Source: Gammaproteobacteria bacterium (GTDB taxonomy: Bacteria; Pseudomonadota; Gammaproteobacteria; JASBUN01). From it: a DNA stretch of 64,000 nt. Shown here piece by piece: positions 1-64,000 of the stretch (within the stretch, counting starts at the first letter, position 1; each line of letters begins with the position of its first letter). The notes beneath the pieces were generated by a model that was not told the DNA's origin, did no database searches, and was given only the letters and a program-made list of their open reading frames with translations. The stretch covers positions 124,001 to 188,000 of the forward strand of contig JASBUN010000058.1 in NCBI GenBank assembly GCA_030147845.1, in the 5' to 3' direction. Position numbers and translations under genes: made by a program.

Positions 1-168
1 TGGAAAAAAGGAGCGCGAATATTCGACGATCAGCGGTTCCTTCGCTTGCCTGCCTTCGCCTGCTTGACTCAAACGCCGGGGCCGCCAGAACATTCGATCC
101 AAAGCCCAAATCAGGCCGGTGACCACGGCCGCGAAAAATAAGATGGTCGGAAAGTCAAACTGTATCAT
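1..168 (-). CDS. lepB: Signal peptidase I, N-terminal fragment (cut by window edge)
   Basis: The 56 visible codons start at ATG 168 and run off the left edge. They show one hydrophobic membrane helix (residues about 4-23, ending LIWALDRMFW), a basic RPRR turn, and the EPLIVEYSRSFFP segment that precedes the catalytic Ser region in LepB proteins. LepB cleaves signal peptides of exported preproteins on the periplasmic face of the inner membrane. The gene lies 61 bp downstream of lepA on the same strand, the usual lepA-lepB order. The catalytic Ser/Lys dyad is outside the window, so activity cannot be judged. Confidence 0.85.
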   Translation of the reverse strand, partial: MIQFDFPTILFFAAVVTGLIWALDRMFWRPRRLSQAGEGRQAKEPLIVEYSRSFFP

Positions 169-229
169 CGGGCACCATTTTATTGTTGATATGCATCTCG
201 CATAAAATCGCAGACCCAGCGATCAGGGG

Positions 230-2044
230 CTACTTCTTGCCCACCTGTAGCACCGCCAGAAATGCCTCCTGGGGAATCTCTACCCTGCCCACTTGCTTCA
301 TGCGCTTTTTGCCGGCCTTTTGCTTCTCCAGCAATTTTCTTTTACGCGAAACATCACCGCCATAGCATTTAGCGGTGACGTTCTTACGCAGCGCCTTAAC
401 GGTGGTACGGGCGATAATTTGCGAACCAATGGCCGCTTGAATAGCAACATCGAACATCTGCCGCGGTATGATCTCACGCATCCTGTCTGCAAGATCACGA
501 CCGCGCGCCTGCGACTGGCTCCGGTGCACAATGACCGACAGCGCATCGACGCGATCACCGTTAATCAATACATCCAATTTCACCAGTGCTTCAGCCTGAA
601 AGCGCTCGAAAGCGTAGTCAAAGGATGCGAAGCCTCGGCTGACCGATTTGAGCCGATCGAAAAAATCCAGCACCACCTCGCTCAGCGGTAGTTCATAAAC
701 AAGTGACACTTGACCGCCCAAGTACTTCATATCGCGTTGTACGCCGCGCTTTTCCACGCACAGGTTGATGACGGGTCCAACGTAATCTTGTGGCACCAGA
801 ATCGATCCACGGATGATCGGTTCGCGGATCTCAGCGATCTGGTTCACCGGCGGAAGATCGGCCGGATTGTCAACATGCAGCACCTCGTCCTTGGTATTCA
901 GCACTTCGTAAATCACCGTCGGCGCCGTGGTGATCAAATTGAGATTGTATTCCCGCTCCAGGCGTTCCTGGACGATCTCCATGTGCAGCATGCCAAGAAA
1001 GCCGCAGCGGAACCCAAAACCCAAAGCCTGCGATGTCTCCGGTTCGTAGTGCAGCGCGGCGTCATTGAGGCGCAGTTTGGACAACGCATCGCGAAATGGC
1101 TCATAGTCGTCGGCGTCGACCGGGAATAGTCCCGAGAACACCCGCGGCTGCATGTAACGAAAACCTGGCAATGCCTTGTCGGCTGGTCGGTCCGCGGCGG
1201 TGAGCGTATCGCCGACCGGCGCGCCGTTGATGTCTTTAATACCGGCAATAATAAAACCGACGTCGCCGGCACTCAAATCATCGCGTTCGACACGCTTCGG
1301 GGTAAATACGCCGACCGCATCGACTTGATAACTGCGCCCGGTGGACATGACCTGGATCTTCTGCCGCGGGCGTACGGTTCCGTGCATGATGCGCACTAAT
1401 GATATGACGCCAAGATAGTTGTCGAACCAGGAATCAATAATCAGCGCTTGCAGCGGCGCGTCGGGATCGCCCTGCGGCGGCGGTACACGCCGGATCAATA
1501 CGTCGAGCAAATCCTCTACACCGACGCCGGTCTTGGCGCTAACGAAAATAGCGTCTTGCGCCTCGATGCCGATGATATCTTCGATCTGCTGAATGACGCG
1601 CTGAGGTTCCGCCGAGGGTAGATCGATCTTATTGAGCACCGGCACCACTTCGAGACCCAGCTCGATGGCGGTGTAACAATTGGCTACACTCTGAGCCTCG
1701 ACGCCCTGGGAAGCATCGACGACCAGCAGTGCGCCCTCGCAAGCGGCCAGTGACCTCGACACCTCGTAGGAAAAGTCGACATGCCCTGGTGTGTCAATGA
1801 AGTTGAGCTGGTATGTGCAGCCATCCCGCGCCGCGTAATCCAGCGACACGCTCTGTGCTTTGATGGTGATGCCTCGTTCACGTTCCAGATCCATGGAATC
1901 GAGTACCTGTGCCTGCATCTCGCGGTCGGCCAAACCGCCACATACTTGGATAAAACGATCAGCCAGTGTGGATTTTCCGTGGTCGATATGGGCAATAATG
2001 GAAAAATTGCGTACCAACTGCATCGAATCAGAGGGTTGTGACAT
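230..2044 (-). CDS. lepA: Elongation factor 4 (LepA), ribosomal back-translocase GTPase
   Basis: This 604-residue protein is about the usual LepA length (~600). It has the GTPase P-loop AHIDHGKST near residues 18-26, the switch/G3 motif DTPGHVDF near residue 84 and NKID further on. It ends in the Lys/Arg-rich LepA C-terminal domain ([19 protein letters not shown]). LepA binds the ribosome and uses GTP in translation elongation or initiation under stress. Met8 (MQLVRNFS) is an alternative start that fits the family N-terminus equally well. The gene sits between the thioredoxin-fold gene and lepB, as in many gammaproteobacteria. Confidence 0.97.
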
Positions 2045-2086
2045 AAATTCAGGTTCTTTGCACGCAGCCGGCGTGAAGGTTCGGAG

Positions 2087-2329
2087 TCAATGATCGCTCA
2101 GAAAACGATCGAGCGCCTGCATATCCAGGGTATAGTGGCAGATTTCGCGCTCGCCCGCCATCAACACCGGGATTTCCAAACCGTAACGTTCGCCCAGCTG
2201 CGGATCGCTGTCGATATCGATGATCGTCACCCGGCAGTCGCGCCCGTCGAGCGCGCGCCGCAACTCGAGTTCCATCTCCTCGCATAAGTGACAGCCGGCG
2301 CGGCCCAGTAGACGAAGATCCACGCTCAA
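2087..2329 (-). CDS. Glutaredoxin-like thioredoxin-fold protein (DUF836 type)
   Basis: This is an 80-residue protein with a CHLC redox motif near residues 13-16 (GRAGCHLCEEME) and the cis-Pro turn IPVL near residue 53, both hallmarks of the glutaredoxin fold. The family is known as DUF836 or YruB-like; its partner is unknown, and a dithiol redox role in the cytoplasm is inferred. The start overlaps the stop of the upstream protease gene by 4 bp, so the two are probably co-transcribed. The gene commonly sits between mucD and lepA in gammaproteobacteria. Confidence 0.85.
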   Translation of the reverse strand: MSVDLRLLGRAGCHLCEEMELELRRALDGRDCRVTIIDIDSDPQLGERYGLEIPVLMAGEREICHYTLDMQALDRFLSDH

Positions 2330-3774
2330 GACGCCGGCAACCGCAACGTCAGAAACAACGGGCCGCCCTTACGGTGAACCAGAACCGATACCAGCTTGCC
2401 GGCACCAAGCCCCTTAACCACCCTGTGAAACTGGTCCACGCTGGTGATCTTGACACCGTCGAGCATGGCAATCGCGTCACCCGCGCGCAATCCTGCCTGC
2501 TCCGCGGGACCTGGCGCCACGCGCTCTACGATCACGCCGTTTTTGCTCAGGTCCAGCGCTTCACGCTGCGCGTCGGTGGGCAGCGTAATAGCCAACCCGA
2601 GACGACTATTGAGCGACTCCTGCGGCTTCGCCTCAGGAGCCTGCGCCTCCGCCTGCGGCGCGTCCGGCAGTTCCCGAATCGCGACGCTCAACTCGACCGG
2701 CTTGCGGTTACGTATGACGGTTACCCGCGCCTTCGAGCCCACTGCAGTGTTACCCACCATCGGCGGCAACGAGCTGGAATGATCGACCACGCGGCCATCG
2801 TATTTTATGATGACATCGCCGACGTGGATGCCGGCCTTTGCCGCCGGGCTATCGGGCAGCACGCGTGCGACCAATGCGCCGTATGGCTTGTCGAGTCCGA
2901 AAGATTGCGCCAGATCGCCGTTGACGTCCTGAATAAACACACCCAACCACCCACGTGACACTTTACCGCTGGTCTTGAGTTGTTCCACAACACGCATGGC
3001 GGTATCGCTGGGAATGGCGAACGACAAGCCCATGTAGCCGCCGGTGCGGCTGAATATTTGCGAGTTGACGCCGACCACCTCGCCGTTCAGATTAAACAAC
3101 GGCCCACCGGAATTGCCGGGATTAATGGCAACGTCAGTCTGAATAAACGGCACATAATTCTCATTCGGTAGGGCTCGTCCTTTTGCGCTCACGATGCCGG
3201 CGGTGACCGAATGATCGAACCCAAACGGGGAACCGATCGCCAACACCCACTCGCCGACTTTGAGTCGGTTGGAGTCACCGATGCGCACCACCGGTAGGCC
3301 TTTAGCTTCGATTTTCAACAGTGCGATATCGCTGGACTTATCCATTCCGACCACGCGCGCATTGAACTCACGTCGATCGCTGAGGCGGACGACAATCTCG
3401 TTACCGCCACGCACCACGTGACGATTGGTCAAAATGTAGCCGTCCTGCGAAATGATAAAACCGGAACCGAGCGACTCGCGCGGCACATTGGGCATCTCGC
3501 GCCCGCGGTCCTCGAAGAACTTACGCAATAGTTCGTCGAACGGAGTGCCTTCCGGAAGCTGCGGCGCCTGGCGCCCTTCGGGCGCGGCTTGATCGCCGTC
3601 AGTGCTCGCTTTGCCGCCGACGGTGCTCACGTTGACGACCGCCGGGCGCACTTGCTCGACCAGCGCGGTGAAATCGGGCAAACCGCGCACCGCAGGGGCG
3701 GCGCCGGAACGGGTGGCAAGCAATGCCAGGGCTGCACAACACAGCAGCGCCACGTAAGGCCGTCTGGAGATCAT
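2326..3774 (-). CDS. mucD: DegQ/MucD-type periplasmic serine endoprotease
   Basis: This 482-residue protease starts at ATG 3774; the frame stays open further upstream, but that part would overlap rseC and lacks a signal sequence. From this Met there is a clear signal peptide (MISRRPYVALLCCAALALLA, cleaved near residue 26). The HtrA trypsin-like domain carries His119 (TNRHVV), Asp149 (SSDIAL) and Ser222 (GNSGGP), followed by two PDZ domains (about 265-355 and 385-480). DegQ/MucD proteins degrade or chaperone misfolded periplasmic proteins. Placement directly after rseA-rseB-rseC matches the Pseudomonas algU-mucABCD cluster and suggests sigmaE control. mucD is a name by context; degQ or degP would also fit. 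Confidence 0.95.
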   Translation of the reverse strand: MISRRPYVALLCCAALALLATRSGAAPAVRGLPDFTALVEQVRPAVVNVSTVGGKASTDGDQAAPEGRQAPQLPEGTPFDELLRKFFEDRGREMPNVPRESLGSGFIISQDGYILTNRHVVRGGNEIVVRLSDRREFNARVVGMDKSSDIALLKIEAKGLPVVRIGDSNRLKVGEWVLAIGSPFGFDHSVTAGIVSAKGRALPNENYVPFIQTDVAINPGNSGGPLFNLNGEVVGVNSQIFSRTGGYMGLSFAIPSDTAMRVVEQLKTSGKVSRGWLGVFIQDVNGDLAQSFGLDKPYGALVARVLPDSPAAKAGIHVGDVIIKYDGRVVDHSSSLPPMVGNTAVGSKARVTVIRNRKPVELSVAIRELPDAPQAEAQAPEAKPQESLNSRLGLAITLPTDAQREALDLSKNGVIVERVAPGPAEQAGLRAGDAIAMLDGVKITSVDQFHRVVKGLGAGKLVSVLVHRKGGPLFLTLRLPAS

Positions 3775-3829
3775 GTTAAAACCTTTATTGCGGAGGGGTC
3801 GCGGGATGTGTTTCGAATTATAATCTAAA

Positions 3830-4312
3830 TCAGTGGCTAAACGCACGGTTTGGAATCGCCACCAGGGTATCCAAACGTCGCAACACGACTGGCTGATAAC
3901 GTGGGTCGGCACCAATTCGGCGGCCGAAGCGGCGTACCTGGGCAAAACCAAACAACAATCCGGCCAGCCCAAAGAGCGTCGCAAGCGTCTCGGCATCGAA
4001 ACCCGAACTATGCCCCAGAACCTGGCCAAGCACAGCGCTGGCTAACATAAACAGCAAGGGCATGGTGTAGACCATCAGCGAGCCGCGTACCAGCGCGCTC
4101 TCCTGCAAGCCGATGACGACCCGTTCGCCGGCATGGGCGCCTACACCATTCAGCGCACGTACACGCGTACGCCGCTGACCAAGGACTTTAGACAGGGTGG
4201 CGGTGCCACAACCCTTGTTCGCGGCGCAACTACCGCAAGTGGATTGACGTTGTGTCTCGACCCAGACAAAGCCGTCCTCTTCGCTGACCACGGTGGCGGT
4301 TTCCTCGATCAT
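3830..4312 (-). CDS. rseC: RseC/MucC-type regulator of sigmaE (SoxR-reducing system protein)
   Basis: This is a 160-residue inner-membrane protein. The N-terminus holds a cysteine cluster (CGSCAANKGC, about residues 22-31), followed by two adjacent transmembrane helices around 80-120 (LMVYTMPLLFMLASAVLG and TLATLFGLAGLLFGF). RseC proteins affect sigmaE activity and, in E. coli, reduction of SoxR. The start overlaps the rseB stop by 4 bp (ATGA), indicating translational coupling within rpoE-rseABC. Confidence 0.93.
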   Translation of the reverse strand: MIEETATVVSEEDGFVWVETQRQSTCGSCAANKGCGTATLSKVLGQRRTRVRALNGVGAHAGERVVIGLQESALVRGSLMVYTMPLLFMLASAVLGQVLGHSSGFDAETLATLFGLAGLLFGFAQVRRFGRRIGADPRYQPVVLRRLDTLVAIPNRAFSH

Positions 4313-5316
4313 TTGCCGCCACCGTCCTTGCCCGGTTGGTACACGACCGACTTGCCGATCATCATTACCGTAGCCTTGGGTACTTCACCGACTACAGTCA
4401 CCTGATGGCCCGAGACTACCGCGCCATACGCGTTCACGGCCCCCATATGGGAAACGCCTTTGAACAGCTTCTCGCGCGGATTGGGCGCCTCGATGTAGAC
4501 GGAAACGGAAGCCAATCCGTCGCTGAACATCATGTGATCGACCGGCATACGGCTGGTTGGAATGCCGTGCTCATTGTGCATGGTCATATTGAAGCCGGGC
4601 GGCAGGTGCGTGACCCGCCACCGGCGTTCGGCGACGCCGCCGGTAGCCGGACGCGCTGCCGACCCCGACTTCGGTTCGCGAAACCAATTGTAGCCCTGAC
4701 CGCTAACCTCCGGCTTGAGATCCGCATGCGGGATGCGATCAACTATATGCAGGCTCGTGAACATCATTTGCTCAATCGGTTTTCCCGCTTCGTTGACCAG
4801 ATCGGATTTCAGTAACATGCCGGTACTGTCGTCCAACCAGAGCCGGTAGCCATAGCGATACTGATCGCGCGACTTGATTTGTATGACCTGCGCCGCACGG
4901 CCGGTCATGCGGTCCTTGGCCAGCATATTCAGCGAATAATACTTGCTCAGCGATTTATCCAGATCCAGCAGACCCTGGGGAATATAATTGCGTGGGCGGC
5001 TTTTCTCGACCACCACGGTACGGCTATCGGGCAAAATACAGGTCAGAAGATTGTTGTCGCGCAGAATTTCGCGCGCCGATCCGTTCAGCGAGATCAAGCG
5101 TTCGTGCTCACCATCGGCGTCAGCGGCATGCACAATACGCATGGCTTCGATCTGGTCATCGTGAATGAAGATAAACGAACCCTCATAGTTGAGGGTTTTA
5201 ACGGCATGCGCCATTTTCTCCAGCCAGGCTTGCGCCTGTTTGGCCGAATCTTCGGCTCCGTATGCCGCGAACGACAGCAGAAGAAGTAAATATAAGCCTA
5301 TGCGCGCCATTAGCAT
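4309..5316 (-). CDS. rseB: Periplasmic sigmaE regulator RseB/MucB
   Basis: This 335-residue protein has a signal peptide (MLMARIGLYLLLLLSFAAYG, cleaved before about residue 21), then the MucB/RseB two-domain fold. The N-terminal LolA-like domain contains LNYEGSFIFIHDDQIEAMRI, and the C-terminal domain includes WRVTHLPPGF. RseB binds the periplasmic part of RseA, shields it from DegS cleavage, and senses lipoprotein or LPS stress. It lies 9 bp after rseA and overlaps rseC by 4 bp. Confidence 0.96.
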   Translation of the reverse strand: MLMARIGLYLLLLLSFAAYGAEDSAKQAQAWLEKMAHAVKTLNYEGSFIFIHDDQIEAMRIVHAADADGEHERLISLNGSAREILRDNNLLTCILPDSRTVVVEKSRPRNYIPQGLLDLDKSLSKYYSLNMLAKDRMTGRAAQVIQIKSRDQYRYGYRLWLDDSTGMLLKSDLVNEAGKPIEQMMFTSLHIVDRIPHADLKPEVSGQGYNWFREPKSGSAARPATGGVAERRWRVTHLPPGFNMTMHNEHGIPTSRMPVDHMMFSDGLASVSVYIEAPNPREKLFKGVSHMGAVNAYGAVVSGHQVTVVGEVPKATVMMIGKSVVYQPGKDGGGK

Positions 5317-5325
5317 GCCGACTCT

Positions 5326-5925
5326 CTACTGTTGCTCGGGTTTCGGGTCATATCCGGCAATACGCACGTAATGCAGCATTCCTTGAAGATTGGTTTCCGA
5401 GGAATACTCATTATGATTGACGAGAAAGCCATTCAGTCGAGCTTCGATTTCCGGCTTCTGCATATTCCAGCGAATGCCGCCGACGCGCACGTAGGAACTC
5501 GGCGTCGCCGCATTACGCGCTACCGTCGCCACTTCCTGGCCAGCACCTACACCACGCGCACCGTCCAACTCACGCACCCCCAGAATAGCCAGCGTCGCCA
5601 CCGATGCAGCGATCGCCAGTCCAGCCACGGGGCGTAGTATTCGGCTAAGCAGCGGTGTCGATCGGCTATGTAAGCCGGGTTCGCTTTCCAACGCCAGGCT
5701 GATTCGATCGGCCAAGCCGCGATCCACACCAATCGGTAATTCGTGATGTAAGGCATCGCGGATCAAATGGAAGCGCTCCCAGCGCTGTTTCAATGCGTCA
5801 TCCCCGCACAGTCGCCGAAGCAACAGCGGCTGTTCGGACGGCGCCAACTCATCGTCCATCAACGAGGACATTTGCTCATCGATTTTGTCAGTCATCATCA
5901 TTTCCTCGCGTACACCGAGATTCAA
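5326..5925 (-). CDS. rseA: Anti-sigmaE factor RseA/MucA
   Basis: This 199-residue anti-sigma factor has a cytoplasmic sigma-binding N-terminus (DKIDEQMSSLMDDELAPSEQ, then RWERFHLIRDALHHELP), a single membrane helix at about 95-112 (VAGLAIAASVATLAILGV), and a periplasmic tail. RseA holds sigmaE at the membrane until regulated proteolysis releases it. Its start overlaps the rpoE stop by 4 bp (ATGA), so sigma and anti-sigma are translationally coupled. Met9 or Met10 could be the true start instead of Met1. Confidence 0.94.
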   Translation of the reverse strand: MNLGVREEMMMTDKIDEQMSSLMDDELAPSEQPLLLRRLCGDDALKQRWERFHLIRDALHHELPIGVDRGLADRISLALESEPGLHSRSTPLLSRILRPVAGLAIAASVATLAILGVRELDGARGVGAGQEVATVARNAATPSSYVRVGGIRWNMQKPEIEARLNGFLVNHNEYSSETNLQGMLHYVRIAGYDPKPEQQ

Positions 5926-6497
5926 CTCAACAATGGACGCAGCTTAGTGTCGATGGCCTCGCGCGCCCGGAAGATTCGTGATCGCACGGTACCCACCGGA
6001 CACGCCATGGTTTGTGCGATTTCGTCATAGCTCATACCTTCCAATTCACGCAGAGTAATAGCGGTACGCAAATCTTCGGGCAGGTCGTCGATGGCGCCCA
6101 GGATCGTGTTTTTGATCTCGTCGGTCATCAGTAAATGCTCCGGTGTCTCCATTTCCTTTAAGTGCGTTACGCCGCTATATTGCTCGGCATCGACGGCGTC
6201 GATATCTGCGTCCGGCGGGCGGCGCGACTGCGCCACCAGGTGATTCTTAGCCGTATTGATGGCGATGCGGTAGATCCAGGTGTAAAACGCACTGTCTCCC
6301 CGGAACCGCGGCAACGCCCGATACGCTTTGAGGAAAGTGTCCTGAGCGACATCAAGCGCCTCGTGCGAATCGTGCACATAACGGGAGATCAGCTGCACGA
6401 TCTTGTGCTGGTATTTTCGGACCAGAACATCGAACGCCTGCTTGTCACCTCGCTGCACTCGTTTGACCAATTCTTGGTCAACGCTATGTTCGCCCAT
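5922..6497 (-). CDS. rpoE: Extracytoplasmic-function sigma factor sigmaE (RpoE/AlgU)
   Basis: This 191-residue ECF sigma factor has the usual length. Region 2 contains YVHDSHEALDVAQDTFLKAYRALPRF and FYTWIYRIAINTAKNHL. Region 4 contains LPEDLRTAITLRELEGMSYDEIA and GTVRSRIFRARE. It directs RNA polymerase to envelope-stress promoters. A promoter-like GAACTA-N16-TCTATGA lies about 50 bp upstream, consistent with autoregulation. It is first in the rpoE-rseA-rseB-rseC-mucD unit. Confidence 0.97.
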   Translation of the reverse strand: MGEHSVDQELVKRVQRGDKQAFDVLVRKYQHKIVQLISRYVHDSHEALDVAQDTFLKAYRALPRFRGDSAFYTWIYRIAINTAKNHLVAQSRRPPDADIDAVDAEQYSGVTHLKEMETPEHLLMTDEIKNTILGAIDDLPEDLRTAITLRELEGMSYDEIAQTMACPVGTVRSRIFRAREAIDTKLRPLLS

Positions 6498-6543
6498 ACG
6501 GGCTTTCCCCTTTCACCGGCACATTACTCCCTGTGCTTATTGG

Positions 6544-6572
6544 TCATAGACCCCTGACAACACGAATAGTTC
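6544..6572 (-). promoter_or_regulatory. Candidate sigmaE-dependent promoter of rpoE
   Basis: Read on the minus strand, GAACTA (6572-6567) is followed by a 16-nt spacer and TCTATGA (6550-6544). The known sigmaE/AlgU consensus is GAACTT-N16/17-TCTGA, so the -35 differs at one position and the -10 keeps TCT and GA with an AT insertion. It lies 47 bp before the rpoE start, a sensible 5' leader. Autoregulation through such a promoter is well established in the family; here it is read from sequence only. Confidence 0.6.
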
Positions 6573-6578
6573 TGTAAC

Positions 6579-6603
6579 CCGACAATATATTGGCTATTGT
6601 CGG
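6579..6603. repeat. 9-bp perfect inverted repeat between rpoE and nadB
   Basis: CCGACAATA (6579-6587) and TATTGTCGG (6595-6603) are perfect reverse complements around a 7-nt spacer. The repeat lies just upstream of the rpoE promoter and about 90 bp before nadB. It has no T-run, so an operator for a dimeric regulator is more likely than a terminator. No specific regulator can be named. Confidence 0.5.
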
Positions 6604-6693
6604 CCATCCACCACGCAGGCTCAACTTCGGCGACCGCGCGGACAAATATCCCGGTTTTGTGCCCGAACGGCAATTCGGTACACTAGCACCATT

Positions 6694-8325
6694 ATGCAAG
6701 AGTCATTCAATTTCGATGTTCTGGTGATCGGCAGCGGCGCTGCCGGTCTCAGCGTGGCATTACGCATGGCGGAACGGGCGCGCGTGGCGGTATTGTCCAA
6801 AGGTCCGATCAAGGAAGGCAATACCTTCTACGCCCAGGGTGGCATTGCTGCAGTCCTCGACGATCGGGATTCGACCGAATCGCACATCGAAGACACGATC
6901 AACGCCGGCGCCGGCCTGTGCGACCCCGGTATCGTCCGTCTCACTGTCGAGCGCGCGCCGGCGGCGGTACGCTGGCTGATCGACCTCGGTATGCCATTCA
7001 CGCGCGAGGCCGAGGATCAGACCCCAAACGGCTATCACCTGACCCGCGAGGGCGGCCACAGCCACCGGCGCGTCATCCATGCCGCCGATGCCACCGGCGA
7101 AGCGTTGGAAAACACACTTGAACAACAAGTTCGTAATCACCCCAACATCAAGTTGTTCGAGCGACATTTGGCCGTCGATCTGATTACCGGCACGAAACTC
7201 GGTCTCGCCAGCGGCCGCTGCCTCGGCGCCTATGTGCTTGATCGTGTGCGTGGACATGTAGACCCATTCACCGCACGCTTCGTGGTCATAGCCACCGGCG
7301 GCGCAAGCAAGGTCTATCTTTACACCAGCAATCCGGATACCGCCACGGGCGACGGGATCGCCATGGCCTGGCGGGCCGGCTGCCGGGTCGGCAACCTGGA
7401 ATTCAACCAATTCCACCCGACCTGCCTGTACCATCCGAAAGCAAAGTCGTCGCTGGTCACGGAAGCGGTGCGCGGCGAAGGCGGTAAACTGTTACTGCCC
7501 GACGGCAGCCAATTCATGCAACGCTTCGATCCTCGCGGCGAGCTGGCGCCGCGCGATATTGTCGCGCGTGTCATCGATCACGAAATGAAGCGGCTGGGCG
7601 CCGAATGTGTTTACTTAGATATCAGTCATAAGCCATCGGAATTTATACGTAATTACTTCCCAAACGTATACGCGCGCTGCCTCGAATTTGGCTTTGATAT
7701 GACGCGTGAGCCGATCCCGGTGGTTCCGGCGGCTCACTATACTTGCGGCGGCGTGATGACGGATAAACATGGCTGCACCGACGTCGAAGGGCTATACGCG
7801 GTCGGCGAAGTCGCCTTCACGGGTCTGCACGGCGCCAATCGTATGGCCAGCAATTCGTTGCTGGAATGTCTCGTGTTTGGCGCGGCCGCCAGCGAACATA
7901 TCAGCGCGCAGCTCGATAGCGCGCCGCAGCCGCCGACGCCACCGCCGTGGGACGAGAGCCGCGTGACCGATTCCGATGAAGAGGTGGTGGTGTCCCATAA
8001 CTGGGAAGAGTTACGGCACTTCATGTGGGACTATGTCGGAATCGTGCGCACCGACAAGCGCCTGCAGCGCGCGCGGCGCCGGGCCGAACTGCTATTGCAT
8101 GAAATCGACGAATATTATGGCAATTTCCGTATTACCAACGATCTTATCGAGCTGCGTAATCTCGCCATGGTCGCGAATCTGATTATTCGCTCGGCGCAGG
8201 AACGCAAGGAAAGTCGCGGTTTACACTATACATTGGATTATCCACACCGCGACCCGAGCCATCCGCCGGCCAATACGATTCTGACCCCTGCGAATTTTGC
8301 TGGTCGTCACCGGCCTGCGGCATAA
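6694..8325 (+). CDS. nadB: L-aspartate oxidase
   Basis: This 543-residue flavoprotein is the expected length for NadB. It oxidises L-aspartate to iminoaspartate with FAD, the first step of NAD synthesis. The FAD dinucleotide fold is at the N-terminus ([19 protein letters not shown], residues 9-27). Further motifs are [28 protein letters not shown] and the [15 protein letters not shown] segment shared with fumarate reductase flavoproteins. NadB differs from SdhA, also present here, in lacking the covalent-FAD His context. It is monocistronic and divergent from rpoE; a weak promoter (TTGTGC-N16-TACACT) lies close to the start. Confidence 0.97.
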
Positions 8326-8394
8326 TATTTTTTAAATTCGATTAATTATTATATAATTTTAACGTAACTTCTGTCTGATTAACCGGCCGCATAG
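8326..8394. other. AT-rich spacer between convergent nadB and ygfX
   Basis: This 69-bp stretch is unusually AT-rich for the window, with runs of T and A around 8328-8362. It separates two convergent genes. No strong GC stem was found, so a terminator cannot be claimed. Confidence 0.4.
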
Positions 8395-8853
8395 CTAGTC
8401 CTCCGGCTTCTCTCGTCGGGCTTGCAACCGCAAGCGCACCAGCAAGCGACGAAAGGTACGCGCATCCAGAGAGTCCGGCATTAACACCAACGACCGGCTG
8501 CCGTGTGCTTGCGTAGCAAAATTAAGCAGTAGTAAGCGCGGATGGGCATAGGAAGTTGGCCGTAACTGCGCAGGCATCGCCTCACCGTAGGCCGACATCA
8601 GCGTCCAGTCGCCCTCACGCTCCCAAACCGCGGAGCCCAGGGCACTGCGCCCCCGTCCCAACACGTGCGTGTTAAAGGTGTAGTACAAGCTCATGATCAC
8701 CGAACCGGCGATCGCCAGGGTCAGCCACGGCGGCAACGGCAAGCTCAGCACCGCGGCCATCGCAGCGGCATGAATCAGCAATAAAGCCAACGCTAATTGA
8801 CGTGAACTATGCGGCCTAACATGAAGCGGCGGCTCGGATTTGTTCGATGACAC
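8395..8853 (-). CDS. ygfX: YgfX/CptA-family membrane protein, SdhE neighbour
   Basis: This is a protein of about 152 residues with two closely spaced membrane helices (LALALLLIHAAAMAAVLSLP and LTLAIAGSVIMSLYYTF) and a cytoplasmic tail ending in a basic RRLLVRLRLQARRE stretch. This is the pattern of YgfX (CptA), which is genetically tied to sdhE and in E. coli has been linked to cytoskeletal inhibition. The start is uncertain: the frame opens at TTG 8859, GTG 8853 is used here, and both overlap the end of sdhE. Identification rests on topology and on adjacency to sdhE. Confidence 0.75.
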   Translation of the reverse strand: MSSNKSEPPLHVRPHSSRQLALALLLIHAAAMAAVLSLPLPPWLTLAIAGSVIMSLYYTFNTHVLGRGRSALGSAVWEREGDWTLMSAYGEAMPAQLRPTSYAHPRLLLLNFATQAHGSRSLVLMPDSLDARTFRRLLVRLRLQARREKPED

Positions 8854-9100
8854 GGGCAATCTCCGGATCGGTGGTAACGGATTTTCCCATCAGTAGTTCA
8901 AACAGCAGCGCATCGGGATAGTCGAGTAAGGTGATGAACGCCGTACGATCGGTCGGACTCAGCTGGTCGTAGCAGCGCGCGACGAATGCCTGCAGCAACA
9001 GGTCCAATTCCAACATACCCCGGCGGCAACGCCAAGTGATTTGCCGCTTGAGAGGCGGCTCAGGCAGACTCGAGCCCGACGACCGCCGCGCGCCGATCAC
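8816..9100 (-). CDS. sdhE: Succinate dehydrogenase flavinylation factor SdhE
   Basis: This 94-residue protein starts with GTG. It carries the SdhE signature RRGMLELDLLLQAF (RGMxE at about residues 27-31) and the helical DLLDYPDALLFELLMG region. SdhE binds SdhA and promotes covalent attachment of FAD. It lies 107 bp downstream of sdhB on the same strand, the expected position for a maturation factor of the complex. The N-terminus before KRQITWRCRRGM may be shorter than annotated. Confidence 0.92.
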   Translation of the reverse strand: MIGARRSSGSSLPEPPLKRQITWRCRRGMLELDLLLQAFVARCYDQLSPTDRTAFITLLDYPDALLFELLMGKSVTTDPEIARVIEQIRAAASC

Positions 9101-9207
9101 GGCTTACCCCAAATTATAGACCGCATCCGGGCGCATCCGGGGCATGGTCCGCATTTCTGGCCACAACGACGCCGGCATGCAGGTTGTCGGCCGAAACGCG
9201 TCATCAT

Positions 9208-9903
9208 TTAGATCGCTCGCTTGACCATCAAGTGCTTGATCAGCCCGATCGCGCGCGTCGGGTTGAGGCCCTTGGGACAGACATCCACGCAATTCATGAT
9301 GGTATGGCAACGGAACAACCGATATGGGCCCTCGAGCTCGTCCAGACGCTCGTCGGTGGCTTGATCCCGACTGTCGGCGAGAAAACGCCAGGCTTGCAAC
9401 AACGCCGCCGGCCCCAGAAATTTGTCGGGGTTCCACCAAAAAGATGGGCAGGCGGTACTACAGCACGCGCACAGGATACATTCGTATAAGCCATCGAGCT
9501 GATCGCGTTGCGCCGGTGACTGCAAGCGCTCGACCTCGGGTTCTGGGTCGTTGACGATCAAGTATGGCTTGATCTGCCGGTATTGCCGGTAGAAGGCGCT
9601 GAGATCGACCACTAGATCACGGATCACCGGCATACCGGGCAGCGGCCGCACCACCACCGGGTCCTTCAATTGGCTCAGCGGCGTTATACAGGCCAGCCCG
9701 TTGCGGCCATTGATATTCATCCCGTCGGATCCGCATACGCCTTCCTGGCAGGAGCGTCGAAAACTCAAACTCTCGTCTTGTTGCTTGAGTTCGATCAGCG
9801 CTTCTAGGAGCATCATACCGGCGCGCGGCTGTGGCAACTCGAAGTCCTGCATGTACGGAGCTTCGTCCTGATCGGGGTTGAATCGATAGATGGAAAAGCG
9901 CAT
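9208..9903 (-). CDS. sdhB: Succinate dehydrogenase iron-sulfur subunit
   Basis: This 231-residue subunit carries the three Fe-S cluster motifs in order. The [2Fe-2S] ligands are CQEGVCGSDGMNINGRNGLAC (residues about 58-78), the [4Fe-4S] ligands CILCACCSTACP (about 141-152), and the [3Fe-4S] ligands CHTIMNCVDVCPKG. It passes electrons from SdhA flavin to quinone at SdhCD in complex II on the cytoplasmic side of the inner membrane. It lies 31 bp after sdhA in sdhC-sdhD-sdhA-sdhB. Confidence 0.97.
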   Translation of the reverse strand: MRFSIYRFNPDQDEAPYMQDFELPQPRAGMMLLEALIELKQQDESLSFRRSCQEGVCGSDGMNINGRNGLACITPLSQLKDPVVVRPLPGMPVIRDLVVDLSAFYRQYRQIKPYLIVNDPEPEVERLQSPAQRDQLDGLYECILCACCSTACPSFWWNPDKFLGPAALLQAWRFLADSRDQATDERLDELEGPYRLFRCHTIMNCVDVCPKGLNPTRAIGLIKHLMVKRAI

Positions 9904-9934
9904 AGCGGACTCAATCGCGGTGCATCAGCACCCC

Positions 9935-11695
9935 TCAGTAGACTCTGGGTTTCGGCGGAAACGGATCCACCGTCATGGGTTTCATCCGCACCGGCTTATA
10001 ATCAAGACGACCATCCTGGAAATACAGGCTGTGTTTCAACCAGTGCTGATCATCGCGTTCCGGGTAGTCTACGCGCGAATGCGCGCCGCGGCTCTCCTGG
10101 CGGGCCTGGGCGCAGCGAATGGTGGCTTGGGCGCAGCCCATCAGATTCTCCAGCTCCAGCGCCTCTACCCGTGCGGTGTTGAAAATTTTGCTATGGTCAC
10201 GTAAGCGCGCATCCTTCAGCCGCTCGGCCAACGCCGCCACTTGTTGCACACCCTCGCTCAAAATCGCTTCGTCACGGAAGACACCACAGTGCGCCTCCAT
10301 GGTGCGCTTGAGTTCGGCGCGTAAGCCATCGACGGACTCGCCGTCACCACGCAGATCCCATCGCGCCAGGTGATCGAGCGCGGCCTCGACGCAGGACTCA
10401 TCGAGGCCGCGGTGATAACGATTTTCGGCCAGAAATTCGATTATGTGATTGGCCGCCGCACGGCCGAACACCAAAATATCCAGCAAAGAATTGCCGCCCA
10501 GCCGATTGGCGCCATGCACTGAGACGCAGGCGCACTCACCGACCGCGTACAGACCGGGCACCGCTTCCTCCGGACCGTGACGCTCGGGCACCACCACCTG
10601 GCCGAAACGATTGGTCGGAATACCGCCCATAGTGTAATGCGCGGTGGGATAGACCGGCATGGGCTCGCGCGCCGGATCGACATGCAAGAACGTCATGGAC
10701 AGGTCGCGAATACCGGGCAGGCGTTTGGTCACCACCTCGTCGCCGAGATGATCGACCTTAAGCAAAACGTAGTCACGCTCCGGCCCGCAGCCCCTGCCTT
10801 CGCGCACCTCGATCGCAATGGCGCGGCTGACCACGTCACGACTGGCCAAATCCTTGACCTTGGGTGCGTAGCGCTCCATGAACCGCTCACCTTCAGAATT
10901 AACTAAATACCCACCCTCGCCGCGCACCGCTTCGGAAATCAGCATGCCCTTACCGGCGATGCCGGTTGGATGAAATTGGAAGAACTCCATGTCCTGCAAT
11001 GGCACACCGGCACGCAGGGCCATACCCAACCCGTCGCCGGTGTTGATCAGCGCATTGGTGTTGGTGCGGAACAATTGGCCCACGCCGCCAGTGGCGATCA
11101 AGGTTGCCTTGGCTTCGATCAACATCGGCTCGCCGGTTTCGATCTCCATAACCAGCGCGCCGAGCACGTTACCTTGTGCATCACGCAGCAAATCGATGGC
11201 AAAATACTCATCAAAAAAATGCGTCTTGGCGCGGATATTCTGCTGGTACAACGAATGCAGGATGGCGTGGCCGGTACGGTCCGCAGCGGCACACGTACGC
11301 GCGGCCTGCTCGCCGCCGAAATCGCGGCTCTGGCCACCGAATGCACGCTGATAGATACGGCCATTTTCGAGCCGTGAGAACGGCACCCCATAATGTTCCA
11401 GTTCGTAGACGATACGCGACGCAGCCCGACACATGTATTCGATCGCATCCTGGTCACCGAGATAATCGCTGCCCTTGATGGTATCGAACATGTGCCAATG
11501 CCAATTGTCAGGCAGCACATTGGCCAGCGCCGCGTTGACGCCGCCTTGCGCGGCAACCGTGTGCGAGCGCGTTGGGAATACTTTGGATACTACCGCCACC
11601 TTGGCGTCGGCCTGAGAGAGCTGCAGAGCGGCACGCAGGCCGCCACCACCGGCACCGATGATCAATGTATCGAACTTGCGCCGCACCAGACTCAC
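9935..11695 (-). CDS. sdhA: Succinate dehydrogenase flavoprotein subunit
   Basis: This flavoprotein of about 586 residues has the FAD fold [17 protein letters not shown] at the N-terminus and the covalent-flavin His segment [16 protein letters not shown]. The active-site motifs are [18 protein letters not shown] and [10 protein letters not shown], with [18 protein letters not shown] near the C-terminal third. It oxidises succinate to fumarate in the TCA cycle. GTG 11695 is chosen because it overlaps the sdhD stop (GTGA) and gives the family N-terminus; the frame stays open to 11731 inside sdhD. Confidence 0.96.
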
Positions 11696-12033
11696 AGAGA
11701 CACCACCTTCACCAATACCCACAAAGTCCACAGCACACTAACGAGCAGCCCAAAGGCCACTGCTGCCAGCAACACCATACGCAGCGACAACGAATGTACA
11801 TAGTCCATGATCACGTCGCGCACACCGACCCACACATGCGCCACCAACATCACCGCCGCCACGCCGAAAGCGGTGCTGACCAGAGGCTGCGCAACCCAGG
11901 TACGCCACTGCACATAATCCGCCGGCGAATCGAGCAAGAAGTGTCCCAAGAGATAAACCACAAACGCAGCCAGATACAGTGCGCTGACGCGCTGTAGTAG
12001 CCAGGTGTTGAGACCGTGCGCCGGCCGGCTCAC
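11692..12033 (-). CDS. sdhD: Succinate dehydrogenase membrane anchor SdhD
   Basis: This 113-residue protein has three membrane helices ([56 protein letters not shown]). The [14 protein letters not shown] segment supplies the conserved haem/quinone-site residues (His, Arg, Asp, Tyr). With SdhC it anchors complex II and binds haem b and ubiquinone. It overlaps sdhC by 4 bp and sdhA by 4 bp, so the operon is tightly coupled. Confidence 0.94.
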
Positions 12034-12410
12034 AGCAAACTCCCCAGAAACACCAGCGCAACGACGATGCCGGCCGCGGTCACCAACCAGGCGCTGGCGC
12101 GCGCGGCTCGACGCTGCACGCCGAGATCGACGTCAATCAACAAATAACGCACGCCGGCGAATAAGTGATGCGCCAAGGCCCAGATCAATAGCGCGGCGAT
12201 GATCCTGGTGCCGGCACTGGCGAAAATGGCGCCGACCGCGGCATAGCCTTCGGCGCCGGACAAAGAGAGCGTAAACACGTACAACAGCGCCGGTACCGTG
12301 AGCACCATCAGCAGACCCGAAATTCGATGCAGAATCGAAACAACGGCCGGAATCGGCTGGCGGATCTTGAGGAGATGAAGAAATATGGGTCTTTTTTTAT
12401 GGTTTTGCAT
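12030..12410 (-). CDS. sdhC: Succinate dehydrogenase cytochrome b556 subunit SdhC
   Basis: This 126-residue protein is first in the operon. It shows the SdhC signature RPIFLHLLKIRQPIPAVVSILHRISG (quinone-site Ser/Arg and HR pair, about 7-32, given here as a span) and the haem-ligand motif LAHHLFAGVRYLLID near residues 80-94. Three membrane helices are visible. It forms the membrane anchor of complex II with SdhD. No strong Shine-Dalgarno sequence precedes the start; a sigma70-like promoter lies about 93-121 bp upstream. Confidence 0.95.
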   Translation of the reverse strand: MQNHKKRPIFLHLLKIRQPIPAVVSILHRISGLLMVLTVPALLYVFTLSLSGAEGYAAVGAIFASAGTRIIAALLIWALAHHLFAGVRYLLIDVDLGVQRRAARASAWLVTAAGIVVALVFLGSLL

Positions 12411-12502
12411 GCTGCTGCTGGCCTTTCGCCCGGACCGCGACGACCGAAACGCGGCCGCATTCCGGCCCGCCTGCTTGCCGGTCTTAGTGCGATGTGCGGA
12501 TA

Positions 12503-12531
12503 ATCATAATGCCGGGGCGCAGTTGCCACAA
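12503..12531 (-). promoter_or_regulatory. Candidate sigma70 promoter of the sdh operon
   Basis: On the minus strand TTGTGG (12531-12526) and TATGAT (12508-12503) are separated by exactly 17 nt. The -10 matches TATAAT at five of six positions, the -35 matches TTGACA at three. It lies about 93 bp upstream of sdhC and inside the divergent sdhC-ygfZ gap. Confidence 0.4.
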
Positions 12532-12636
12532 CCCACCGCCGGCCCCGCAGACCATTTTAGGCGGCGCTTGCGGCTGACAAGTGGACGCCGTTTGACTACC
12601 ATGTGCGCGCCAATGGCGGCAAAGGCAGCGAACCCA

Positions 12637-13701
12637 ATGAAACCTGAATGGAAAACAATTCTAGCCGGCCACGGCGCCGAATTCGATCACGACTCGGTGG
12701 CCAGCTTTGGCAACCCTGAGCGCGAGCTACGCATGGTCACGACCGGCGCCGTACTGGCGGATTTGTCGCATACCGGGCTGCTGGCAGTGCATGGCGCCGA
12801 CGCGCAAACCTTCCTCCAAGGCCAACTCACCAGCGACGTGCGCGAAATCACCGCCACGCACGGCCAACTGAGCGGCTATTGCAGCCCGAAGGGCCGCATA
12901 TTGGCCAATTTTCTCATCTTCGAACGCGACGACACCTACTACCTACGCCTACCTCGCCAGCAGGTCGAATCGGCGCTCAAACGCCTACGTATGTTCGTAT
13001 TGATGTCCAAAGTGACGATCGAGGATGCCAGTGACCGCTGGGTGCGCTTCGGCTTCGCGGGACCTCAAGCGGCCGAGCAATTGCGCGATCGTGTTGGCGC
13101 GATTCCGCTCGGCGCCGACGACGTCATCAGCGTGAACGGCGTGACCATGGTGCGTTTACGCGGCGAACAGGCACGTTTCGAGATCTATGGCGAGCTGGAG
13201 CCGATGCATAAGCTTTGGTCGGCGCTCGATGTACACGCCGCGCCGGTTGGCATGGTGCCGTGGTCGCTGCTCGACGTCCGTGCGGGCATCCCGGTCATTG
13301 TTGCGCAAACCGCGGATGCATTCGTTCCACAGATGATCAATATGCAACTGTTCGGCGGCGTCAGTTTCAAGAAGGGCTGCTATACCGGCCAGGAAGTGGT
13401 CGCTCGTATGCAATACCTCGGCAAACTGAAACGTCGCATGTACCGTGGCCGCGTGCACGCACCTGAATGTCCCGAAGCCGGAGAAACGCTCTTCTCTGAC
13501 ACCTCGGCCAGTGGCCAAGGCGCCGGAAAAATCGTCAATGCCGCTCCGTCCCCCGACGGCGGCTACGAACTCCTGGCGGTGGTGGAAATTGGCAGCCGCG
13601 AAGCGGGCACCATCCATTTGGGTAGCCCCGATGGGCCGGCACTGGAGCTGAGTGATCCGCCTTATCCTTTCTCCGAGCCGGCGTTGGCCGATAAAGCCTA
13701 A
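12637..13701 (+). CDS. ygfZ: Folate-binding protein YgfZ (Fe-S cluster repair/assembly)
   Basis: This protein of about 354 residues is related to aminomethyltransferase (GcvT). It carries the YgfZ signature KGCYTGQEVVAR with the conserved Cys, and the N-terminal substrate-fold segment FLQGQLTSDV. YgfZ is a tetrahydrofolate-dependent factor that supports maturation of certain Fe-S enzymes; its position opposite the Fe-S-rich sdh operon fits. The frame opens upstream inside sdhC, but ATG 12637 (MKPEWKTIL) is preferred because upstream codons are low-complexity and overlap sdhC. ATG 12601 and 12613 are alternatives. Confidence 0.92.
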   Translation: MKPEWKTILAGHGAEFDHDSVASFGNPERELRMVTTGAVLADLSHTGLLAVHGADAQTFLQGQLTSDVREITATHGQLSGYCSPKGRILANFLIFERDDTYYLRLPRQQVESALKRLRMFVLMSKVTIEDASDRWVRFGFAGPQAAEQLRDRVGAIPLGADDVISVNGVTMVRLRGEQARFEIYGELEPMHKLWSALDVHAAPVGMVPWSLLDVRAGIPVIVAQTADAFVPQMINMQLFGGVSFKKGCYTGQEVVARMQYLGKLKRRMYRGRVHAPECPEAGETLFSDTSASGQGAGKIVNAAPSPDGGYELLAVVEIGSREAGTIHLGSPDGPALELSDPPYPFSEPALADKA

Positions 13702-13755
13702 CGCGTTTAAAGCCTGAGACATTCTGGCCGCTATATCTGGGGAAGGTTAAGCGGT

Positions 13756-13784
13756 TTGAGTCTCGCACCCTAAAATCCAATAAT
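13756..13784 (+). promoter_or_regulatory. Candidate sigma70 promoter of the HDOD gene
   Basis: TTGAGT (13756-13761) and AATAAT (13779-13784) are separated by 17 nt, matching the -35 and -10 consensus at four and five positions. A GAGGGGAAGG ribosome-binding site and GTG 13811 follow. The site lies in the 85-bp gap after ygfZ. Confidence 0.4.
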
Positions 13785-13810
13785 TATTGTTCAACGAGGG
13801 GAAGGCCCGC

Positions 13811-14665
13811 GTGGTGGTATCGGAAGAACAAATTCTGGTAGATCTGCAAGAAGACATCGAAACCAACAACCTGGTGCTGCCCACACTACCCGAAGTCGCC
13901 CTACGGGTGCGCGATGCGGTGGAAAGCGACGGCACCTCGGCATCGCAGATCGCCGATATCGTCGCCACCGACGCAGCGCTGTCGGCACGTTTGCTGCGCG
14001 TGGCCAACAGCCCACTATATCGCGCCCGCAATCCTATCGATAATCTGCAGACAGCGATCGCGCGCATGGGGTACAGTGTCGTGCGTAATTTGGTCAGTAG
14101 CCTGGTCATGCAACAGATGTTTCAGGCCACTACCGATGCCCTCGATATGCGCCTGCGGCGCTTATGGGAACATAGTGTGCAGGTGGCTGCCATCGCCCGC
14201 GTACTGGCCAACGGCGTCCCCGGGCTGCAGAAAGATCAGGCCATGCTCGGCGGCCTGATCCACGATATCGGCGCGTTGCCAATCCTGGTTCGCGCCGAAG
14301 ACATTCCAGAGCTACTCGAGGATGAACAGCTGCTCGACCGGGTCATTCATAACTTGCATCCGCAGCTCGGTGAGAAAATTTTGAAGACTTGGGATTTTCC
14401 CGATAGTTTAGCCGCCGTAGCTGCACAACACGAGAACTTCGAACGTAGCGCCGGCGGACCAGCCGATTATGTCGATTTGGTCACGGTCGCCAATCTACAA
14501 AGCTATATCGGCAGCGAGCATCCGCATACGCAACTGGATTGGAGTACAATTCCCGCGTTCGCACGCATCGGCATCCCCGCCGATATTAATGTCATTGAAA
14601 TCGAAGAGAATCAGGACGAACTGGGAGAAATAGAGCACATCTTGATAACCGCTCCCGATGCGTAG
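13811..14665 (+). CDS. HDOD-domain signalling protein
   Basis: This protein is about 284 residues if started at GTG 13811, which has a strong GAGGGGAAGG Shine-Dalgarno sequence 8-14 bp upstream; TTG 13787 is an upstream alternative. Nearly the whole length is one HDOD domain. Recognisable parts are LPTLPEVALRVRDAVES, IVATDAALSARLLRVANSPLY, the NLQTAIARMGYSVVRNL helix, and GLIHDIGALPIL with the HD-like pair. HDOD proteins are usually non-catalytic relatives of HD-GYP phosphodiesterases that act in signalling, motility and cell-cycle control. No output domain is attached and the partner is unknown. Confidence 0.9.
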   Translation: MVVSEEQILVDLQEDIETNNLVLPTLPEVALRVRDAVESDGTSASQIADIVATDAALSARLLRVANSPLYRARNPIDNLQTAIARMGYSVVRNLVSSLVMQQMFQATTDALDMRLRRLWEHSVQVAAIARVLANGVPGLQKDQAMLGGLIHDIGALPILVRAEDIPELLEDEQLLDRVIHNLHPQLGEKILKTWDFPDSLAAVAAQHENFERSAGGPADYVDLVTVANLQSYIGSEHPHTQLDWSTIPAFARIGIPADINVIEIEENQDELGEIEHILITAPDA

Positions 14666-14785
14666 GCGCGGAACAGCAGTATATCGCTGCCGGGCTTATT
14701 GACGACGCTCTGGTTTATTCTATCGGGCGGAGGTCGGCGAGGCGGGAAACAGCCACCGCCGCATCAGCGACTAATCGGAGCTGCG

Positions 14786-16294
14786 TTAAGTTTGCGGACG
14801 TAGATGAGGAAATAGTAGAACGTCTCGGATAGACGGCGAGTCGGTAAAAAACATCACCAGCCGATCAATACCGATACCCTCGCCCGCCGTCGGCGGCATA
14901 CCGCACTCGAGTGCGCAAATATAATCGGCGTCGAAATGCATAGCCTCTTCGTCGCCGGCCTCCTTATCCTCGACCTGCTTGCGAAAACGCTCGGCCTGGT
15001 CCTCGGCGTCATTGAGCTCGGAAAAGCCGTTAGCCACTTCCCGTCCGGCAATAAAAAACTCGAAACGGTCCGTTACAAATGGATCGTTGTCATTACGCCG
15101 GGCAAGCGGAGAAACTTCAGTTGGATAAGCGGTAATAAAGGTTGGCGCTAACAATCGATGCTCGACCGTCTTTTCAAAAATTTCAATTTGAAGCTTGCCC
15201 AAACCCCATGAGTTTTTTAGCGCGATACCGAGATCCCCGGCAATCTGGCGCGCGCCCTCCAGGTCATCCAACATGTTCGCGCTAATCCCAGGGTTGTACT
15301 TTAGCACCGACTCTTTGACGGTCATCCGCGCGAACGGCTGACCGAAGTCGTATTCCTCATCCTGATACTTCACCAATGTGCTACCCATGACGTCGTTGGC
15401 GATCCCGCGCAACAATTCTTCGGTCAAATCCATAAGATCGTGGTAATCGGCGTAGGCCTGATAGAACTCCAGCATGGTGAATTCTGGATTATGTCGAGTC
15501 GACAACCCTTCATTGCGAAAATTACGATTGATTTCGTAAACCCGTTCAAAACCACCGACGACCAAACGTTTGAGGTAAAGCTCGGGGGCAATGCGTAGAA
15601 ATAAATCCATGTCCAGGGCGTTGTGATGTGTCACGAAAGGGCGCGCCGCGGCGCCACCGGGAATCGCCTGCATCATGGGCGTTTCGACTTCCAGGAACCC
15701 GCGCTGGTCAAGAAAACTACGCACATAATTGACCATGCGCGAACGCGTACGAAAAGTCTCGCGCGTCGCCTCGTTCATAATCAAATCGACGTAGCGCTGG
15801 CGATAGCGCGTTTCCGTATCGGTCAGTCCATGCCATTTATCGGGTAGCGGACGCAGCGATTTGGTCAGCAGGCGCACCTGTTCGCACTTCACCGACAGCT
15901 CACCTGTCTTGGTACGAAACAAGCTACCTTGCGCGCCGACGATATCACCGACATCCCAGCTCTTGAACTGCTGGTACATGCCTTCCGGCATGGCGTCACG
16001 TTGCAGGAACAACTGTATGCGCCCGGACATATCCAACAATTGCACAAAACTGGCCTTACCCATGACGCGCTTGGCCATCATGCGCCCGGCCACGCTGACA
16101 TGAATAGGCTGCGCGTCGAAAAAATCGTTGTCTTTGTCGGCGTATTTGGCGTGCAGCTCCGCGGCGGTTACGTTGCGCCGGAAATCGTTCGGAAACGCCA
16201 CGCCCTGTTCGCGCATGGTGTTTAGTTTCGCGCGCCGCTCGGCAATCAATTTATGCTCATCGGCGGCAGCGGAGTTTTCGTCTTTTATCGTCAT
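14786..16294 (-). CDS. lysS: Lysyl-tRNA synthetase, class II
   Basis: This 502-residue enzyme starts at ATG 16294 (MTIKDEN). The open frame extends to TTG 16330, where it would begin just beyond the prfB stop. It has an N-terminal OB-fold anticodon-binding domain ([21 protein letters not shown]), the class II motif 2 region [28 protein letters not shown], and motif 3 [11 protein letters not shown] near the C-terminus. It charges tRNA-Lys with lysine. It directly follows prfB, the classical prfB-lysS pair, with 40 bp between prfB stop and lysS start. Confidence 0.97.
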
Positions 16295-16334
16295 TTGCAC
16301 GGCTGCTTTTTGGTCAATGGCCGGGAGCAATACA

Positions 16335-17433
16335 TCACAATCCGCTCTTTAAACTGGCCTCGATGAATGAATCCAGGTCGCCGTCGAGTACGGGCTGAGT
16401 GTTGCTTGTTTCGACGCCGGTGCGCAAATCTTTGATGCGTGATTGGTCCAGCACGTATGATCGAATTTGACTGCCCCAGCCGATGTCGGATTTATTGTCC
16501 TCCATGACTTGCTGTTCGGCGCGACGTTTCTGCATTTCCAATTCATATAGCTTCGCCTTGAGCTGTTTCATCGCGCTCGCCTTATTTTTGTGCTGGGAAC
16601 GATCGTTCTGGCACTGCACAACCGTATTGGTGGGAATGTGCGTAATGCGCACCGCGGATTCCGTTCGATTGACATGCTGGCCACCGGCTCCACTGGCGCG
16701 ATAAACATCGATGCGCAAGTCGGCCGGATTGATGTCGATATCGACCTCGTCGTCCACTTCCGGCGACACGAACACCGCCGCAAACGAAGTGTGCCGACGA
16801 TTGCCTGAATCGAACGGTGACTTACGCACCAACCGATGCACACCCGTTTCGGTGCGTAACCAACCAAAGGCATATTCGCCTTCGAAGCGAATGGTTGCGC
16901 TCTTGATGCCAGCGACCTCGCCCGGTGACAACTCCATGAGTTCGGTCTTGAAAGCGCGTCGCTCACCCCAGCGCAAATACATACGCAGCAACATGTCGGC
17001 CCAATCCTGCGCCTCGGTACCGCCGGAACCGGCCTGAATGTCCAAAAAGGCATTGGCGGAATCCATCTCGCCGGAAAACATACGCTGAAACTCCAATTCA
17101 GCAACACGTTCTTCCATCGCCTGCAGATCGTTGGCGACTTCATCGGCGGTGGCTTGGTCGTCTTCCTCGGTAGCCAAGTCCAGCAGTTCGGCCGCATCCG
17201 TGAGACTCCGTTCGAGCGACGACAAAGTGGCCACGACGCGCTCTAATGCGACGCGCTCGCGGCCCAGGCTTTGCGCCCGCTCGGCGTCGTCCCAGACGTC
17301 CGGCTGTTCCAGTTCGCGCGTGACTTCGGTCAAGCGCTCGCGACGGTTGTCATAGTCAAAGATACCCCCTCAGGGCATCGGCGCGCCCTCTCAAGTCTTC
17401 GATCTTGTTATATAAGGGATTGGTTTCAAGCAT
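16335..17433 (-). CDS. prfB: Peptide chain release factor 2, with programmed +1 frameshift
   Basis: The gene starts at ATG 17433 and reads 25 codons ([20 protein letters not shown] to RGYL) before an in-frame TGA at codon 26 (17358-17356). Slipping +1 at CTT TGA C joins the frame [12 protein letters not shown] that runs to 16335, giving 365 residues, the E. coli RF2 length. The peptide-release motif GAGGQHVN and the SPF stop-codon reader ([13 protein letters not shown]) are present. RF2 terminates at UGA and UAA. The frameshift is family-typical autoregulation: low RF2 lets ribosomes stall at UGA and slip. Confidence 0.96.
17353..17370 (-). promoter_or_regulatory. RF2 programmed frameshift site
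   Basis: Read on the minus strand, AGGGGGTATCTTTGACTA spans the site. AGGGGG acts as an internal Shine-Dalgarno sequence, CTT is the slippery P-site codon, and TGA followed by C is the poorly terminating stop at codon 26. All the known elements of RF2 recoding, including the 3-nt spacing between AGGGGG and CTT, are present. Confidence 0.93.
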
Positions 17434-17503
17434 GGCCGGGGTTCACACGAGTCGAGGTTAAACGTGGCATGATACTACAGGCAGCGGGCGCTTGGCCAAG
17501 CGC

Positions 17504-19246
17504 TTACTTCTCGCAGGGCTCCATATGCTCGACAACCAACTGGGCATTGCGCTGTCCGCGCCAATCATTGACATCCAGTCGATACGCCAAGCGCACGCGG
17601 CTAGGCTGGCGCGGCCATGCGTGTTCGGTGACATTAAAGGCGATGGCATCCAAAGCTGCGCCGCCGCTAGCGGGCCGTACCAGCATTTTGAGGTGACGCT
17701 CGGCGACTATGCGCTGTTCCAGCACGTCAAACACGCCATCGAACACCGGCTCGGGAAAGCCTTGACCCCACGGACCGCCATCTCGCAGCAACTGCGCCAG
17801 GTGCAGACCAAGATCCTCGGCCGCCAGCTCGCCATCGGAGTACACCACGCCGCGTAAATCGTCGCTCGAAAGGTGTGAACGCACTTCGGATTCAAAGGCC
17901 TGACGAAATGCGTCCAAATCATCGCGTCGCAGGCTCAGTCCCGCGGCCATGGCGTGGCCGCCGAACTTACTGATCAGTTCCGGGTGACGTGCGGCCACAG
18001 CATCCAAGGCATCACGGATATGCAAACCGGGTACGGAGCGCGCAGAACCCTTGATCTCGCCGTCCGCACCGGGGGCAAACGCGATCACCGGCCGATGCAG
18101 GCGCTCCTTGATGCGTGATGCCAGAATGCCGATGACGCCCTGGTGCCAGCCATCATCATATATACACAACGCCGGCGGTAAACCTGCGCTATCTGCATCG
18201 AGGTGCAGGCGCTCGATATCCGCCATGGCCTGATCGCGCATTTCGGCCTCGATGCTTCGGCGCTCCTGATTGAGTGCCTCCAGGCGATTACCAATATCCA
18301 TGGCGTGGTCAGGATCGTCGGTCAACAAGCATTCAATGCCGAGCGACATATCCTCCAGACGACCGGCCGCATTGAGGCGAGGCGCTACCGCAAAACCGAG
18401 GTCGGAGGCCACTAAGCGCGAGCGTGACCGTCCGGCAATTTGCAGAATGGCGCTGATGCCGGGGCAGCACTGACCCGCCCGTATACGACGCAGACCTTGC
18501 TCGACGAGGATGCGATTATTGCGATCCAGCGGCACCACGTCGGCGACCGTTCCAAGCGCTACCAAATCCAGTAAGCGCGCCAGATTGGGGTCGTCGTGGC
18601 CATTATCGCGGAACCAATTTTGTTCGCGTAAGCGCGCGCGCAAACTCAACATGACATAAAAAATGACGCCAACACCGGCGAGGTTTTTGCTTGGGAAGCG
18701 ATCACCAGGCTGATTGGGATTGACGATGGCATCGGCATTGGGCAGCGTATTGCCGGCCAAATGATGGTCGGTAATGACGACACGCATACCGTGGCGCTTA
18801 GCCGCCTCGACACCGGCCAAGCTGGAAATGCCATTGTCCACGGTCACCAGCGTATCAGGCCGCCACTGCGCCGCCACGTCGACGATCTCCGGCGTCAAGC
18901 CATAGCCGAATTCGAAACGATTCGGAACGACATAATGCACGAATGCGGCGCCCATCATGCGCAGCGCGCGTACCGCCAAGGCCGAGCTGGTGGCGCCGTC
19001 GGCGTCGAAATCGCCCACCACCAGTATGCGCTGACCGGCGCTCACCGCCGCGGCCAATACATCGACCGCGGCCGGCAGTCCGGTCAACTCCTCGGCGCGC
19101 AGCAAGGCTTCCAACGAGCGTTCCAATTGGCCGCTATCGGTTACCGCACGGGCACGATAAACGCGGCGCAGTATCGGGTGTAAATCGGCCAATCCGCCAC
19201 TACCATGGTGGTCACTATCGCGGCGGACGATGTGTTTATTCAACAT
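17504..19246 (-). CDS. recJ: Single-strand DNA exonuclease RecJ
   Basis: This 580-residue 5'-3' exonuclease acts in RecF-pathway recombination and mismatch repair. Metal-binding motifs of the DHH phosphoesterase family are visible: VVGDFDADGATSSALAV (motif I, about residues 75-91), VTVDNGISS (motif II), VITDHHLAG (motif III) and a later HPELISKFGGHAMAAGLSL (DHHA1 domain). The gene is upstream of prfB-lysS on the same strand, a common gammaproteobacterial order. Confidence 0.96.
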   Translation of the reverse strand: MLNKHIVRRDSDHHGSGGLADLHPILRRVYRARAVTDSGQLERSLEALLRAEELTGLPAAVDVLAAAVSAGQRILVVGDFDADGATSSALAVRALRMMGAAFVHYVVPNRFEFGYGLTPEIVDVAAQWRPDTLVTVDNGISSLAGVEAAKRHGMRVVITDHHLAGNTLPNADAIVNPNQPGDRFPSKNLAGVGVIFYVMLSLRARLREQNWFRDNGHDDPNLARLLDLVALGTVADVVPLDRNNRILVEQGLRRIRAGQCCPGISAILQIAGRSRSRLVASDLGFAVAPRLNAAGRLEDMSLGIECLLTDDPDHAMDIGNRLEALNQERRSIEAEMRDQAMADIERLHLDADSAGLPPALCIYDDGWHQGVIGILASRIKERLHRPVIAFAPGADGEIKGSARSVPGLHIRDALDAVAARHPELISKFGGHAMAAGLSLRRDDLDAFRQAFESEVRSHLSSDDLRGVVYSDGELAAEDLGLHLAQLLRDGGPWGQGFPEPVFDGVFDVLEQRIVAERHLKMLVRPASGGAALDAIAFNVTEHAWPRQPSRVRLAYRLDVNDWRGQRNAQLVVEHMEPCEK

Positions 19247-19331
19247 TGATTGAGCCCATTCCGTATTCCAGCGTCAGCGCGCCTGGCGTTCGGTGTATAG
19301 AGCCGGCATCGCACTCCGTCAGCGACACCGG

Positions 19332-20357
19332 TCAAGCAAACCATGGCTGCGGTCGACGCCACCAGTGTTTGATGGCGGCAGCGGTCACGCGGCGGCGCAC
19401 ACCGTCGCCTAATAACAGGTCCAGCGAGCGTAGCCGTCGATTGCGTAATGCATCAAGCAGGGGCGCAAACCAATCGCGTTCCAAATCCGTCATCGCCGTC
19501 ATCCATGCATCGCCGTCACCATACAGCCGATGATGATGGATTTGGTCGGCGACCACCAGTACCGGTTGTTCGTCAGCCGAAATCAAACAATCGACCGCGG
19601 TAGCCGGCAAGTTACGCACTACCGCGCCGCTAGACTGCGCCAGACCGCGGGCCAGGGGCTCGTCCGCCCACACTCGCGCCCATTGATTCGGCGTAACGTA
19701 GGGAAGTGCTCCCGCGCCCCACAGCCACAAGCTGTTGATGGTCGCGATACCGGCGCTTTCGCGTGTCTGATTGACGGCGCTGCCATGCAGCAACATTTGC
19801 ATTTCGGTCAATGTCCGCAGCCAGTGTGCGTCATCGAGCCCACTCGGTAAATAGTGCCGAACGTCGTGCCCGATCACCTGCTCCAACGGTTCGGTTTGCA
19901 GGCTTGCCGGTTGCGGCAGGCGTAAATACCAGCGGTCCGCTACCGGCGCGTGGAAGCACCAGTGCTGATCACAATAGAATGAATTCAACTCGGCGACCAG
20001 CGCCTCCGCTTCAGCCGGTTCGATATCGAGTAGCGCCGGACCAAACAGCAACAGCCGATCCTGGTCGGCACGCAGATGCACCGGATCTGCGCGTAGCCAC
20101 CATCCGTCATCGGTTTCGCTACTATCAGCCAGATGCGTGAGTGGCGCCACCGGCGGGTATGGCAGCGGCACACCCCACAGCGCGCACAACGCCGCTACCA
20201 TTGCAGTCGGTACACTTTCCTGCACGCGGCTGCGCGACATGAGCCGTTCCAACGCCGGCAGTCGCCCGATCCGCGGCGCAGCGTCGGTGAACTGCGGCGC
20301 GCACGGCGCAAAAATCGGCGCTATCAAGGTCAACTCGGCGGAAGTTGCGGGGGGCAT
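19332..20357 (-). CDS. Conserved protein of the recJ neighbourhood, often annotated phosphoglycerate-mutase-like
   Basis: This 341-residue cytoplasmic protein has no signal peptide or membrane helix. Conserved-looking segments are LIAPIFAPC at the N-terminus, RADPVHLRADQDRLLLFG (about 88-105), NSLWLWGAGALP (about 205-216) and the C-terminal RRRVTAAAIKHWWRRPQPW. The WGAG and RADPVHLRADQD segments match a family I recall as an alkaline-phosphatase-superfamily-like protein next to recJ, sometimes labelled cofactor-independent phosphoglycerate mutase. The catalytic metal ligands of that enzyme are not evident, so no enzymatic role is claimed. Confidence 0.75.
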   Translation of the reverse strand: MPPATSAELTLIAPIFAPCAPQFTDAAPRIGRLPALERLMSRSRVQESVPTAMVAALCALWGVPLPYPPVAPLTHLADSSETDDGWWLRADPVHLRADQDRLLLFGPALLDIEPAEAEALVAELNSFYCDQHWCFHAPVADRWYLRLPQPASLQTEPLEQVIGHDVRHYLPSGLDDAHWLRTLTEMQMLLHGSAVNQTRESAGIATINSLWLWGAGALPYVTPNQWARVWADEPLARGLAQSSGAVVRNLPATAVDCLISADEQPVLVVADQIHHHRLYGDGDAWMTAMTDLERDWFAPLLDALRNRRLRSLDLLLGDGVRRRVTAAAIKHWWRRPQPWFA

Positions 20358-20917
20358 GGGTCGCTATGATATCCGTTACGTATCATCAACGCTCGACGGA
20401 TCTAGCGCGACAAGCTCGGTAGCCGATATGCTTGCCGCCACAACCCCCTCTGAGCTCTCGGGAAGGTAATCCAGCAGCGCGGACAACGCGGCGGCGAAAA
20501 TAGATTCCTGCGGCTAAGCTCGGCGCATCGCTACTACCGTACGATGCGCATCGCGCACACAGTTCGCCGCTCCAGTTCCCGTATGCGCAGTCGCCCCGGT
20601 TCTGAACGTGCCGAAGGCGTGGACACAGGCGGATGAGGGAACGCGCCCGCAACCGGCGGTTCATTGAGCCAACATCGGCTCTGCCCGGACATTCCGCTCC
20701 TGGATCAAGCTATTCTCAACAACGAATACGGCGTTGGTGAAGTCGATTCCGCCTGGCGGACGCGGCGCCGCCCCGCCCGCGGGCGCAAGCACAATGGCGC
20801 GATACCTACGCTCGCCTCACCGGCAACGACCGTACGTCCGCCTCGGCCCTACGGCGCGCGGCCACTTCGTGACCGAAAGCCGCGGATGCCGACGCCGCGA
20901 CCATGGGCGTCGGGCCT
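20358..20917. other. 560-bp gap without a convincing gene
   Basis: Short open frames on both strands here have no recognisable domain, no good ribosome-binding site and unstable composition. One structure is visible: an 8-bp perfect inverted repeat GCGCATCG (20523-20530) / CGATGCGC (20542-20549), downstream of thrC on its coding strand, with no T-run. The segment near 20700-20917 is very GC-rich. Confidence 0.6.
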
Positions 20918-21997
20918 TCAGGCCATATGACCCAGAATGGTCTTCTTGACTGCATCCAACTCGGCATCGATGGTGATCAAACCGCCACTGCTTTGCTTGA
21001 TCGCCGTGTCCGGATCCTTGAGGCCATGACCGGTCAGCGTGCACACCAGCTTGCTACCTTCGGGGATTTTCCCCGACCGGATATCGCGCAGCGCGCCGGC
21101 CAACGAGGTTGCCGATGCCGGCTCACAGAAGACACCTTCACTTTGGGCTAACAGCTTCTGCGCGGCCAGAATTTCCTCGTCGCTGCATTCGTCGAACCAA
21201 CCCTTGGATTGCTCTTTGACCTTCCAGGCCTTGTCCCAACTTTGCGGATGACCGATGCGAATGGCGGTGGCGACCGTTTCCGGGTTGTCCACCATCTGCC
21301 CACGCATGAACGGCGCCGCCCCGGCGGCTTGATAGCCCACCATCACCGGGCGGCTGTTGACGATACCGTGCTCGTGATACTCAGAGTAGCCCATCCAGTG
21401 TGCGGTGATATTGCCGGCATTGCCAACCGGGATACAGTGGTAGTCGGGCGCCGTACCGAGTTCTTCCAGAATCTCGAAGGCAGCAGTCTTCTGTCCCTGT
21501 AAGCGGAATGGGTTAATTGAATTGACGATAGTCACGGGCGCATGCTCGGCAACATCTTTGACCAGCTGCATGCCGGCATCGAAATTACCTCTGATCTGGA
21601 TCACCACGGCACCATGCATCATGGCTTGGGCCAATTTTCCGAGTGCAATCTTGCCGTCCGGGATCAACACGAAGGCCGTGATGCCGGCGCGCGCCGCGTA
21701 GGCTGCTGCAGCGGCGGAAGTGTTGCCGGTGGACGCGCAGATGATCGCGCGGCTACCCTCTTCCACGGCCTTGGTCACCGCCATGGTCATGCCGCGATCT
21801 TTGAACGAACCGGTCGGATTCAAGCCTTCGTATTTGACATAGATATCGACGTCCTTACCGAGCGCCGCCGGAACGTTGTTCAAGCGGATGAGCGGCGTAT
21901 TGCCCTCACCCAAGCTGATAATGCGGGTGTCGTCACGAATCGGTAAGCGGTCGCGATACTTATCGATCAGGCCGGTATAACGTGGTCTGAATGGCAT
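20918..21997 (-). CDS. thrC: Threonine synthase
   Basis: This 359-residue PLP enzyme converts O-phosphohomoserine to threonine. The PLP-lysine motif [11 protein letters not shown] (Lys near residue 63), the [18 protein letters not shown] phosphate-binding region and the [15 protein letters not shown] glycine-rich loop are all present. The length fits the short threonine synthase class typical of gammaproteobacteria such as Pseudomonas and of Gram-positives. It follows hom by 76 bp on the same strand. Confidence 0.96.
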
Positions 21998-22073
21998 AAC
22001 AGTTCACCTGTGAATTAAATTCGCGCGACGGCACGGCGCCGTCGCCTTGGTTCAAAAATACCGCGCTCCGCGC

Positions 22074-23384
22074 TCAGGACAGATCTTCGAGCCGAATACG
22101 CATCACGGTACCGGTGATTGAGTCCAGCGCCTCGATTTGCCTCAGTGCCTCGTCCATCTGCTTCTCGCGTATACGATGCGTCAACATGATGACCGGCACG
22201 GTGTCGGCTTCCGGCAGCGGCTCTTTCTGCAGGATAGCCTCAATACTGATGCCCAGGTTGCCGAGAATGTGCGTCACGTCGGCCAGCACGCCGGGGCGGT
22301 CCAGCGCTTGCATGCGCAAATAGTAGGCTGTCTCGACCTCGGCCATCGGCAGGATTGCGACGTCCGCCAGGGCATCGGGCTGGAAGGCCAGATGCGGCAC
22401 GCGATTACCCGGATCGGCGGTCAGCACGCGCGCGACGTCAACCAGATCGGCTACCACCGCCGAGGCGGTTGGCTCGGAACCGGCACCGGCGCCATAGTAC
22501 AGCGTCGGGCCAACGGCATCGGCGCTGACCAGCACTGCATTCATCACACCGTTGACATTCGCAATCAGGCGTCGGTGCGGAATGAGCGTCGGGTGCACGC
22601 GCATTTCAATACCGTCCGGAGTGCGTCGGGCGATACCGAGATGTTTGATGCGATAACCAAATTGTTCGGCGTAGTCGACATCTTCACGCGTGATATGGCC
22701 GATACCCTCCGTATAGACCTTGTCAAACTGCAGCGGCACGCCGAAGGCGATGGAACCCAGTATGGTCAACTTGTGAGCGGCGTCGATACCCTCGATGTCG
22801 AACGTCGGATCGGCTTCGGCATAACCTAACCGCTGGGCTTCCGCCAATACGTCGGCAAAGTCGCGGTCTTTTTCGCGCATCTCGGTCAGAATGAAATTGC
22901 CGGTACCATTGATAATACCGGCGACCCATTGGATACGGTTGCCGGCCAACCCTTCGCGGATCGCTTTGATGATCGGTATGCCGCCGGCCACGGCGGCTTC
23001 GAACGCGACCATGACACCGGACTCATGCGCGGCGGCAAAAATTTCATTGCCGTATTTCGCGATCAAGGCCTTGTTGGCGGTGACTACATGCTTGCCGTTA
23101 TGGATTGCCTGCAACACCAGTTCGCGCGCCGGATCATAGCCACCAATCAGTTCAACGACGACGTCGATATCCGGGTTATCGACCAATTCGAATGCATTTT
23201 CCGTGAACCGGGTATTGCCGAGTTCGGCCATCCATTGCGGAGATACGTCGCGGGCGGCAACATGCGTGATCTCAATGCCGCGCCCGGCACGCCGGGTGAT
23301 CTCGGCGGCATTGCGCTTGAGCACCCGAAAAGTGCCCCCGCCGACCGTACCAAGACCGAGCAGCCCAACCCTAACTGGATTCAA
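22074..23384 (-). CDS. hom: Homoserine dehydrogenase
   Basis: This 436-residue enzyme reduces aspartate semialdehyde to homoserine. It has the NAD(P) fold [16 protein letters not shown] (about 8-23) and the catalytic core segments [21 protein letters not shown] and [13 protein letters not shown]-terminal ACT regulatory domain starts around 350 ([20 protein letters not shown]) and probably senses threonine. It overlaps the alaC stop by 4 bp and precedes thrC. It is monofunctional, not fused to aspartokinase. Confidence 0.96.
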
Positions 23385-24592
23385 TTGTGCTCTCCCACTA
23401 CCTGCTTGAGCACGTTGTCTTTTTTGAACATGGCGCGGATACCACGCACGGCCTGACGTGTGCGATGCACATTTTCGATCAAGCCGAAACGCATGTGATC
23501 GTCGCCGTAGTCACCAAAACCGATACCCGGCGACGCCGCGACCTTGGCGTCGACCAAAAGCTTTTTGGCAAATTCCAACGAACCCATGTGTCGATACGGC
23601 TCGGGAATCGGCGCCCACACGAACATGGTGCCTTTCGGCGGCTCGATATCCCAACCAATCGCGTTCAAGCCGCCGCACAGCACGTCGCGGCGCGACTGAT
23701 ACATGCCGGCGATTTCGTGCACGCAATCCTGCGGGCCTTCGAGCGCAGCGATGGCGGCCACCTGGATCGGCGTGAACATGCCATAATCGAGGTAGGACTT
23801 CATACGCGCCAAAGCCGCCACCAAGACCGGATTGCCGCACATGAAGCCGACCCGCCAACCCGGCATGCTGTAGGTCTTGGACAGCGAATAGAATTCGACC
23901 GCGACGTCCTTTGCCCCAGGCACTTGCAAAATTGAAGGCGCGCGGTAACCGTCGTAGACAATCTCCGCATAAGCCAAATCGTGCACTACCCAGATACCGT
24001 GTTCGCGCGCAATGTCGATCACTTTGACGAAAAAATCCAGCTCCACACACTGCGCGGTGGGATTGGCCGGGAAGTTGAGCACCAACATTTTCGGTTTCGG
24101 CCACGAGTCCTTAATGGCTTTTTCCAATTCGGCGAAAAAATCCGTGCCGGCCGCCAACGGCACATGACGGATGTCGGCGCCGGCGATGACGAAGCCGTAA
24201 GGATGAATTGGATAAGCCGGATTCGGTACCAGCACAGCATCACCGGGACCCATCGTGGCGAGCGCCAAGTGCGCCAGCCCTTCCTTTGAGCCGATGGTGA
24301 CGATGGCCTCGCTCTCGGGATCCAAATCGACACCAAAGCGCGTACCGTACCAATTGCAAATGGCGCGGCGCAGACGCGGTATACCGCGCGAAACCGAATA
24401 GCGATGAGTGTCGTCGCGCTGGGCCGCTTCCACCAATTTGTCGACGATATGGCGCGGCGTCGGCTGGTCGGGATTACCCATGCCAAAGTCAATGATGTCT
24501 TCACCGCGCGCGCGCGCCTGCGCCTTCAACTCATTGACGATATTGAAAACGTAGGGCGGTAAGCGTTTGATTCTTGGGAATTCGTCTATCAA
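23381..24592 (-). CDS. alaC: Alanine transaminase AlaC-type aminotransferase
   Basis: This 403-residue class I PLP aminotransferase has the Schiff-base lysine in [16 protein letters not shown] (about 238-253) and the [13 protein letters not shown] and [15 protein letters not shown] substrate/PLP motifs. Family members make alanine from pyruvate and glutamate. The order alaC-hom-thrC on one strand, with 4-bp coupling to hom, is typical of many beta- and gammaproteobacteria. An alternative class I activity, such as LL-diaminopimelate-like transamination, cannot be excluded. Confidence 0.93.
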
Positions 24593-24785
24593 GGTCGCAA
24601 CCCGAAAGTAAAAAGTCGCCGCACATCATGCGGTTATACGGTAAAACCGCTCAACGATACTGGCAAGTGCAGGGCCTGTCAATTGCCGGCCAGCGCTTCG
24701 GCGCTTGCCTCGCGCGCGCATGCGGCGCTACCCTGAAGCCCGAATCGATCCGCCCATGGCCGGCCGGCAACGCAACCACTCAGCG

Positions 24786-25157
24786 ATGAAACTCAGCCTC
24801 GACGACAATTCCAGCCACAACCTCATCCGTGCCTACACGCAGGGCCGACTTACGGTCAACGAAGAGACCATCACCGCCAGCGTCATATTAACCCCGGACG
24901 CCGTCGTACACGACTGGCCACCGCAACATTTCGAAGATTTATGCGTAGAGCATATCGAGTGTATCACCCAACTGCAGCCCGAAATCATTCTCTTGGGTAC
25001 GGGTGCCGGGCTGCGCTTCCCGTCAGCCGAGATGATGCATCACGCGTTGCGTAAACATATTGGCATCGAGGTCATGGATACTGCTGCCGCGTGTCGTACA
25101 TACAACATCCTGTGCATGGAAGGACGCAAGGTTGCGGCGGCTCTGCTGATGATCTAA
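24786..25157 (+). CDS. Mth938-domain protein (DUF498 family)
   Basis: This 123-residue protein starts at ATG 24786; the frame is open upstream to 24705, but that part looks non-coding. The Mth938 fold is recognised from VILTPDAVVHDWPP, EIILLGTGAGLRFPS and the terminal IEVMDTAAACRTYNILCMEGRKVAAALLMI pattern. Relatives include mitochondrial NDUFAF3, a complex I assembly factor; the bacterial role is unknown. It is convergent with rpoS. Confidence 0.88.
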   Translation: MKLSLDDNSSHNLIRAYTQGRLTVNEETITASVILTPDAVVHDWPPQHFEDLCVEHIECITQLQPEIILLGTGAGLRFPSAEMMHHALRKHIGIEVMDTAAACRTYNILCMEGRKVAAALLMI

Positions 25158-25171
25158 GAGGAGTCTCACAC

Positions 25172-25187
25172 AGCCGCGAGCGCGGCT
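25172..25187. repeat. Short GC hairpin at the rpoS stop
   Basis: AGCCGC and GCGGCT pair around a 4-nt GAGC loop, overlapping the last bases of rpoS in the gap between convergent genes. There is no T-run on either side, so it is at most a weak terminator or mRNA end structure. Confidence 0.3.
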
Positions 25188-26235
25188 ATTTCAGCAACGT
25201 TTCTTCGGAAAACCCTTCACTTTCGAGAATCTCTCGCAGACGCCTGAGCGCATCCATTTGAATTTGCCGGACCCGCTCGCGCGTGACACCAATCTCCTGC
25301 CCAACCTCTTCGAGCGTCGAGCGATCAAAACCGTGCAGACCAAAACGCCGCTCAACGACCTCACGCTGTTTGTCATTAAGTCGCAGCAACCACTGCTCGA
25401 GGTTGTGATGCACATTTTCATTCTGCAGGACGGTGGCGGGGTCTACATTATTTTCATCCGGAATCGCGTCCAACAACATACGATCTTCGTCGTCACCGAT
25501 CGGTGTATCAACCGATGCGATGCGCTCGTTGAGTCCCAACATACGCTTAACTTCGCCGATCGGCTTGTCTAATAGAGCCGCGATTTCCTCGGCGCTCGGA
25601 TCACGTTCCAAGTCTTGCGCCAAACGACGCGCCGCACGCAAGTAAAAATTGATCTCTTTAACCACGTGGATCGGCAAACGAATGGTGCGAGTCTGATTCA
25701 TGATGGCGCGCTCGATGGTCTGGCGTATCCACCATGTGGCATAGGTAGAAAAACGAAAGCCGCGCTCGGGATCGAATTTTTCGACAGCGCGAATCAGCCC
25801 CAAATTACCCTCTTCAATCAGATCCAATAGGGCCAAACCGCGATTCATGTAGCGCCGCGCGATTTTCACCACCAAGCGTAGATTGCTTTCGATCATGCGT
25901 CGGCGAGCCGCCTCGTCACCGCGCTGTGCGAGGCGCGAAAAATGCACCTCTTCCTCCGCACTCAGTAACGGCGAAAATCCGATCTCATTGAGATAAAGGC
26001 GCGTCGCATCCATATGACCATCGAGGAATTCACCGGCGCGGAAAATCTGTTCCTCTACGGCATCGCCAACATCTTCGCCGGGCGCGGCGGCGTCAACGAG
26101 ATCTGCGTCACCGAGCGCTTCCACGCCCGGTTCCAGCTCGACAGACTCCAACTCTTCGTCGCTGACAAGCTCCGATGGCAGGCTCGGGCCGGCCGACGAA
26201 GGTGTATCTGACGTAGCGTTGCGACGCCTCGGCAT
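25186..26235 (-). CDS. rpoS: RNA polymerase sigma factor RpoS
   Basis: This 349-residue group 2 sigma factor of stationary phase and general stress is close to the E. coli length of 330. An acidic N-terminal extension (about 1-70) precedes region 1.2 ([16 protein letters not shown]). Region 2 includes [22 protein letters not shown] and [20 protein letters not shown]. Region 3 contains [16 protein letters not shown], and region 4.2 [20 protein letters not shown]. The upstream nlpD and pcm-surE genes match the standard rpoS locus, in which an rpoS promoter usually lies inside nlpD. Confidence 0.97.
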
Positions 26236-26435
26236 TATGTCCTCCTATCTGCCGTCGACACGTGAAGGATCTCGATACTTGTGCCTCATTGTCACGTCGC
26301 CTTAGCGACGCCACCGACGCCAATCGCGAACACAAGCCCGGGGGTGGGCAACAGGTCTGCGCAAGAGTCGTCTGTAAACAATTTAACTGTGTTTTGCTCC
26401 CGACACAATCGGTGTCGCAAGCACGCGGATGCACA

Positions 26436-27164
26436 TCATCTTTTTGGCAAATACGGGACCGGGTCGACCGCCTTGCCATTACGCCGGATTTCGAAATGGA
26501 GCATCGTGCGCGTGGTACCGGTACTGCCCATGTCGGCAATTTGCTGTCCGGCACGCACACGATCGCCGTCTTTGACCAGCAGTTTCTGGTTGTGCGCGTA
26601 GGCGCTGAAATAAATTCGATTATGCTTGATGATGATGAGCTTACCGTAACGAATCAAGCCGGAACCACTGTAAACGACTTCGCCGGCGGCGGCAGCGACC
26701 ACGGGCTGTCCGCTGCGCCCGCCGATGTCGATACCCTTCTTGCCCGGATCTTCAGCCGAATAGGCGTGTAGTAGCGGGCCTCGCGTCGGCCAAACCCAGC
26801 GTAGATGCCCGACATCGGTCGCCGCGCGGGTGGGTTTGTTACTGCGCGCCGTCTCACGCCTGGCACGCGACGGCGCGCGCGCGGGAGCATGACGGACACG
26901 CCGGGGATACAACAAAATTTTTTGTCCGGGATAGATACGATAAGGTTTGGGAATGCCGTTCCAGCGCGCCACTTCGCGGTAATCGTAGCCGTAGGACGAA
27001 GAGATGGAGTACAAAGACTCGCCTGATCTGACGATGTGATAACCGCGGCTACGATGTGGATGTGTACTGAGATCGCTTACCGGCGCCAGCGGCGCACCGG
27101 CGCAACCCTGCACAACCAGCAGGATGGCAATAACAAAAACTCTCGTTGACGCCTTGGCAACCAT
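26436..27164 (-). CDS. nlpD: NlpD-type lipoprotein: LysM plus degenerate LytM domain
   Basis: This 242-residue outer-membrane lipoprotein has a lipobox VQGC near residue 21, a LysM peptidoglycan-binding domain (HIVRSGESLYSISSSYGYDY to YPGQKILLYP) and a C-terminal LytM/M23 domain (GIDIGGRSGQPVVAAAAGEV onward). The first zinc-ligand His of M23 peptidases is replaced in KKGIDIGG, so it is probably a non-catalytic activator of an amidase, as in E. coli NlpD. The start overlaps the yqaA stop (TGATG). A 200-bp gap separates it from rpoS. Confidence 0.94.
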   Translation of the reverse strand: MVAKASTRVFVIAILLVVQGCAGAPLAPVSDLSTHPHRSRGYHIVRSGESLYSISSSYGYDYREVARWNGIPKPYRIYPGQKILLYPRRVRHAPARAPSRARRETARSNKPTRAATDVGHLRWVWPTRGPLLHAYSAEDPGKKGIDIGGRSGQPVVAAAAGEVVYSGSGLIRYGKLIIIKHNRIYFSAYAHNQKLLVKDGDRVRAGQQIADMGSTGTTRTMLHFEIRRNGKAVDPVPYLPKR

Positions 27165-27745
27165 CAGCTCCTGAGAATGAAGAACATCGCCACCGCGACG
27201 ACAATGACCACCCAGCCGACGCGATCAATATACTCGCGCAGCGTGCGCTCCATGCGCTCGCCACCCCAGACCATCAGTCCGGCAACCAGAAAGAACCGCG
27301 CACCACGACCAAATAGCGAGGCGATGAAAAATGGCGCCAACGGCATGACCACTACACCGGCGGTGATGGTGAAGATTTTGTAGGGAACCGGCGTGAAGCC
27401 GGCCAGGAATACCGCCCAAAATCCCCAGCGGCCGAACCACTCATGCACGCGCTCAAAAGCCGGACCATAACCGCGCTGATGCAAAAACGGCTGAATCAGA
27501 TCATAGGCGAACATGCCGATAAAATACCCGAGTACGCCGCCCAACGCCGACGCCACCGTTGCCAACGCCGCATAGCGCCATGCGCGATCCGGTCGGCGTA
27601 AAGCCATCGGCGCCAGCATCACATCCGGCGGAATCGGAAAAAATGAACTCTCGGCGAAGCTCAAGCCGGCCAAATAGCGCGGCGCGTGACGATGTCCCGC
27701 CCATGACATGGTCTTATCGTACAGCCGTGACAGCGCGCGCTTCAA
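27164..27745 (-). CDS. yqaA: YqaA-family DedA-like membrane protein
   Basis: This 193-residue protein starts at TTG 27745 behind a strong GGAGGTGAG site and overlaps the pcm stop. It belongs to the SNARE-associated (DedA/VTT) superfamily. It shows [20 protein letters not shown], the helical [14 protein letters not shown] segment, and [19 protein letters not shown] with the conserved F/Y-x-P turn. DedA proteins support membrane lipid and proton homeostasis, with some shown to flip lipid carriers. Here only family membership is claimed. Confidence 0.9.
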
Positions 27746-28410
27746 ATCTCACCTCCGAGCAGTGGAACGAACGTTACCGGTTCGTAGATATCCTGCATGT
27801 ACTGATCTTCGGTGCGCGTAATCACCGTCAGGTGCTGCTGACCCTGAATACCGACCGGAATCACCATGCGGCCGCCAATTTTTAACTGACCGAGCAACTC
27901 TGACGGGATTTCCTCGGGCGCCGCCGTGACCAAAATGCCGTCGTAGGGCGCATGCTCTTTCCAGCCCCATTGACCGTCCGTGTGGCGATTACGGATATTG
28001 CTCAGGCGTAATTGGCGAAAGCGCCGGCGCGCTTGCTGTAGTAGCGCCTCAATACGCTCTACCGTATAGACGTCCGGCACCAATTGCGCCAGCACCGCGG
28101 TCTGATAGCCGCAACCGGTACCAACCTCCAGTACGCGGCGCGGCGTTTCATTCGCCAACAGCAGTTCCGTCATGCGTGCGACGATGTAGGGCTGTGAAAT
28201 AGTTTGGCTGTAGCCGATCGGCAATGCTGTATCTTCATAGGCGCGACTCGCCAAAGCTTCATCCACAAACAGGTGGCGCGGTGTCTGTAAAATCACCTCC
28301 AGCACGGCCGCGCTCATTACACCTTTCTCGCGCAAGCGCCGCACCAAGCGTTCACGAGTGCGTTGCGAGGTCATACCGATGCCGCGAATCATCGATTCGG
28401 TCAACTTCAC
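27742..28410 (-). CDS. pcm: Protein-L-isoaspartate O-methyltransferase
   Basis: This 222-residue enzyme starts at GTG 28410, which sits 8 nt after an AGGAG site and 2 bp past the surE stop; the open frame extends to 28437. SAM-binding motif I is [18 protein letters not shown] (about 86-103). PCM repairs isoaspartyl damage in ageing proteins by methylation. Surrounding motifs [17 protein letters not shown] and GGRMVIPVG are typical. The surE-pcm-nlpD-rpoS order is classic. Confidence 0.96.
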
Positions 28411-28411
28411 T

Positions 28412-29161
28412 TCAACGACTCCTAATCCAGTCGGCAACGTTCTCTAAAGCGGCATATTGCGTTAAATCCACGTGGATCGGCGTAATCGAAACGTGGCCGG
28501 TGCGCACGGCGTGAAAATCGGTGCCCGGGCCGGCATCCTGTTCAGCACCGGCCGGCCCGACCCAATAGATTGGGCGTCCACGCGGGTCTGTTCCTTTGAC
28601 CACCGGCTCGGCTTTGTGGCGATGCCCGAGGCGGGTAGCTTCCAAGCCTTCGATTTGATCCCAAGGCACGTCCGGAACGTTGACGTTGAGAATGGTGTCG
28701 CTCGGTAGCGGATTGGCGCACAGGCGCTCCACCAGTTCCATCGCTACGCGCGCCGCCGTGTCATAATGGTGCGGTGGCTGGCGCGTAACCAGCGATACCG
28801 CGATGCCCGGGAACCCCAAAAAACGCCCTTCCATAGCCGCCGCTACCGTGCCGGAGTAGATCACATCATCGCCCAGGTTGGCACCGGCGTTAATACCGGA
28901 CACGACCATATCGGGTTCCTGCTCCAGCAAGCCGGTAATCCCCAAGTGGACGCAATCGGTTGGTGTACCATCTACACAGATAACGCGGTTATCCAGGTGA
29001 CGCGCCCGCAATGGCGTATCGAGCGTAAGCGAATTGCTGGCGCCGCTGCGATCCCGTTCCGGCGCAACCACGGTAATGTCGGCGATGCTGCCAAGAACCT
29101 GTGCGAGGATGAGTATGCCGGTGGCTTGATAGCCGTCGTCGTTACTAATGAGAATGCGCAT
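28412..29161 (-). CDS. surE: 5'/3'-nucleotidase SurE
   Basis: This 249-residue enzyme starts at ATG 29161 ([15 protein letters not shown]). The frame is open for 58 codons further upstream, but that part crosses the intergenic palindrome and is not conserved. The metal-binding Asp-Asp pair is in ISNDDG, followed by [17 protein letters not shown] and the [21 protein letters not shown] loop. SurE dephosphorylates nucleoside monophosphates and contributes to stationary-phase survival. It is first in surE-pcm-yqaA-nlpD. Confidence 0.96.
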
Positions 29162-29234
29162 ATTGGCTAAGGCTAGGCATGTATCGTGTCGCCGAGGTAG
29201 TTGATTGCACACTATAACTTGAATCGGCGCACGG

Positions 29235-29250
29235 CGCACACATGTGTGCG
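29235..29250. repeat. 16-bp perfect palindrome between surE and smr
   Basis: CGCACACATGTGTGCG is a perfect palindrome in the divergent promoter region. It could be an operator; no regulator can be assigned from sequence. Confidence 0.45.
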
Positions 29251-29336
29251 GTTTGTACGGCTTACGTTGGCTATCGTCCGCTCCGCGCAGCACTTGAGCC
29301 GACGTCGCGAAGCGGAGTTTGGGCGCGCAGCCCAAT

Positions 29337-29365
29337 TTGGGTCACAGGGTCGGTTGTCGTATACT
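29337..29365 (+). promoter_or_regulatory. Candidate sigma70 promoter of the Smr gene
   Basis: TTGGGT (29337-29342) and TATACT (29360-29365) are separated by 17 nt. The -10 matches five of six positions. The Smr gene start is about 57 bp downstream. Confidence 0.45.
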
Positions 29366-29422
29366 CATGGCTCCACATGAGCGCGCCTAAGCCGTTGACG
29401 GTAAAGCGCTATGGAGCACGGC

Positions 29423-29965
29423 ATGGCCGACGACCGCCCGCCCAGCGACGACGATTTGCTGCTGTTTCGTAAACACATCGGCAGCGTGCGCCGTGTGCGG
29501 CAAACCACAATAGAGCCCGAACGAAAGCAACTCCATCCCGTTCCACGCAAAACGATTGAAGATGAACAACAAGTGTTGCGGGACATGTTATCCGATGTAT
29601 TCCCTGGCGACGAAATCGAAACCGGCGAAGAAATGCTGTTCGCGCGCCCAGGCATACAGCATCGGGTGCTACGCAAATTGCGCCGTGGTCAGTTTAGTGT
29701 TCGCGCGGAATTAGATCTACACGGCATGACCGTGCCTATGGCACGACAGGCATTGAGCACTTTTTTACAACGCTGCCGCGGCGACAATCAGCGCTGCGTG
29801 CGCATCATTCACGGCAAAGGCCATCGTTCCAACCACCGCGGGCCGGTATTGAAAACCGCCGTGCACGGCTGGTTACCCCAACGTGATGAGGTATTAGCGT
29901 TTTGCTCCGCGATCCCGGCCCACGGCGGCACTGGTGCAGTGTATGTGCTACTCAAACGCCGCTGA
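29423..29965 (+). CDS. Smr-domain protein (SmrA/SmrB-like putative nuclease)
   Basis: This protein of about 180 residues starts at ATG 29423, with a GGAG site 6 nt upstream; ATG 29411 is an alternative. The C-terminal Smr domain has all three motifs: ELDLHGMTVPMARQAL, IIHGKGHRS and AHGGTGAVYVLLKR. Bacterial SmrB cleaves mRNA at collided ribosomes; MutS2-type Smr domains nick DNA. The N-terminus (about 1-85) is a charged linker without a recognised domain. The gene is monocistronic. Confidence 0.9.
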   Translation: MADDRPPSDDDLLLFRKHIGSVRRVRQTTIEPERKQLHPVPRKTIEDEQQVLRDMLSDVFPGDEIETGEEMLFARPGIQHRVLRKLRRGQFSVRAELDLHGMTVPMARQALSTFLQRCRGDNQRCVRIIHGKGHRSNHRGPVLKTAVHGWLPQRDEVLAFCSAIPAHGGTGAVYVLLKRR

Positions 29966-30019
29966 CCGGGCCATGTTATAGCGATAGCACACTCCGGTTT
30001 CCCGTGGGCCACCGGCGCC

Positions 30020-30216
30020 GCTGAAGCCGTGCCGACATCGACAATCGGATGCACACATCGACCAGGCAGCGCAGCCCGAGCTTTTGCAGGCTCGGATTCA
30101 TCGCTGCCTCCGATCATCAGCACGGCTGAAGCCGTGCCTACATCGACCACTCGTAATCTGCTCGGCCGACACGCCACGGCAGCCCGAGCTTTTGCAGGCT
30201 CGGATTCATCGCTGCC
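30020..30216. repeat. Two copies of a REP-like composite repeat
   Basis: Two units of about 100 bp lie in tandem downstream of the convergent smr and truD genes. A 38-bp block is identical at 30071-30108 and 30179-30216, and contains the hairpin CCGAGC...GCTCGG around TTTTGCAG. Upstream of each is a related 23-bp block (30020-30042 and 30125-30147, one mismatch). In the second copy it forms the palindrome CACGGCTGAAGCCGTG. This resembles REP/GCTTCAGCC-type elements of other gammaproteobacteria; the resemblance is from memory. Confidence 0.8.
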
Positions 30217-30231
30217 GACGACCAGCATGCT

Positions 30232-31287
30232 TCACGCGCTCGCGACACCCAAATAGTCGACGATCTCGCGCACCACACTGGTCGCATAGCTACCGGCCGG
30301 CAGCGCAAATTGCAAACTCAGGGTTTCCTCATCGAGCCAATGCCAACCCAAATCACTAACTTTCAGGCGCACCGAACGGCGCTCCTGATTTAAGCCGCAA
30401 CGTTCCAAGCCTTGGCGCCACTCGGCGAACGTCGCTAGCGCCTGCTCTTCAATCGCACGACAATCATGTCGGGACATCAATTCACCGCGACCCCAGAGTG
30501 GCGCAGTGGGATGGATATCCATGTTTTGCAGGCGCATCCGCAAGCTGTCATCTAACGCCTCGGCGACGAACACGCTCTGACTACCGTCCAACATCATGAC
30601 GTCGCCATCGACGCCAGCAGCCCACGAACCGGTCGCAACGCGCTGCGCCAGCGCCTGATTAAACAGAAACGAGCGCGCCGCTGACAGGTAGATACCACGC
30701 TCGTGGCGCGCTACGCGACGAAGGCGGCCGCGCAGTAAGGCGTCGGCCTTGGCCAGATTGCCGCCGTCGCGACCAAAACGCTGTTCGCCATAATAGTTCG
30801 GCACGCCGCGCGCGGCGATCGATCGCAAGCGCCGCTCGAGCGCATCGCGGTCACCACTGATCTCGCGCACGATCAAGACAAAGCGATTACCGCGTAACGC
30901 GCCGCGACGCAATTTTCGGTGATGGCGCGCGGTAGTCAATACCTCAACGCCCGGTTCCTGCCACTGCGCCCAATCCGGGTCCGCGCAACCCGGCAGGTGC
31001 ATGCTGAACCACTGTTCGGCCAGCGCGTGACGGTCCTTGAGACCGGCGTAGCTGACCGCACCGGGTTTGAGGCCGGCGAGTTCCGCCAAGCGCTGCGCCA
31101 CCCAGGCGGTATTGGCGCCGCGTTTACGTACCTGCACGAATAAGTGTTCACCAGCGCCACTGGTCTCGAAACCCAGGTCCTCGAACACACGGAAATCTTC
31201 CGGCGTCGAACGGATGCGGCCACGATTGCCCGGAGCGCCACCCGCGTATGGCAGCGCGGTCAGCATGGGGACGCCGGAATCAGACAT
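30232..31287 (-). CDS. truD: tRNA pseudouridine(13) synthase TruD
   Basis: This 351-residue enzyme modifies U13 of tRNA-Glu. The catalytic Asp lies in VSYAGLKDRHALAEQWFS (about 79-96). The family segments FRVFEDLGFETSGAGEHLFVQV, NYYGEQRFGRDGGN and a truncated insert domain follow, and the C-terminus ends in GSYATSVVREIVDYLG. It precedes the REP-like repeats and follows ispF by 12 bp. Confidence 0.95.
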   Translation of the reverse strand: MSDSGVPMLTALPYAGGAPGNRGRIRSTPEDFRVFEDLGFETSGAGEHLFVQVRKRGANTAWVAQRLAELAGLKPGAVSYAGLKDRHALAEQWFSMHLPGCADPDWAQWQEPGVEVLTTARHHRKLRRGALRGNRFVLIVREISGDRDALERRLRSIAARGVPNYYGEQRFGRDGGNLAKADALLRGRLRRVARHERGIYLSAARSFLFNQALAQRVATGSWAAGVDGDVMMLDGSQSVFVAEALDDSLRMRLQNMDIHPTAPLWGRGELMSRHDCRAIEEQALATFAEWRQGLERCGLNQERRSVRLKVSDLGWHWLDEETLSLQFALPAGSYATSVVREIVDYLGVASA

Positions 31288-31299
31288 ATGCCATCAAAA

Positions 31300-31773
31300 T
31301 CATGCGTCGACCAGAATCACTACCGCGTAGGCAGCAATCCCTTCACCTCGGCCGGTGTATCCCAAGCGTTCGGTGGTCGTTGCCTTGACGTTGACTCGAT
31401 CGACCGATACGCCGAGATCATCAGCCAGATTGGCACACATGGCATCGATGTGCGGCGCCAGACGCGGTGCCTGCGCAACCACGGTAGTGTCGAGGTTGCC
31501 TACCCGCATACCGCGCCGGGTAATCATTTCAGCGACGCGGCGCAGTAGTACGCGGCTATCGATGTTGGCGTACTCGGCAGCAGAATCAGGGAAGTGTCGA
31601 CCGATATCGCCTAATCCGGCGGCGCCCAGCAACGCGTCACAGAGCGCGTGGATAAGCACATCACCATCCGAGTGGGCGAGCAAACCGGTGTCATGCGGAA
31701 TGGTAACGCCACCGAGAATCAGTGGGCGGCGCTCGCCGAAGGCATGCACATCAAAGCCATGTCCGATTCTCAT
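31300..31773 (-). CDS. ispF: 2-C-methyl-D-erythritol 2,4-cyclodiphosphate synthase
   Basis: This 157-residue enzyme has zinc ligands in GHGFDVHAF (Asp8, His10) and [18 protein letters not shown], and the substrate loop DIGRHFPD. It catalyses the fifth step of the non-mevalonate isoprenoid pathway. It overlaps ispD by 4 bp, as in many proteobacteria. Confidence 0.97.
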
Positions 31774-32492
31774 GTCTGGCTGGACTCCTGCTGGCGCAGA
31801 AAAAATTCGGCCAGCGGCAGATCGTCGGGTTGGGTGATCTTTATGTTGTCGGCGTGGCCTTCGACAAGCATGGCTGCCACACCGGAGTACTCCATGGCGC
31901 TGGCTTCGTCGGTAACCAGTACGCCGTCATCGAGCGTCTTGCGCAGCGCCGCGCGTAAGGCGGCGAAACGGAACATCTGCGGCGTCAGCGCGTGCCACAG
32001 CGCTACGCGCGGCACAGTTTCGCATACGGTTCCGTCAGCGTTGGCGCGCTTCATGGTATCACGCGCCGGAACGGCCAATAGACCACCGTCCGGATGATCC
32101 TGCAGCGCCACCATCAGTCGATTGATATCGTCGTCACGCGCGCACGGACGCGCCGCATCATGGACCAATATCCAGTCATCGGCAGCGGCGTAGTCGGCAA
32201 GAAAATCGAGCCCGTTTAGCACCGAGTGACAACGCTCGGCGCCGCCGGCGACGCGATACAATGGAACATCGGAATTGATTCTCAACGCCGCCCAATGCGG
32301 ATCGTCGCGGGCGACCACTACAACCACCGCACTAATCGATGGATGATGGCAAAACAGCTTCAAGCTGTGTTCGATGACGCAGCGGCCGGCCAATGGCAGA
32401 TACTGTTTCGGCGTCCGGGCACGCATTCGCGCGCCGACCCCGGCGGCGGGAATGATGGCCCAATATCGTGCCGAAGCCGAATTCGAAGACAT
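31770..32492 (-). CDS. ispD: 2-C-methyl-D-erythritol 4-phosphate cytidylyltransferase
   Basis: This enzyme is about 240 residues from ATG 32492; GTG 32501 is an in-frame alternative. It has the CTP-binding [24 protein letters not shown] signature (about 11-34, given as a span) and VHDAARPC. It makes CDP-methylerythritol. Coupling to ispF puts two consecutive pathway steps in one unit. Confidence 0.95.
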
Positions 32493-32531
32493 CGGGCTCA
32501 CGCTGACTGCTCAACATCAGGCAACACGCGT

Positions 32532-32840
32532 TTAGTGTCCAGGCGCACTGTGTCCATCCTTATGGGCGGGCTCTTCGATCACCTGGAAAAACGTTTCGCC
32601 CTGCTTCACCATGCCGAGTTCGGTGCGGGCACGTTCCTCGATCGCCTCGAGACCCTGCTTGAGATCCTTGACCTCGCCGGCGAGTGCCTGATTGCGCTCT
32701 TTCAACTCCTGATTGGTTAGCGACTGTTGCCGCACATCCTGGCGTAAACGGCGCACATCGTGCATGCTGCCGTCGCCCGACCACAGGCGGACTTGCAGCA
32801 CCACCAATATCACCACCAAGATAGCAATCAGCCAGCGCAT
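32532..32840 (-). CDS. ftsB: Cell division protein FtsB
   Basis: This 102-residue bitopic protein has one N-terminal membrane helix (LIAILVVILVVLQVRLW) followed by a periplasmic coiled coil (VRRLRQDVRQQSLTNQELKE), and the FtsB tail RARTELGMVKQGETFFQV. With FtsL and FtsQ it helps activate septal peptidoglycan synthesis. It lies between eno and ispD, the usual place. Confidence 0.95.
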   Translation of the reverse strand: MRWLIAILVVILVVLQVRLWSGDGSMHDVRRLRQDVRQQSLTNQELKERNQALAGEVKDLKQGLEAIEERARTELGMVKQGETFFQVIEEPAHKDGHSAPGH

Positions 32841-32912
32841 CGTCGACCGCCCGCGCGGCGGGCTACCTCCTCAGGCGCTGTCGGGCCCGACAGCGCGGGC
32901 GACCAGCGGCGC

Positions 32913-36893
<3,981 letters not shown>

Positions 36894-36965
36894 TTACAAG
36901 GTACCAGAACGGCGCGCCATGCTCAATGCACGAATGCCCGATCAGCCGACATAATGGTCGACAAT

Positions 36966-38321
36966 TTATCGCTCGTTTCCGCCGCCGGTCCAATCGGGCT
37001 GCCACTCGATACAGTAGCCAGGCGCATCTCCTTCGGCCGCGAACGGCTCACATACCCAAAGATCGGCGACCGCAGCCAATTGATCGTCGAGGTAAATGAG
37101 CGGCAAACGTTCGCGCTGCCACGGCGGAACGCCGTGTTCCTGTAACAATTTTTTCAATGTGTGTGTTTCATGCCGTCCAGACGGTCGGCACGCCTCGCCT
37201 CCTTGGCGAAAACGCACGGTGACGCGACCGGCGGCGCACAAATCGGCAGTCACTCCCCTCCCACGCACGCTGCGCATGCGCAAGCAACCCATCAATTCCG
37301 ACCCACACAATGGTTCGCGCACATCCCAGTGTATTACTGCGCACTTGGCGACCGGCGGCAATGGCGGCATGGCATACACATGACCCCGATAGCGGCGCAC
37401 TTCCGCACCAGGCCAGTGCACACATGGGTTGGCGTCCGCTTGCGCGGTCAACACGTCAAGCATTATGCGCTCCAACTGCGCGCTCGATGGCAGCGGCAGA
37501 CGCAGAACCTGTAACCAATGACGTAAGACATTACGGCGACGCGGCGGTGGCCACGCGCATAGCGCGCCAACGGGCAGGCACGCAGGGGCCGTGCCGCCCA
37601 GAGTGCGCAAATCCTGGACCGCCAGGCTTTCGAGCAATTCGGCCGCCTCGGCGCAATGCCGTGCCGAACGCGACAGCGTATCCGCCACGGCCGGCCAGCG
37701 CGAACGTAGGCGCGGTAGAATCTCGGCGCGAACAAAATTGCGATCGAAGCGTACGTCCGCGTTGCTACTGTCCTCGACCCATTGCAGTCCGCCGGCCTGA
37801 GCGTATTCCAGCAGGTCGTTGCGCGGCACGTCCAACAGTGGGCGTATATGGGTACCGGCGGCGAAAGGCGCCACCACGGGCATCGCGGCCAAGCCACGCG
37901 GTCCACAGCCGCGCAACAATTGAAGCAACAGCGTCTCGGCCTGATCGTCGCGGTGATGCGCTGTCAGCAACACGTCACCCGCCGACATCAATGAAGCCAA
38001 AGCGCGATAACGCGCCTCACGCGCGGCCGCTTCCGGACTCTGACCCGGCAAAGCATCGGCATCGACCCGCAATACCCGTAGCGGTACCGACAGCGCAGCG
38101 CAACGTTGCTGACATAGCCGCACCCAATCGTCTGCATCGGCGTGCAATCCGTGATGTATGTGTACGGCGCGCAATTCCGCGCCATTGAGCGCACCGCGCA
38201 GCGCCGACATGGCATGCAACAATACATAGGAATCCAGCCCGCCACTGAAGGCCACCGAGTATGCGCGTGCGGCCGGCGCCACAGCCAGCGCCTGCAGTAA
38301 TTGGGGGGGATTAAACGCCAT
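36966..38321 (-). CDS. tilS: tRNA(Ile)-lysidine synthase
   Basis: This 451-residue enzyme has the PP-loop SGGLDSYVLL (about 25-34), the HxxDDxxET-like segment TAHHRDDQAETLLLQLLRG and the TilS substrate-binding and C-terminal domains. It makes lysidine at C34 of tRNA-Ile so that AUA codons are read. It lies between accA and pyrG, the typical position. Confidence 0.95.
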   Translation of the reverse strand: MAFNPPQLLQALAVAPAARAYSVAFSGGLDSYVLLHAMSALRGALNGAELRAVHIHHGLHADADDWVRLCQQRCAALSVPLRVLRVDADALPGQSPEAAAREARYRALASLMSAGDVLLTAHHRDDQAETLLLQLLRGCGPRGLAAMPVVAPFAAGTHIRPLLDVPRNDLLEYAQAGGLQWVEDSSNADVRFDRNFVRAEILPRLRSRWPAVADTLSRSARHCAEAAELLESLAVQDLRTLGGTAPACLPVGALCAWPPPRRRNVLRHWLQVLRLPLPSSAQLERIMLDVLTAQADANPCVHWPGAEVRRYRGHVYAMPPLPPVAKCAVIHWDVREPLCGSELMGCLRMRSVRGRGVTADLCAAGRVTVRFRQGGEACRPSGRHETHTLKKLLQEHGVPPWQRERLPLIYLDDQLAAVADLWVCEPFAAEGDAPGYCIEWQPDWTGGGNER

Positions 38322-38344
38322 GGAGCGGCGTACGCGGCCGGCGT

Positions 38345-39304
38345 TCAGCCGTCCTTAAATACGCCGAAGCCCATGAGCCGTTGCGAACGGGTTTCCAGCA
38401 GTTTGTCGAGCGGTAAACTTTCCAACGCTTCGAGACTGTCCACAAGCCCCGCTTTCAGGGACTGAGCCATGGTCGCCACATCACGGTGAGCGCCGCCCAG
38501 CGGCTCCTCAACAACGCGGTCGATCAATTCCAGTTCGCGCAAACGGTCGGCAGTAATCCCCATGGCCTCAGCGGCATCGGAGGCGCGTTCGGCGCTCTTC
38601 CACAGTATGGATGCACAACCTTCGGGCGAAATCACAGCATAGGTGCTGTACTGCAACATCAGTACGCGGTCGCCGACGCCGATGGCCAAGGCGCCGCCCG
38701 ACCCCCCTTCACCGATAACTGTGCAAATCACGGGGGTCTTCAGTCCAGCCATGACGAACAAATTGCGGGCGATGGCTTCGCTCTGACCGCGCTCCTCGGC
38801 ACCCACACCGGGGTAGGCGCCCGGCGTGTCGATGAATGTCAACACCGGCATTCGGAAACGTTCGGCCATGTGCATGAGACGCAACGCCTTGCGGTAACCC
38901 TCCGGGCGCGGCATACCAAAATTGCGACGCACCTTCTCATGAGTGTCGCGGCCCTTCTGATGACCGATGATGACCACCGACCTGCCTTCGAGACGGGCTA
39001 CGCCACAAACAATAGCCGGATCATCTGCGAAGGATCGATCACCATGCAGCTCTTGGAAGTCGGTAAAAATGCGATCGATATAGTCCAAGGTGTATGGGCG
39101 CTGCGGGTGGCGCGCAAGCTGTGCAATTTGCCAAGCATTGAGGTTGGAGAAAATCGAGGTGGTGAGCGAGCGACTCTTAACTTCCAATCGCGCGATTTCC
39201 TCACCGATATTGATCTCGTTGTCGTCGCCCACCAGACGCAATGCTTCGATTTTCGCCTCTAACTCGGCGATAGGCTGCTCAAAATCAAGAAAGTTCATAT
39301 TCAT
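38345..39304 (-). CDS. accA: Acetyl-CoA carboxylase carboxyltransferase subunit alpha
   Basis: This 319-residue subunit transfers CO2 from biotin to acetyl-CoA in fatty-acid synthesis. Motifs: [19 protein letters not shown] at the start, [49 protein letters not shown] and [17 protein letters not shown]. MetMet3 (39298) is an equally plausible start. It sits between tilS and dnaE as in E. coli relatives. Confidence 0.97.
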
Positions 39305-39411
39305 AGGCTGTAACCATACTCGCCGTAACGTCGCGGAGACAAGTTAAGTTGTCGCATTATATGGCAGCCGTAAGTTGAGGAACAGGCAAGCAATGCCTGG
39401 CGGTTCGTCGA

Positions 39412-42400
39412 TTATGCTTCATAAACCACGTGAACTTGTTCGGCGCCGGCCAGTTCGCGCAGGCGGCTAAGCAGCTCGTCGGTGGGACGCACGCGCCATT
39501 CCTGACCCAAGGGCAGTCGCGCTTCGGCGCCGGCACCACGATATTGCACCCATACCGGGCAAGGGCCGGCGCGAAATGGCGTTAATGCCGCCGCCAGCGA
39601 GTGAATGAAGCCGTTGCCGCCTTTGTCGGCGCCAATTTGAATCTCCAATCGGCGCGCATATTGTTCGCGCGCCTGATCGACCGTGTAGACATTCTCCACG
39701 CTCAGACGATAACCACCAGTATAGTCGTCCGGGCCGAGTAGCCCCTGCATGACCAAAACCCGATCTTTGGCGATGACATTACGGAATCGATCGAACATTT
39801 CGGGGAATAGCGTCGCCTCGATGCGCGCCGTGCGGTCGTCCAGCGTCACAATCGCCATACGCCCGCCACGGCGGGTATTGACGGTGCGCATATTAATGAC
39901 CAACCCCGCCACCACCACCGATCGCTCCTGTCCGCGGCGTTCGCCACCCCAACCTTCGCCGGCACCGGTCAGTGCTGCCAAACGGCCGCTGGTGATGCGC
40001 GCCAACTCATCCTCATAACGTTCGATCGGGTGTCCCGTCAGGTACAACCCCAGGGTTTCTTTCTCGCCGATGAGACGCTGATCTTCATCCCAGTCCGGAA
40101 GATCCAATAGGCGCGAATCGGCGGACGTCGACGATTCCAGCTCGGCGCCAAACAGATCGACCATGCCGGCATCGGCATTGCGTGACTGCTGCTCGGCCGA
40201 TTTCAACGCCTCCGGCAACTGTGCCATAAGCGAGGCGCGATTCTTGCCCATTTTATCCAGCGCACCGGCGCGGATCAGCGCCTCCTGTACCCGTTTATTA
40301 GCCTTGCGCAAATCAATTCTTTGACAGTAGTCAAACAGATCTTTAAACGGACCGTTGGCACCGCGTTCAACGATGATACAGTCGATGGCATTTTGCCCGA
40401 CGCCCTTGATCGCACCGAGCCCATAGAGGATCGTGTCATCATTGGCCACCGTAAAACGATAGAACGATGTATTCACGTCGGGCGGCACCACCTGTAGGTG
40501 CATGTCGCGACATTCCTCGATCAAGGTGACCACCTTGTCGGTGTTGTCCATATCCGATGACAGCACGGCAGCCATGAACGCCGCAGGATAATGCGCCTTT
40601 AGCCAGGCGGTCTGATACGAGACCAAGGCGTACGCCGCCGAATGCGATTTATTGAAGCCGTAACCGGCGAACTTCTCCATCAAATCGAAGATATAGGTGG
40701 CTACCTTCTCGTCGATGCCGCGCTTGAGCGCGCCATCGGTAAAGATGGTGCGCTGTTTGGCCATCTCCTCGGCCTTTTTCTTGCCCATCGCGCGGCGCAG
40801 CAGATCGGCGCCGCCGAGCGTATAGCCGGCCAGAACCTGGGCGATTTGCATCACCTGTTCCTGGTAGAGAATTACGCCGTAGGTCGGCTTGAGTATGGGC
40901 TCGAGATCGGGGTGCGGATATTCGACTCGGGCGCCGTGTTTACGATCGATGAAATCGTCAACCATGCCCGATTGCAGCGGGCCCGGGCGAAACAACGCCA
41001 CCAAAGCGACGATTTCGTCGAAGCTATCCGGCTGCAGACGTTTGATCAAATCCTTCATACCGCGCGATTCGAGCTGAAACACGGCCGTCGTCGCGCAACG
41101 CTTAAGCAACTCGAAGGTAGCGGCATCATCGGTCGGCAGCGCGCTGATATCAACCGGTGTCTCGCCGCGTTGACTGCGCTGCTGATTGATGGTCTGCACG
41201 GCCCAGTCGATGATCGTGAGTGTACGCAGACCGAGAAAATCGAATTTCACCAAGCCGACCGCTTCGACATCGTCCTTGTCGAACTGCGTGACCACACTGT
41301 CTGAACCTTGTTCGCAGTACAGCGGGGTAAAATCGGTCAGTTTTGACGGCGCAATGACGACTCCGCCGGCGTGCTTACCGGCGTTGCGCGCCAGACCCTC
41401 GAGCTTACGCGCCAAATCGATGACCGCACCGACCTCGTCGTCATCCTTATACAATCGACGCAGCTCTTCCTCTTGCGCCAGCGCCTTGTCAAGCGTAATG
41501 CCGATCTCGAACGGGATGAGTTTGGCAATGCGATCGACAAAACCATAAGGATGCCCCATCACCCGGCCGACATCCCGCACCGCCGCCTTGGCTGCCATCG
41601 AACCGTAGGTAATGATCTGCGAGACCTTCTCACGACCATAACGTTGCGCAACGTACTCGATCACACGATCGCGCTGGTCCATGCAAAAATCGACATCGAA
41701 GTCGGGCATGGACACGCGCTCAGGGTTGAGGAAACGTTCGAACAGCAGTTCATACTTGATCGGATCCAAATCCGTGATCGACAACGCATAGGCGACCAAC
41801 GACCCGGCGCCCGAACCGCGGCCAGGCCCAACCGGAATGCCGTGCTCCTTGGCCCATCGAATAAAATCGGCGACGATCAGGAAGTAACCCGGGAAACCCA
41901 TCTGGATAATGACATCCAGCTCCCAATCTAAGCGCTCCTGGTACTGACGGGTTGCGTCGGCGCCGTCGGACGCGGCTGCCTCCAAAATACGCGGCAGACG
42001 CGCGGCCAATCCCGCATGCGCCTCCGAACGCAGGAAGTTGTCGGCGTTCGTACCTTCAGGGACTGGAAATTCCGGCAGATAATTTTCGCCCAAACGTAAG
42101 CCGAGATTACAGCGTTTAGCAATTTCCACGCTGTTGGCCAACGCTTCGGGAATGTCGGCGAACAGCTTCTGCATCTCCGCTGGCGTGCGCAGATACTGTT
42201 GTTCGCTGTAGCGCCGGGGACGGCGTGCATCATCTAAGGTACGACCGTCGTGGATACACACACGCGCCTCGTGTGCATCGAAATCGTCGCGGCGCAGGAA
42301 ACGGACGTCATTCGTCGCCACCACCGGCAGATCGAGCGCTTGAGCCAACTGCACCGCTCGGTACAGATAGTCCTCTTCGTCGGGCCGGCCGGTGCGTTGC

Positions 42401-42906
42401 AGCTCGATATAAAACGCATCAGGGAACCGCTTAGCCCACGCTCGCGCCAATTCCCGTGCAGTGGCGTCGTCACCCGCCAGCAGCGCCCGACCAATGTCCC
42501 CCTCCCGCCCACCAGACAACGCAATCAAGCCGTCGCTGGCATCGGCAATCCAATCACGCTGAATCAGCGGTACACCGCGGTGCTGGCCCTTCCGATACGC
42601 ATCGGACACCAATTGCGTCAAGTTGCGATAGCCACGCTCGCCGGCGCATAGCAACGTCAATCGGAACGGCTGCTCGGTTTCACGGCTATTACGCAAACAG
42701 GCGTCAACACCAATAATGGGTTTTATCCCGGCGGCCTGCGCGGCGCGATAAAACTTGACCATGGCGAATAGATTGGCCTGATCGGTCACCGCAACCGCCG
42801 GCATACCGGCCTGCGCGACCGCGGCCGCCAGCGGCTTAATGCGCACCAAGCCGTCGACCAACGAATACTCGGTGTGGACGCGAAGGTGTACGAAGCCGCT
42901 ATGCAT
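39412..42906 (-). CDS. dnaE: DNA polymerase III subunit alpha
   Basis: This 1164-residue replicative polymerase has an N-terminal PHP domain (FVHLRVHTEYSLVDGLVRI), catalytic aspartates in MPDFDVDFCMDQRDRVIEYV, and the finger/palm segment GPGRGSGAGSLVAYAL. An OB fold lies around residues 985-1060 (VVAGLVINMRTVNTRRGGRM), and the C-terminal tail binds tau/beta. It is about the E. coli length of 1160. It ends the housekeeping block. Confidence 0.98.
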   Translation of the reverse strand: MHSGFVHLRVHTEYSLVDGLVRIKPLAAAVAQAGMPAVAVTDQANLFAMVKFYRAAQAAGIKPIIGVDACLRNSRETEQPFRLTLLCAGERGYRNLTQLVSDAYRKGQHRGVPLIQRDWIADASDGLIALSGGREGDIGRALLAGDDATARELARAWAKRFPDAFYIELQRTGRPDEEDYLYRAVQLAQALDLPVVATNDVRFLRRDDFDAHEARVCIHDGRTLDDARRPRRYSEQQYLRTPAEMQKLFADIPEALANSVEIAKRCNLGLRLGENYLPEFPVPEGTNADNFLRSEAHAGLAARLPRILEAAASDGADATRQYQERLDWELDVIIQMGFPGYFLIVADFIRWAKEHGIPVGPGRGSGAGSLVAYALSITDLDPIKYELLFERFLNPERVSMPDFDVDFCMDQRDRVIEYVAQRYGREKVSQIITYGSMAAKAAVRDVGRVMGHPYGFVDRIAKLIPFEIGITLDKALAQEEELRRLYKDDDEVGAVIDLARKLEGLARNAGKHAGGVVIAPSKLTDFTPLYCEQGSDSVVTQFDKDDVEAVGLVKFDFLGLRTLTIIDWAVQTINQQRSQRGETPVDISALPTDDAATFELLKRCATTAVFQLESRGMKDLIKRLQPDSFDEIVALVALFRPGPLQSGMVDDFIDRKHGARVEYPHPDLEPILKPTYGVILYQEQVMQIAQVLAGYTLGGADLLRRAMGKKKAEEMAKQRTIFTDGALKRGIDEKVATYIFDLMEKFAGYGFNKSHSAAYALVSYQTAWLKAHYPAAFMAAVLSSDMDNTDKVVTLIEECRDMHLQVVPPDVNTSFYRFTVANDDTILYGLGAIKGVGQNAIDCIIVERGANGPFKDLFDYCQRIDLRKANKRVQEALIRAGALDKMGKNRASLMAQLPEALKSAEQQSRNADAGMVDLFGAELESSTSADSRLLDLPDWDEDQRLIGEKETLGLYLTGHPIERYEDELARITSGRLAALTGAGEGWGGERRGQERSVVVAGLVINMRTVNTRRGGRMAIVTLDDRTARIEATLFPEMFDRFRNVIAKDRVLVMQGLLGPDDYTGGYRLSVENVYTVDQAREQYARRLEIQIGADKGGNGFIHSLAAALTPFRAGPCPVWVQYRGAGAEARLPLGQEWRVRPTDELLSRLRELAGAEQVHVVYEA

Positions 42907-43376
42907 GGCGCCTATTGTAATGACGAATGAGACCGTCCGCGACCGCTACGGGCCTATTCCCCCATGATCAGGGTCAGTCCGATCGACTGATGTTTATTAA
43001 ATAGTCAAAACAGAGATATATATTGTGTTCATGAAGCTATTTGTAAATGCGCCGCGCATTGATAGAGCTGCCAATAGGACGCGCTCCGTTACGTCGCTGA
43101 GTTTGCACTTAGAAGCGTACCCTATGAGCGTGGAATAAGCCGATTCAGTAGATTAGGGACGATAGTAGTTGCTTCCCGTCAAAAAATCGTATAGTTTTTT
43201 TGAGCACAATAAAAACAAGGCATACACAAGGCCTGTTAGGGGGAGTCTTATCAGCAGGGATGCTACCTTATTTGCCACGGCTGGCGCTCGATGCGCAGCA
43301 TATCGACAAACATGGGCACAGGCAGTCGCGACGCCACCGGTGGCTGAAACGAGGCCAGACACGAGGACGCATCGAC
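42907..43376. other. 470-bp gap with AT-rich patches
   Basis: The gap starts right after dnaE and marks the transition to accessory DNA. Positions about 43000-43060 are AT-rich. A TCAAAAAA (43179-43186) / TTTTTTGA (43196-43203) inverted repeat with a T-run may be a terminator or promoter element. A minus-strand open frame of 69 codons at 43153-43362 has a hydrophobic C-terminus but no clear start site, and is not annotated. Confidence 0.5.
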
Positions 43377-43724
43377 ATGATTCACGGCGCCATCAGCCAG
43401 GCGGAACAATGGGGCTTGCTCGGTGCCTTTTTCGTCATGTTTGCCATCAGCGGACTAAACAGCCGTGCTCGACGCCCGCTTCAGTGCATCCCTTCGCTTG
43501 CCGCCGGTATGCTGATCATAGCCGCCAACCTCGGCCTCCTGACGTTAGCCAATCATTTCGCCAACGAAACCTTTAACATCTTCCAACTGATCACCTTACA
43601 AAGTATCGCGGTCGAATCCAGTCTCGTTATCATTGGCTATTGCCTAATCGTGCGCGCGCTCGCCATACTCACACGCACGCTTTTACAGGCACCCGCTGCT
43701 GACACTAGGCGCCATGGAATTTAG
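43377..43724 (+). CDS. Small membrane protein, three predicted helices, function unknown
   Basis: This is a 115-residue protein from ATG 43377, which has a GAGGA site 9 nt upstream. The frame is open further upstream to 43200, but that part is basic and unlikely. Hydrophobic segments are about 13-29 (GLLGAFFVMFAISG), 40-60 (LAAGMLIIAANLGLLTLAN) and 72-95 (SLVIIGYCLIVRALAIL). No family is recognised. It is convergent with the PilZ protein gene. Confidence 0.6.
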   Translation: MIHGAISQAEQWGLLGAFFVMFAISGLNSRARRPLQCIPSLAAGMLIIAANLGLLTLANHFANETFNIFQLITLQSIAVESSLVIIGYCLIVRALAILTRTLLQAPAADTRRHGI

Positions 43725-43954
43725 CAGCGCGTCAGCGACGGTCCCGAGCGCATAATTCTCGCGTACTGTTTGCAACGCTGGTGGTGGCGCCACGCATGGC
43801 TCGAAAACGGCCCAAACTGCGGCTGCAAGCGCAGTGCATACAAGTTTTCAAACCATTTTTCGACGTCACCGGCGCACATCTCGTACGGTCGTCCATAGCC
43901 CGCGAAACCGATCACCTCAATATTCGAACGCACCGCCGGCCAGCGCTTCAGCAT
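43721..43954 (-). CDS. Possible small protein downstream of the PilZ gene (doubtful)
   Basis: This 77-codon frame starts inside the last 38 bp of the PilZ-protein gene on the same strand. The middle part (VIGFAGYGRPYEMCAGDVEK) looks protein-like and a GAGGTG sequence lies near an internal GTG. No domain is recognised and its 3' end overlaps the convergent gene by 4 bp. It may be non-coding. Confidence 0.25.
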   Translation of the reverse strand: MLKRWPAVRSNIEVIGFAGYGRPYEMCAGDVEKWFENLYALRLQPQFGPFSSHAWRHHQRCKQYARIMRSGPSLTRC

Positions 43955-46331
43955 CCATCACGTCTCGCGTGATATCGATCATATCGCCGACCGCCGCTAC
44001 CCGACTGAACTCGGCTTGCAGTTTGGTCGCGCGTAGCGGTGCCCTGGCCATAAGCGACTCTAGTACCTCACGGAGTTCGGAATCGCTCGGCTCACGCACC
44101 GCAGCCGCGACGATCTTGACGAAACAATGTTCGTGGTGGAATGCTTCGGCGATAAATTCCTGCCGCTCGCGGCGGTTCTGAAATTCGTCTTCCGACGAAG
44201 CGACAATCGCAAAAGGCGCACCGCTCGACGCCGGTTTTTTATACAAGTAGACAACGATCTCAGCACTGGTATTTTTTCGCAAATCCACCGTTAGCGGCGC
44301 AATCCGGGCCGGATCCGCTATCGCACTAAAATCGTATTCATTCGGCGTCACCTCGAAGAACCGCGCAAACGCACTTGGATCTTTCGGCAACGCAACCTTG
44401 ACGATGCGATCGCCGGTCTCCGGTTCTTTGAGAATTAACAACGGCACGGTTGCCGCGCTCTCCGCCGCCAATGATGCAAACAGTCGCGATCTTGCGGCTG
44501 TCACCACGTCGATCAAGTCCGGCGCGATGCGGTCAACGTTGCGTTCGATCAAATCGCGGATAAAATCGCTAACAGCGCGGGAATTCTGATCCAATACTCG
44601 CTTGAGCGCGATACGCGTCTTACTCTCGCTCTCTTCGACACCCACTACCTCACATGGGATATTCTTCAGTCTCACCGTCTTCCGGGCTCGTTTGTGCAGA
44701 GTCGGCAATGAAACACCGATCACGTCGCCGCGTACAACACCGGTATTGGTAGCATCCAGATCGATGCAAAAGCCGCGCACGGAGATATCGCGCGTTGCGC
44801 CGGGATACGATTTCCCGTGCAGTTGAACGTTTACCGCTAATACCGCGATATAGCGATCTTCGTGACGCTGCTCCTGATAACCGAAAGGTACCAGCATCGG
44901 CTGCTTCCCTAGCGCCTCGCCATTTTTTTCCGCTACAGACAGCGCGGATCGCACCAACTCATCATTAAACGCCGCACTCGCATAACCCCATGCGCGAATT
45001 TGAGCTGTGATATCGACCAAGACACCGGTGATCTCGGTATTCCCAGACTCACGGACGATTATTTCGGCCTGGTCGCTGGAGCGTTGCTGCAAACGCTCGA
45101 CTTTATCGACAGTCTTGCGCCTGTCAGGATGAATGACCGAGCGCAAAAATACACGGTATACGTAAAATTGCTTATCGCTACAGCGTGCTCCGACAAACGC
45201 AAACCAATCGGGCTCCGATGGGAATTCGAAATCGGCGATCACCCTCGGCGCTCCCTCGGCATTGCGAAACACCGCAATCAGATGAGCGTCCTGACCGTTT
45301 TCCTGACAACGCTGGTAAAGCTCGGCAACCCGATGTGGCGCGGCCAGGCTGCGTAGATCGTAACGATGTTCTGAAACAGAAAACGCGCTAAGAAAGTGGC
45401 TGGAATTTTCGTTCTTTGCCACCATTGACAGGCATAGGCCGGTATTTTCGCGTCTTATGAAGAACGGCACCAGCGTCGAACCGAGAGTATAGTATTGCTC
45501 GGCTAACAGCGAACACGCGGTAAGACGGTCATCTTCATAATCGGCTTTACGCCGCCTTATCGCGTTGCTCATCGCGGTTTCGACATAGCGGGCGATAAAA
45601 TCATCATCCGGAATAACGTCAGCAAGCCGCATCAGCCGTGCACGAAACTGATACCCATTTACTTCGGTGCCTAATACTCGATAGCCGATATCATTGAGCG
45701 CGACTTGATATTCGTCATTGAAGCCGGTAAATGTCACGGCAACCGTTTGACCGATATGCAGATGCAGCGGGTGCTTGGCCGCCACACGTATGCCGCTGGC
45801 GGACAAATCGACGGTCGTCAGCGCTAGTGCCTGCCCGTCCACGTTCAGCGAGATTCGCGTACTGTACTGCAAACGAGGATATAGACGGTCGCGATAATAT
45901 CCGAGCGGCCACACCTCGGGGCGCAGTTCGTCAAATGCCGGCGTCCACGCATCGGCGTTGACCGCGTTGTGGGTAGTCGATCCGTGCGCACCGGCGCTCA
46001 CCGCATCGCCCGCGCGACTGCCGACGGTAGTAGGATGGCCGACATTGCGCCGTTCTCTCACTGCCTTCAAGGTATGCTCGCCGCCGAGTATCTGTTCCGA
46101 TACACCGACCGTAAACACGCCGTTGTTTTCCTCCAGACCACGCAGAAATATGCCGTACGAGATGTCGTCCATCCAAAACGTGCGGTTACGGTATTGATAG
46201 CTGCTGCACTCGTACGCAACCTTGCCGCGCATATCCAAGGTCAACATACATTCCTGATTGATACGCCGTTCTTCCATCCGACGCAGAAACTCGACGGTAG
46301 CCGAACCAAGCCTTGCCCGTTTGGTCACCAT
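43917..46331 (-). CDS. Large protein with two PilZ-type domains
   Basis: This 804-residue cytoplasmic protein has no signal peptide or membrane helix. The second PilZ domain (about residues 500-570) has the complete c-di-GMP motif: RHEDR (RxxxR) followed by TRDISVRGF (DxSxxG). The first, at about 150-215, has DLSASGIRV (DxSxxG), but the arginine pair is less clear (RLQYSTR). The rest is alpha/beta sequence of unknown type, including EHRYDLRSLAAPHRVAELYQ and a similar NEYDFSAIADPARIAPLTVD. It looks like a duplicated module of about 350 residues, each with a PilZ domain. A c-di-GMP effector role is inferred; enzymatic output is unknown. Confidence 0.8.
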   Translation of the reverse strand: MVTKRARLGSATVEFLRRMEERRINQECMLTLDMRGKVAYECSSYQYRNRTFWMDDISYGIFLRGLEENNGVFTVGVSEQILGGEHTLKAVRERRNVGHPTTVGSRAGDAVSAGAHGSTTHNAVNADAWTPAFDELRPEVWPLGYYRDRLYPRLQYSTRISLNVDGQALALTTVDLSASGIRVAAKHPLHLHIGQTVAVTFTGFNDEYQVALNDIGYRVLGTEVNGYQFRARLMRLADVIPDDDFIARYVETAMSNAIRRRKADYEDDRLTACSLLAEQYYTLGSTLVPFFIRRENTGLCLSMVAKNENSSHFLSAFSVSEHRYDLRSLAAPHRVAELYQRCQENGQDAHLIAVFRNAEGAPRVIADFEFPSEPDWFAFVGARCSDKQFYVYRVFLRSVIHPDRRKTVDKVERLQQRSSDQAEIIVRESGNTEITGVLVDITAQIRAWGYASAAFNDELVRSALSVAEKNGEALGKQPMLVPFGYQEQRHEDRYIAVLAVNVQLHGKSYPGATRDISVRGFCIDLDATNTGVVRGDVIGVSLPTLHKRARKTVRLKNIPCEVVGVEESESKTRIALKRVLDQNSRAVSDFIRDLIERNVDRIAPDLIDVVTAARSRLFASLAAESAATVPLLILKEPETGDRIVKVALPKDPSAFARFFEVTPNEYDFSAIADPARIAPLTVDLRKNTSAEIVVYLYKKPASSGAPFAIVASSEDEFQNRRERQEFIAEAFHHEHCFVKIVAAAVREPSDSELREVLESLMARAPLRATKLQAEFSRVAAVGDMIDITRDVMDAEALAGGAFEY

Positions 46332-46542
46332 CTCGTCGCCTCCCGTCTTGGCATAGCGGCGCGGTAATGCGTTACTTCGTTAGTCATTGGTGATTCGAGG
46401 TCTCAGTTGCTTATGTGGGCGGTCGCACAATACAGTTGTGTTTTATGTAACCCATTGTGTTAAATTAATATTTTACGTAATTTTGAGCCGCGCCCAGACA
46501 CGCGGCGCGCGGTCTGAATAAACCTATATATTGATAGCGACC

Positions 46543-47841
46543 ATGGCGAAAAAAAACAAAGGCTCTCCACACGTTCAACTCAACCTAAATGTACGCGGAT
46601 TGCCACAATCGGCGACCTTGGCTATCAACGAGCTGAGCGCGCAACTGCGCAGCGAAGGACGCCATGTACTTCGTTTGGGTCTGGGGCAATCGCCATTTCC
46701 GGTGCCTCAGGTCGTGGTCGACGAGCTCAAGGTCAATGCCCACCAAAAAGACTACTTGCCGGTGCGTGGATTGCGCGAGCTACGGGGCGCGGTAGCGGAC
46801 TATCACCGCCGCCGCAGCGCAGTCGAACTGAGCGCGCAGGATATCTTAATCGGCCCAGGCTCCAAAGAGCTGATGTTTATACTGCAGCTGGTGTACTACG
46901 GCGACTTGGTCATCCCAACGCCGAGCTGGGTCTCCTATGCGCCGCAAGCACATATCATCGGCCGCCAGATTCGATGGGTGCCGACACGCGCAGATAACGA
47001 CTGGCGTCTGATGCCCGACGAACTCGAGAAATTATGCGCGTCCGACCCTAGCCGACCCCGCCTGTTAATTCTCAATTATCCGTCTAATCCGACCGGCGCC
47101 AGTTACTCCACTAACGAACTGAAGGAATTGGCCAAGGTCGCTCGACGCTATCAAGTCGTGTTACTGGCGGATGAAATCTATGGCGAGTTACACTTCCGCG
47201 GACAACACACGTCCATAGCCCGCTACTACCCCGAGGGCACCATCATTAGCAGCGGCTTGAGCAAGTGGTGCGGCGCCGGCGGCTGGCGGCTCGGAACTTT
47301 CGCGTTTCCGCCGCAGCTGCGCTGGTTGTTGGAGGCGATGGCGGTGGTTGCCAGCGAAACCTTCACCTCGACCAGCGCACCGATCCAATATGCCGCCGTG
47401 CGCGCCTTCTCCGGCGGCATCGAAATTGAACAATATCTGTCCCAGTCTCGTCGCATCTTACGCGCATTGGGTCGACACCTGAGCCGACGCCTGCGCCTGG
47501 CCGGCGTGCATGTCCCGGAACCGAAGGGCGCGTTCTATCTGTTCCCCGACTTCAGCCCACTCCGCGAACCCCTCCTGGCACGCGGCATCACCACGAGCGA
47601 ACAGCTATGTGAGGTCATTCTCGACGAGACAGGCGTCGCAACGCTGCCGGGTACGGCGTTTGGCCGGCCGGCTGACGAGTTGACCTTGCGTCTCGCCTAC
47701 GTCGATTTCGACGGCGCGCACGCGCTCGTCGCCGCGCAGCAAATACCGCCGGAGCAGGACCTCGACCACCGATTTCTGGAGATGTGTTGCCCAAACGTCA
47801 TGCAGGCAGCGGAAGTGCTGCAAACCTGGCTGCAGCGATAA
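46543..47841 (+). CDS. Class I/II PLP-dependent aminotransferase
   Basis: This 432-residue enzyme starts at ATG 46543 (MAKKNKGSPHV); TTG 46531 is in frame upstream. The PLP lysine is in SSGLSKWCGAGGWRLGTFAF (about 237-256), with NYPSNPTGASY and LLADEIYGELHF as the other fold I motifs. The C-terminus has GVATLPGTAFGRPADELTLRLAYVDFDG. It resembles aspartate/tyrosine-type aminotransferases; the substrate cannot be told. It is alone, divergent from the PilZ gene over a 211-bp AT-rich gap. Confidence 0.88.
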   Translation: MAKKNKGSPHVQLNLNVRGLPQSATLAINELSAQLRSEGRHVLRLGLGQSPFPVPQVVVDELKVNAHQKDYLPVRGLRELRGAVADYHRRRSAVELSAQDILIGPGSKELMFILQLVYYGDLVIPTPSWVSYAPQAHIIGRQIRWVPTRADNDWRLMPDELEKLCASDPSRPRLLILNYPSNPTGASYSTNELKELAKVARRYQVVLLADEIYGELHFRGQHTSIARYYPEGTIISSGLSKWCGAGGWRLGTFAFPPQLRWLLEAMAVVASETFTSTSAPIQYAAVRAFSGGIEIEQYLSQSRRILRALGRHLSRRLRLAGVHVPEPKGAFYLFPDFSPLREPLLARGITTSEQLCEVILDETGVATLPGTAFGRPADELTLRLAYVDFDGAHALVAAQQIPPEQDLDHRFLEMCCPNVMQAAEVLQTWLQR

Positions 47842-48120
47842 TTTATTCGGCACCATCCAGTCGCGGGTTACCGCGCGGTCGACATCGTCCTGTCTCGCTT
47901 GCCATTTTCCGCCCCGCCCGGCCTACCCCCAAACGGCTCTTCGTTTCACCCGCGTTGTGTGCCCATCGCAGCCCTACCGTTGCGGGTCACGCTGCCGATT
48001 ATTGCGCCCAATGAATCACCCCAAGAAACGTCATAAAATTTTACAATTTCTTTGTTATGGCTCTGCCAATAATCTCCTTAATACATTCAGTTGTATGTTA
48101 AATAAGGTTTTTATTATTAC
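47842..48120. other. Gap upstream of the PEP-CTERM promoter
   Basis: The first part (47842-48010) is GC-rich with no gene. From about 48030 it becomes AT-rich. A short inverted repeat ATACA (48081-48085) / TGTAT (48092-48096), 25-40 bp before the sigma54-like element, could be part of an activator site. Confidence 0.4.
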
Positions 48121-48136
48121 TAGCACGATTATTGCT
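48121..48136 (+). promoter_or_regulatory. Candidate sigma54 (RpoN) -24/-12 promoter
   Basis: TAGCACGATTATTGCT matches the sigma54 consensus TGGCACG-N4-TTGC(A/T) at all but one defined position (A for G in the -24 element), with correct spacing. The transcription start would fall near 48147. The PEP-CTERM gene start is 100 bp downstream. Sigma54 with the PrsK/PrsR two-component pair is known to drive PEP-CTERM genes in other proteobacteria; no prs gene is in this window. Confidence 0.6.
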
Positions 48137-48140
48137 TAAA

Positions 48141-48159
48141 TTGCACTGTAACGGTGCAA
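48141..48159 (+). repeat. Inverted repeat at the predicted transcription start
   Basis: TTGCAC (48141-48146) and GTGCAA (48154-48159) are perfect reverse complements around a 7-nt loop. They straddle the predicted +1 of the sigma54 promoter, so the repeat could be an operator or a leader hairpin. Confidence 0.4.
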
Positions 48160-48236
48160 AACAGGTTTGAGGAGCATCGTTTGTAAAGCGCGATCCCCCG
48201 CCGTGCTTAGTGGTTTAACCTGCGTGGAGAATTGAC

Positions 48237-49010
48237 ATGGAAAAAATACAAAAAATATTGGCTGGGCTCGCCCTGGTCGCCGGCTGCGCCCTAAGCGCCG
48301 GGCCGGCTCAAGCCACCATTATGTACGACCAGAACGTTACTCCCGACGTGATCTTCGGCAGCGGCAATAGCAACGGCGCCTGGACGATAGACACGCAAAA
48401 CAACGTCGAAGTGGGATTGCGGGCGAAAAAACGCTTTGTCGGCACCACCGGCAGTAACGGAGACGGTAGCTACAATCAGGAATCGGGCATTTCCAGCGGT
48501 TCGGCGGCCAAGTGGAATTTCGAGTTTGCCATCAATCTCGACGCCAATGGCTCGGGCGGCCGGCTCTTCAATGATGTCTTGGTCATGCTGTCGGTCGACA
48601 CCGATCCCAGCGCTGCAACCAATTTCGTGAGTTTCGATCCGCTCAGCGTTTGGAGCGACAACGCCTATGGCACCAACGCGACCGCCAACGGTGCCGGCGA
48701 CGAGTCTGCTGCCACCAACAGCGACCGCGGCGTATCGAGCGGATTTTATGTCGCACAAAATTCGCAGAACATTGGCTGGTTAGGCCTGGGAATGAATGTC
48801 ATGATTCCCGCGACCTACGACTTCCGCCTGGACGTGTTGGCGCCGAGTGAGGTCGGCTCAACGGTGCTCGCGTCGACTCGGATGCGGGTTTTGGTTGATG
48901 GCGGCGCAGCGGTGCCGGAACCGTCGGAATTGGCGTTACTGGCGCTCGGATTGACCGGCCTTGGCGTCACGCGCCATAAGCGCAAACGCGACCGCAGCCG
49001 CACGAAATAA
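48237..49010 (+). CDS. PEP-CTERM sorting-domain protein, secreted
   Basis: This 257-residue protein has a signal peptide (MEKIQKILAGLALVAGCALS, cut near residue 26 at AQA) and a Gly/Asn/Ser-rich beta-type ectodomain. The classic C-terminal PEP-CTERM anchor is VPEPSELALLALGLTGLG followed by a basic tail. Such proteins are cleaved at PEP by exosortase (EpsH/XrtA) and end up in extracellular polymer or at the surface. The start has a GGAG site 7-8 nt upstream. No exosortase gene is in the window. No specific function of the ectodomain is recognised. Confidence 0.93.
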   Translation: MEKIQKILAGLALVAGCALSAGPAQATIMYDQNVTPDVIFGSGNSNGAWTIDTQNNVEVGLRAKKRFVGTTGSNGDGSYNQESGISSGSAAKWNFEFAINLDANGSGGRLFNDVLVMLSVDTDPSAATNFVSFDPLSVWSDNAYGTNATANGAGDESAATNSDRGVSSGFYVAQNSQNIGWLGLGMNVMIPATYDFRLDVLAPSEVGSTVLASTRMRVLVDGGAAVPEPSELALLALGLTGLGVTRHKRKRDRSRTK

Positions 49011-49022
49011 GCATAGCGCAAG

Positions 49023-49053
49023 CGCCGGCGAGGCCGTTCGCGCCTCGCTGGCG
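49023..49053 (+). terminator. Hairpin after the PEP-CTERM gene
   Basis: CGCCGGCGAGG (49023-49033) pairs with CCTCGCTGGCG (49043-49053) over 11 bp with one G-U pair and a 9-nt loop, starting 13 bp after the stop codon. No T-run follows, so it may block exonucleases or be a Rho-associated terminator. Confidence 0.4.
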
Positions 49054-49609
49054 TAGACTTGTCGGCGCTGCGAGTCAATGGCGATCAGCACGCGAGCTTG
49101 GTCGCATGCTTGATGCGTACCAAAACCGTAATCGCGTTCCGACGTGACCACTGCCGCGAGTAATTTGCCGCCGCACTGCCATGCGTCGTCCGTGCGTCAT
49201 GGCGGTCACGAACCGCAGCCCGATTCCCCATATTTCCTCGCGTAGACAGTCCCACTCGGACGATAACGCCTCGCTCGTCAGACCTGTCTAATTAAGATCT
49301 AGCGCTCTAATCGGCCCTCGGCGCTCCGAAACTATCTATTTCCGTCCCGTCTCATGCGCAACGCCGATCTCCGGCGCCTTTCGGCAGAAGATGCTCGCCC
49401 GCTGACGGCGCTGCGCAGCGTTACGTTCGACTGATCGTCTCCAATTGGCAACGGATATGGGGTACATATTTACCGTGCACCAGCGTGGTGCTAGATTCCC
49501 AATGCACATAGAATAACCATGGATAAGAATAAACATCTAATAACAACACTAAACATAACTGCTACCTATGTATCTCATGCATATCTAGCCGACTTCCGGA
49601 GGAACACCG
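49054..49609. other. 555-bp gap upstream of the MFS gene
   Basis: No convincing gene is present. Short minus-strand frames around 49054-49151 have no recognised domain. The last 100 bp become AT-rich (from about 49510), where a promoter for the MFS gene is likely; no clean -35/-10 pair could be fixed. A GGAGGA ribosome-binding site lies at 49598-49603. Confidence 0.5.
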
Positions 49610-51261
49610 ATGGCAAACTCAATTGGTGCGGTAATCGATGACGGGCAGACGCGCGGCTGGTTGTCGCGCGAACGCACCGTCGCAGGGCCACAATTCAACC
49701 GCTGGCTAGTGCCACCAGCAGCTCTTGCGATCCATTTGAGCATCGGCATGGCTTATGGATTTTCGGTGTTTTGGCTGCCGATGAGCAAACTCGTCGCCAA
49801 TCCCGCGCAAGGCTGTAGCCATGCGAGTTGGTGGTCTGGCATGTTGACGACGACCACCTGCAACTGGTCGGTACCGTCGGTGAGTCTCACATTTACGCTC
49901 TTTATCGCGGTACTCGGTATCGCTGCAGCATTTTGGGGCGGTTGGCTGGAACGCGCCGGGCCACGCAAAGCAGGTTTCATCGCCGCGCCATGCTGGGGAG
50001 GAGGCATGTTCATCGGTGGCATTGGCGTAGCCACCCATCAACTGTGGCTGCTATGGCTCGGCTGCGGAATTCTCGGCGGTATCGGCCAGGGGCTCGGTTA
50101 CATCACGCCGGTCTCGTCGTTGATCAAATGGTTCCCCGACCGACGCGGCATGGCAACCGGCTTTGCCATCATGGGTTACGGCGGTGGCGCGATGATCGGC
50201 GCGCCCATTGCGGTGGCCCTAATGAAACACTTCTCCAGCAGCGGCGGACACGGAGTGGCGGCGACACTCATGGTAATGGGGCTGATTTATATCGTGGCGA
50301 TGTCCTTGGGCGCGTTTGCCTTTCGTACGCCTCCGGTGGGCTGGAAGCCCGAAGGCTGGACGCCACCGAACGACGAAAACAGCAAAGCCATGATTACCGG
50401 CCGGCATGTACATCTTAATCGCGCATGGAAAACCCCGCAGTTCTGGTTAATTTGGGCCGTGCTGTGTCTGAACGTTACCGCGGGTATCGGTGTAATTTCT
50501 ATGGCCAGTCCGATGCTCCAAGATGTATTCGGCGGCCGCTTGATTGGTGTCGATGGTGGCGGGACACTAACGGCAGCACAAATGTTAGCAATCGTAGCCG
50601 CTGCCGCTGGCTTGGTTGGCCTGATCAGTCTGTTCAACCGCCTAGGACGCATTTTCTGGGCCTCGTTGTCGGACTTTATCGGCCGAAAAATACCTATTTC
50701 ACGTTCTTTGTTCTCGGCATCGCACTGTACTGCCTGATGCCGACACTGGGACATCTCGGCATGGCCGGGGCATTCGTGATCGTGGTTTGCGTTATCTTGT
50801 CCATGTACGGCGGTGGCTTTTCCACGGTACCGGCCTATCTCGCGGACATTTTTGGTACACAGATGGTTGGCGCCATTCACGGTCGGCTACTGACCGCATG
50901 GTCGGCGGCCGGGATCATCGGTCCCGTGTTAATCGCCAACATTCGCCAGTTCCAACTCAACTATGGCGTGGCACACAACTTGGTCTATGATCGCACCTTG
51001 TATATCCTCGCCGGTTTACTGTTCATCGGGCTTATCTGCAACTCGCTCATACGCCCGGTAAAAGAACACGACTACATGAGCGACGCCGAAGTCGAGGCCG
51101 AACGGAGACTGCAGCACGAGTCACCTAAAACAGCAGCCGATATCGACATCGCCGCGCGCGGCAGCTTTGGCGTGAGCGGTGTAATTGCGTGGTTAGCGGT
51201 GGGAGTGCCGTTCCTGATCGGCGTCTACATCGCCATAGCAAAAGCCGCGGTGCTGTTCTAA
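49610..51261 (+). pseudogene. OFA-family MFS transporter, broken by a -1 frameshift
   Basis: Two overlapping frames encode one major-facilitator protein. Frame 1 (49610-50737) covers the N-terminal half and helices up to LGRIFWASLSDFIGRK, then ends in a junk tail. The second frame takes over at NTYFTFFVLGIALYCLMP and runs to 51261. The switch is at an A5 run (50686-50690); one extra A restores a 550-residue, 12-helix protein. The N-terminal SIGMAYGFSVFWLP and the GLGYITPVSSLIKWFPDRRGMATG motif mark the oxalate/formate antiporter (OFA) family. Start ATG 49610 has a strong GGAGGA site. It may be a real pseudogene or a sequencing error; substrate unknown. Confidence 0.75.
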
Positions 51262-51287
51262 GCTTCCAGCGATCAGAATATTGGGCC

Positions 51288-51338
51288 GTTACCCAACGGA
51301 AAACAGAACCCGTGTCGGCTCTGCTTCCGTTGGGTAAC
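51288..51338 (+). repeat. 14-bp perfect inverted repeat after the MFS gene
   Basis: GTTACCCAACGGAA (51288-51301) and TTCCGTTGGGTAAC (51325-51338) are perfect reverse complements around a 23-nt spacer, beginning 27 bp after the stop codon. No T-run follows. It may be a terminator-like stem, an operator or the end pair of a small repeat element. Confidence 0.6.
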
Positions 51339-51693
51339 ATTGAAACCCGAATATCGATGCGCGGTATATCGGATTTACGGCAAGCACTCGGTTTGCCATA
51401 AATTAGAGATGTCGAGATATGCAATCACCGGCAACGGAGCACAACGGAAAGCGGTAAACAAGCGCAATTCTCGCGTGATCAATGGGTGTTCTGAATCGCT
51501 TGCCAACGCAGCCAACATTGCTGCAGCCGATCATCATGGTTTCCGGAACAACCATCGTGTGGGTCGACCGAGAACGACGTCGTGCGAGTTGAGCTGCGCG
51601 ACATTGCTCACACAGTAACTCATGTTCCGGCTACCACAGCGCCTAATCCCGCAGGCAACACATACCCCAAGAGCGCATAAAAACAGCTCGCGC
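51339..51693. other. Gap between MFS gene and small membrane protein
   Basis: A 355-bp stretch with no gene found on either strand and no other repeat or RNA recognised. Confidence 0.5.
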
Positions 51694-51954
51694 CTAATCC
51701 GAGTTTGCGGTGTTTGGGATAGCGTCGGCTCGCCACACGGCGGTCTTCCTTATGTCGTGATCGTTAGCGCCGCTTATGTGCGTTTTGTGTCCTGTCGCTG
51801 CAGATACGTTAGTCGCTCGAGCGAGTAATCCAAGCGTCCCTACCATGGCGACCAAAACCAGTGCGGAGATAGCCAATAGATCGAAAAGTGCAATCCCATG
51901 CACGTCGATTGCGCGCGCGCGCCGTAACCAACGAACGATCACCCGTCTGGGCAT
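51694..51954 (-). CDS. Small single-pass membrane protein, function unknown
   Basis: This 86-residue protein starts at ATG 51954, which follows a very strong AGGGAGGAAG site by about 5 nt. It has a basic N-terminus (MPRRVIVRWLRRARA), one hydrophobic helix at about 26-45 (LLAISALVLVAMVGTLGLLA) and a soluble tail. The frame is open upstream to 52005, but the site above fixes the start. No family is recognised; it lies between the MFS gene and the Tad locus on the Tad strand. Confidence 0.55.
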   Translation of the reverse strand: MPRRVIVRWLRRARAIDVHGIALFDLLAISALVLVAMVGTLGLLARATNVSAATGHKTHISGANDHDIRKTAVWRADAIPNTANSD

Positions 51955-52021
51955 ACGACTTCCTCCCTGCGTCCTTGTGTCTAACGGGCCTGTCCGATCT
52001 ACCACTTTACCCGCCCGGCAA

Positions 52022-52591
52022 CGCTAACAAAATCATGAAGCGGGTGTCAACGGTTTACTATCGATTATGTCGACAATATGTGCTCTCGGTACACCATTTG
52101 GCGAGCACGATGGCGCACGCACCCCTCCCGTTCCGGGCGGGATCGCATCGCCGTATATAGCGAGGCAAACGTGTACATGGAGCCACAAACGTGTTCATTC
52201 GGCCGTTTGTTCGACGACAACAAGGGTCTTGCAATCCCGATCTGCGTTGTCTTCCGCACCACGCGCGTTCGCATCCACTCTATGTGCCGGATCCCTAGCC
52301 GCCGACGATGTTCTGGGCGGTCGGTTCGTACCACAACGCCCGGAGATGCCTGGTGGCAAGCATAAAACCGTCCCCTGGCGCCAACGTCCAGTACTGAATG
52401 TACATTTCCGCAGCGATCGTGCGCCCAATCCGGGTATCACCTGGCGTTAAATTGAGGTGTCGGCGGCTCCGACCCGTCGCATCGCGGCATAAGCGGCCTA
52501 TTCGCGGACACTCGACAGAATAAAATCTTGAGCATCGACCGTTGTGCCGACCGAATCGCCAAAATACCGCGCAAATGACTCGACAACGGAT
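52022..52591. other. 570-bp gap before the Tad locus
   Basis: No gene can be supported. Several frames are open for 40-130 codons, but none has a good start site or known domain. On the minus strand, a frame continuing past the TadD-like stop in +1 shift (about 52500-52610) reads VNESVVESFARYFGDSVGTT and onward to a stop, possibly a relic of a longer C-terminus. Confidence 0.45.
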
Positions 52592-53089
52592 TCATTTACG
52601 TCTGTCCTGCGAAAGCCGCTCCGCAAGCGCATCCAAGGGATTTTTCGGGCCATTCCCAGCATGAACAAGTTCATTCACGGCGGAAAGCAAACGCTGCAAA
52701 TCTACGCTGACCGATTCCGTCGACGTATTCGCGATGTAATACTCGAACTGTGCCTGGGCCTGAATCAAATGCACCAACGCCAAATTGTAGTGCGCCTTCG
52801 CCTGCCGAGGATTAAACCGTAGCACGGCTTCATACTGCTGCCGTGCGGCTTCGAATCGGCGTTCATGAAGATCGATGTTACCAAGCCGAAAATGACTCTC
52901 GGCATGACTGGGATCAGAACGAAGAATCGTCTCAAAGCCACGGCGGGCCGCCTGCCAATCTCCATCCATATAAGATTTCTCGGCGGCGTTGAGCGTATCG
53001 AGCGCACCAGTGGTTGACCGGTTAGGGTGGTTTGCGCAAGCAGCTACAAAAATCGCAGAAACCAATATTGTTCGCGCCTTCATGGACAT
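52592..53089 (-). CDS. tadD: TadD-like TPR lipoprotein
   Basis: This 165-residue protein starts at ATG 53089 or 53083. It has a lipoprotein signal with the lipobox VAAC (Cys near residue 19), then at least two tetratricopeptide repeats (WQAARRGFETILRSDPSHAE and FEAARQQYEAVLRFNPRQAK). TadD proteins help place the Tad secretin in the outer membrane. It is the last gene of the locus, 3 bp after the FHA/TPR gene. The symbol is by context and fold. Confidence 0.75.
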   Translation of the reverse strand: MSMKARTILVSAIFVAACANHPNRSTTGALDTLNAAEKSYMDGDWQAARRGFETILRSDPSHAESHFRLGNIDLHERRFEAARQQYEAVLRFNPRQAKAHYNLALVHLIQAQAQFEYYIANTSTESVSVDLQRLLSAVNELVHAGNGPKNPLDALAERLSQDRRK

Positions 53090-53091
53090 TG

Positions 53092-54567
53092 TTATCGCTT
53101 ATCCAGATAAGCGTACCAGCGCAATTTAGACGAGGCCTTAATGTAATAAGGGCTCGACGGTCCCACCAGCTCAAGCACACGCCGCCATTTCTTTCTCGCC
53201 TCACCGAGATCGATAGTCTCAAGCCGATAACCTTCACGGAATATCGTACGCGCCTGCACATCCGCGGCCCGCAAGGACACGATTGCTTTACTGTGCGGAT
53301 TTATCGCTGCGGCGCGCCGCCAATTACGATAGGCATCCTGTAGTCGACCTTCACGTACGGCCGCGCTGGCACGCATAATATACTCAGTGGTTACCGTGCG
53401 CATGACGTCCTGTGCATAGATGCTGCGCGCGCCCGAAAACAATGCCCGTTCACCATTTAGAAACTGCAGCCAAGCAGAAAACCCGATTTTCTTTTTTCCG
53501 TTCTTGAAGGCGCGCTGACCCTCCAGATAGTCGGCGTAAATTTTTTCGATTCCTCGCGCTAGTTCGCTCGCCTTCACTCGCCGAGCGTCGTCAAGATCAG
53601 TTTGGCTTGCCGTTTCCCGCAATGCCACCAGCGCTTTCGGGGCGTGGCCTTGGAGATAGACGGAACGCGCATGTTCTATGCCAGCCACATCACGCTGAGA
53701 CGTACGCGCGCGATTCGGCTTTCGCGACACACCGGCGGTTGAGCGTGAATGATCACTGGCCACTACACCCGGGCGGCGCGAAGACTTGACATTGACCGGC
53801 ATAGTGTCGACGGTATTTTTTGGCCGCCCGACAGGCATCGACGCAGCGCGCGCCGGTGTAACTTCATTCGAAACAATTGATGAGGACAATTCAGTCGCAG
53901 GCTTTGAACGACGAACGGCTTCCTGGCCGGAGTCAACGATTAACTTGCTTTCAACGATTTTTACTCGCTGCCCATTGTAAAGTTGATACCCCACAACCGA
54001 TGCACCCACTGCTGATACCGCGAACATCCCAGCGACCCAATACCATGCCGCGCCTTTACGCACGTTGTGCGTCGTCGCTAACGGATTCGGTTTACCCGAC
54101 GCTGCACTGCGTAACTTTGGCGAACCTGATGATGTGCCAAAAACAAGTGTCGCCTCACCAATTTCGATCCGATCGTCATCTCCAAGCAAAACGCGTTGGA
54201 CACAATGACCATTCACACGCAAGCCGTTAAGGCTTGATGCATCTTCAGCAATAAAGCCGGCCTCGACGCGACTAATAATCGCGTGTCGTCTCGATACGCC
54301 AGCGCCATGAAAAACCAAGTCGCATTCGTTAGACCGTCCAATAGTGTATGGAAATCGATCGATATATACGCGTTTAGCGCTGGCTACTTCGCGTAGCCAT
54401 GCAACGCGCGGCTGCTCAAGAACCGCAGGCAAAAGCATGGTCTTGTCCGCATCAGAACATTGCGCTTTTTCACCGATATAGTTAGAACCGGAGCGCTCAA
54501 CGAGACTCAACGCGCCGAGAGTTGGCGTAACAGATTTTCCGTCGCACCGTTGGCCCGCGGTACTCAT
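53092..54567 (-). CDS. FHA-domain membrane protein with TPR-like C-terminus
   Basis: This 491-residue protein has an FHA domain at about 64-145: YTIGRSNECDL with the phosphothreonine-binding Arg, SRRHA and SLNG. A single membrane helix (about 174-195, AWYWVAGMFAVSAVGASVVG) is followed by a low-complexity linker and a helical, TPR-like C-terminal third (EGRLQDAYRNWRRAAAINPH). The topology puts FHA in the cytoplasm and the repeats in the periplasm. It overlaps the DUF192 stop by 4 bp (ATGA). A role in linking phosphorylation to pilus assembly is inferred. Confidence 0.85.
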   Translation of the reverse strand: MSTAGQRCDGKSVTPTLGALSLVERSGSNYIGEKAQCSDADKTMLLPAVLEQPRVAWLREVASAKRVYIDRFPYTIGRSNECDLVFHGAGVSRRHAIISRVEAGFIAEDASSLNGLRVNGHCVQRVLLGDDDRIEIGEATLVFGTSSGSPKLRSAASGKPNPLATTHNVRKGAAWYWVAGMFAVSAVGASVVGYQLYNGQRVKIVESKLIVDSGQEAVRRSKPATELSSSIVSNEVTPARAASMPVGRPKNTVDTMPVNVKSSRRPGVVASDHSRSTAGVSRKPNRARTSQRDVAGIEHARSVYLQGHAPKALVALRETASQTDLDDARRVKASELARGIEKIYADYLEGQRAFKNGKKKIGFSAWLQFLNGERALFSGARSIYAQDVMRTVTTEYIMRASAAVREGRLQDAYRNWRRAAAINPHSKAIVSLRAADVQARTIFREGYRLETIDLGEARKKWRRVLELVGPSSPYYIKASSKLRWYAYLDKR

Positions 54568-54977
54568 CCGGCCGACTCCGGCGCCGCCATCAATTGCTCT
54601 TCTTCGAACTCGAGTTTATCACCGATTCTCAACCCACTGCGACGGACCGTTCCACTGGGGAGTTCCAACACTGAGCATGTATGTCGATGTGCCGGACATA
54701 AGCGAAATGGCGCCACTTGAGTAGCCGTCTTGCGGATCCGATTATGGCGGTCGAGAAATACGACGTCGATCGAATAGCGCATACCGATCGTATGTACGGC
54801 CCGACACGGCGCAAGCAGAAGTCCTGAACCGCTGGGCAGTGTGGAGGTTCCCAACAAGCCACGTAGCCGCCGAAACCAATTGTCGGCTAACACGATTCTG
54901 TGAACGATCAGCTCTCCAGTACGGAGGTTTCTGACCGTCCGTACCGCGGCGGCATTAGTAGTAGGCTTCGAAATCAT
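54564..54977 (-). CDS. DUF192 family protein
   Basis: This protein is about 137 residues from ATG 54977, which overlaps the tadC stop (ATGA); ATG 54989 is an in-frame alternative. The DUF192 pattern is clear: ADNWFRRLRGLLGTSTLPSG, GLLLAPCRAVHTIGMRYSID and VVFLDRHNRI, with the conserved Cys-x-x-x-H-T-x-G-M stretch and a terminal GDKLEF. Function is unknown in the family. Its place inside a Tad locus, coupled on both sides, argues for a role in that system. Confidence 0.85.
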   Translation of the reverse strand: MISKPTTNAAAVRTVRNLRTGELIVHRIVLADNWFRRLRGLLGTSTLPSGSGLLLAPCRAVHTIGMRYSIDVVFLDRHNRIRKTATQVAPFRLCPAHRHTCSVLELPSGTVRRSGLRIGDKLEFEEEQLMAAPESAG

Positions 54978-55882
54978 TTGCTGAACCATTGCATCAAAAA
55001 CTCCAGTGAACCGTTATCTACGAGTTTAGTCACGACCGGCACGCCGATAATGATGAACGTCATTGGAAACAACAGAAAAACAAGCGGAAATAGAAGTTTG
55101 ACCGGCGCCCTATTGGCCAGTGTCTCGGCGCGCAAAAATCGCTCCTTTCGGCGTTGTTGTGACTGTTGCAACAAAATGTCGCCAAGCTCACCACCCGACT
55201 CCTCAGCTTGGTTCACGGCAGCGACAAAGTTACCGATAGATCCTAAGCGGACACGACGACCCAAGCCTATTAAAGCATCGTGGCGGTTCACGCCGGTGCG
55301 GGTATCGCGTAAAAATCGTCCGAATTCTTGTTTCAGCGGCCCCGGTGGCATTTTTTCCATTACGTGGTCGATGGCACTCGAAAAATTCAGTCCCGCGCGC
55401 ATACTCAATACCAACAAGTCGAGACAAAAGGGAAACTCGCGTTCGATATGATTTTGTCGGCGCTTGGTCGCATCACGTAGCCAAATGTCCGGGTAAAAAT
55501 AGCCCGCTGGTATCATCAATAATAGAAATCCGATCCACCATAGACCCCGGAAATCCACTACCAAGTACGCATATGCGCAGAGTATTAGACCTATAGCCAA
55601 CCCCATACGACGACAGACAACGAACTCCTCGGCTCTTATCGCATACCCTACCCCCGCCGCATACAAACGATCTCGTATAAGATCTACAGAGTACGATCGC
55701 ATGCCATCGGCGACGCGGTGCGAAAACAAATTGATCACCGGGCGAAGTAATCGGAACAGCACGGGCGGGCGATCGCGCCACGCCTCATCCTCGAGCGCCG
55801 GCCGCTGCATCCGCAGCAACACCACACCTGAAAACAACATTGCCAGTGCGATTGCCATCAAAACAACCGGAATTAACGCCAT
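54974..55882 (-). CDS. tadC: Tad pilus inner-membrane protein TadC
   Basis: This GspF/TadC-type protein is about 302 residues. ATG 55882 is chosen because GGGAG lies 5 nt upstream; ATG 55885 and GTG 55888 are adjacent. Membrane segments are near residues 5-22, 95-130 and 265-290 (LLFPLVFLLFPMTFIIIGVP). The T2SSF signature region is FPFCLDLLVLSMRAGLNFSSAI and AEESGGELGDILLQQS. With TadB it forms the platform under the TadA ATPase. It follows tadB by 16 bp. Confidence 0.93.
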   Translation of the reverse strand: MALIPVVLMAIALAMLFSGVVLLRMQRPALEDEAWRDRPPVLFRLLRPVINLFSHRVADGMRSYSVDLIRDRLYAAGVGYAIRAEEFVVCRRMGLAIGLILCAYAYLVVDFRGLWWIGFLLLMIPAGYFYPDIWLRDATKRRQNHIEREFPFCLDLLVLSMRAGLNFSSAIDHVMEKMPPGPLKQEFGRFLRDTRTGVNRHDALIGLGRRVRLGSIGNFVAAVNQAEESGGELGDILLQQSQQRRKERFLRAETLANRAPVKLLFPLVFLLFPMTFIIIGVPVVTKLVDNGSLEFLMQWFSK

Positions 55883-55898
55883 CATCACTCCCTGTCGA

Positions 55899-56750
55899 TT
55901 AGACGTCGATATTTACTATTTTACGGATCATAAACACTGCTAACGTCATCATGATGCCCAATATCGCCAACGTCACCCACCCCAACGGCTCGGTAAACAA
56001 TGGTTGTATTGACGCTGGATTTTTTCGATATAGCACGGCCAGCAGTAGTACCGGTAGTGCGCCCACGACCCAGCCTTGCATACGACCCATCGCTGTTAGC
56101 GCGCGTATTTTCCCTTCCATCTGCCCTTTCTCTCGTAATGTATCAGCCAGCGTCTCGACGGTATCGGCAAGATTTCCACCCACGGCACGTGAAATAGATA
56201 TCGCCGAGGTCAACAGCTCAACCTCTCCAGAACCAATGCGGCGGCACATATCCGCCAGCGCCTGGTCAAGACCGCGGCCCATACGATATTCGGAAAGAAC
56301 TACCGCGAACTCCTGAGACACGGGCGCAGGTTGTTGAATCACCATCTGCTCGATAGCCCGCATCAAATGCGTTCCTGCGCGTAGCGAAGACGCCATGCTG
56401 GCGAGGCAATCGGGCAGTTGGTAGATAAATCGATCGATTCTCCGTCGACGTATAACTTTCAACACGATCCCAGGCAGTATGGCAATAAATATAATCGAGA
56501 CAATCAACCCGAAAACTCCGGCCAACCACAATCCCAATAGTCCGCCGACCGCAAGCACGATTACATTTGCCCCGAACAGCAATCGTGGATCAAGAAAAAT
56601 AAAAGATGATTTCAATCCGTTTCCGACTCGCGCCAAGAAGCTTTTCCGATAACTTCTTGCTCCGCTAATCAGAAACAGATACGCACACAAGAAGGCGACG
56701 ATACCCGCTACAACGGCCAGATAGATCGACAGTGTCTGTTCGTTAATCAT
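55899..56750 (-). CDS. tadB: Tad pilus inner-membrane protein TadB
   Basis: This 283-residue protein has an N-terminal helix (LAVVAGIVAFLCAYLFLISG), central helices near 65-95 and C-terminal helices. The T2SSF motif region is LPDCLASMASSLRAGTHLMRAI and GNLADTVETLADTLRE. It overlaps the tadA stop by 4 bp. It is paired with TadC as usual in Tad loci. Confidence 0.94.
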   Translation of the reverse strand: MINEQTLSIYLAVVAGIVAFLCAYLFLISGARSYRKSFLARVGNGLKSSFIFLDPRLLFGANVIVLAVGGLLGLWLAGVFGLIVSIIFIAILPGIVLKVIRRRRIDRFIYQLPDCLASMASSLRAGTHLMRAIEQMVIQQPAPVSQEFAVVLSEYRMGRGLDQALADMCRRIGSGEVELLTSAISISRAVGGNLADTVETLADTLREKGQMEGKIRALTAMGRMQGWVVGALPVLLLAVLYRKNPASIQPLFTEPLGWVTLAILGIMMTLAVFMIRKIVNIDV

Positions 56751-58441
56751 CGACCGTTTGCACCATAATCGAGTGGTTCAGCATCCGAACGTTCTGTACC
56801 TCGACCAAACAAGGCCCTATCCAGCATTTCACCAGATGATTCGAGCTCAACATAGAATGAGGGCGCGTATCCAAGACCCGTGAACTCACCGACAATAGCG
56901 CCGCCAGAAGTCCTACCACTTTGACGATATTCAAATATCGGTTGTAACAAAATTACATCGCCCTCCATACCATCAACTTCGGCGATACCGGTGATCCGCC
57001 GCGTACCGTCGCTAAATCGGGTCTGCTGCAAAATAACATCGATTGCCGAGACAATCTGTTCTCTGATCGCGCGTACCGGAAGATCCATACCGGACATCAA
57101 TACCATGACTTCCAGGCGAGACAGAAAATCCCTTGCGGAATTGGCGTGCCCGGTCGTAAGCGATCCGTCGTGGCCAGTGTTCATCGCCTGCAACATATCC
57201 AGCGCTTCACCGCCGCGGCATTCGCCGATCACGATTCGATCCGGTCGCATCCTAAGCGCATTGCGAACCAAGTCGCGAACACTAACCAGCCCCTTGCCCT
57301 CAACGTTCGGTGGCCGACTTTCGAGAGACACGACATGTTGTTGCGATAGCTGTAACTCGGCCGCATCTTCAATAGTAATAATGCGTTCTGTGTCCGGAAT
57401 GAAGTCCGATAAAACGTTAAGCGTGGTGGTCTTACCGGAGCCGGTTCCACCCGAAACAACGATATTTCGACGCGATCGTACGCATATTTCCAAGAAGCTC
57501 GCCATCTCCTTACTAAGCGTACCGAGCTCGACCAAGCGATCAATAGTAAATCTATCCTTGGCGAATTTTCGTATCGTCAGCACAGGTCCGGCCAATGACA
57601 GTGGTGGGATAATCGCATTCACCCGAGAGCCATCACTCAGGCGAGCATCGACCATGGGTGAGGCTTCATCGACGCGACGGCCTAACGGCGTGACAATGCG
57701 CTCGATCGCGCTCATCACGGATGACGCGCTAGAGAACCGCAACGACGTCTTCTCGATTTTCCCGCCGCGTTCGACGTAGACATGGTCTTCGCCGTTAATC
57801 ATAATTTCCGTTACCGTGTCGTCCGCCAGCAGGGGTTCGATGGGCCCCAGACCAATAGCCTCATCGACGATTTCCTTCGTTAGCTGATCGCGGTTTATGT
57901 ACTCGGGTATCTCCAATTTCTCGTTCGCCATTACCACTTCGGCCGCCTGCCTAGCTTCACGACGGAGCTGATCGGTGGAAAACGTATGGAGAATCGTCCG
58001 TTTGTGTAAATCGAGATACTCCAATACCTGCGCATGGATAGCCTGTTTCAAGATTTTCAGGTCATCGCTTTCCTGCAACATTTTCTTGTCGTGATTGTCA
58101 TCTGCAAAGTTCACATCATGTCCATTGTTCAACCGATCCGTTGGGGCCATTTTTTTTGTCGATACCGTTAAGGTCAGTTCACCAATCTGGAACGAATCTC
58201 CCGAATCAAGACGGCGATGACCGATAATGCGCTGCGCGTTGTGCCAAATACCATTAGTGCTGCCAACATCATGAATCGACGCTGCTGTCTCGGACAACAC
58301 GAGTTCCGCATGGCGGCGCGAAACATACCGGTCCAACAACACCACATCACATTCTTTATCCTTGCCGAGTGTATGGACGCCAACATCCAGCTGATACTGG
58401 GTTATTTTCCCCGAACGGGTACAGACGTTAAGTTGATACAT
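56747..58441 (-). CDS. tadA: TadA/CpaF secretion ATPase with N-terminal FHA domain
   Basis: This 564-residue fusion is longer than the usual TadA (~430). Residues 1-95 are an FHA domain with GK near 26-27, SRRHA at 41-45 and STNG at 61-64, the normal phosphothreonine-pocket positions. A helical linker leads to the CpaF-type ATPase from about 190. Walker A is GGTGSGKTTT (331-340), the acidic box lies in DRIVIGECRGGEALDML, and the His box in GSLTTGHANSARDFL. TadA powers Flp pilus assembly. FHA-ATPase fusions are known in some delta-type Tad-like systems but are not standard. Confidence 0.94.
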   Translation of the reverse strand: MYQLNVCTRSGKITQYQLDVGVHTLGKDKECDVVLLDRYVSRRHAELVLSETAASIHDVGSTNGIWHNAQRIIGHRRLDSGDSFQIGELTLTVSTKKMAPTDRLNNGHDVNFADDNHDKKMLQESDDLKILKQAIHAQVLEYLDLHKRTILHTFSTDQLRREARQAAEVVMANEKLEIPEYINRDQLTKEIVDEAIGLGPIEPLLADDTVTEIMINGEDHVYVERGGKIEKTSLRFSSASSVMSAIERIVTPLGRRVDEASPMVDARLSDGSRVNAIIPPLSLAGPVLTIRKFAKDRFTIDRLVELGTLSKEMASFLEICVRSRRNIVVSGGTGSGKTTTLNVLSDFIPDTERIITIEDAAELQLSQQHVVSLESRPPNVEGKGLVSVRDLVRNALRMRPDRIVIGECRGGEALDMLQAMNTGHDGSLTTGHANSARDFLSRLEVMVLMSGMDLPVRAIREQIVSAIDVILQQTRFSDGTRRITGIAEVDGMEGDVILLQPIFEYRQSGRTSGGAIVGEFTGLGYAPSFYVELESSGEMLDRALFGRGTERSDAEPLDYGANGR

Positions 58442-58444
58442 GGC

Positions 58445-59779
58445 TCAATCCAATAGGTTGAATCGCATTGTGTCTTTGCTTCTCTTACGCATTTCCTGCG
58501 CATGTTGAATGAGATCTTTATTCGACTTACTATCGGCATGCACCAAGTGCGGCGTTACCAAGACCACCAACTCGGTTTGCTTATTCTGGAACTGCCTCGA
58601 CTTGAATAGCTCTCCTAAGATGGGAAGATGTCCTAACCCGGGGACCTTATTAACGTCCTTACTGCGTTCATTGGTGAACAGTCCTGAAATGACCATAGTT
58701 TGCCCTTCTCGCACATTCATGTCGGTTTGAGTCTTGCGGCTCAAAAAGCCCGGAATTCCTAAAACCGTCACACTCGGATCTATCGTGCTGACTTCCACTT
58801 CGACGTGTGTGTCTATATAGCCCAACGGATCGGAGGTCGGCGACATGCGTAATATGATGCCGTACTGCTTAAACAGGACGTTTAGGGCGCCTTGTCGGTC
58901 CGTTATTGGAATAGGTACCTCGCCTCCTGCAAGGAACTCGGCCTTGCCGCCACTACGACATGTCAACTTCGGCTCCGCCAACATTCTCGCCTCACCATTT
59001 TGTGCTAACAGATTGATCATCGACGTAATCCGCGTCGAAATACCGAAATAAGGATTGTTGCGGCCAACATCGAGCGGCAGTCCCGGCGAGGAGGATCCGG
59101 TTTTGACCGGGGCGCCAGTGCCACGATAGTATGGATTCGATTGAAAATCGCTGAGATTTGCATAAGTCGGACCTGCAATGAGGTCATTCCAGTCAACCCC
59201 GATTCGCTTCAAATCAGTCTTTTTGACTTCAACTACCTTTACGTCCAAAAAAATCATACCGCGCATGGTGACGCCACCGCCGCTCACCGCATTAATAACG
59301 CTTGGGTTGCGTTTTGCGATCGCATCGACGCGCGCCGTATCTTGCGCTCGTATACTTTGTCCTTCTACGATCACATGCTCTCCGGCCCGGCGCGCCCGCA
59401 CGCCCTCGATGCCACGCAATTGCATTTCCACTTCGCGCAATACTTCCGCCGGGGGCCGTGTAGAGATACGAATAATGCGGTGGTCTTCCTTTCCATCTTT
59501 GCGCCAGACGCGTAAGTCCGTGAGCCCGGCTTGTTTGCCTAGCAGCAAGATCTGGCCGGCATCCTTGAACACTTTTACGTCGGCCAGTTGGCCGTTACCT
59601 ATCGCCACTCGTATTACATTTTTGTAAGCCAAAAGCTCCGTCTGACCGACAACCAATTGTATCGTTCTCGCCTGCTGTAGGCCGGTTGGGGCTGACAATA
59701 CGTTCGGTACCATCGACAACGATATCAATATCAATACTACCGTCTGGCAGCAGGCGCGAGAGCATATTGGCCGTTTCAT
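58445..59779 (-). CDS. rcpA: Tad secretin RcpA/CpaC
   Basis: This 444-residue protein starts at ATG 59779, 2 bp after the cpaB stop; the frame extends to 59827 inside cpaB. It has a signal peptide ending near SAPTG, an N-terminal pilus-assembly domain (TIQLVVGQTELLAY, VRARRAGEHVIVEG) and the secretin core (AEPKLTCRSGGKAEFLAGGE, VREGQTMVISGLF, VPGLGHLPILGELF). It forms the outer-membrane channel. It is co-transcribed with cpaB and tadA. Confidence 0.95.
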   Translation of the reverse strand: MKRPICSRACCQTVVLILISLSMVPNVLSAPTGLQQARTIQLVVGQTELLAYKNVIRVAIGNGQLADVKVFKDAGQILLLGKQAGLTDLRVWRKDGKEDHRIIRISTRPPAEVLREVEMQLRGIEGVRARRAGEHVIVEGQSIRAQDTARVDAIAKRNPSVINAVSGGGVTMRGMIFLDVKVVEVKKTDLKRIGVDWNDLIAGPTYANLSDFQSNPYYRGTGAPVKTGSSSPGLPLDVGRNNPYFGISTRITSMINLLAQNGEARMLAEPKLTCRSGGKAEFLAGGEVPIPITDRQGALNVLFKQYGIILRMSPTSDPLGYIDTHVEVEVSTIDPSVTVLGIPGFLSRKTQTDMNVREGQTMVISGLFTNERSKDVNKVPGLGHLPILGELFKSRQFQNKQTELVVLVTPHLVHADSKSNKDLIQHAQEMRKRSKDTMRFNLLD

Positions 59780-59781
59780 AA

Positions 59782-60561
59782 CTATCTGACACCCCCGCGA
59801 ATGATCTCTACTTTTTGCCCACGCCAACGTGATTTTCCGTACCCAAGCAATGAAGCGATGGTGACGCTCTGTACGGCGGGAAGTTGGTCGTCTTTAGGAG
59901 CGCGGAGCGTCACTGTCAAAGTGCCCGCCTTTCTTGCCTGGGTAATTCGCGCCGCATTTTTCGGACTCACCATAAGCGTAATAGTCTGATATCGGCCCGA
60001 GTTGGATAAACCGCGGTACGTGTCAACCGCGCTACCGGTGGCCAAAACGCGCACGTTGTTTAATAGCAAAATAGTACGGGTTCGGTTGCCATCCCGGAGC
60101 GTTGCAAGCAAGTCGATGTGATTTCCCGGGCTCAATAGTCCGGACATAGACGAAACCACATCGACGGGAAACGTCAACGCCCGTTGGCCGGGCACCACAA
60201 AATGATCAAAGCCGGCGGCTTTGTCTTTTTCTACGTGCGATAACAGGATAGGTTCACCGCTACCGACGGCATTCACCAGCCGCCGTCCAACAACGCCATT
60301 TACCTGTGCTGGCCGTACGGCACTCGAACTCACAAAATCGCGAGGAATTGGCCTGACGGCCAGATCATCGTAGCGAAGCAAATCACCGGTGCGCAGGTTA
60401 TGCTTCGGAACGACTATTTTTACCGGCCTGTAGCGTAGATCTATTTTATCCTGATAATCCCGGACGCTATTTTTGATATAGCGACTCGTAAAATAGGCGG
60501 CAGCGCCGCCGCTGATTACCGCCCCCACCAGTAGCCACGTGGTTGCTCGAGTAACTACCAT
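59782..60561 (-). CDS. cpaB: Flp pilus assembly protein CpaB/RcpC
   Basis: This 259-residue protein starts at ATG 60561 behind a strong GAGGGGGG site; the frame extends to 60645 without similarity. One N-terminal helix (TWLLVGAVISGGAAAYF) precedes a SAF domain (PKHNLRTGDLLRYDDLAVRP) and the CpaB core (VVPGQRALTFPVDVVSSMSG). RcpC/CpaB is a periplasmic partner of the secretin. It is the first of the core Tad genes after the pseudopilins. Confidence 0.94.
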   Translation of the reverse strand: MVVTRATTWLLVGAVISGGAAAYFTSRYIKNSVRDYQDKIDLRYRPVKIVVPKHNLRTGDLLRYDDLAVRPIPRDFVSSSAVRPAQVNGVVGRRLVNAVGSGEPILLSHVEKDKAAGFDHFVVPGQRALTFPVDVVSSMSGLLSPGNHIDLLATLRDGNRTRTILLLNNVRVLATGSAVDTYRGLSNSGRYQTITLMVSPKNAARITQARKAGTLTVTLRAPKDDQLPAVQSVTIASLLGYGKSRWRGQKVEIIRGGVR

Positions 60562-60610
60562 GTATCCCCCCCTCAACAAGTCCCTGTTTTGTGTGCCATG
60601 AGCAGTGCTG

Positions 60611-60868
60611 CTAATACGGTTGTCCGATCGCCCAAATGTATTCATCTTGGTGTTCTGACAAGCGATTCATCACAAACCCAATCCCATGCCACAGCACGAT
60701 CAGTGCTAACAATACGACAACATATTCCACTACCGCACCGCCACGTTGAACACGTGCGTTTACGTGACAGTGAGCGTGCCCGGCTAATTCATTCCCTTTA
60801 CCCAGTTCACTAGTATCAGAACGCCTAAACCGGTGCGATCGTTCTTTGCCGAAATGGTTATCTGGCAT
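60611..60868 (-). CDS. Flp/TadE-like mini-pilin candidate
   Basis: This 85-residue protein starts at ATG 60868, with AGAGGA about 9 nt upstream, although this overlaps the preceding gene by 85 bp. An unusually long 43-residue basic leader precedes RGGAVVEYVVVLLALIVL. Cleavage between the two glycines would leave Glu at +5 and Tyr at +6, as in Flp pilins and TadE pseudopilins, and a hydrophobic helix follows. It could be the major pilin of this system or a minor one. Confidence 0.7.
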   Translation of the reverse strand: MPDNHFGKERSHRFRRSDTSELGKGNELAGHAHCHVNARVQRGGAVVEYVVVLLALIVLWHGIGFVMNRLSEHQDEYIWAIGQPY

Positions 60869-61500
60869 CGTTGCGATCCTCTTTGAAAATTAAGCTGCCG
60901 ACGATTTCCTGCAGAACGGCTCACCGTAGACTGCAGCGTCCAACTTTGTCGAATCAACGTAGTCTCCATCCATGTGGCATTAAAATGGACCGATCGACGA
61001 CTTTTCAAGAATAAGGTTTCCGCCTTAACGCCAGCGTCAACAGATTCAACTTTTGTCAACAAATCGGTCTCTGGCGGCAGCGGGAACTTGCTGCTGAAAT
61101 CATATTCCGACGCCCTCAAGAAACGCGTTACCACCAATACACCCTCAGAACCACCGTCGACATCCCGGACCTGCACCGTATCGTAGAACTGCCGGTGTCC
61201 AACGCCGATAACTTCGAATTGACCTGTCGTTGAATGGGCTACGCGGACAGCACCTTTGCCCTTCCAGCGCGATGCGTAATAATGCATCACCGTAGTTGCA
61301 GAACTTCCTATCGAAAATCTACGTATGCTCATGGGTATGCCGTTATATATCATGTTCCTCGCGACCCACTCTAAGCGCATACCCGGCATGATATCGAGTA
61401 CGGGTAACTCACCACCGCGGGCCACATCGCTGAACACCAACGCCTGCGTTATCATCGTAGACACAGTTAACACGCTGATATGGAGATATTTCCGCGACAT
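60784..61500 (-). CDS. Secreted protein of the Tad locus, function unknown
   Basis: This 238-residue protein has a hydrophobic N-terminal signal (LHISVLTVSTMITQALVFS) and a predicted periplasmic beta-rich body without known domains. Motifs that may help a search are MHYYASRWKGKGAVRVAHST and GVLVVTRFLRASEYDFSSKF. It sits between the TadE-like and mini-pilin genes, so a role in pilus biogenesis or secretion is likely but unproven. Confidence 0.65.
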   Translation of the reverse strand: MSRKYLHISVLTVSTMITQALVFSDVARGGELPVLDIMPGMRLEWVARNMIYNGIPMSIRRFSIGSSATTVMHYYASRWKGKGAVRVAHSTTGQFEVIGVGHRQFYDTVQVRDVDGGSEGVLVVTRFLRASEYDFSSKFPLPPETDLLTKVESVDAGVKAETLFLKSRRSVHFNATWMETTLIRQSWTLQSTVSRSAGNRRQLNFQRGSQRCQITISAKNDRTGLGVLILVNWVKGMN

Positions 61501-61506
61501 ATCTCA

Positions 61507-62388
61507 TTATTTCCTATATTCGGGCAACAATTCGCGTGAACTCGCTACCGTATCGACGTAATCCGCATGGAGTCCTTCGCCGAATAAAAATGAATAGGGT
61601 GCCATCGACAGTAGCCCGAACGTCTTTGCGCCGGCTACGGCTGTACAACCGACGATCTCCTCCGGCACCAGATTTCCAATACGTTTACGTAATGCCGACT
61701 CGTCACTCGGTGCTGCCCATGCGTCCGAAAGGATGGCTCCCTTTGCTTGTATGTCGAGCAATCCTCCGCTCACCGTGAAATCATTAATTGATGCAGTCAC
61801 AGTAGCAACAGCATATGTCCTTCCACCAAGGTTTAAGCCATGCGACAAATCTATCCCTGGTAAACCCGCGCAGCCCGGAACGGCGCTTCCCAACTTAGTC
61901 GTCACCGACGACGCCGAAGAAGCCAGGCCGCCAAACACCGGAATTCCACTATAGGCGACGTTGTCGACACCTGGTTTAGGCACAGGTGAGGTTCGTTCCT
62001 CGATCGCGTTACCATTGATGCTGCGAACTAACGCACGCCGCTTGTAATCTCGCCACAATGTATTCGTGGTGGCTCCTGTCGCTCCTACCGCCTGTAACGG
62101 ATTTCCAAATAACCGCCACTGAATCTCGCGTCCTATCGAGTTATCCGACTTATGATTTTCGCCGTCGTTCCAGCCAGCGCGAGCGTCAGACCACACGGTG
62201 CGTTCCCACACCGCGTAGCGATTAGCCAAAATAGTATTCTGTTTCAGGTCAATGTACTTCCCGAGCAACGGGACGGTAATAAATACCGGCACGAAAAACG
62301 CCATTGAAATAAGAAACTCCGTCATGGCTTGTCCGCGGCAGGCACCGGCGCCTGACCTCAGAACGCAGCGCATCAAATTACCGCGCAT
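61507..62388 (-). CDS. TadE-like pseudopilin
   Basis: This is a protein of about 293 residues; ATG 62388 is chosen, the frame extends to 62445, and ATG 62373 is another option. Near the N-terminus it has the class III prepilin pattern CRGQAMTEFLISMAFFVPVF: cleavage after Gly gives Glu at +5 before a hydrophobic helix. The rest is a large extracellular domain of unknown type with Cys in VPGCAGLPG and VGCTAVAG. It is much larger than a typical TadE, closer to TadF/TadG. Confidence 0.75.
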   Translation of the reverse strand: MRGNLMRCVLRSGAGACRGQAMTEFLISMAFFVPVFITVPLLGKYIDLKQNTILANRYAVWERTVWSDARAGWNDGENHKSDNSIGREIQWRLFGNPLQAVGATGATTNTLWRDYKRRALVRSINGNAIEERTSPVPKPGVDNVAYSGIPVFGGLASSASSVTTKLGSAVPGCAGLPGIDLSHGLNLGGRTYAVATVTASINDFTVSGGLLDIQAKGAILSDAWAAPSDESALRKRIGNLVPEEIVGCTAVAGAKTFGLLSMAPYSFLFGEGLHADYVDTVASSRELLPEYRK

Positions 62389-63226
62389 CGCGGTATCCGC
62401 CTGCCACGGTAAACATGGACGCCGGAACGCATTTCCCAACGTCAACCCGTTTCGCTCTCTGCGTCAGAGGGCCTCCTGGTATGCCTTTCACATAGCTGTA
62501 CAGCAGTACTTTTCTACCACCGAGATCGGCGTAACAAAAACGACTGCCAGGCAACAGCGCGAGCTCGTAAACCCTGCACTTATAGCCGGCCACCGACATG
62601 GTTACGCTAGTGGTAGTGCCGGCGGCCGCCGATAATGCACGGTCCGTGCGCAGAACCGGCGAGCGCGTTCGCATACTGAGTGACGCGTAACCAGCCGCGA
62701 TGGCCGAGGAATCATGATTGGTTTCACGTTTATCACCGCTCACTCTATCGATATAGAGATCACGCTTAGCATCGCCAATAATTACTTTATCGATCGGAAT
62801 TTTTATATGTGGTGGATTCAATAATAGACGATACCATTCGGCGACCAAGGCTTCGTTCGCCGGACTCGATGCGGCGCCGCTGCCGGCAAGCTCCTTCAGG
62901 CGCCTGCGCAGTTCATCTATTCTCGGCTGCGTGGGATTCGGCACTATCCGTTGCCAGCCCTGTCCGGTTTGCTCGGCGCGAACTGAACTGTCACGATACC
63001 ACCACTCCTCTCTGGTTGGCCCGTGCACGTCGGACGGTGCTCCCATACTTCGGTAGTGATCGATCATTCCCTGCCATTGCGTAGCGTAAACCACATGCAG
63101 GGTAAATTTTGGGCCATCGGCGTCGCCGTCTGGACAATCGCCTGCCCAAACCGTTGCACTGGAGGCGATCAGCACGGTTAGCGCGGCAAACATCTGCGCA
63201 TGAGGAAATGTCGGACTTCGTTTCAT
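62378..63226 (-). CDS. Secreted protein of the Tad locus, function unknown
   Basis: This 282-residue protein starts at ATG 63226 (MKRSPTFPHAQM) with a signal peptide cleaved near VWAG (about residue 29). The mature part starts with a Cys (GDCPDGDADG), has HVVYATQWQGMIDHYRSM, and holds Cys residues in YKCRVYEL, FCYADLGG and GKCVPAS that could form disulfides. No family is recognised. It overlaps the next gene by 11 bp, so it is in the same operon. Confidence 0.65.
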   Translation of the reverse strand: MKRSPTFPHAQMFAALTVLIASSATVWAGDCPDGDADGPKFTLHVVYATQWQGMIDHYRSMGAPSDVHGPTREEWWYRDSSVRAEQTGQGWQRIVPNPTQPRIDELRRRLKELAGSGAASSPANEALVAEWYRLLLNPPHIKIPIDKVIIGDAKRDLYIDRVSGDKRETNHDSSAIAAGYASLSMRTRSPVLRTDRALSAAAGTTTSVTMSVAGYKCRVYELALLPGSRFCYADLGGRKVLLYSYVKGIPGGPLTQRAKRVDVGKCVPASMFTVAGGYRDAR

Positions 63227-63999
63227 GGCAGGCTCACCAGGCGTACTTCCCAAAACGGATTAAACAAGTTGGCATACTCGCCGCTTTCGCTTACGGTGGC
63301 ATAGCCCGCTGCTGGACGCTGGTAGTAAATTTCCGCTCTCGATAATGCAGTCAGCTTCTCGGTCGTTGCGCCCATACCCAACAATTTCTTTGGGCGCGCA
63401 TCCGATAGTGGAACAGTGGCGTACGCGGTCACGGTCAACGATTTATCCCTATCGTCAGCGTCCGCATCAAGTTCATAGTACGATGGTACGCCGCGATAAT
63501 TTTCGTCGAATTCCTGGGCGGTAGCACTGCCTTGCGCTAACGTTGTGGTACTCCAGCCCTTTATTGTCCTATGACCAAGCGTCAACTCGTCCGCGGCGCT
63601 CCAATCCGACAGACTGCCGTCGGATATCTCCGATGTATGGCCGCTTTTTTGGATTCGTATTAAAAGAAGATTTTTACTCCACCCTCGATTGCCATTTATG
63701 AAACGCCTTGATGACCCAAGACTGATAGACACCATCTTATCCATCCGCCCATCGTCGTTCGACGCATCGTATTGCTTGATAAACGTACCGATTCTAGACA
63801 TCTCTCCGGCAATACTCGCTGCGCTGACCAGACCGCTCAGCCCCGACACTTCGGCCGGATTATTGACCTGTATATTGGGTGAGTATTCCCGCGCAGTCTT
63901 CTCCATCAACGACCGCATCGGTAACACGCTACTGCCACTGATGTCCGCAAGTAATTGCGATTCCGATAGAAGAATATTAATTTCTGAAGCAGCGGGCAC
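63223..63999 (-). CDS. TadG-like protein, C-terminal part (cut by window edge)
   Basis: The frame runs from 63999 to 63223 and continues past the right edge; the visible 258 residues are the C-terminal portion. The end (AEIYYQRP to YANLFNPFWEVRLVSLP) is the pattern seen in the extracellular domain of TadE/TadG-type proteins. GTG 63999 is only where the frame enters the window. It overlaps the next gene by 4 bp. Confidence 0.6.
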   Translation of the reverse strand: MPAASEINILLSESQLLADISGSSVLPMRSLMEKTAREYSPNIQVNNPAEVSGLSGLVSAASIAGEMSRIGTFIKQYDASNDDGRMDKMVSISLGSSRRFINGNRGWSKNLLLIRIQKSGHTSEISDGSLSDWSAADELTLGHRTIKGWSTTTLAQGSATAQEFDENYRGVPSYYELDADADDRDKSLTVTAYATVPLSDARPKKLLGMGATTEKLTALSRAEIYYQRPAAGYATVSESGEYANLFNPFWEVRLVSLP

Positions 64000-64000
64000 G

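Follow-up and report, generated by a model that had tools for sequence, protein, structure and literature searches.

A Tad pilus locus with a DUF192 gene after tadC and a putative kinase-FHA switch in a gammaproteobacterium

To our knowledge, it is still unsettled how a single ATPase lets Tad pili alternate between extension and retraction, and we know of no function for DUF192 proteins. Both questions are raised by a locus near the end of a 64,000-nucleotide stretch of gammaproteobacterial DNA (hereafter the window; contig JASBUN010000058.1 of assembly GCA_030147845.1, positions 124,001 to 188,000), where a DUF192 gene and a second FHA gene are found inside a tad operon. We asked what these genes might do there, and whether they belong to one system or to two.

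The locus and its published relatives

All Tad operon genes in the window were on the minus strand and tightly packed in the order cpaB-rcpA-(FHA-tadA)-tadB-tadC-DUF192-FHA2-tadD. An Lnt-like gene and a Ser/Thr kinase gene formed a pair divergent from the tad genes at the 5' end of the locus. The features are as follows, in window positions; L233 coordinates are added where a feature extends past the window.

52592-53089, minus: tadD, TPR outer-membrane lipoprotein (TPR matches; lipobox ...IFVAAC, Cys19)
53092-54567, minus: FHA2, with a cytoplasmic FHA domain, one TM helix and a helical-repeat (TPR-like) tail (FHA 58.5 bits; structure model; relatives)
54157-54348, minus: FHA domain of FHA2, with the phosphothreonine-binding signature GR / SRRH / SLNG
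54523-54528, minus: candidate phosphosite T14-P15 in the disordered leader of FHA2, suggested by a T-P in 12/13 relatives
54564-54989 (from the first ATG), minus: DUF192, probable cytoplasmic Tad-type subfamily (PF02643 63.9 bits; alignment of 108 relatives; tree)
54974-55888, minus: tadC, platform protein (T2SSF 66.8 bits)
55899-56750, minus: tadB, platform protein (T2SSF 53.4 bits)
56747-58441, minus: tadA/cpaF ATPase with an N-terminal FHA domain, class III CpaF architecture (T2SSE 218 bits, FHA 57.9 bits)
58181-58372, minus: FHA domain of TadA, signature SRRH / STNG, with GK replacing GR
58445-59827, minus: rcpA/cpaC secretin (Secretin 133 bits)
59782-60645, minus: rcpC/cpaB alignment protein (TIGR03177 151 bits vs a cut-off of 71)
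60611-60868, minus: small pilin-like protein (...GGAVVEYVVVLLALIVL...), from sequence; conserved in L061, L062, L085 and L122
60784-61500, minus: conserved secreted protein, found 5' of cpaB in nearly all DUF192-positive gammaproteobacterial loci that reach there
61507-62445, minus: TadE-like protein (..QAMTEFLISMAFFVPVF..), from sequence; conserved
63223-64000, minus: TadG-like protein, PF13400, running past the window end (L233:2224-3492)
65042-67108, plus: Lnt-like (apolipoprotein N-acyltransferase-like) gene, outside the window (L233:4043-6109)
67083-67973, plus: Ser/Thr kinase gene, 3 kb beyond the window (L233:6084-6974; Pkinase 72.6 bits)

The pilin-like ORF at 60611-60868 encodes 85 aa; its likeness to a pilin was judged by eye, and it had no Pfam match. 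A preliminary description of this DNA had reported 4-bp overlaps joining tadC, DUF192 and FHA2, followed by a TPR lipoprotein gene. This proved correct: DUF192 and FHA2 overlapped by 4 bp (ATGA), tadC and DUF192 overlapped by 4 bp when DUF192 is read from its second ATG (54977; 16 bp from the first), and tadD began 2 bp past the end of FHA2. The same description had TadD "fused into" the operon. We found an ordinary Tad component, fused to nothing, and in most gammaproteobacterial loci it likewise came after DUF192 or FHA2.

The locus held a TadA ATPase with adjacent TadB and TadC, an RcpA secretin, RcpC/CpaB and a TadD lipoprotein, which places it among Tad (type IVc) systems; TadE/G-like and pilin-like genes and a conserved gene order add to the likeness. 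It differed from the classical type in having an FHA domain on TadA and extra DUF192, FHA2, kinase and Lnt-like genes, and in the absence of tadZ from the locus, where rcpA abutted tadA with no gene between. Some described Tad-like systems also lack TadZ, and a locus without tadZ is thus still compatible with Tad.

Two published systems come close. Class III CpaF ATPases are described as having FHA at the N-terminus (PMC12019362), and the TadA studied here shares this domain architecture, with FHA at residues 24-87 fused N-terminally to a CpaF core (T2SSE, 197-473). Unlike here, the passages of that paper on class III do not link the FHA domain to a kinase or to DUF192. The Kil system of Myxococcus xanthus, as presented in passages of PMC8460266, has a Tad-like locus that encodes an FHA-fused ATPase along with further FHA proteins, and a signalling cascade was proposed. 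Kil is described there as lacking TadD and TadG, whereas our locus has TadD and a TadG-like PF13400 protein; those passages name neither a kinase nor DUF192, both of which were found here. FHA-bearing CpaF (PMC12019362) and FHA-rich Tad-like loci (PMC8460266) are therefore already published. A more distant parallel is the regulatory network of the Sulfolobus archaellum, which includes the kinases ArnC and ArnD and, according to the abstract of PMC5300886, controls archaellum expression. There too phosphorylation proteins control a type IV filament, but that system is archaeal and not homologous to ours as a locus.

A DUF192 gene had also been noted in the tad operon of Bulleidia extructa / Helcococcus in 2025 (PMC12786226). 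That protein is of the same family and fold as ours; the gene was reported there as a local trait in a handful of Bacillota, whereas here DUF192 emerges as a deep cross-phylum partner, placed mostly after tadC. In the open-access literature, which leaves most subscription papers uncovered, we found no further paper linking DUF192 with Tad or CpaF and none combining CpaF, FHA and a threonine kinase. The cross-phylum DUF192-Tad association and the kinase-FHA2-Tad locus hence appear to be undescribed in that literature.

Three minor features of the surroundings were recorded. An MFS-type transporter gene (window 49610-51261) appears to be broken into two frames that overlap, 49610-50737 and 50425-51261; a frameshift may be the cause. 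A PEP-CTERM-like secreted protein (..VPEPSELALLALGLTGLGVTRHKRKR) was encoded at window 48237-49010, a few kb past the end of the tad operon. The Lnt-like protein (L233:4043-6109) had Glu/Lys/Cys residues, and its C-terminal region resembled a C39 peptidase by eye; its gene accompanied the kinase in most FHA2-positive loci, and a separate full Lnt was present elsewhere in this genome.

The DUF192 gene beside tadC

The window protein matched PF02643 well above the gathering cut-off (63.9 vs 27 bits). Its structure model (pLDDT 84) was closest to two solved DUF192 structures, 3pjy (TM 0.69) and 3m7a (TM 0.67; E ~5e-8); the next matches, 6ozd and 5h3k, have no known function. In an alignment of 108 relatives, C62, H66, M70, D75 and E109 were conserved among Tad-type members. 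Canonical gammaproteobacterial DUF192 proteins had N-terminal hydrophobic signal segments, and in the tree these secreted forms were set apart from the Tad-type proteins by a branch with 100/99 support. In the window protein there was no room for a signal peptide 5' of the domain. Because there is no space for a signal peptide after tadC, we concluded that Tad-type DUF192 is most likely cytoplasmic.

We searched 369 gammaproteobacterial genomes with the window protein and examined the neighbourhoods of the best 37 matches and three canonical ones. All 31 loci with E values up to 7e-12 were tad operons in which DUF192 adjoined tadC or stood one gene further, and nine weaker or canonical loci had no tad gene in their flanks. 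Measured from the tadC stop, the start of the domain was at -12 to +29 nt in 27 of the 31 loci; the other four had ~600 nt between tadC and DUF192. Results showed a close match between DUF192 and the FHA form of TadA in this class. Nearly all FHA-TadA loci carried DUF192 (28/29), and none of 19 non-FHA Tad loci had it directly after tadC. Counted by ORF, FHA was present on 28 of 30 TadA ORFs of DUF192-positive loci (the two exceptions were truncated or split) and on 1 of 20 from DUF192-negative loci. Two genomes (G043 and G083) contained both kinds of locus. Since classical gammaproteobacterial Tad loci have no DUF192 after tadC, it cannot be a general requirement for Tad. A weak DUF192 match was seen 3' of tadD in one classical, non-FHA locus of this class (L186:11813-12412).

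To look beyond this class, named genomes were scanned with a motif from five gammaproteobacterial DUF192 sequences. This gave 80 loci from many phyla, picked by DUF192 sequence and not by gene context, which we pooled with the 31 loci above, leaving out four duplicates (n = 107). Tad genes were on the same fragment in 92 of the 107, and DUF192 was within 60 nt of the tadC stop in 55 of the 89 with a recognisable tadC. Bacillota, Chloroflexota, Acidobacteriota and Desulfuromonadia were among the groups in which DUF192 adjoined tad genes, and an annotated Moraxella bovis plasmid had CpaB, a secretin, an ATPase, two T2SSF proteins, DUF192 and TadE. DUF192 required five changes when mapped as a label on the TadA tree. 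DUF192 and TadA also co-occurred at the level of genomes: in 250 sampled Bacillota genomes, counted without regard to phylogeny and with TadA matches listed down to E ~1e-112, 111 had DUF192 and TadA, 5 had DUF192 alone, 9 had TadA alone and 125 had neither. In 95 of 124 Bacillota copies, DUF192 was on the same strand as tadA and downstream of it, at a median distance of 1967 nt, which is about the length of tadB plus tadC.

In six Thermoleophilia genomes (L213, L215, L217, L218, L220, L221) the DUF192 after tadC was fused to a C-terminal receiver-like stretch; the receiver match was weak (Pfam E 0.003, in 1/6). Several TadZ proteins from DUF192-positive loci of other phyla likewise started with a receiver domain. 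In one Thermoleophilia genome, the reading frame of DUF192 carried on into a segment of Flp-type pilin (..QTMAEYVVVLTVVSAAVIVAL..; L174:6956-7465, the same as L203), as if DUF192 were the cytoplasmic leader of a pilin.

Three broader roles for DUF192 were considered and rejected. It is not a general partner of FHA, as most TadA proteins beside it in other phyla have no FHA (50 of 56 scored TadA ORFs outside the Gammaproteobacteria). Nor is it a substitute for TadZ, which was confirmed 5' of tadA in four of the DUF192 loci examined in other phyla. A pilus link for all Tad-type DUF192 genes was contradicted by seven loci with no adjoining pilus gene within the scanned flanks (L092, L121, L129, L135, L160, L164, L178) and by two beside a PilB-type ATPase. 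The latter were in Elusimicrobia (L138:6791-9312 and L145:6908-9192), where the ATPase following Tad-type DUF192 had MshEN and T2SSE domains and was not a tad gene.

FHA2, the FHA domain of TadA and the kinase

The locus was said to encode two FHA proteins, and it does: TadA (57.9 bits) and FHA2 (58.5 bits, residues 74-137). For FHA2, an FHA-membrane-TPR layout had been proposed. The FHA domain and a single membrane helix (~residues 174-212 in the model) stood up to analysis; the TPR tail is better described as a confidently modelled helical repeat (residues 286-490), to which the TPR_2 match was weak. With a cytoplasmic FHA-like domain, one TM helix and a periplasmic part, FHA2 resembles SctD and GltG. 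It differs in that the periplasmic part is a helical repeat in the model, not ring-building domains, and it scored 18.1 bits with the NCBIfam GltG model, far below the cut-off of 650.

Among the sampled gammaproteobacterial genomes, FHA2 was present in 12, from 7 families, and the order tadA(FHA)-tadB-tadC-DUF192-FHA2-tadD recurred in all seven families. Together with the tadC-DUF192 pairing across phyla, this shows that the gene order singled out in the preliminary description is conserved, and that adjacency of DUF192 and FHA genes is clearly not a peculiarity of one genome.

We compared the phosphothreonine-binding signatures of the two domains. Window FHA2 had GR, SxxH and NG; window TadA had SxxH and NG, with GK for GR. 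SxxH and NG were kept in the TadA FHA of all 12 FHA2-positive loci, two of which (L122 and L137) came from outside the discovery set, and the first signature residues were GK, not GR, in these members (GS in L070). By contrast, the TadA signature was lost in 22/22 FHA2-negative loci, although the FHA fold was still present. The signature of FHA2 itself was kept in most members, some having GS for GR or lacking NG; in L062 the FHA2 domain was degenerate, yet the kinase was present. The candidate phosphosite of FHA2 is a Thr-Pro in its disordered leader, which 12 of 13 members share.

The kinase from the 5' end of the locus was searched against the 369 gammaproteobacterial genomes. Thirteen genomes matched with E values up to 1.4e-36, followed by a gap to 3e-27, and twelve of these were exactly the FHA2-positive genomes. 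The kinase adjoined tad-locus genes in 11 of the 12; the contig of the twelfth was too short to tell. All 13 orthologues had kept the Hanks-type catalytic residues (VAIK Lys, HxD, Asn, D(F/L)G). Long 5' flanks were available for ten FHA2-negative DUF192 loci: nine had no kinase there, and the tenth (G334) had one upstream that was a much weaker match. On the TadA tree, FHA2 and the kinase marked one clade with one change (96% SH-aLRT). Their co-occurrence thus amounts to one evolutionary event, kept over long branches, and not many independent ones, and Fisher values computed for the association overstate its strength. The thirteenth kinase (G125:C6:66507-67298, L251) was in a genome with no FHA2 Tad locus, and no tad gene was seen within ~18 kb of it.

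A proposed motor switch and its rivals

We consider it fairly probable that this locus encodes a Tad (type IVc) pilus whose motor carries a kinase-FHA switch, with DUF192 as an accessory subunit of the TadB/TadC platform. The reading draws on gene order, the subfamily split, the missing signal-peptide space, co-occurrence, and the kinase and FHA signatures; from these we infer phosphorylation, the kinase's substrates and an effect on pili, and likewise the contact of DUF192 with TadB/TadC and its mode of action. The dedicated Ser/Thr kinase from the 5' end of the locus would phosphorylate Tad components on threonine, and the resulting phosphothreonines would be read by the FHA domain of the TadA motor and by that of FHA2. 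FHA2 is predicted to be a single-pass inner-membrane protein whose helical-repeat tail would lie in the periplasm beside RcpA, RcpC and TadD, and phospho-dependent binding could couple the motor to the envelope-spanning channel, or free it. Such coupling or release would make assembly or retraction switchable. DUF192 would stand apart from this switch and be much more ancient, serving the TadB/TadC platform as a small cytoplasmic accessory subunit. It would act at the motor-platform face, alongside TadZ in other phyla and alongside FHA-TadA in this locus.

The preliminary description had suggested a transmembrane phospho-signal arm and had treated DUF192 together with it. The arm gains indirect support, in that a conserved Ser/Thr kinase gene adjoins the locus and TadA has kept an intact signature only in loci with FHA2. 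The bundling does not hold: DUF192 is present in Tad loci without FHA or kinase, and so does not in itself belong to the FHA arm.

A stronger form of the proposal is tentative, and we would not yet favour it: cytoplasmic DUF192 may be a widely conserved subunit of the Tad motor platform, to which one gammaproteobacterial branch would have added a kinase, a motor FHA and a membrane FHA that switch the motor by threonine phosphorylation. Its absence beside tadC in classical Tad loci may explain why such a subunit has escaped notice.

For DUF192, the main rival to a platform role is that it acts on pilins, binding or handling prepilins before insertion or cleavage. The in-frame Flp-type segment in Thermoleophilia points this way, as does an Alkaliphilus plasmid in which DUF192 directly follows the prepilin peptidase gene; but the fusion was found in one genome only and the usual neighbour of DUF192 is tadC, not flp or tadV, and we judge this explanation unlikely. 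It is more doubtful still that DUF192 is an enzyme, or a sensor of some ligand, in which the Cys-His-Asp-Glu set would hold a metal or small molecule, the pilus operon being only the place where its product is used. The strong conservation of the polar residues C62, H66, D75 and E109 would suit such a role, but Thermoleophilia members have Ala or Gly at C62, and no fold relative has a known activity.

For the FHA domains, the FHA-like domain of the type III secretion protein SctD is thought to work without phosphate. The two domains here could similarly be phosphate-independent structural adaptors, FHA2 being simply an alignment protein across the inner membrane. FHA2 and TadA matched Yop-YscD_cpl as well as FHA, the FHA-TM-periplasm topology is SctD-like, and in FHA2-negative loci the FHA fold of TadA persists while its signature is degenerate, all of which fits. 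Set against this is the retention of the TadA signature in 12/12 loci of the FHA2 clade, alongside a kinase with intact catalytic residues, and we regard the adaptor explanation as somewhat unlikely. Finally, DUF192, FHA2 and the kinase might have been caught in a successful Tad cassette with no functional coupling. The single clade of FHA2 and kinase would be expected from this, but DUF192 stays after tadC across phyla despite differing surrounding genes, it is fused to other segments in Thermoleophilia, and the FHA signature is lost where FHA2 and the kinase are absent. We consider hitchhiking of this kind very improbable.

On the preferred reading, that of a kinase-FHA motor switch with DUF192 on the platform, DUF192 can be named as a candidate Tad subunit and the kinase and FHA proteins would form a self-contained module. 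The sampled loci offer a built-in comparison for such a module: FHA2-positive loci have an intact signature and the kinase, and FHA2-negative loci have a degenerate signature and no kinase orthologue.

As a separate observation, a Desulfobacterales tad locus (L116:7349-12124) contained DUF192 and an intact TadA FHA, along with further FHA genes and another gene of TadA-like type.
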